From: a virus
Virus record (IMG/VR): IMGVR_UViG_3300022934_000217
Coordinates: 1-22,322 of that record
Length of the DNA stretch: 22,322 nt
Direction: 5' to 3' (one strand)
The notes beneath the pieces are model-generated. The model did no database searches. It had not been told where the DNA came from and saw only the letters and a program-made list of their open reading frames with translations. Below are positions 1 to 22,322 of this stretch, piece by piece. Both the position numbers and the translations under genes were made by a program. Position 1 is the first letter of the stretch, and each line of letters opens with the position of its first letter.

Positions 1-31
1 AACCGAAGAAGAAGGCGAAGAAGTGATGTAA
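1..31 (+). CDS. 3' end of an upstream CDS (frame uncertain)
   Basis: Only the last codons of a gene entering from the left are present. Two frames end cleanly. One reads TEEEGEEVM and stops with TAA at 29-31, giving a TAATG overlap with the next ATG, the junction style used throughout this window. The other reads PKKKAKK and stops with TGA at 24-26, a lysine-rich tail common in phage proteins. The sequence cannot decide between them and no product can be named. Confidence 0.4.
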   Translation, partial: TEEEGEEVM

Positions 32-222
32 TGTTTACGGCGTTTGTTCTCTTATGCGCGCAAAACTATTGTTTTGCTGTTGGCGGGCCATCCTTCCAAA
101 CCGAGAACGAGTGCATCGCGGATTTCATGCAAAACGGCGTCATCGCCATGCAGGCACGCTATCCGACGTATACGATCACGCAGGTAAAGTGTTATGAGTG
201 GGAAAAGAAGATACAGTCGTGA
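31..222 (+). CDS. Small conserved-type phage protein with hydrophobic N-terminus
   Basis: A 63-aa protein that starts at an ATG overlapping a TAA (TAATG). Residues 1-17 are hydrophobic (MFTAFVLLCAQNYCFAV) and could be a signal or membrane segment, but no basic residue precedes the hydrophobic run, so it is a weak signal peptide candidate. Cysteines at about 9, 14, 28 and 54, the latter two in ENECIADF and KCYEWEK, could form disulphides if the protein is exported. The pattern 'hydrophobic start, AVGGPSF, C, then CYEWEK' is of a kind I have seen in small proteins of marine phages, but I know no function. The next gene begins 12 bases downstream. Confidence 0.65.
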   Translation: MFTAFVLLCAQNYCFAVGGPSFQTENECIADFMQNGVIAMQARYPTYTITQVKCYEWEKKIQS

Positions 223-234
223 GAGGAAAGTCTG

Positions 235-336
235 ATGCCAAACGCACCTAAGTTCACACCTTGTAAGGGCTGCCCAACGCCGGCAGCGTGCAAGAAAGCT
301 GGCGTCTGCATGGCGCGTCTACGGAAGTCGATCTAA
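235..336 (+). CDS. 33-aa four-cysteine mini-protein (putative zinc knuckle-like)
   Basis: A short ORF, ATG at 235-237 and TAA at 334-336. A purine-rich ribosome site, GAGAGGAAAG (221-230), lies 4 bases before the ATG. The stop overlaps the next ATG (TAATG). The product has the core CKGCPTPAACKKAGVC, with cysteines at residues 10, 13, 19 and 25, spaced CX2C-X5-C-X5-C, followed by a basic tail MARLRKSI. The CXXC pair and regular spacing suggest metal binding, possibly with nucleic acid, but no chemistry is shown. The good ribosome site and overlapping stop-start make it a likely real gene despite its size. Confidence 0.6.
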   Translation: MPNAPKFTPCKGCPTPAACKKAGVCMARLRKSI

Positions 337-374
337 TGGGCTTACTTGATGATCTGCAGATGGCTTTGGCCTGA
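336..374 (+). CDS. Leader ORF MGLLDDLQMALA, probable detached 5' end of the next gene
   Basis: An ATG at 336 overlaps the preceding TAA, with GGAAG (323-327) 8 bases upstream. Only 12 codons are read before TGA at 372-374. The peptide begins MGLLDDL, matching the starts of the proteins at 1690 (MGLLDDI) and 2307 (MNLLDDI), so it looks like the genuine beginning of a gene. The frame one base back is open from 353 and runs without a stop into the protein starting at 458 (through SADGFGLKERTEDYDART). A single-base error, a real mutation or a programmed -1 shift between 353 and 371 would join the two. I see no classical slippery heptamer here. Confidence 0.5.
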   Translation: MGLLDDLQMALA

Positions 375-457
375 AGGAGCGCACCGAGGATTACGACGCA
401 CGGACTGCGCGTACCATTGCGCTAAACGAGCGCTTTGGCACTGGGCCAGATGCTGAC

Positions 458-1183
458 ATGATCGGTCGCTCCCGCGCACTAGCAAATCGCGATTACGACG
501 TCACCCGCGGCGGCGCAGCACAATACCTCGGCAGCCGTGGATACGCTAAAGGCTACATGCCGCAGATCGCACAAGATGACGATCGCCCGTTTATGCAGCG
601 ATTACTCTACTCACCTGAAAGCGACCCAAGCCCGACACCTTATGCGATCGGCCCGTTGAGGATGGATCAGCCGATTCAGGTGCCTAAGTTTGGCATTTTG
701 GGGCTGCTCAGCGGTTTAGGCGGGATGTTTGGGCGTGATGTTCCGACAGTCTCCGCAGACGCATCGCCTATGCGTGTGCGCCCAGTAAGCGGATACAATC
801 TAGGCGGAAGCGCTCAGACAGGAACACGCTTTGACACCCGCACAGAGGCGGAGCCCATCGACTACAGCGACGGAATCCCTGTGCAGGATCCCGCGACGAT
901 CGCAGCGACTGAGGCGCTGGCAAACTTATCAGACATGCCGCCGAGCTACGTTCCAGCGGTGCCATCTGCGCCCGCTAGCCCTGCCGAGATCGACATCAAC
1001 TTCCTAGAGAATACGCGCGTACCGCGTGCGATCGATTTAGAGCGCCCACTTCCGGTGATGCCAAAAGATCCGACGTATTACAGCGGCATCGACGTTGACG
1101 TTCCGGCGATCCCTACGCCAGACGTCATCCAGTTGCCCAATGGGCTATACGTTAACCGTCGCACTGGCAAGGTGTTCCGCTAA
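458..1183 (+). CDS. Proline-rich hypothetical phage protein, 5' end probably frameshifted
   Basis: The first canonical start in this frame is the ATG at 458, giving 241 aa. It has no Shine-Dalgarno sequence, and the frame is open back to 353 with coding-like sequence (LKERTEDYDARTARTIALNE), so the true start is probably the ATG at 336 through a frameshift. Visible features are a glycine/leucine patch near residues 74-90 (FGILGLLSGLGGMFG), a long Pro/Ala/Asp-rich low-complexity middle and C-terminal half, and a compact end, NGLYVNRRTGKVFR. I do not recognise a family. The Pro-rich composition and the MGLLDD leader it shares with proteins at 1690 and 2307 suggest a virion-associated or delivered protein. 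That is inference. Codons here are GC-rich, unlike the genes after 1450. The gene ends in TAATG with the next. Confidence 0.6.
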   Translation: MIGRSRALANRDYDVTRGGAAQYLGSRGYAKGYMPQIAQDDDRPFMQRLLYSPESDPSPTPYAIGPLRMDQPIQVPKFGILGLLSGLGGMFGRDVPTVSADASPMRVRPVSGYNLGGSAQTGTRFDTRTEAEPIDYSDGIPVQDPATIAATEALANLSDMPPSYVPAVPSAPASPAEIDINFLENTRVPRAIDLERPLPVMPKDPTYYSGIDVDVPAIPTPDVIQLPNGLYVNRRTGKVFR

Positions 1184-1449
1184 TGCCCGCTAAGAAGGAT
1201 AGCCGCCTCGAACGTGCTGGCGTCTCCGGCTACAACAAGCCGAAGCGCACGCCCAAGCACCCGACGAAATCGCACGTCGTTGTGGCGAAGGATGGCGATA
1301 AGGTAAAGACGATCCGCTTTGGCCAGCAGGGTGTCAGCGGCGACAAGAAAACTACGGCGCGCAGCAAGTCGTTTAAGGCGCGCCACGCGAAAAACATAGC
1401 CAAGGGCAAGATGTCCGCGGCGTATTGGGCAAACAAGGTGAAGTGGTGA
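1183..1449 (+). CDS. Small basic conserved phage protein (DUF6321-like)
   Basis: An 88-aa, strongly basic protein (many Lys/Arg). Recognisable blocks are DSRLERAGVSGYNKPKRTP near the start, KSHVVVAKDGDKVKTIRFGQ in the middle, and KSFKARHAKNIAKGKMSAAY followed by WANKVKW at the end. This order matches a small phage and prophage family that I recall as DUF6321. No function is established to my knowledge; the high charge would suit nucleic-acid or virion binding. The ATG overlaps the preceding TAA and the stop TGA overlaps the next ATG (TGATG at 1447-1451). It lies in a run of small genes ahead of the portal. Family recognition is from memory of the motif pattern only. Confidence 0.8.
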   Translation: MPAKKDSRLERAGVSGYNKPKRTPKHPTKSHVVVAKDGDKVKTIRFGQQGVSGDKKTTARSKSFKARHAKNIAKGKMSAAYWANKVKW

Positions 1450-1682
1450 TGAAAACAAAAATTCACGTAAACCAGCATGTTATCCGCTCTAATAAAAAGT
1501 TAGGCGAGGATAAGCCTACGCTGACTGTGAAGACGTATAAAAACAACACCTATGCCCACGAGGTCGAAATCGACGGGCCTAGCCGCGTTGTATATAGCCC
1601 AGACAAGCCACTTTCGTGCGGCGCGAAGGTGTGGATAGAGACAGAGGCTAAAGTTACGCCAATACTTAGAGAGATTGGGTGA
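1449..1682 (+). CDS. Conserved hypothetical phage protein (HVNQHVI / VEIDGPS family)
   Basis: A 77-aa protein. The start at ATG 1449 is preferred over the in-frame ATG at 1425, because 1449 forms a TGATG overlap with the upstream stop and the intervening codons overlap the conserved KVKW end of the previous gene. Motifs are KIHVNQHVIRSNKK at the N-terminus, then a run of likely beta strands, VKTYKNNTYAHEVEIDGPS, and KPLSCGAKVWIETEAKV. I recall very similar small proteins in many phages and prophages with no assigned role. One cysteine is present (PLSCGAK). The small beta-rich layout could be an OB- or SH3-like barrel, but that is speculation. Confidence 0.75.
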   Translation: MKTKIHVNQHVIRSNKKLGEDKPTLTVKTYKNNTYAHEVEIDGPSRVVYSPDKPLSCGAKVWIETEAKVTPILREIG

Positions 1683-1689
1683 AGTGGTG

Positions 1690-2310
1690 ATGGGTCTACT
1701 TGATGACATCATAAAGATGGCAGCTCGCGTTATGAGCCCGCAGGCAATAGATGAGGCTGTTTCCGTTGCGCGTAATCCTGCGAGCCGTGAAACTATTGCC
1801 GTGATTAGTCCAGACGATTTTATTAATTTAGCGCGCGAAGGTTATAGCAGCGAAAAAATGCGAAACCTCCCTATGCCAAATTTAGGTGATCCAAAGTGGA
1901 GCAGCATGCCATTCTTGCAGTTCACCAACGAAAATGGCGTCGGGCAAGTTATTGGCCATGAGGGCAGACATCGCGCTCGATATATGAGGCAACTTGGCAT
2001 GGATAGGATGCCGATTAGATTGCTTTCTAGCGGGGGCAGTGGGCCGGCTATTAGATGGGGTAAAGCGTCAGATGAGGGATTCGACTACATCGACCCATCT
2101 AAAATTCCGTCAGCTCTTATAAATGAAGACAAGACAAGAATTTATCGTATGCCTAATAGTGTGGTATACCCTGTACAAATACGTGAACGTGCAGACATCC
2201 CCGTTGGCGGTAAGCGATACAGGTACGTGAAGCCGATGACTGAAGCAGAACGTGAGTTTGAGAGAGAAATGAGCATCTTGGACGCAATAATTAGGGAATT
2301 TGAGCAATGA
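1690..2310 (+). CDS. ParB-like (polyvalent-protein type) domain protein with MGLLDDI leader
   Basis: The start at ATG 1690 (206 aa) is favoured over ATG 1675, because the peptide then opens MGLLDDIIKMAARVMSP, like its neighbours, and follows the previous stop by 7 bases. Residues about 1-15 are an amphipathic helix. The core has ISPDDFINLAREG, then SMPFLQF, then VIGHEGRHRARYMRQLGM and MPIRLL. This 'DDFL ... PFL.F ... V.GHEGRHRA ... G...MPIR' pattern is the ParB/sulfiredoxin-like fold found in phage polyvalent proteins; EGRHRA corresponds to the GERRxRA nucleotide-binding/catalytic box of ParB. ParB-like domains can be CTPases or nucleases; which applies here is not visible. The C-terminus is acidic and helical. 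The TGA overlaps the next ATG (ATGA). Confidence 0.7.
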   Translation: MGLLDDIIKMAARVMSPQAIDEAVSVARNPASRETIAVISPDDFINLAREGYSSEKMRNLPMPNLGDPKWSSMPFLQFTNENGVGQVIGHEGRHRARYMRQLGMDRMPIRLLSSGGSGPAIRWGKASDEGFDYIDPSKIPSALINEDKTRIYRMPNSVVYPVQIRERADIPVGGKRYRYVKPMTEAEREFEREMSILDAIIREFEQ

Positions 2311-3392
2311 ACTTACTTGATGACATTATAAGATTTGCTCTGCGTCAGCGTTACCCTGAAGTAACGCCACCGGTAATGAAGTTTGACAAGAAAAAGGGTA
2401 AAGAGTATCTGGCGAAGAGCGAGAGCCCAGAAGCTAAATCCGTAAAGAAACTACGCGACGCCACCCAGCGCCGTATTAATGCTGGCGACTACGACCCATA
2501 TTTTAACATCGCTGATCGTTTTAGCGTTGACCGTTCTAAGTATCCGGTTGCGTCGCAGCCAAATCAAACGCTGTCGGTTTTACCTGCAAAGCAGGAAACC
2601 ATCGATAAATACCGCAAGATTTATGGCGATCCGCAGGCAAAAAGAAACCTTCTTGAGGCATACGAAAAAGGCATCGATAGGCCAAATACATCCGACTGGT
2701 ATTTTATGGGCCAGCTTGAGAAAGCGTTTATTGATGAATATGGCGATGAGTTAGGCAGGAAAAAATTTGTGGAGATGTTTGCAGATCCAATGGCCGCATG
2801 GACTGGCGGCGCAGATCCGCAGGCCAACCTTTTGATGGCAGGGTTTGACAACTTCCGTAAAGCGCAAGGCGTTGGGTTGCCGGAAAATACGTTTGATTAT
2901 CCGTACCCGATCGGTGGTCGCTTTTTAGGTAACAACGCTAAAGCAGCATCCAAGATTGAAGGGGAAGGTGGTATCTCTCCAAAAACAAACCCGAAGCGTT
3001 TTAACTTCTCAACAAACTTCCAAGGTGCCGGAGATCGTGCAACAATGGATGAGCAGATGATGACCATTGGCTACAATATGCAGGTGCCAACGCCAAATAC
3101 ATATGGCGCTGTTGAAGAGGTCGCCATGGAGCTTGCTGACAAAAAAGGCGTCACGCCTATGAAGTTTCAGGAAGTCGTCTGGCATGGCGGAACTGGTAAA
3201 GAGGGTAAGCCTATGATCCAGTTTGTGAATGAGGCGATCGAACGCACCAGCGCTGTCACCGGTCTGCCGCCAAAGGATGTCGTGCGCATGATGGTTCGCG
3301 GGAGTATTCCAGTCTTTGGCGTAGGCGCCGCCGCCCCAATGACAAACGATATTCTTAATTACTTTTCAACGCTAGAGGGTGACGGTTCCTAA
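2307..3392 (+). CDS. Polyvalent-protein-associated helical domain protein (DUF7178-like) with MNLLDDI leader
   Basis: A 361-aa protein opening MNLLDDIIRFALRQRYPEV, nearly the same leader as the protein at 1690. The body (about 60-345) is mostly helical. Recognisable motifs are NFSTNFQGAG, then ATMDEQMMTIGY, then PTPNTYGAVEEVAMELADKK and GVTPMKFQEVVWHGGTGKEG. The order 'N.(Y/F)..N..G.....(T)xDxxM....G......PT...Y..(I/V)E......A...G.TP...Q...W' fits a domain I recall from large phage polyvalent proteins (DUF7178). Its biochemical role is unknown. C-terminally, KPMIQFVNEAIERTSAVTG resembles a second segment that follows this domain in such proteins. As a separate gene rather than part of a giant protein it is unusual. 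Start and stop both overlap neighbours (ATGA and TAATG). Confidence 0.6.
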   Translation: MNLLDDIIRFALRQRYPEVTPPVMKFDKKKGKEYLAKSESPEAKSVKKLRDATQRRINAGDYDPYFNIADRFSVDRSKYPVASQPNQTLSVLPAKQETIDKYRKIYGDPQAKRNLLEAYEKGIDRPNTSDWYFMGQLEKAFIDEYGDELGRKKFVEMFADPMAAWTGGADPQANLLMAGFDNFRKAQGVGLPENTFDYPYPIGGRFLGNNAKAASKIEGEGGISPKTNPKRFNFSTNFQGAGDRATMDEQMMTIGYNMQVPTPNTYGAVEEVAMELADKKGVTPMKFQEVVWHGGTGKEGKPMIQFVNEAIERTSAVTGLPPKDVVRMMVRGSIPVFGVGAAAPMTNDILNYFSTLEGDGS

Positions 3393-3961
3393 TGGCTAAC
3401 CCGTTAAAATACGCGCGCGGGATACTTGACTTGCTGCACTTCTCCGATGAAGTGCGCCCAGTCATCGATCCTATGAAGCATCTGACGAACCCGAATATTC
3501 GCGGTGCCGAGGCTTCACTTGCGCGTTCAAAGGTTAGAACGACGCCATTCCGGCAGGAGCCAAAAGAGTTTTACGACCCCTACCCGCCGCAAAGTTATTG
3601 GGCGTCTGAAGGGTATAAAAAAGAGCGCGGCTTAGGTGACGCGATCCACACGACGCGTAAACCGGTTGAGGGTTTCTACGACATCAGTCAGGATGCGGAT
3701 CGCTTTTTGCCATTAGCGATTGAAAAGGTTGATGATATATTGTCGACTAATAAGATAAACATCCCTGATGGCGAGAGATCTGACTTGATTATTTCTGAGG
3801 CTATGAATATGGCGAAAGCCGCAAAATACCTTGGGATGCAAAACCAAAAATACAGGCCAAATGTTTTCACGCAGTTTAACCCTGTTGTTCCGGAGTTTGT
3901 GAGGCCTCCGGAAGGTCAGTTTATGAGTATTCTCGATTATTTGGAAGGATTAGAGAAATGA
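3392..3961 (+). CDS. ART-like polyvalent-protein domain, stand-alone
   Basis: A 189-aa protein. After a short helix (MANPLKYARGILDL) it reads LLHFSDEVRPVIDP, then NPNIRGAEASLARSKVRTTP, then YDPYPPQ and ERGLGDAIHTTRKPVEGFYD. The order 'LHFS ... (L/I)DP ... GAE..(L/R)... R....(Y) ... GLG...(Y/H)......(L/F)YD' matches the compact domain in phage polyvalent proteins that is described as ADP-ribosyltransferase-like and sometimes misannotated as inorganic pyrophosphatase. If it is an ART it would modify host proteins using NAD; the catalytic residues cannot be fixed by eye. A helical C-terminal half (AEAMNMAKAAKYLG-type) follows. The ATG overlaps TAA upstream, and the stop overlaps the next ATG (ATGA at 3958-3961). 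Confidence 0.55.
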   Translation: MANPLKYARGILDLLHFSDEVRPVIDPMKHLTNPNIRGAEASLARSKVRTTPFRQEPKEFYDPYPPQSYWASEGYKKERGLGDAIHTTRKPVEGFYDISQDADRFLPLAIEKVDDILSTNKINIPDGERSDLIISEAMNMAKAAKYLGMQNQKYRPNVFTQFNPVVPEFVRPPEGQFMSILDYLEGLEK

Positions 3962-4119
3962 CGACACATGTTTATGAAACAGAAATGAATGACTTTGGAA
4001 GAGCTCTTTTAGAGACTAATCCAAACTTTAAAATTGAAATTCTTGAAACCTTGGGCGACGAGAATGACCTTTTGCCAACTTATAAAGTTCGAGTAACTGA
4101 AGAGAGGCCAGATGAGTGA
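3958..4119 (+). CDS. 53-aa hypothetical protein in the accessory island
   Basis: A short ORF with ATG at 3958 inside an ATGA overlap, ending at TGA 4117-4119 after overlapping the next ATG (4112) by 8 bases. The peptide begins MTTHVYETEMNDFGRALLET, then a hydrophobic/charged stretch FKIEILETLGDENDLLPTYK and VRVTEERPDE. It looks like a small alpha-beta protein, strongly acidic. No family recognised. Stop-start overlaps at both ends and the absence of any other gene in this 160-base interval support it. It could be an antidote or adaptor for the neighbouring effector-like proteins; that idea rests on position alone. Confidence 0.55.
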   Translation: MTTHVYETEMNDFGRALLETNPNFKIEILETLGDENDLLPTYKVRVTEERPDE

Positions 4120-5110
4120 CATATATTCTTTAATGGATCGCCGATTAAACTGGCGCACTGGCCCTGATGGCTCTTTGTATTATGGCGGACAAGAAGTCGC
4201 GCCTCCTCGCCCAAGTATAAGACCACGTCAGACCACTTTTAGTGAGAACATGGTGGATCTGTTTAGTAAAATTATTCCGCAGACATCAGCGGAAAATTTA
4301 TTTGGTGGAAGGCTATATCCGCAGGGTGACGCGTTGATGCGTTTCACTGGGTCTAGTGGTTTAGCTAATGTGACACCGGTCACTGCTGGTATGATGTCTG
4401 CTGGGCAAGCCGTGAAGGATGTATCACGCGGTGATTATGGGAGCGCGGCTGCAAATACCGCATTTAGCTTATTGGACGCTGTTGGCTCTGGTTCAGTGTT
4501 GAAAAATGCTTATAGATCGGCACGCCAATCTCCGGAGCTTGTAGAGTTAACGCAAAGCCCGCAAACTCGTGAATATTTCAGCGATATGCTCAAAGAGGCT
4601 CAAGATACGCAGGGGCCAATAGGATTGCAGGTCGATGTTTACCCTCCAGAAGGGTATAAGAACAAAGCGATGATAGCTTCACCATATGGCGATGCTGGGT
4701 TTGCTATAACGCCAGAGGGTGAGTTAATATCTCTTGTTAAAAATAAAAATTCAAAGATCAAAGGCTTTGCAGGTAAGGCCTTAAACTATGACAAAGAAAA
4801 CGGCGTTTTCTTGAACGCATTTGATACTGAATTAACGAAACTTTACGCGCAAAACGGTTTCCGTCCTGTTTCAAGAACATCGTTTGATGAAGACTTGTTT
4901 AGATCAGAAATTGGTGATGAGGCTGTCGATGCCTTTATGGCAGCAAACAAGAAGTTTAATGAAGGCAAACCGGACGTCGTGTTTATGGTAAGAGATCCGG
5001 ATTACCATGGCCCGTTTGCAAATCAATTCGGTGGACGTCGAACTGATTATATGAGCGCGCAAAATGACCTTTTGCGTGAAGTCGAGAGATTAGGGTATAA
5101 AAGCAGATGA
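4112..5110 (+). CDS. Polyvalent-type protein with C-terminal GNAT-like domain
   Basis: A 332-aa protein; AGAGAGG (4101-4107) sits 4 bases before ATG 4112. Three parts are visible. Residues 1-60 form a polar, proline-containing N-terminus. Residues about 70-130 form a Gly/Ala/Ser-rich helical stretch (VTAGMMSAGQAV, GDYGSAAANTAFSLLDAVGS) of the type in internal or ejected virion proteins. From about 165 to the end is a domain with GPIGLQVDVYPP, FAITPEGELISLVK, GFAGKALNYDKENGVFLNAF, LTKLYAQNGFRPVSRTSF and KPDVVFMVRD. The pattern 'hydrophobic strand, A...A...G...L..FD..L..(L)Y..(N/F)GF..V.R..F....PDVVFM' resembles the GNAT-like acetyltransferase domain in phage polyvalent proteins. Substrate unknown. 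The stop overlaps the next ATG (ATGA). Confidence 0.6.
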   Translation: MSDIYSLMDRRLNWRTGPDGSLYYGGQEVAPPRPSIRPRQTTFSENMVDLFSKIIPQTSAENLFGGRLYPQGDALMRFTGSSGLANVTPVTAGMMSAGQAVKDVSRGDYGSAAANTAFSLLDAVGSGSVLKNAYRSARQSPELVELTQSPQTREYFSDMLKEAQDTQGPIGLQVDVYPPEGYKNKAMIASPYGDAGFAITPEGELISLVKNKNSKIKGFAGKALNYDKENGVFLNAFDTELTKLYAQNGFRPVSRTSFDEDLFRSEIGDEAVDAFMAANKKFNEGKPDVVFMVRDPDYHGPFANQFGGRRTDYMSAQNDLLREVERLGYKSR

Positions 5111-5190
5111 CTATAATAAGAGACTTTCCGTCAAGAGTTGCGGCTGCGTTAAAGAAAAAAGCAGAGCAAGAGCAAAAAGGGTCTAAGTGA
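5107..5190 (+). CDS. 27-aa micro-protein upstream of the portal gene
   Basis: ATG at 5107 lies in an ATGA overlap with the previous gene, and its TGA (5188-5190) overlaps the portal ATG (TGATG). The peptide MTIIRDFPSRVAAALKKK continues with a charged tail, AEQEQKGSK: a short hydrophobic start followed by a basic amphipathic helix. It fills the whole space between two genes with overlaps at both ends, which is good evidence for translation or for translational coupling into the portal gene. No family is assigned. It sits at the border between the AT-richer accessory island and the GC-richer structural genes. Confidence 0.5.
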   Translation: MTIIRDFPSRVAAALKKKAEQEQKGSK

Positions 5191-7316
5191 TGGACTACGA
5201 AATCAACGAACTTGCGGCGCAAATCGAAGCCGAGCTAAACCCTGACCAGATGGACGACGCCGAGCTGCAGGGCATTGTCGGCAAGGAGATCGAGGACGCG
5301 ATCGACTACATCGACAACTGGATCTCGCCTGTCCGCGCCACCGCGACGCAATACTACCGCGGCGAGCCGTTTGGCAATGAGGAAGAGGGCCGCAGCCAAG
5401 TTGTGAGCATGGACGTGCGCGACACCGTGCAGGCGATCATGCCGTCGCTGATGCGTATTTTCCACAGCACCGAGCGCACCGTTGAATACGTGCCGCAAGG
5501 CCCAGAGGACGTTGAATCCGCCAAGCAGGCGTCCGAGTACGCCAACTACATCATCAATCGTGACAACAACGGCTTCCTGCACATGCACGCCGCGTTCAAG
5601 GACGCGCTGATCCGCAAGGCTGGCATACTGAAGTGCTACTGGGACGACCAGACGAAATTCGAGACGCACGACTTGACCGGCTTGGACGACACCGCGTTGT
5701 CTGCGTTGATGGCTGACCCTGATGCGCAAGTCGACATCGTCGCATCCGAGATGGTCGGCGAGCCACAGATTGACCCGATGACTGGCCAAATCGTACCACC
5801 GCCCGCCGTGCACGCCGTCCGCGTGACCTACGTGCACCCTGATGGGCGTGTTAAGCTGGAGGCCGTGCCGCCGGAAGAGTTCCTGATTTCACGCGAGGCA
5901 AAGTCACTTGAGGACAGCGACTACGTTGCACACCGACGCGTCGTGACCGTGTCTGAGCTCGTGGCAATGGGCTACGACTACGACGAGGTGTCTTCCCTCG
6001 CGTCCGCGTATGACGAGATGGAGACGAACGTCGAGCGCTACACGCGTAATAAGGCGCTGACCAACGAAATGAACGAGCGCTACGATCCGGCGATGAAGAA
6101 GGTGCTCTACGTCGAAAACTACATCAAAGTGGACTATGACGGCGACGGCATCGCGGAGCTGCGCAAAGTGTGCACCGCCGGTGACGGGAATACTATTCTG
6201 GCGAATGAGCCATGCGCGATGGTGCCGTTTGCGGTATTCTGCCCAGACCCCGAGGCGCACGACTTCTTCGGCATGTCGATCGCTGACACCGTCATGGACA
6301 TCCAGCGCATCAAGTCGTCGATCATGCGTAACACGCTAGACAGCTTGGCAATGTCAATCCACCCACGTATGGCGGTGACCGAGGGCATGGTTAACCTAGA
6401 GGACGTTTTATCAACTGAGACGGGCGCCATCATCCGCCAGCGTTCCGCCGGTCAGGTGCAGCCACTTGCAATGCCGTTCGTTGGCCAACAGGCATTTCCT
6501 GTCCTGCAATACATGGACGAGATCAAAGAGGCCCGCACAGGCATCTCAAAGGCGTCTGCAGGCTTGGATGCGGGTGCGCTGCAGTCATCGACCGCGGCAG
6601 CCGTTCAGGCGACTGTGAGCGCCGCTCAGCAGCACATTGAGCTGATTGCGCGTATCTTTGCGGAAACCGGAATGAAGCAGCTCTACAAGATTGTGCTGCA
6701 CTTAATCACAACGCATCAGGATCGCGCGCGTATGGTTCGCCTGACGAACGAGTTTGTGCCGATCGATCCGCGCGTCTGGGATGCGAATATGGACGTGACG
6801 ATCAACGTCGGACTTGGCCGCGGATCAGACAGTGAGCGCATGATGATGATGCGTCAGATCGGCGAGATGCAGAAGGAGGCCATCATGCAGATGGGGCCAG
6901 TTAATCCGCTGACAGACATGAATAAGCTAGCCAACACACTGAAGTCGATGACGGAGCTTGCGGGCTTCAAGGATGCGTCGCAATTCTGGTCAGACCCTGC
7001 GCAGTTCCAAGCGCCACCGCAGGAGGATAAACCGGATATCAACGAGCAGTTGATCGCCGTGCAGATCCAGCAGATCCAAGCGGACATCCAGAAAAAGGCA
7101 GCCGAGCTGCAGCTTGAGCGTGAGAAGATGATCATGGAAGACGATCGCAAGCGCGACGAGCTGGATGCGGAGCTATTCGTGAAGGCGGAAGAAATGAAGG
7201 CCAAGTATGGCACGCAGCTTAACGTGGAGCAGATCCGGTCTGAGCTGGCGATTAATCGGGAGGTGATGAAGGCGCAAGCCGACGTCATAAAGAGTGGAAT
7301 AGATGGTGAAGAGTAA
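5190..7316 (+). CDS. Portal protein (podovirus/SU10-type)
   Basis: A protein of about 708 aa that forms the dodecameric ring at the head vertex for DNA passage. ATG 5190 is chosen (TGATG overlap); an in-frame GTG at 5187 is also possible. AAAGGG lies about 8 bases upstream. Diagnostic blocks are an N-terminal helical region with YRGEPFGNEEEGRSQVVSMD, then VRDTVQAIMPSLMRIFHSTE, ANYIINRDNNGF, DYDGDGIAELRKV, and the portal core DFFGMSIADTVMDIQRIKSS with TLDSLAMSIHPRMAVTEG. Later, QSSTAAAVQATVSAAQQ marks the stem-loop region. Residues about 615-705 are a long charged coiled coil rich in Gln/Glu/Lys, a C-terminal barrel-like extension. Length fits podovirus portals (600-750 aa). It overlaps the next gene by 14 bases, heading the head-assembly block. 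Confidence 0.9.
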   Translation: MDYEINELAAQIEAELNPDQMDDAELQGIVGKEIEDAIDYIDNWISPVRATATQYYRGEPFGNEEEGRSQVVSMDVRDTVQAIMPSLMRIFHSTERTVEYVPQGPEDVESAKQASEYANYIINRDNNGFLHMHAAFKDALIRKAGILKCYWDDQTKFETHDLTGLDDTALSALMADPDAQVDIVASEMVGEPQIDPMTGQIVPPPAVHAVRVTYVHPDGRVKLEAVPPEEFLISREAKSLEDSDYVAHRRVVTVSELVAMGYDYDEVSSLASAYDEMETNVERYTRNKALTNEMNERYDPAMKKVLYVENYIKVDYDGDGIAELRKVCTAGDGNTILANEPCAMVPFAVFCPDPEAHDFFGMSIADTVMDIQRIKSSIMRNTLDSLAMSIHPRMAVTEGMVNLEDVLSTETGAIIRQRSAGQVQPLAMPFVGQQAFPVLQYMDEIKEARTGISKASAGLDAGALQSSTAAAVQATVSAAQQHIELIARIFAETGMKQLYKIVLHLITTHQDRARMVRLTNEFVPIDPRVWDANMDVTINVGLGRGSDSERMMMMRQIGEMQKEAIMQMGPVNPLTDMNKLANTLKSMTELAGFKDASQFWSDPAQFQAPPQEDKPDINEQLIAVQIQQIQADIQKKAAELQLEREKMIMEDDRKRDELDAELFVKAEEMKAKYGTQLNVEQIRSELAINREVMKAQADVIKSGIDGEE

Positions 7317-7548
7317 GCAGCAAATCATAGATGACGGTCAGGAAGCTGGCCGTCTTTTACGTGACACCGATCTCATACGTTTTCTGGATGAGACGGAGCA
7401 GGATTGCTGGGAGGAGTTCAAGGCAACGAACACCGGCGATAGAGATGTCCGCGAGGATATCTACATGAAACTGCGCGGTGTACAGGCGTTTCGCCAGAAG
7501 CTGCGTGCAATGGAAGATAATGCGACTATTGAAAAAAAGCAAAAATAG
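7303..7548 (+). CDS. Small conserved head-region protein following the portal
   Basis: An 81-aa helical, charged protein overlapping the portal end by 14 bases. GAGTGGA stands 6 bases before the ATG. Motifs: GRLLRDTDLIRFLDETEQDC, WEEFKAT, DREDIY-type helix (DVREDIYMKLRGVQAFRQKL). Many podo- and siphophages encode a helical protein of about 80 aa at this place, between portal and scaffold, with the pattern 'L..(D/E)..(I/F)...L.E.E.......(W/E)......D...RE.......(L)....F...L'. Its role is unestablished; head assembly or a regulator of portal or terminase are guesses. It is followed by a 23-base gap that holds a promoter-like sequence. Confidence 0.7.
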   Translation: MVKSKQQIIDDGQEAGRLLRDTDLIRFLDETEQDCWEEFKATNTGDRDVREDIYMKLRGVQAFRQKLRAMEDNATIEKKQK

Positions 7549-7557
7549 CCGCATAAT
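7529..7557 (+). promoter_or_regulatory. Possible sigma70-like promoter ahead of scaffold and capsid genes
   Basis: TTGAAA at 7529-7534 (5 of 6 matches to TTGACA) and CATAAT at 7552-7557 (5 of 6 to TATAAT) are separated by 17 bases, the optimal spacing. The site lies at the first true intergenic gap after the portal, where a separate supply of scaffold and major capsid transcript would make sense. Against it, a start about 7 bases after the -10 box would fall near 7564 and leave almost no leader before the ATG at 7572, so the GGAG at 7560-7563 would be lost. The A-rich run here could also mimic a -35 by chance. Confidence 0.35.
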
Positions 7558-7571
7558 ATGGAGCTATAGCA

Positions 7572-8576
7572 ATGTCAGAAGCCAATAACCCGTTAGGGAC
7601 TGATCTGAACACAGCACAAAATGCCATCAGAGACATGATCGCGCCCCAAGAGGATAACGTGACGGACACTGAGGCGCTTGAGGTCGAAGCCGTAGAGGCG
7701 GAAGCCGAAATGCCAGAGGACGCTGAAGAGTACTCTCAAGAGTACGATACAGAGTACGAAGGCGATCACGAGGGCGAAGACGAAGCCGACGAGCAAGGCG
7801 ACGCATCTTTTGACATACTGGCGGCCACGGTCGAAGTAGATGGAGAAGAGATTACCGTCGAGGAGCTAAAACGCGGAAATCTGAGACATCGGGATTATAC
7901 ACGCAAAACTCAGGAGCTGGCGGAGGCACGTCGTGAGATGGCCGCACAGTATGAAGAGATCGAGCGTGAACGTGCTCAATACGCTCAAATGTTACCTGCA
8001 CTGCAGGAGCGTTTGCAGCAACCGGTTGAACAGGAGCCCGACTGGGACACTCTGTACGATACAGACCCCACGATGGCAGCGAAGGCAGAACGTCAGTGGC
8101 GAAAGCAGCAAGAACAGCGCACCGCGCAACTTGAGGCCGTCCAAGCTGAGCGTCAGCGTATGGCTCAATTAGAGCAGCAACGCGTGGATCAGATGCAGGC
8201 TCAATACTTTGAGCAGCAACGCCAAATCCTGCCTGAGATCATTCCAGAATGGCGTGACACATCTGTCGCGTCCAAAGAGGCCAAAGACATTCGCTCATTC
8301 CTCCTTAACGAGGGTTTCACCGAGCAAGATGTCAACGGTCTAACGAATGCGACGCTTGTGAAGCTAGCGAGGAAAGCAATGCTGTACGATAAGGGTCAGA
8401 CACGCGCAACGGAGGCTAAGCAAAAGCCGAAGACGCAGAAGCCCAGAAAGACGCTAAAAGCTGGATCTCGTGGTTCGCAGCCTAAACCTAGAAGTGAGCA
8501 ACAACAAGCGCTACAGCGCGCACGTCAAACCGGTCGCATGCAAGATGCTGCGGCTGCAATCAAATCGTTACTCTAG
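7572..8576 (+). CDS. Scaffolding protein (putative)
   Basis: A 334-aa protein between portal and major capsid, where scaffolds lie. GGAG (7560-7563) is 8 bases before the ATG. Residues about 30-80 are extremely acidic (runs of Glu/Asp). Next is a short folded piece, VEVDGEEITVEELKRGNLRH with DYTRKTQELAEAR, a motif often seen in phage scaffold or capsid-assembly proteins. Residues about 115-220 are a Gln/Glu/Arg coiled coil. The C-terminal 60 residues are basic and end RARQTGRMQDAAAAIKSLL, a helix-type end frequent in these proteins and probably the capsid-binding end. Scaffolds guide coat polymerisation and leave the procapsid. No protease motif is seen. Confidence 0.75.
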   Translation: MSEANNPLGTDLNTAQNAIRDMIAPQEDNVTDTEALEVEAVEAEAEMPEDAEEYSQEYDTEYEGDHEGEDEADEQGDASFDILAATVEVDGEEITVEELKRGNLRHRDYTRKTQELAEARREMAAQYEEIERERAQYAQMLPALQERLQQPVEQEPDWDTLYDTDPTMAAKAERQWRKQQEQRTAQLEAVQAERQRMAQLEQQRVDQMQAQYFEQQRQILPEIIPEWRDTSVASKEAKDIRSFLLNEGFTEQDVNGLTNATLVKLARKAMLYDKGQTRATEAKQKPKTQKPRKTLKAGSRGSQPKPRSEQQQALQRARQTGRMQDAAAAIKSLL

Positions 8577-8585
8577 GAGGCCATT

Positions 8586-9539
8586 ATGGCAATCGTAGCA
8601 AATACATTCACATCACATAGTGGTGTAGGCATCCGTGAATCACTTGCAGATGTGATCGCGAACATTTCACCTGAAGAGGTGCCATTTCAGTCCAACGTTG
8701 GAACTGAGAACGTAAACAACACTTACTTCGAGTGGCAGACTGACAGCTTGGCTTCAACAAGCACAACAGCAGTCATCGATGGTGACGACGTGTCATCATT
8801 CGACAGCACAGCGGCGACAAGCCGTGTAGGCAACTACACACACATCCGCCGTCGCACCACAATCGTTGCTGACAACTACTCAGCGCTAGACACAGCAGGC
8901 CGCAACGACGAACTTGCGTACCAGCTAGCGAAGCGCGGTAAAGAGTTGAAGCGCGACATCGAAGCAGTTTTGACTGCAAACAACGCGCAAGTTGCTGGTA
9001 ACTCTTCAACAGCTCGTGAGACAGGCGGCTTGGGCGCTTGGGTTGCGACAAACGAGAACGTCGGCACAGGCGGCGGTCTAACAACTGGCGACGGTACAAC
9101 TGCACGTACAGACGGCACTCAGCGTGACTTCACTGAGACAATGCTGAAAGACGCAATGCAGCAGGCATTCGTTTCTGGCGGTCAGCCAAGCATCTTGATG
9201 GTAGGCCCACACAACAAGACAGTTGTGTCAGGCTTCGCAGGTATCGCGGCACAGCGTTACCAAGCGCCATCAGACGCGCCAACAACAATCATCGGCGCGG
9301 CTGACGTTTACTTGTCAGACTTCGGCACATTGAACGTTGTTGCTAACCGCTTCTCACGTGAGCGTGACGCATGGTTGCTAGATCCAGAGTACGCATCTGT
9401 CTGCTACCTACGTCCAATCCAACAAGTTGAGTTGGCGAAGACTGGCGACGCTGAAAAGCGTATGGTCATCGCGGAGTTCGGCTTGAAAGTCTTGAACGAA
9501 GCTGCACACGCAGTTGTCGCAGACTTGAACGTATCATAA
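8586..9539 (+). CDS. Major capsid protein, SU10/DUF5309 type
   Basis: A 317-aa coat protein preceded by a near-perfect Shine-Dalgarno, TAGGAGG (8575-8581), 4 bases from the ATG, the strongest in the window. The N-terminus MAIVANTFTSHSGVGIRESL followed by ANISPEEVPFQSNVGTE and FEWQTDSLA is characteristic of the SU10_MCP (DUF5309) HK97-fold family. Later blocks are GNYTHIRRRTTIVADNYSAL, ELAYQLAKRGKELKRDIE, PSILMVGPHNKTVVSGFAG, RERDAWLLDPEYASVCYL and EKRMVIAEFGLKVLNEAAHA, ending in a short tail. Length fits the family (about 300-350 aa). Codon use is strikingly biased: all tyrosines are TAC, and threonine is ACA/ACT with one ACC and no ACG, as expected for the most abundant product. Confidence 0.9.
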   Translation: MAIVANTFTSHSGVGIRESLADVIANISPEEVPFQSNVGTENVNNTYFEWQTDSLASTSTTAVIDGDDVSSFDSTAATSRVGNYTHIRRRTTIVADNYSALDTAGRNDELAYQLAKRGKELKRDIEAVLTANNAQVAGNSSTARETGGLGAWVATNENVGTGGGLTTGDGTTARTDGTQRDFTETMLKDAMQQAFVSGGQPSILMVGPHNKTVVSGFAGIAAQRYQAPSDAPTTIIGAADVYLSDFGTLNVVANRFSRERDAWLLDPEYASVCYLRPIQQVELAKTGDAEKRMVIAEFGLKVLNEAAHAVVADLNVS

Positions 9540-9546
9540 GACTGAC

Positions 9547-9566
9547 GGGGCGGCTTCGGTCGCCCC
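9547..9566 (+). terminator. UUCG tetraloop hairpin after the capsid gene
   Basis: GGGGCGGC pairs with GUCGCCCC around a UUCG loop: eight base pairs, seven Watson-Crick and one G-U, with a very stable tetraloop. It begins 7 bases after the capsid stop codon. The downstream sequence (TCTCACTT) is not a good U-tract, so termination may be partial. The hairpin could attenuate read-through into later genes or stabilise the 3' end of capsid mRNA against exonucleases. Both uses are known for such hairpins after phage coat genes. Confidence 0.6.
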
Positions 9567-9587
9567 TCTCACTTGTGGGAGTATGGC

Positions 9588-9893
9588 ATGGGCCAACGAA
9601 GACTATTTGGAAGAGATCCACTTACCGGAATTACGCAATACTGGCACGTCACGGATAAGGGAGAGTACGTGATTGAGACGCAGCAGGATGTGTCCGCAAT
9701 CGCCGAAGCAAACAAGCGCCAGTACAACGATACACCTGACAAGCATGGAGATGTGAACAAGGTAGCGTCCATCCCATTAAATGTGTATTATGATCTTAAA
9801 CGCAGAGGTATCGCTGACGATCCAAAAAAATTTCGTCAGTGGCTCAACGATCGCGACAATCGAGTATTTAGGACAAGGGCGGGCACGCTGTGA
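9588..9893 (+). CDS. Small conserved protein between capsid and adaptor
   Basis: A 101-aa protein. ATG 9588 is chosen, with GGGAG (9577-9581) 6 bases upstream, over the in-frame TTG at 9573. Motifs: GRDPLTGITQYWHVTDKGEY, QQDVSAIAEANKRQYND, NKVASIPLNVYYDLKRRGIA and DDPKKFRQWLNDRDNRVFRT. The closing pattern 'VASIP..VY.DL..RGIADDP...(R/K)WLNDPDN..FRTR.G' is common in podophages and related phages directly after the major capsid gene. No precise role is proven to my knowledge; head completion or capsid-associated protein is likely from position. Its TGA overlaps the next start (GTGA at 9890-9893). Confidence 0.75.
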   Translation: MGQRRLFGRDPLTGITQYWHVTDKGEYVIETQQDVSAIAEANKRQYNDTPDKHGDVNKVASIPLNVYYDLKRRGIADDPKKFRQWLNDRDNRVFRTRAGTL

Positions 9894-10507
9894 GCATTAC
9901 AACCTACGCAGAGCTAAAGTCATCCATCGCGGACTTCCTTAACCGTGATGACCTGACGTCGGTCATCCCGACGTTTATTTCGTTGGCAGAGGCGGAGATG
10001 AATCGTAAGATCCGCCACTGGCGACTAGAGGAACGCACAACAATCAGCGCATCCGGCCAGTATACTGCGATACCATCTGACTTTGTGGCGCCGATCCGGT
10101 TGAGCTTAGACACAGACAGCGTAGCGTTAGAGCTGATCAACTCGCAGGAGATGCAGGAGGCGCGCCAGAGCGCAAACGACGTCGCTGGCAAGCCTCGCTA
10201 CTATGCTCTGAGCAAGGGTGAGATTGAGTTGTTTCCGACGCCAAATGGCACGTACACAGTCGACCTAACGTATCGCAAGAAGATTGACGCGTTGAGCGAC
10301 AGCAACACGACCAACGCAATACTGGATAACTTTCCTGATGCGTATCTGTACGGCGCGTTGATGCATTCGGCGCCATACTTGGCTGACGATGGCCGCGTCG
10401 CTGTGTGGGGTAACCTATACGCGCAGGCGATGGAAGCGATAATAAGAGATAACTCGGATGCAAAGTTTGGCGCGTCTGGAATACGTATGAAGCTAGCGAG
10501 CTTTTAA
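9890..10507 (+). CDS. Head-tail adaptor protein (SU10 adaptor-like)
   Basis: A 205-aa protein with a GTG start in a GTGA overlap with the previous gene. N-terminal MSITTYAELKSSIADFLNRD, then VIPTFISLAEAEMNRKIRHW and RLEERTTISASGQYTAIPSD, FVAPIRLSLD, KPRYYALSKGEIELFPTP, VDLTYRKKIDAL, and a C-terminal helix NFPDAYLYGALMHSAPYL. This is the usual layout of the podovirus adaptor (PF24175-type in SU10-like phages, functionally like T7 gp11 or P22 gp4), an alpha-helical ring protein that docks below the portal. Length fits (190-220 aa). Position directly after the capsid block agrees. Its TAA overlaps a micro-ORF (TAATG). Confidence 0.8.
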   Translation: MSITTYAELKSSIADFLNRDDLTSVIPTFISLAEAEMNRKIRHWRLEERTTISASGQYTAIPSDFVAPIRLSLDTDSVALELINSQEMQEARQSANDVAGKPRYYALSKGEIELFPTPNGTYTVDLTYRKKIDALSDSNTTNAILDNFPDAYLYGALMHSAPYLADDGRVAVWGNLYAQAMEAIIRDNSDAKFGASGIRMKLASF

Positions 10508-10557
10508 TGAAAGACTTATTCGGCTATAGTGCTGGAAATGAAAGGACAATGACATGA
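10507..10557 (+). CDS. 16-aa micro-ORF bridging adaptor and spike-base genes
   Basis: ATG 10507 overlaps the adaptor TAA (TAATG) and its TGA overlaps the next ATG (ATGA at 10554-10557), giving MKDLFGYSAGNERTMT. It fills the entire gap. It is too short for a family call and may act only as a coupling relay that hands ribosomes to the next gene, whose own ribosome site AAAGGA (10541-10546) lies inside it. It could also be chance. Confidence 0.3.
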   Translation: MKDLFGYSAGNERTMT

Positions 10558-10844
10558 GTAACCCATTCCGCGGCGTTGGTGAAAATTTGCAGGGCATTCC
10601 TGCGGATATGGTTCCCGTAACGCCAAACGACAGCTCCGATAACCTTGGAACAGATCCGGCAAACGGTGAAGGCAACACAGCGATTGGCCTTTACATTGAG
10701 AGCGCTGGAGACGTTAAGTTCACTACGTTACGTGGCGACGATAGAACAGTTGCCGTGCCATCTAACTTTTACCTAGTGTGCGGCGCCACACGGGTAAAGG
10801 CAACCGGCACGACCGCTTCAGGGATTTTTGCATTGGTGGTATAG
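10554..10844 (+). CDS. Spike-base-like small virion protein (RCAP_Rcc01079 type)
   Basis: A 96-aa protein; AAAGGA is 7 bases before the ATG. It is glycine/proline-rich at the start (MSNPFRGVGENLQGIPADMV), then VTPNDSSDNLG, then a small beta domain, AIGLYIESAGDVKFTTLRGD, RTVAVPSNFYLVCGATRV and KATGTTASGIFALVV. The pattern 'VTPSD...(A)I.LYI...GDV......G....V.VP....L......V.ATGTTA..I.AL' corresponds to the small family annotated as spike base protein, RCAP_Rcc01079, first known from the Rhodobacter gene transfer agent. Such a protein may anchor a spike or decorate the head. It lies immediately ahead of the fibre genes. Confidence 0.65.
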   Translation: MSNPFRGVGENLQGIPADMVPVTPNDSSDNLGTDPANGEGNTAIGLYIESAGDVKFTTLRGDDRTVAVPSNFYLVCGATRVKATGTTASGIFALVV

Positions 10845-10847
10845 CAC

Positions 10848-13355
10848 ATGCCTATTATTTCGCCGTTGGCCTCAGTTAGAAGCGCGCTATTGTCAGCCAC
10901 CGCGTTTAACACTTTTAACGCATATGCTGTTCAGTACCTCAGTCCGGAGGTCGTAGCTGACTTTACAAAAGAAAAGTACAGCGGCGTTGGCGCAAGCAGC
11001 TTCGACACCCTGTTTGACTACACATCTGAAAACAGCACTGCGACTATGGTTGACAGTGATGGCAAGATGAAGTGGGCGCCGCATAACGTCTTAAAAGATT
11101 CCAATGATTTTTCTAGCTCAACTTGGAACAACAAGCCTGATGTTGTGTTGACAGCAAATGCAACGACTGCGCCCGATGGAACAAACACTGGCTGGAAAAT
11201 GACCAACGATGCTACCAATGCATTCTTGGGTCAGGGGTTTTCTTGGCGGCCTCGTTACAATGATTATAAGTTTACTGTTTTCTGTAAGTATTTCGACAAC
11301 CAGTGGGTTCGTCTTATGGAAAATGATACTACACGAGCAGTTTGGTTTGACATTCAGAATGGTGTAGTCGGTACAAATGGCAGTAATGTGACTAGCTCTT
11401 CAATCGAAGATGTAGGCAGTGGTTGGTATAAATGTTCTTTTGAAGTTTACGACAGCTTTTCTTTGCCACAGTTCTTTATTATTGCGGCTGATGGCGATGG
11501 CTCATCAACTGAAACAGATGGTAACTCTATCTACATCTGGGGTGCACATGCCCATATCAGTAGTCTTGGCGGTATGGTTGATAACCCAGATGAACCTGTA
11601 TCGTATCTAAAGTCTTACATTCCAACAGGCTCTAGCACACCAACAAGTAAGCCTCGCCGCAATCACCATGCATACAATGGATACTCTTGGGTTAATCAAG
11701 GGATTCTAATTGAGAGCAAGGATCAGCGTACTAACCTGATTTATCCTAGTAATGATATTGATACCTCTGGTGATTGGGGACAAAACGGAACTAATCGTAC
11801 AAATAATTCATATACTGGGCCAGACGGTGAACTATCTCTGATAAAATTAACAGCTAATACAAATAATGTTTCACACCACGTTGGATTTACTTACACATCA
11901 ACAGATGACCCAATGACTGCCTCTTGTTTTGGTCGTGCTATTGATGGAAGCACAATAAATCACTTTGGCATTCGCTTCCATGAAGCATCTAATAACAATG
12001 CGGCAGTTTACTTTTCTTTAGAAGATGGTGTTGTAACCAAAGTTTTTGAGGGTTCATCATTTGGTGGTACAATCCATAATTACGGCGTAGAAGATTGGGG
12101 CGGTGGCCTCTTTAGGTTCTGGGTAACCGTTGGGGGCATTACAGGAACCCAAGTTCGATTTATTATGGCACCTGATGGTGACCCAACTAACGACTCTGGA
12201 TGGAATGCAAGTGGTGCTTTCTCAGCGTTTGCTGGTGCTAATGACGACACAACTGCAATAGCACTTGGTTTCTTCCAGCTGGAAAAAACAGAAGCATCTG
12301 GGGATATTCCTTATCCTTCTTCTTATTTACCAACAATCTCTGGCACAGTATCTCGTGGAGAAGAAACTCTTAGCGTAGACCATGTGAAGCTAGGGCCATA
12401 TCCAACGTCTACACTAACAGGCTCTAATTTAATCAGTGGTGATCCTGATGATTGGACTGTTACTTTTGGTTCTAACGGAATAACAGCAGCGGGTAATGGA
12501 TTTGACATTGTTGATAACGATAGTGTGCTTTATGCAGAGCAAGCTATAACTACCGTTGCAAATACTACTTATGAGATTAGTGTAAAACTTGTTGGTGACT
12601 TATCAACAAATGCCCGCATATGGGCAGGGACTACAACGTCACTCAGCCAAGATGTAACTGCGTTCCAAGAGGAAGCTACTGTAATTAAAGACAGCTACGA
12701 TGGCATTTTAAAAGGTTACTTTACCGCACAAGGCACGACGACTTACATTACCGTTAGCACAAATGACGACTCTGGTGGATTCAGAGATTTTAATGTGCAA
12801 GAGGTAACTGACGTTGGAATGGCTTTTGACTTGAAGGGTAGCTTCAGCTCAACTGACAATGGACGCACTCGTGAGACTGTATTCCTAGAACGCAACCAAG
12901 TTGAAGCTGGTCAAGCTAATGATGAACACTTCCAGTTGTTTATGTCTACAGCGGCTGCTGATACTGGACAGCTATTTGCTCAGAAAGTTGTTGATGGTGT
13001 GGGCAGTGCTCAGTCTTTAACAAGCGCAGCATTTCTTGCCACGCCACAGATCAATCTGCCAATATCCATTGCGGGTATTAACAAGGTTGATTTGCTAAGA
13101 CTTGGAAGATACGGCGGTGCTCAATCTTCTGCAACAACATCATTGATGCCTAGCATTCTGTACTCAAAATTTAATGTGGCACCTATCTTTGACGGCACAA
13201 TCTCTCAAGTAAGATACTTCCGCAATGCGCCTGATGATTTTACTGCGACTTGGCTAACAGATGCAACGAAACCTTCAGAAGAGCCTAGCATGTCCCTTAC
13301 CTTCGAGGCGGTTGATGATCGCAGCTTTGTTGATACTGGTTGGAGAGTTTACTAA
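10848..13355 (+). CDS. Large tail fibre with repeated carbohydrate-binding-like modules
   Basis: 835 aa, with only a weak ribosome site. Domains: residues 1-75, attachment region ending in the common entry motif SENSTATMVDSDGKMKWAPH; about 78-260, module 1 (NVLKDSNDFSSSTWNN, VWFDIQNGVVG, IEDVGSGWYKCSFEVYD, IYIWGAHAHIS, SYIPTGSS); about 290-500, module 2 (NLIYPSNDIDTSGDWG, VYFSLEDGVVTKVF, FFQLEKTEASG, SYLPTISGTVSRGEET); about 525-655, a third jelly-roll-like segment (NLISGDPDDWTVTFG, YEISVKLVGDLSTNA); about 658-835, a concanavalin/laminin-G-like domain ending FDGTISQVRYFRNAPDD. The repeat motifs are those of carbohydrate-binding phage fibres. The gene is AT-richer than the head genes and is paralogous to the next gene. 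TAATG overlap at its end. Confidence 0.8.
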   Translation: MPIISPLASVRSALLSATAFNTFNAYAVQYLSPEVVADFTKEKYSGVGASSFDTLFDYTSENSTATMVDSDGKMKWAPHNVLKDSNDFSSSTWNNKPDVVLTANATTAPDGTNTGWKMTNDATNAFLGQGFSWRPRYNDYKFTVFCKYFDNQWVRLMENDTTRAVWFDIQNGVVGTNGSNVTSSSIEDVGSGWYKCSFEVYDSFSLPQFFIIAADGDGSSTETDGNSIYIWGAHAHISSLGGMVDNPDEPVSYLKSYIPTGSSTPTSKPRRNHHAYNGYSWVNQGILIESKDQRTNLIYPSNDIDTSGDWGQNGTNRTNNSYTGPDGELSLIKLTANTNNVSHHVGFTYTSTDDPMTASCFGRAIDGSTINHFGIRFHEASNNNAAVYFSLEDGVVTKVFEGSSFGGTIHNYGVEDWGGGLFRFWVTVGGITGTQVRFIMAPDGDPTNDSGWNASGAFSAFAGANDDTTAIALGFFQLEKTEASGDIPYPSSYLPTISGTVSRGEETLSVDHVKLGPYPTSTLTGSNLISGDPDDWTVTFGSNGITAAGNGFDIVDNDSVLYAEQAITTVANTTYEISVKLVGDLSTNARIWAGTTTSLSQDVTAFQEEATVIKDSYDGILKGYFTAQGTTTYITVSTNDDSGGFRDFNVQEVTDVGMAFDLKGSFSSTDNGRTRETVFLERNQVEAGQANDEHFQLFMSTAAADTGQLFAQKVVDGVGSAQSLTSAAFLATPQINLPISIAGINKVDLLRLGRYGGAQSSATTSLMPSILYSKFNVAPIFDGTISQVRYFRNAPDDFTATWLTDATKPSEEPSMSLTFEAVDDRSFVDTGWRVY
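11342..11434 (+). repeat. Fibre module repeat, copy 1
   Basis: A 21-base block at 11342-11362 (encoding WFDIQNG and flanks) and a 15-base block at 11420-11434 (GWYK and flanks) are identical to blocks at 13708-13728 and 13786-13800. The spacing of 78 bases between block starts is the same in both copies. The sequence between them has diverged. Confidence 0.75.
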
Positions 13356-15178
13356 TGGCAAAAACGTACAACAACTTTGCTGATATTATTACCTTCAGCC
13401 GTGGATCGAATGCTACGGTCAGGGATTCCGATGGTTACATCAAGTGGGCAGGGCATAATATTCTAGATAATTCTGAGGATTTTTCTAACTGGACTGCGAC
13501 AGCAACGACTGTTGTCAGCAACGATGCAACTGCACCTGATGGTACAGAAACAGCAGACAAGCTAACATCAACGTCAACAAGCCAAGTATTGGTTGGTGAT
13601 TACAGCAGCAATGTGTCAATAACATGGCAGTACAAACACAGCATATATTTGAAATATATTGACCATCAGTGGATTCGTTTGCAGGTGCATAACAGTAATG
13701 GCAATGCTTGGTTTGACATTCAGAATGGCGTTACGGGTAGCACTGGACCGCTAGTTGATTCTGTTGATATAGAGGATGTTGGTAATGGTTGGTATAAATG
13801 CACTGTCGAGGCAACTATTGATGGTGTTTCTTCTTATACCTTTAATATAGCTTTTGCTTCTACTGACAATTCTACGTTTGAAGCAAATGGTGCTTCAGTT
13901 CATGTTTGGGGTGCGCATGTTTACAACTGCCAATACCTAGACATGGTGCAGAACCCAGCCAATACTTGGACAGGTGGCGGCAGCTATTACAAGACAGGAA
14001 CGTCTGGCGGTTACTTTGCCCCTCGCATTGAGCATGATCCCGATGGCAATGTTAAAGGGCTTCTCATTGAGGAAGAACGTGAGAACCTGCGTGGGTATTA
14101 TACAATAGATTTTGAGAGAAGTGGTACTGAGGACATTGTAAACGACTCATCAATGTTAAGTCCTGCTGGAAAGAATGACGCTACTTTTTTCTATGAAAAT
14201 GCTTCGAATGCTTATCACAGATATAGAACAATTAATTTAGTAGAAGACCCACTTGGCACTTATAAAACCGCACAATCTATTTATGCAAAAGAAAATACTG
14301 ATCACGCAAAGCGTTACCTTATTGTGACTCCTGCTGGTCAAGGTGTGAATAACTATGCAGTCTTTGATTTATCTGGTGATGGTTCTGTTACTGAAACTGG
14401 ATCAGATATGGATTATGCTTACATAGAAAAAGCAGGGAATGGTTGGTATCGCTGCACTGTTGCGACTAATGGTGATGGTACACCTACTGTTGGTATTATT
14501 CTTAGCATTTCTGACACATCAACACCAAGTGAATATCAACCTGTTTATACAGGAAACGGTCAATCAGGTTTTTGGCTATGGGCCTATCAGTGTGAAAGCA
14601 TCCATAATTCTGCCAGTGTTGCAAGACATACAAATGTATCGACTTCATACATCCCAACGATAGGTGGCACTGCCTACACTCGCAGCATTGATGATGTTCA
14701 AGTTAACGCAAGCGATTTAGGTTATAACTTAAAAGAAGGTACGTTTTATTTTGAAGTGTACAAGCCTCAAGCAAGTGAGGCAGGTTATAACACTATCTTC
14801 CATGCAGGTGATGGCGGCACGGATGATCGCATTTGGATCAATTTAGACTTTGCTCGTAAGGTAAGGTTTGATGTTAAGGTTGATGCTACACTTCAATTAG
14901 ACCCACTACAAAGTACACCTCTTACTTTTGACGGAACTATAGCTAAAATTGCTGTGGCTTATAAAAAAGATGATTTTGCTATGTCTGTTAATGGTGCAAC
15001 CGCTATTACAGATACATCGGGATCACTTGATACTCTTTACTTACATGATCTATTTACGATTGGTCGGTATAGAAACACAACAAATAGTGGTGCGTATCCT
15101 TACAATGGTACAATCAAAAACATCAAATACTATCCTCGTCGCCTAACTGACGATCAACTAGAGGACTTAACATCATGA
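13355..15178 (+). CDS. Second tail fibre, paralogue of the preceding fibre
   Basis: 607 aa from ATG 13355 (TAATG overlap), chosen over an in-frame TTG at 13340. MAKTYNNFADIITFSRGSNA with TVRDSDGYIKWAGHNILDNS mirrors the entry motif of the first fibre. Module 1 (about 35-190) has EDFSNWTATA, WFDIQNGVTGS, IEDVGNGWYKCTVEA, VHVWGAHVYN. Module 2 (about 242-440) has YAYIEKAGNGWYRCTVA, FWLWAYQCES, SYIPTIGGTAYTR. A C-terminal laminin-G-like domain (about 455-607) has LKEGTFYFEVYKPQ, KIAVAYKKDDFAMSVNG, LFTIGRYRNT and IKNIKYYPRRLTDDQLEDL, the classic end of such lectin domains. It lacks most of the N-terminal attachment region of its neighbour, so it may bind that protein. The stop overlaps the next ATG. 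Confidence 0.8.
   Translation: MAKTYNNFADIITFSRGSNATVRDSDGYIKWAGHNILDNSEDFSNWTATATTVVSNDATAPDGTETADKLTSTSTSQVLVGDYSSNVSITWQYKHSIYLKYIDHQWIRLQVHNSNGNAWFDIQNGVTGSTGPLVDSVDIEDVGNGWYKCTVEATIDGVSSYTFNIAFASTDNSTFEANGASVHVWGAHVYNCQYLDMVQNPANTWTGGGSYYKTGTSGGYFAPRIEHDPDGNVKGLLIEEERENLRGYYTIDFERSGTEDIVNDSSMLSPAGKNDATFFYENASNAYHRYRTINLVEDPLGTYKTAQSIYAKENTDHAKRYLIVTPAGQGVNNYAVFDLSGDGSVTETGSDMDYAYIEKAGNGWYRCTVATNGDGTPTVGIILSISDTSTPSEYQPVYTGNGQSGFWLWAYQCESIHNSASVARHTNVSTSYIPTIGGTAYTRSIDDVQVNASDLGYNLKEGTFYFEVYKPQASEAGYNTIFHAGDGGTDDRIWINLDFARKVRFDVKVDATLQLDPLQSTPLTFDGTIAKIAVAYKKDDFAMSVNGATAITDTSGSLDTLYLHDLFTIGRYRNTTNSGAYPYNGTIKNIKYYPRRLTDDQLEDLTS
13708..13800 (+). repeat. Fibre module repeat, copy 2
   Basis: The second copy of the repeat described at 11342-11434, in the downstream fibre gene. 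A looser third match to the GWY block (AATGGTTGGTAT) occurs at about 14438-14449 in the second module of the same gene. Confidence 0.75.
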
Positions 15179-15546
15179 GTGATGAAGTAGACACAGGCCC
15201 AGTAATCAAGAATGCTTTTTACTTGAAGTTCGCTGATGAAGCCGAAATGCAAACGCAACTGGCTGCATTTTATCACGATGTGGTTATTGATGAAGATGCC
15301 AACACAACTGAAAGCCAACTGAATCGTCACGGTGATGGCTATGCGATACGAGTGATTGGCACAATGTATGCGCCGACAGGTAACACTTTGACAGACGATG
15401 AAGGCTTTGATTATCCTGAGAAAGCAGCGGTGGCTGGTTGGCATGTTAATGTAAAGCTGACGAACGACACACATCGCACGGCGTTTGAAACATTAGATAC
15501 TAACTATGGCGTGACACCTGCTACGCCTAAGCATGGATGGTTATAA
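15175..15546 (+). CDS. Small fibre-associated protein, possible fibre accessory or chaperone
   Basis: A 123-aa acidic protein, starting within ATGA and ending within TAATG. Visible pieces are NAFYLKFADEAEMQTQLAAF, then RVIGTMYAPTGNTLTDDEGF, YPEKAAVAGWHVNVKL and TPATPKHGWL. The ending 'G...P......GWHVN(V/L)' is one I associate with small proteins beside phage fibre genes in several genomes, without a proven role. It separates the two paralogous fibres from the third fibre, so a chaperone or accessory-subunit role is plausible. Function is inference from position. Confidence 0.6.
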   Translation: MSDEVDTGPVIKNAFYLKFADEAEMQTQLAAFYHDVVIDEDANTTESQLNRHGDGYAIRVIGTMYAPTGNTLTDDEGFDYPEKAAVAGWHVNVKLTNDTHRTAFETLDTNYGVTPATPKHGWL

Positions 15547-16478
15547 TGGCAATTACAATTACACGCCCTACAGTTGGTGGATCAGCAGATATTTGGGGTG
15601 ATACACTTAATACTGGGTTAGAGGCCATTGAAAGTACGCTTAACGGCACTGGCACTGGTAAGGTAAGAATTGAGCCTGACTTAACGTCTGGCTCTTGGTC
15701 TATTAGCGGTACTGCTGTCACAGCAACAGCGGCAGAATTGAACATTCTGGATGGTGTTACGTCTACTGCGACAGAGTTGAGTATCGTAGATGGCGACACA
15801 GCGGCCACGGCTACGACTTTAGTCGATGCTGATCGCGTTGTTGTAAATGACGGCGGCACGATGGTGCAAGTCGCTATGACTGATCTGGTGACATACTTTA
15901 ACGCAAACACTGCGGTTACATCTTCTGGTGCATTAGACAGCGGAAGTATTACATCAGGCTTTGGCGCGATTGACAACGGCTCATCCAACATCACGACAAC
16001 TGGCACAATATCGTTTGGTACGCTGACAGATGGCACAACGAGCGTTACTGCTATTTTGGATGAAGATGACATGACATCCGACAGCGCTACTGCGGTTCCT
16101 ACGCAACAAAGCGTTAAGGCATATGTGGATGATAACGGAATAACGCAAACATCTGGCACTGCACCGTATCTTGCGGCTAGGGCTTTTGTTTATGTTGAAG
16201 ATGGTAGTGATGCGGCAAATACTTATTACGGGCAAAACATTGCGTCTGTCGTAAGAAATTCCACTGGCGACTATACAATAACATTTACCACAGCAATGCC
16301 TGATGCGAACTATGCAATAGCTATGGGGCCAAATTCTCAAGGAAGTGCAAATGGCTCTTACGGAATGAGTTTTGGTTTTGAGGCCAAGTCTGCAGGTTCA
16401 TTTAGAGTTCAGGCAAGACGGACAACAAACCACGACATTTTTGAGGCAGCTCAGTTTAGCTTCATTATCTTTGCTTAG
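15546..16478 (+). CDS. Third tail fibre with TATAAELNILDGVT-type repeats
   Basis: 310 aa from ATG 15546 (TAATG overlap), preferred over the in-frame ATG at 15537. The N-terminus MAITITRPTVGGSADIWGDT plus LNTGLEAIESTLNGTG is a common phage fibre attachment start. Then come TATAAELNILDGVTSTATEL and SIVDGDTAATATTL, low-complexity beta-helical fibre repeats frequent in marine phages, followed by a Ser/Thr/Gly-rich shaft and the linker DDMTSDSATAVPTQQSVKAY. Residues about 205-310 form a compact tip: AFVYVEDGSDA, SVVRNSTGDYTITFTTAMPD, ANYAIAMGP, FRVQARRTTNHDIFEAAQFS. The 'TGDYT(I/V)(T/N)FTTAMPDANYA' signature is a widespread fibre-tip domain, probably contacting the receptor. No cysteines are seen. 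Confidence 0.75.
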   Translation: MAITITRPTVGGSADIWGDTLNTGLEAIESTLNGTGTGKVRIEPDLTSGSWSISGTAVTATAAELNILDGVTSTATELSIVDGDTAATATTLVDADRVVVNDGGTMVQVAMTDLVTYFNANTAVTSSGALDSGSITSGFGAIDNGSSNITTTGTISFGTLTDGTTSVTAILDEDDMTSDSATAVPTQQSVKAYVDDNGITQTSGTAPYLAARAFVYVEDGSDAANTYYGQNIASVVRNSTGDYTITFTTAMPDANYAIAMGPNSQGSANGSYGMSFGFEAKSAGSFRVQARRTTNHDIFEAAQFSFIIFA

Positions 16479-16495
16479 TAAGGGGAATTTGTGCC

Positions 16496-18391
16496 ATGAC
16501 GCTCATACCGCTAGACATCCCCGCAGGCTTTTACCGCAATGGCACTGACCTAGAGCAGGCGGGTCGCTGGCGTGATGGATCGCTCGTGCGCTGGCGTGAC
16601 AACAGCCTGCGTCCAGTTGGCGGTTGGCAGGAGCGCAAAACATCGTTTTGCACAAATGTCGTGCGCGGGATGCATGCGTGGGAATCTTTAGATGGCACCT
16701 CAAGATTAGCTGGTGGCTCACATAGTGAACTTATCGCCATGACAGGTGATGGCACGCTAACAGACATTACACCGACTAACCTTGCATCTGGTCGTGAAGA
16801 TGCTGCGGTTGAAACAGGTTACGGCTATGGCTCTTATGGTCGTGGCTTTTATGGAACGCCTCGACAGCAACTTGCCAACTCTGTTCCAGTAGAGGCTACA
16901 ACTTGGTCTTTAGACAACTGGGGCGAATACCTTGTGGCTTGCCACTATGATGATGGTAGAATTTTGGAATGGACGCTTGGTGCGGGTACAGAAATAGTCC
17001 AGAACGGCAACTTTAGCAGCAACGGAGCAAACTGGACATACAATGCGTCAGCTTGGACTTTTGTTGTAAGTGGTGGTGGTAATACTTATGCGCAGCACAG
17101 TAACACTAGTGCTACAGGGCCACTATCTCAGGATGGTATGACATTAAAAAAAGATGCTATTTATGAAGTAAAACTTACGCTTGCTGGCAACTCTTCTAAT
17201 GTAGCCATTAAGGTTGGAGTAGATATTGGTGGTGGGTCTGAGGTTTTGTTTTTGGACGAAAGTGAAAACACTCAGGGTAATTTTACTTACAATATGATTC
17301 CGACACAGGACACAACTGTTGGTGAAATATCAATAGAAAATGATGATGCCTTTGATTCATACACAGTTGATGATGTATCAATAAGATTAAAAAATGTTGC
17401 GCAGCCCTTACTTGGTGCACCTACAAATAATCTTGGATTAGTTGTAACTGAAGAGCGGTTTATTTTTGCACTTGCTGCAGGCGGCAATCCACGTAAAGTT
17501 CAGTGGTGTGATTATGAAGACAACACAACGTGGACACCTGCGAGCACAAACCAAGCCGGCGACATTGAGCTGCAGACTGCGGGCCAGATTATGCAGGGCA
17601 TCCGCACACGCGGCCAGACGCTGATCATCACAGACACAGACGCGCACACAGCGCGTTACACCGGCCCGCCCTTTGTATATGCCTTTGAGCGTGTCGGCAC
17701 GGCGTGTGGTGCTGTCTCCCGTAAGAGCGCAGTGGACACGGATGCGGGTACATTCTGGATGGGCCAGCGCGCGTTCTTCCGGTTTAATGGTAACTCTGTG
17801 CAGGAAGTGCCATGCGATGTGCACGACTATGTCTTTGGTGACATGAACACCGCGCAGCAATCTAAAATATGGGGCTTTGCAAACGGCCAGTATGGCGAGA
17901 TCTGGTGGTTCTACTGTTCAGGCGATAGCACGGAAATCAATCGCTACGTGGCATATGATTACAAGGAAGGCCACTGGCTGATTGGCAACTTATCACGTAC
18001 ATCCGGCGTTCAGCGCGGCGTATTCCGCTACCCCTTCATGGCGGGCCACGACGCCGACAGCGACATCTATGAGCATGAGGTCGGCTTAAACGTCGAGAGC
18101 GCGAGCGTGTTTGCTGAGACTGGCCCTATTATGATGGGTGCCGGTGAGCAAATCGGACGCGTCACGGATCTCATTCCCGACGAAAAGACACAGGGCGACG
18201 TTAACGTCACATTCAAGACACGCTTTTACCCGAATGCGGCTGAAACTACTCACGGGCCATTCACGCCAACAAATCCAACGTCAGTTCGCTTCTCTGGCCG
18301 CCAGATGCGCATGCGCGTCGAGGGCGCAAAGCTCGCTGACTGGCGTGTTGGCAACATGCGCATCGACGTGAAGGCTGGAGGTAAGCGTTAA
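16496..18391 (+). CDS. Conserved tail structural protein with an inserted carbohydrate-binding-like domain
   Basis: 631 aa; AAGGGGAA lies about 9 bases before the ATG. Residues 1-164 (IPLDIPAGFYRNGTDLEQAG, GSLVRWRDNSLRPVGGW, DNWGEYLVACHYDDGRILEW) and 302-631 (GAPTNNLGLVVTEERFIFAL, GGNPRKVQWCDYEDNTTWTP, IRTRGQTLIITDTDAHTARY, CGAVSRKSAVDTDAGTFWMG, DRYVAYDYKEGHW-like NRYVAYDYKEGHWLIG) match a conserved phage tail or hub-like protein, possibly beta-propeller, that I know without a firm function. Residues about 165-301 (IVQNGNFSSNGANWTYNAS to FDSYTVDDVSIRLKN) form a jelly-roll, carbohydrate-binding-like domain that interrupts this family. That stretch is AT-richer than its flanks. Removing it leaves about 494 aa. 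TAATG joins the next gene. Confidence 0.7.
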   Translation: MTLIPLDIPAGFYRNGTDLEQAGRWRDGSLVRWRDNSLRPVGGWQERKTSFCTNVVRGMHAWESLDGTSRLAGGSHSELIAMTGDGTLTDITPTNLASGREDAAVETGYGYGSYGRGFYGTPRQQLANSVPVEATTWSLDNWGEYLVACHYDDGRILEWTLGAGTEIVQNGNFSSNGANWTYNASAWTFVVSGGGNTYAQHSNTSATGPLSQDGMTLKKDAIYEVKLTLAGNSSNVAIKVGVDIGGGSEVLFLDESENTQGNFTYNMIPTQDTTVGEISIENDDAFDSYTVDDVSIRLKNVAQPLLGAPTNNLGLVVTEERFIFALAAGGNPRKVQWCDYEDNTTWTPASTNQAGDIELQTAGQIMQGIRTRGQTLIITDTDAHTARYTGPPFVYAFERVGTACGAVSRKSAVDTDAGTFWMGQRAFFRFNGNSVQEVPCDVHDYVFGDMNTAQQSKIWGFANGQYGEIWWFYCSGDSTEINRYVAYDYKEGHWLIGNLSRTSGVQRGVFRYPFMAGHDADSDIYEHEVGLNVESASVFAETGPIMMGAGEQIGRVTDLIPDEKTQGDVNVTFKTRFYPNAAETTHGPFTPTNPTSVRFSGRQMRMRVEGAKLADWRVGNMRIDVKAGGKR

Positions 18392-19050
18392 TGCCTTCTC
18401 CGATCCTCCCACCACTTGGCCCAGACTGGAAGCAGTGGGGGCGCCAGTTGACGCAGTACCTGCAGCGCAACTTATCTAATTTAGGATTCAAGACAGACGA
18501 CGATAACCCGTCAGAAAACGGCGTCATCTTGTGGGACAACGTGAACAAGTATCCCGTCGTATCCAAAGACGGCGAGTTCGTGCAAATCATATTGGAAGAT
18601 GGCCACGCATCGCTTTACCGCACGACAGACGTTACTGCGGCTGCGGTCAATACGGCTTATGCGATCCAGTATGACGCGCCATCAGGCAACAGCGGGATTA
18701 CGCTAGACGGCACAGACCCGACGAAGATCGTGTTTGCAGAAGCTGGCGAGTACCTTGTGCTGTTCTCAGCGCAGATTTCGTCAACGTCATCTAGCACGGT
18801 GAAGTTTTACTTCTGGCCCCGCCTAAACGGAACAGACGCAGCCAACAATACAATCATCTACGCGCTACACCAAAACGACGCCACGCAGGTCGTGTCACGC
18901 GGCGCTAAGTTTGACGTAAGTGCTGGCGATTATCTGCAGGTTATGTGGGCGGTGGACAGCACGTCTGGATACTTAGACGCATCGGCAGCGACAGCGTTTA
19001 GCCCAGCCGCGCCTGCAACGACATTACACCTAACGAGGATGCATGGCTAA
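18391..19050 (+). CDS. Virion structural protein with jelly-roll-like C-terminal domain
   Basis: A 219-aa protein. The N-terminus MPSPILPPLGPDWKQWGRQL, then TQYLQRNLSNLGFKT, is a short helical attachment region. Next is ENGVILWDNVNKYPVVSKDG with EFVQIILEDGHASLY, a pattern I recall in phage structural proteins paired with the upstream tail protein. Residues about 75-219 look like a C1q/TNF-type beta jelly roll: AYAIQYDAPSGNSGITLDG, KIVFAEAGEYLVLFSAQISS, VKFYFWPRLNG, AKFDVSAGDYLQVMWAVDS. It is likely part of the tail or a short spike. The ATG overlaps the upstream TAA. Confidence 0.65.
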   Translation: MPSPILPPLGPDWKQWGRQLTQYLQRNLSNLGFKTDDDNPSENGVILWDNVNKYPVVSKDGEFVQIILEDGHASLYRTTDVTAAAVNTAYAIQYDAPSGNSGITLDGTDPTKIVFAEAGEYLVLFSAQISSTSSSTVKFYFWPRLNGTDAANNTIIYALHQNDATQVVSRGAKFDVSAGDYLQVMWAVDSTSGYLDASAATAFSPAAPATTLHLTRMHG

Positions 19051-19064
19051 AGGGTTCACGTTTT

Positions 19065-19508
19065 ATGGATAATGTTGTAAACTTTGAACGAAAGCCGACT
19101 ATCCGGATTGAGCCCATCGTTGAAGACGTCCAAGCGGGTGTAGAGAAAGTGCTATCACTGCTTGAGCCGTCGATCCGGAAAAACGAACGCAACTCTTCCA
19201 TGGAAGACGTTGTGGGCGACATATTAGAAGGCCGCAGCCTCATATGGGCTGTGTACATGCAGGACACGTTGATTGCCGCATTCACCACATGCGTCATGAG
19301 GCACCCTCAAAGGCATACGCTCTACATTGAGTATATGGGTGGCGCTGACATGAGTGTCTGGATGAACGCAGCCATCAACGTCCTCAAGGAAGTAGCGATA
19401 AAAGGTGAATTATCGGCCATCGAGGCTGACGGAAGAATAGGATTTTCGCGGTATGCAAAAGACAATGGTTTCTCAGAAAAATACCGCCACTTCGAGATGG
19501 AGCTTTAG
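19065..19508 (+). CDS. GNAT-like phage protein near the tail genes
   Basis: A 147-aa protein; AAAGGG (19049-19054) is 10 bases before the ATG. Core blocks are MEDVVGDILEGRSLIWAVYM, DTLIAAFTTCVMRHPQRHTL, YIEYMGGADMSVWMNAAINV, KEVAIKGELSAIEADGRIGF and SRYAKDNGFSEKY. This 'GR.L.WAV.....(L/I)(I/V)AA.TT......R..L.I.Y.GG......W.......(E)..A.......IE..GR.G..R.....GF' order matches a small phage family related to GNAT acetyltransferases. The acetyl-CoA P-loop consensus (Q/RxxGxG/A) is not clear, so activity is doubtful. Several podophages have such a gene between tail and internal-protein genes; it may be structural. Confidence 0.65.
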   Translation: MDNVVNFERKPTIRIEPIVEDVQAGVEKVLSLLEPSIRKNERNSSMEDVVGDILEGRSLIWAVYMQDTLIAAFTTCVMRHPQRHTLYIEYMGGADMSVWMNAAINVLKEVAIKGELSAIEADGRIGFSRYAKDNGFSEKYRHFEMEL

Positions 19509-19510
19509 CC

Positions 19511-20383
19511 GTGGGTAAGAGTACAGAAACAAAGACGTCCGAAATGGATCCGCTCCAAAAGGAGTACATGGAAAAGTTCATCATGCCGCAGGCGGAAGCT
19601 GTTTCGGGCATGGAGTTCACGCCGTTTACTGGCGATCGTGTTGCCGGCATGACGGAGCTGCAGCGTCAGGCGCAGGCCGGTTATGCTGGTCTAGGTGTTC
19701 CAGAGCAATACGGCCAAGCGGCAAGCGTATTTAGCGAAATCGCAGGCATGACGCCAGAGCAGCGCGCCGCGGACATTGCGCAGTACACACAGCAATACAC
19801 GGCAGGCGTCATTGACCCCACGATCGCACTGATGGAGCGTGAGCGTGCAAAGGCGCGCACCGGAGAAGAGGCGGCAATCGCCAAGGCAGGCGCATTCGGA
19901 TCGCGTGGAGACGTCTTGCGCGGCGAGCGTGAGGGCGAATATCAGGCGCGCATGGGTCAGACACTTGGCCAACTACAGCAGCAAGGTTATCAGCAGGCGG
20001 TTGCGCGTCAGCAGGCGGAGGCAGCGCAGCGGCTCGGAGCAGCCGGCCAGCTAGCCGGATTGGGCGCACAGCAGTTCCAGACGCAGCTTGCAGGTTTAGG
20101 CGCTCAGATGGGCGCAGGAGAGGCGGAGCGCCTGATCGGGCAGCAGGGGCTAGACGCCGAGTATCAGCAGTACCTGATGCAGCAGCAGTTCCCGCTGACA
20201 CAGTTCTCAGCGTTGACGGGCGGCTCAGCGGCGTTCCCAGCGGGTATCGGTACGACGACGGGCACGACAAGCGATCCGATGGCTGGCATCGGTATGGGGC
20301 TCCAAGCTCTTGGCGGATTTGGCATGGCTGGCATTGGGCCGTTGTCGGGGCTATCTGGGGCAAAAACCAACCCGTTTATTTAG
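19511..20383 (+). CDS. Internal virion/ejection-like protein, Ala/Gln-rich
   Basis: 290 aa from a GTG start; GGAG (19499-19502) is 8 bases upstream. N-terminal SEMDPLQKEYMEKFIMPQAE is followed by FTPFTGDRVAGMTELQRQAQ and PTIALMERERAKARTGEEAA. Residues about 145-235 are long Gln/Ala/Gly helices (QQQGYQQAVARQQAEAAQRL, AGQLAGLGAQQFQTQLAGLG). The C-terminus is Gly-rich and hydrophobic (AGIGMGLQALGGFGMAGIGP), ending KTNPFI. The design, helical and Gln/Ala-rich with a Gly-rich tail, is typical of proteins packaged in podovirus heads or tails and released with DNA, and the two next genes look related in role. No enzyme motif is visible. Confidence 0.6.
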   Translation: MGKSTETKTSEMDPLQKEYMEKFIMPQAEAVSGMEFTPFTGDRVAGMTELQRQAQAGYAGLGVPEQYGQAASVFSEIAGMTPEQRAADIAQYTQQYTAGVIDPTIALMERERAKARTGEEAAIAKAGAFGSRGDVLRGEREGEYQARMGQTLGQLQQQGYQQAVARQQAEAAQRLGAAGQLAGLGAQQFQTQLAGLGAQMGAGEAERLIGQQGLDAEYQQYLMQQQFPLTQFSALTGGSAAFPAGIGTTTGTTSDPMAGIGMGLQALGGFGMAGIGPLSGLSGAKTNPFI

Positions 20384-20392
20384 GAGGCGGAG

Positions 20393-21481
20393 ATGGAACA
20401 GTATCTACTCACACAAGAAGACATTGACCGCCTTGGCATCACTGGCGTTATGGCAGGAGAACCGGCGACTATTGACGAGATGAAATTGCTTGGCGTGCCA
20501 GTTGGCCCCAGCCAGCAAACAGCTACACCTCCAGACGTGCCAGTTTCCCAGCAGATGACTGGGGCAGCGCAGCCAGCGACTAATACTGGCGTTGAGGCAA
20601 TGCTAGCTCAGGGGGCTCAGGCAAAGCCTGTAGCGTCGATGACACAAGAAGATGACCCATACAGCAACCTGTCCAAGACACAGCGACGTATGCTTGCGTT
20701 TGCGGCGATTAGCGACGCAGGCGCAGCTATGCAAGGCAGACAAGGTAAAATGGTTACATCGCTTCTTAGCGACTTCACAAAGCGTGCAGACATGCAGCGC
20801 AAGGCGAAGGCTACAGAGCAAGCTCGCCAGCTTATGGGGCAGCTTGGGATGCAGCTTCAGTCAATTCAAGATCCCACTGCTAAGATGGAACTTCTTAACC
20901 AATATCTCATGCAGGGCGTAATTGACGCACAAACATACACAGCATTCGCGACACAGTTGCAAAACCAAATAGCTTCTGCGAAAGCGGCGACATCTGCAGC
21001 AGAAGGCGCATCCTTAACGCTTAACACGGTCAAGGACATCCAAGACCTTGTATCTAGCAATGCAGAGCTGACAACGGGGCCAATCGGATGGGCTTTGTCG
21101 AAAATACCGTTTACCGAAGCCGCTCAACTTCAAGACTTGATCGGCACACTCAGATCAAATATGGCTCTTGGCGCTCTTAAAAACTTGAAGGCAGGCGGCG
21201 CGACACTTGGCTCAGTATCTGAGAAAGAACTTAAACTATTGGAAGATGAAATTGCTGCGCTAGATCCGGCAAAAGGTGTAGACTTCTTTAATAAGCAACT
21301 ACTCAAGGTGCAGAATAGATACCGAAGTATTGTCCGAAAAGCATATGAGCGTGATGACGTAAACCCAGCAGAGCTTGATGCAATTTTTGGCGGGCGCCCA
21401 ACTTGGATTTCACAACCAACGGCGCCGACGGAAAGCGGAGTTCCTACATTAGAGGATTTGGAGCAGGAATATGGCGGATAA
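20393..21481 (+). CDS. Internal virion protein (helical)
   Basis: 362 aa; a strong ribosome site, TAGGAGGCGGAG, ends directly before the ATG. N-terminal MEQYLLTQEDIDRLGITGVM is followed by a Pro/Gln/Ala-rich disordered segment (about 35-85) and then YSNLSKTQRRMLAFAAISDA with MQGRQGKMVTSLL. A helical domain of about 110-335 includes GPIGWALSKIPFTEAAQLQD, LIGTLRSNMALGALKNLKAG and GATLGSVSEKELKLLEDEIA. The last pattern ('L...(I/R)..N...(G)AL..(M/L)(R/K)..(S/G)..G.(A/T)LG.VSE.EL..L......LDP') recurs in phage proteins placed among the internal virion genes. The acidic end reads PTLEDLEQEYGG. It overlaps the next gene by 11 bases. Confidence 0.65.
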   Translation: MEQYLLTQEDIDRLGITGVMAGEPATIDEMKLLGVPVGPSQQTATPPDVPVSQQMTGAAQPATNTGVEAMLAQGAQAKPVASMTQEDDPYSNLSKTQRRMLAFAAISDAGAAMQGRQGKMVTSLLSDFTKRADMQRKAKATEQARQLMGQLGMQLQSIQDPTAKMELLNQYLMQGVIDAQTYTAFATQLQNQIASAKAATSAAEGASLTLNTVKDIQDLVSSNAELTTGPIGWALSKIPFTEAAQLQDLIGTLRSNMALGALKNLKAGGATLGSVSEKELKLLEDEIAALDPAKGVDFFNKQLLKVQNRYRSIVRKAYERDDVNPAELDAIFGGRPTWISQPTAPTESGVPTLEDLEQEYGG

Positions 21482-22322
21482 GACTGATCCACAATACTGG
21501 CTTGACCTAGCCCGAAATGCAGAAGCTGCCGGAGATCAGGCGGCTGTGGATACATTTGTTGCGAAGGCGCGTGAGGTTTTTGCGCAGTCGAAGACAGGCC
21601 CAAAAGTCGTTCAGCGATTTGAGGACGGCGGGCGTATTGTTGAGCGTGGTGGCGTTGAAACCTATCTAGGCGCAGGCGGATCATACGCAACATCAGACCC
21701 AGTCAAAATTGCACGTATAAAAGCGGGTGAAGGTGCAGGTGAGATGTCACGCAGATCTTATGCAGAAGACATTATCCAGCAGGTTGGCGAGCTGCCGGCA
21801 CGCGCTGCAAGCGCCTTAAAGGGTGTCCCATTCTATCGCGGATGGGCCGATGAAGTTATCGGAAAGATGTTTGGCGAGGATGCGATGACGGCCACGCGCG
21901 CTGCGCAAGAGGCTAGAGAAATCGTCGCGCCTAAAACTACGGCAGCGTCTCGCGTTGGTACTGGCATCGCAGCAACAATACCAATGATCGCCGCACAAGC
22001 CCCACTACTCCCTGCGACCCTTGGCGGTCGGGTTTTGGCTGGCGGCGCTGTAGGCGGTTTAGAAGGTGCATTGGAGGGTTACATAGGCGGCTACGGTGAA
22101 GGTAAGACGCCGCAAGAGCGCCAAGCAGAGGCACAGCGCCAAGCAGTCATGGGGGCGGCTGTGGGTGGCGGTTTAGGCGTTGCCGCTCCGATCGTTGGGG
22201 CAGGAGTAGGCGTAGTCGGCAAAGGCATAATTGAGCGGCCAGCTCGTGCCGTGGGTCGTGAGATTGGAGCACAAGACGCAGCACTTGAAATATTAAGCCA
22301 AGCGGCGGAAGTTGACGCATTG
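21471..22322 (+). CDS. Large internal/ejection protein, 5' part (runs off the window)
   Basis: The frame is open from ATG 21471 to the last base (284 codons visible). The N-terminus MADKTDPQYWLDLARNAEAA with GDQAAVDTFVAKAREVF looks like a TPR-type helical hairpin pair. Residues about 165-205 (AATIPMIAAQAPLLPATLGG, RVLAGGAVGGLEGALEGYIG) and 226-250 (AVMGAAVGGGLGVAAPIVGA) are Gly/Ala-rich hydrophobic helices with GxxxG spacing, separated by a charged linker (GKTPQERQAEAQRQ). This is the pattern of membrane-inserting regions in ejected phage proteins such as P22 gp16 and of the start of giant polyvalent proteins. The rest of the gene, which would decide, lies outside the window. Confidence 0.7.
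   Translation, partial: MADKTDPQYWLDLARNAEAAGDQAAVDTFVAKAREVFAQSKTGPKVVQRFEDGGRIVERGGVETYLGAGGSYATSDPVKIARIKAGEGAGEMSRRSYAEDIIQQVGELPARAASALKGVPFYRGWADEVIGKMFGEDAMTATRAAQEAREIVAPKTTAASRVGTGIAATIPMIAAQAPLLPATLGGRVLAGGAVGGLEGALEGYIGGYGEGKTPQERQAEAQRQAVMGAAVGGGLGVAAPIVGAGVGVVGKGIIERPARAVGREIGAQDAALEILSQAAEVDAL

Follow-up and report, generated by a model that had tools for sequence, protein, structure and literature searches.

The window, by which we mean the whole 22,322-base IMG/VR virus fragment analysed here, encodes an SU10-type portal protein, a series of tail fibre genes and, directly downstream of the last of these, a conserved tail protein within which a second domain is embedded (Table 1). 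Two adjacent fibre genes overlap slightly and are paralogous, aligning over 474 positions with 32 % identity (E 2e-44), which suggests that they arose by tandem duplication followed by divergence. A gene with an N-terminus like that of the third fibre gene is also found upstream of the corresponding tail protein in two relatives, L058 and L184. The gene that follows encodes 219 residues with a weak likeness (E 0.017) to BclA_C, a C1q/TNF-like jelly roll, and its product is possibly a further small protein of adhesion or decoration; L079 and L184 have a 218-residue gene in the equivalent place.

Table 1. Coordinates of the features discussed, in the window and in related records
Record	Feature	Coordinates	Strand	Basis or remark
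Window	Portal protein, SU10_portal Pfam family	5187..7316	+	E 1e-210
Window	Tail protein/fibre, phrog_5939	10848..13355	+	Paralogue of the gene at 13340..15178
Window	Tail protein/fibre, phrog_5939, low GC	13340..15178	+	phrog_5939 is the family with the module in other phages
Window	Tail fibre gene (phrog_3484, phrog_11355)	15537..16478	+	Directly upstream of the nozzle gene
Window	Tail nozzle protein with inserted module	16496..18391	+	631 aa; phrog_3287, PDB nozzle profile matches, model fold
Window	N-terminal backbone, residues 1-159	16496..16972	+	Aligns to insert-free homologues; probably platform part and blades 1-2, from strand count
Window	CBM-like jelly-roll module (type A), residues 160-303	16973..17404	+	Pfam CBM_4_9, module profile, model, 12-16 aa linker of homologues
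Window	C-terminal backbone, residues 304-631	17405..18388	+	85.9 % identical to insert-free L013/L016-L018; probably blades 3-7 and platform, from strand count
Window	219-aa gene right after the nozzle gene	18391-19050		Weak BclA_C likeness
L058	Fibre gene directly upstream of the nozzle	2588-3520		Compared with L184
L184	Fibre gene directly upstream of the nozzle	2970-4004		Compared with L058
L263	Nozzle with split C-type module	1998-5063		About 1,030 aa
L264	Nozzle with split C-type module	2456-5575		About 1,030 aa
L266	Nozzle with split C-type module	2531-5629		About 1,030 aa
L267	Nozzle with split C-type module	2126-5236		About 1,030 aa
L301 (HTVC023P)	Nozzle with post-DITP insert	1532-3667		
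L302 (CRP-902)	Nozzle with post-DITP insert	1310-3433		
L303	Nozzle with post-DITP insert	1763-3631		
L304	Nozzle with post-DITP insert	1673-3571		
L306	Nozzle with post-DITP insert	1247-3523		

The carrier protein, which the first-pass annotation had described as a housekeeping virion part, can now be named. It matches phrog_3287 (E 1.8e-83), and a profile built from 60 sequences of its family finds the nozzles of Pseudomonas phage Pa223 (PDB 9nwi_Y, E 1e-20) and Vibrio phage VP1 (8zkk_O, E 4e-13). An AlphaFold2 model of the full-length protein (mean pLDDT 75.9) contains seven four-stranded units and is aligned by VIA-align to the Pa223 nozzle with a Z score of 30.3 over 455 residues, and to SU10 gp17, the VP1 nozzle and P22 gp10 with Z scores of 28.6, 28.2 and 26.4 respectively. 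Because both its profile matches and its modelled fold lead to solved nozzles, we identify the protein as a podovirus tail nozzle, predicted to consist of a platform and a seven-bladed beta-propeller. The short nozzles of Pa223 and VP1 (PDB 9nwi and 8zkk) are its closest solved relatives by sequence and by fold; at 513-521 aa they have about the length of the insert-free homologues described below, which leaves no space for a domain as large as that in the window.

That domain had been proposed to be a sugar-binding-like jelly roll at residues 165-301 (16988-17398), and the motifs on which the proposal drew, DDGRILEW, GNFSSNGANWTYNAS, VDDVSIRLKN and GAPTNNLGLVV, are all present in the ORF as given. 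The placement stands, with the slightly wider boundaries of Table 1; the core as matched by profile spans residues 164-298. Pfam CBM_4_9 matches the isolated domain with an E value of 1.3e-5 and 26.0 bits, against a cut-off of 25.9, and scores 22.6 bits, under that cut-off, within the whole nozzle protein. The structure prediction that the first-pass annotation had called for was made for the isolated module together with 39 relatives (model m7bc4280c6514; mean pLDDT 75.7, pTM 0.71); over the insert, the full-length nozzle model reaches a pLDDT of only about 25-66, and the orientation that it gives to the insert is unreliable. The top Foldseek matches of the module model are CBM16 2zey (E 1.4e-4) and CBM22 4xuo (E 2.6e-4), and VIA-align finds CBM22, CBM16 and CBM4 structures at Z scores of 11-12, with CBM22 4xup at 12.3 over 140 residues. 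On this model the insert is a jelly roll like those of CBM22, CBM16 and CBM4. It has the jelly-roll fold in common with CBM_4_9, CBM22 and CBM16 modules, and a profile match that is significant but weak, lying at the Pfam cut-off; it is only 13-19 % identical to the solved CBMs and is carried by a phage nozzle rather than by a glycoside hydrolase. Jelly-roll folds of the CBM kind are found in non-sugar proteins too, and Eph receptor ligand-binding and insecticidal-toxin domains also match the module model with Z scores of 10-12; the insert is a putative sugar-binding domain.

In relatives retrieved from IMG/VR, both flanks of residues 160-303 align, and no more than a linker of 12-16 residues stands between them. 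The complete sequences are of two lengths: 486-511 aa where there is no insert and 629-642 aa where the same loop has one. The homologues of 486-511 aa cross the junction without the insert, as had been anticipated. The proposal was to fall if every homologue had the domain at this site with matching composition, but most of the retrieved homologues are without it, the searches being ranked by similarity to the query so that such counts are not frequency estimates; at least 599 nozzle loci in IMG/VR gave a match. The essential claim, that a domain resembling a carbohydrate-binding module (CBM) lies inside a conserved tail protein, is borne out by the fold model and by the insert-free homologues. 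The nearest insert-free backbones (L013, L016-L018, L083 and L094) are 81-87 % identical to the window protein.

Four types of insert occupy this loop, namely A (the window), B (L001-L004, L012), C (L005-L011, L058, L152-L175 and others) and D (L189), and there is in addition a nested form. The type A and type C inserts are 28 % identical and have a motif skeleton in common, and type D is matched by the module profile; type B is not, and is unalignable with the other types. The type B insert gave no Pfam match above the cut-off and no match in phage records that would point to a donor. In the nested form (L263-L267) additional modules, several hundred residues in all, interrupt the C-type module, and in four of these nozzles (Table 1) the splitting material comprises repeat modules and a plastocyanin-like domain with a His ... 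Cys-x-x-His-x-x-x-Met-like spacing. In L264 and L266 another plastocyanin-like domain is inserted near the end of the propeller, probably in the region of the SU10 fibre-dock loop and the T7 fibre dock. The match of these domains to Pfam Copper-bind reaches only E 0.042. Phage nozzles are also encoded on contigs binned as a Flavobacteriaceae MAG (L307, NZAX01000047.1) and a Euryarchaeota MAG (L308, PAJM01000045.1); the binning is probably phage contamination, since L308 and the IMG/VR virus record L267 have the same length (29,798).

We also considered whether HTVC023P, CRP-902, DSL-LC04, MinM2 and ct7L0027 carry the same insertion and rejected it, their inserts starting after a DITP motif about 60 residues upstream and having no module match. 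The nozzles of cultured and other named relatives are 622-758 aa long, with unrelated beta-rich inserts after the DITP motif (Table 1), and an annotated chitinase gene lies near the nozzle gene in CRP-902 and ct7L0027.

When presence of the insert is mapped on a backbone tree built with the insert columns removed, five changes are counted, at least four of them forced by well-supported branches, and the insert types are scattered across backbone lineages. As reconstructed on this tree, related marine phages have taken different modules into one nozzle loop independently, and have done so several times. It could be argued instead that the family had the domain from the beginning and lost it many times over without repeated gain, since type C is found in L058 as well as in a clade of its own, and inserts at a neighbouring site are present in more distant isolates. 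A single gain, however, requires 25 losses against six changes in all once the nested forms are included, and the insert types diverge strongly by lineage, so that we regard common ancestry of the insert as very improbable.

Exchange at this loop can be seen on comparing L058, which has a type C insert, with L183, which has none: their nozzle flanks are 94.1 and 95.8 % identical at the DNA level and enclose 412 nt and 13 nt respectively, in frame. Recent acquisition of the module, as had been suggested, is therefore shown for this sister case but not for the window, where the nearest insert-free backbones share only 86-87 % protein identity. In this near-isogenic pair, compared for the purpose as L058 and L184, the fibre gene that immediately precedes the nozzle gene has kept its N-terminus and last residues while the middle and tip have been replaced, so that fibre tip and nozzle insert differ together, in this one pair. 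The type C inserts have a median dN/dS of 0.094, against 0.062-0.068 for the backbone, which indicates that they are under purifying selection. The window insert itself is known from one record only, and on that account one might suspect an artefact of assembly, or an insertion that is neutral or selfish; these are nevertheless poor explanations, to which we give hardly any weight, for an insert that is in frame and has whole-domain boundaries, at a site where many independent contigs carry inserts, one type of them under purifying selection.

Low GC content had been among the grounds for proposing transfer, and the values then given, 38 % at 17161-17220 and 60 % at 17581-17640, are exact (38.3 and 60.0 %). 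The whole insert, with a GC of 40.0 % and a GC3 of 29.9 %, is more representative than these two 60-base stretches; the N- and C-terminal parts of the nozzle have GC/GC3 values of 52.6/45.3 and 55.1/60.1. Compared with same-length segments from the other coding sequence of the window, the insert falls within the lowest 2.6 % in GC and only within the lowest 11 % in GC3, the reason being the fibre genes at 10848-16478, which are just as AT-rich (GC 40.7-46.2, GC3 30.6-39.8). In GC3 the insert lies far lower than the backbone both in the window (29.9 and 45-60) and in L058 (31.7 and 57-59), but the gap is smaller in the type C clade and there is hardly any in type B. We have therefore rejected low GC as sole evidence of recent transfer, given that neighbouring fibre genes are alike in composition and that type B inserts are near backbone GC3; the composition fits an origin among fibre modules and gives no date for the event.

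Relatives of the module were sought elsewhere and were found at profile level in the tail proteins of other phages. With these proteins alone as its source, a profile finds the window insert with an E value of 8e-10, computed with the search space set at 1000 sequences. The module family is present in phrog_5939 and other tail proteins (L269, L274, L275, L276, L278, L282, L285 and L298) and in tail fibre J of Rhodobacter phage RcapMu, that is, in fibre and tail proteins rather than in the propeller loop of a nozzle. Eight of the ten module-bearing donors tested match tail-class PHROG families better than 1e-20, most of them phrog_5939, and of the other two, L272 matches a tail-class PHROG at 1e-9 and L294 matches none. 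The idea that the insert was drawn from the same pool as the fibre modules upstream is thus supported at the level of the family, but neither of the two phrog_5939 fibre genes of the window contains a detectable copy, and the window's own fibre genes were rejected as direct donor. No close copy of the window insert turned up by tblastn in phage records, by peptide patterns in IMG/VR or by DNA comparison with the loci retrieved up to that search, and its junctions had no exact match.

By strand count in the nozzle model, the insert is preceded by two four-stranded blades and followed by five, and the insertion site is for this reason likely to be the opening of the propeller between its second and third blades. 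The nozzle domains of SU10 are inserted between blades 2 and 3 (PMC9509320), and in T7 the loop or opening at blade 3 runs to the tip of the nozzle (PMC6702177); by analogy with these two phages, six copies of the module are most likely displayed at the distal end of the tail. SU10 gp17 resembles the window nozzle in its fold and in having extra domains in the propeller, and the window encodes an SU10-type portal as well. In SU10, however, four Ig-like domains form an extended nozzle, whereas the window has one exchangeable CBM-like module that is absent in near relatives, and the model of this module matches CBM jelly rolls rather than Ig-like domains.

The comparison with SU10 raises the alternative that the insert is structural, bracing neighbouring nozzle subunits or docking a fibre without binding any host sugar. 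In SU10 the nozzle domains inserted at the equivalent opening do touch neighbouring nozzles and short fibres (PMC9509320), and a joint change of insert and upstream fibre gene, as seen between L058 and L184, is to be expected if nozzle and fibre must match. We consider a structural role unlikely, in that the insert is absent from closely related backbones, unrelated module types share one loop, which would be odd for a conserved brace, and the module family is CBM-like. Less likely again is that the module binds environmental polysaccharide, such as mucus, marine gels or algal glycans, and holds the phage on host-bearing particles with no part in host recognition; its closest folds are indeed CBMs for plant or microbial polysaccharides, environmental collections are the source of the contigs and a marine phage is their nearest isolate, but a place on the nozzle at the tail end, not on the capsid, favours, if indirectly, a role at the host surface.

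Our preferred reading, which we hold to be rather probable, is that of an 'evolved nozzle', in which a swappable glycan-binding cassette at the distal tail opening would aid adsorption. Six copies of the insert would ring the host-facing end of the tail and bind cell-surface or capsular polysaccharide, adding a weak multivalent contact, or orienting the particle, after fibre binding and before the nozzle opens; as host surfaces change, the modules would be swapped by recombination from the tail-fibre module pool. The closest parallel in logic is the evolved Dit (evoDit) of lactococcal skunaviruses and other siphophages of Gram-positive hosts, a conserved tail hub protein that occurs in long and short forms, the long form having an internal CBM insertion between N- and C-terminal parts that can be aligned to the classical form; its inserts, which vary, promote adsorption, and a CBM-bearing evolved Dit broadens host range when moved into phages without it (PMC10688798). 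The window nozzle likewise has an internal CBM-like insertion with flanks that align to an insert-free form. It differs in that the carrier has the nozzle propeller fold and is not a distal tail protein, and whereas the function of evoDit has been tested, the role proposed for the nozzle module follows from analogy. That a tail-tube protein can influence host range is illustrated by Acinetobacter phage Hep4, in which one residue change in tail tubular protein B expands the host range (PMC10904470).

Exchangeable adhesion modules on a conserved tail part are of a known kind; here they are found on a podovirus nozzle. A search of mainly open-access literature found no description of CBM insertions in nozzle proteins. 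The host range of short-tailed phages is usually credited to fibres and spikes, and our findings suggest that the nozzle too, beside the tail fibres, is a site at which these viruses refit their grip on the host. More tentatively, and at somewhat less than even chances, the nozzle may serve as a second receptor-binding platform throughout a large and widespread group of marine podoviruses, defined loops of its propeller docking exchangeable modules, glycan-binding ones among them, that are drawn from the tail-fibre pool; adaptation to the host could then proceed through the DNA-gate protein. The natural near-isogenic pair L058 and L183, with and without the cassette, allows a clean test. If the preferred reading is correct, a swappable CBM-like cassette would make the nozzle a second adhesion device, which would help to explain why tail-tube proteins sometimes set host range, and the principle of the evolved Dit would extend from siphophages of Gram-positive bacteria to marine podoviruses.
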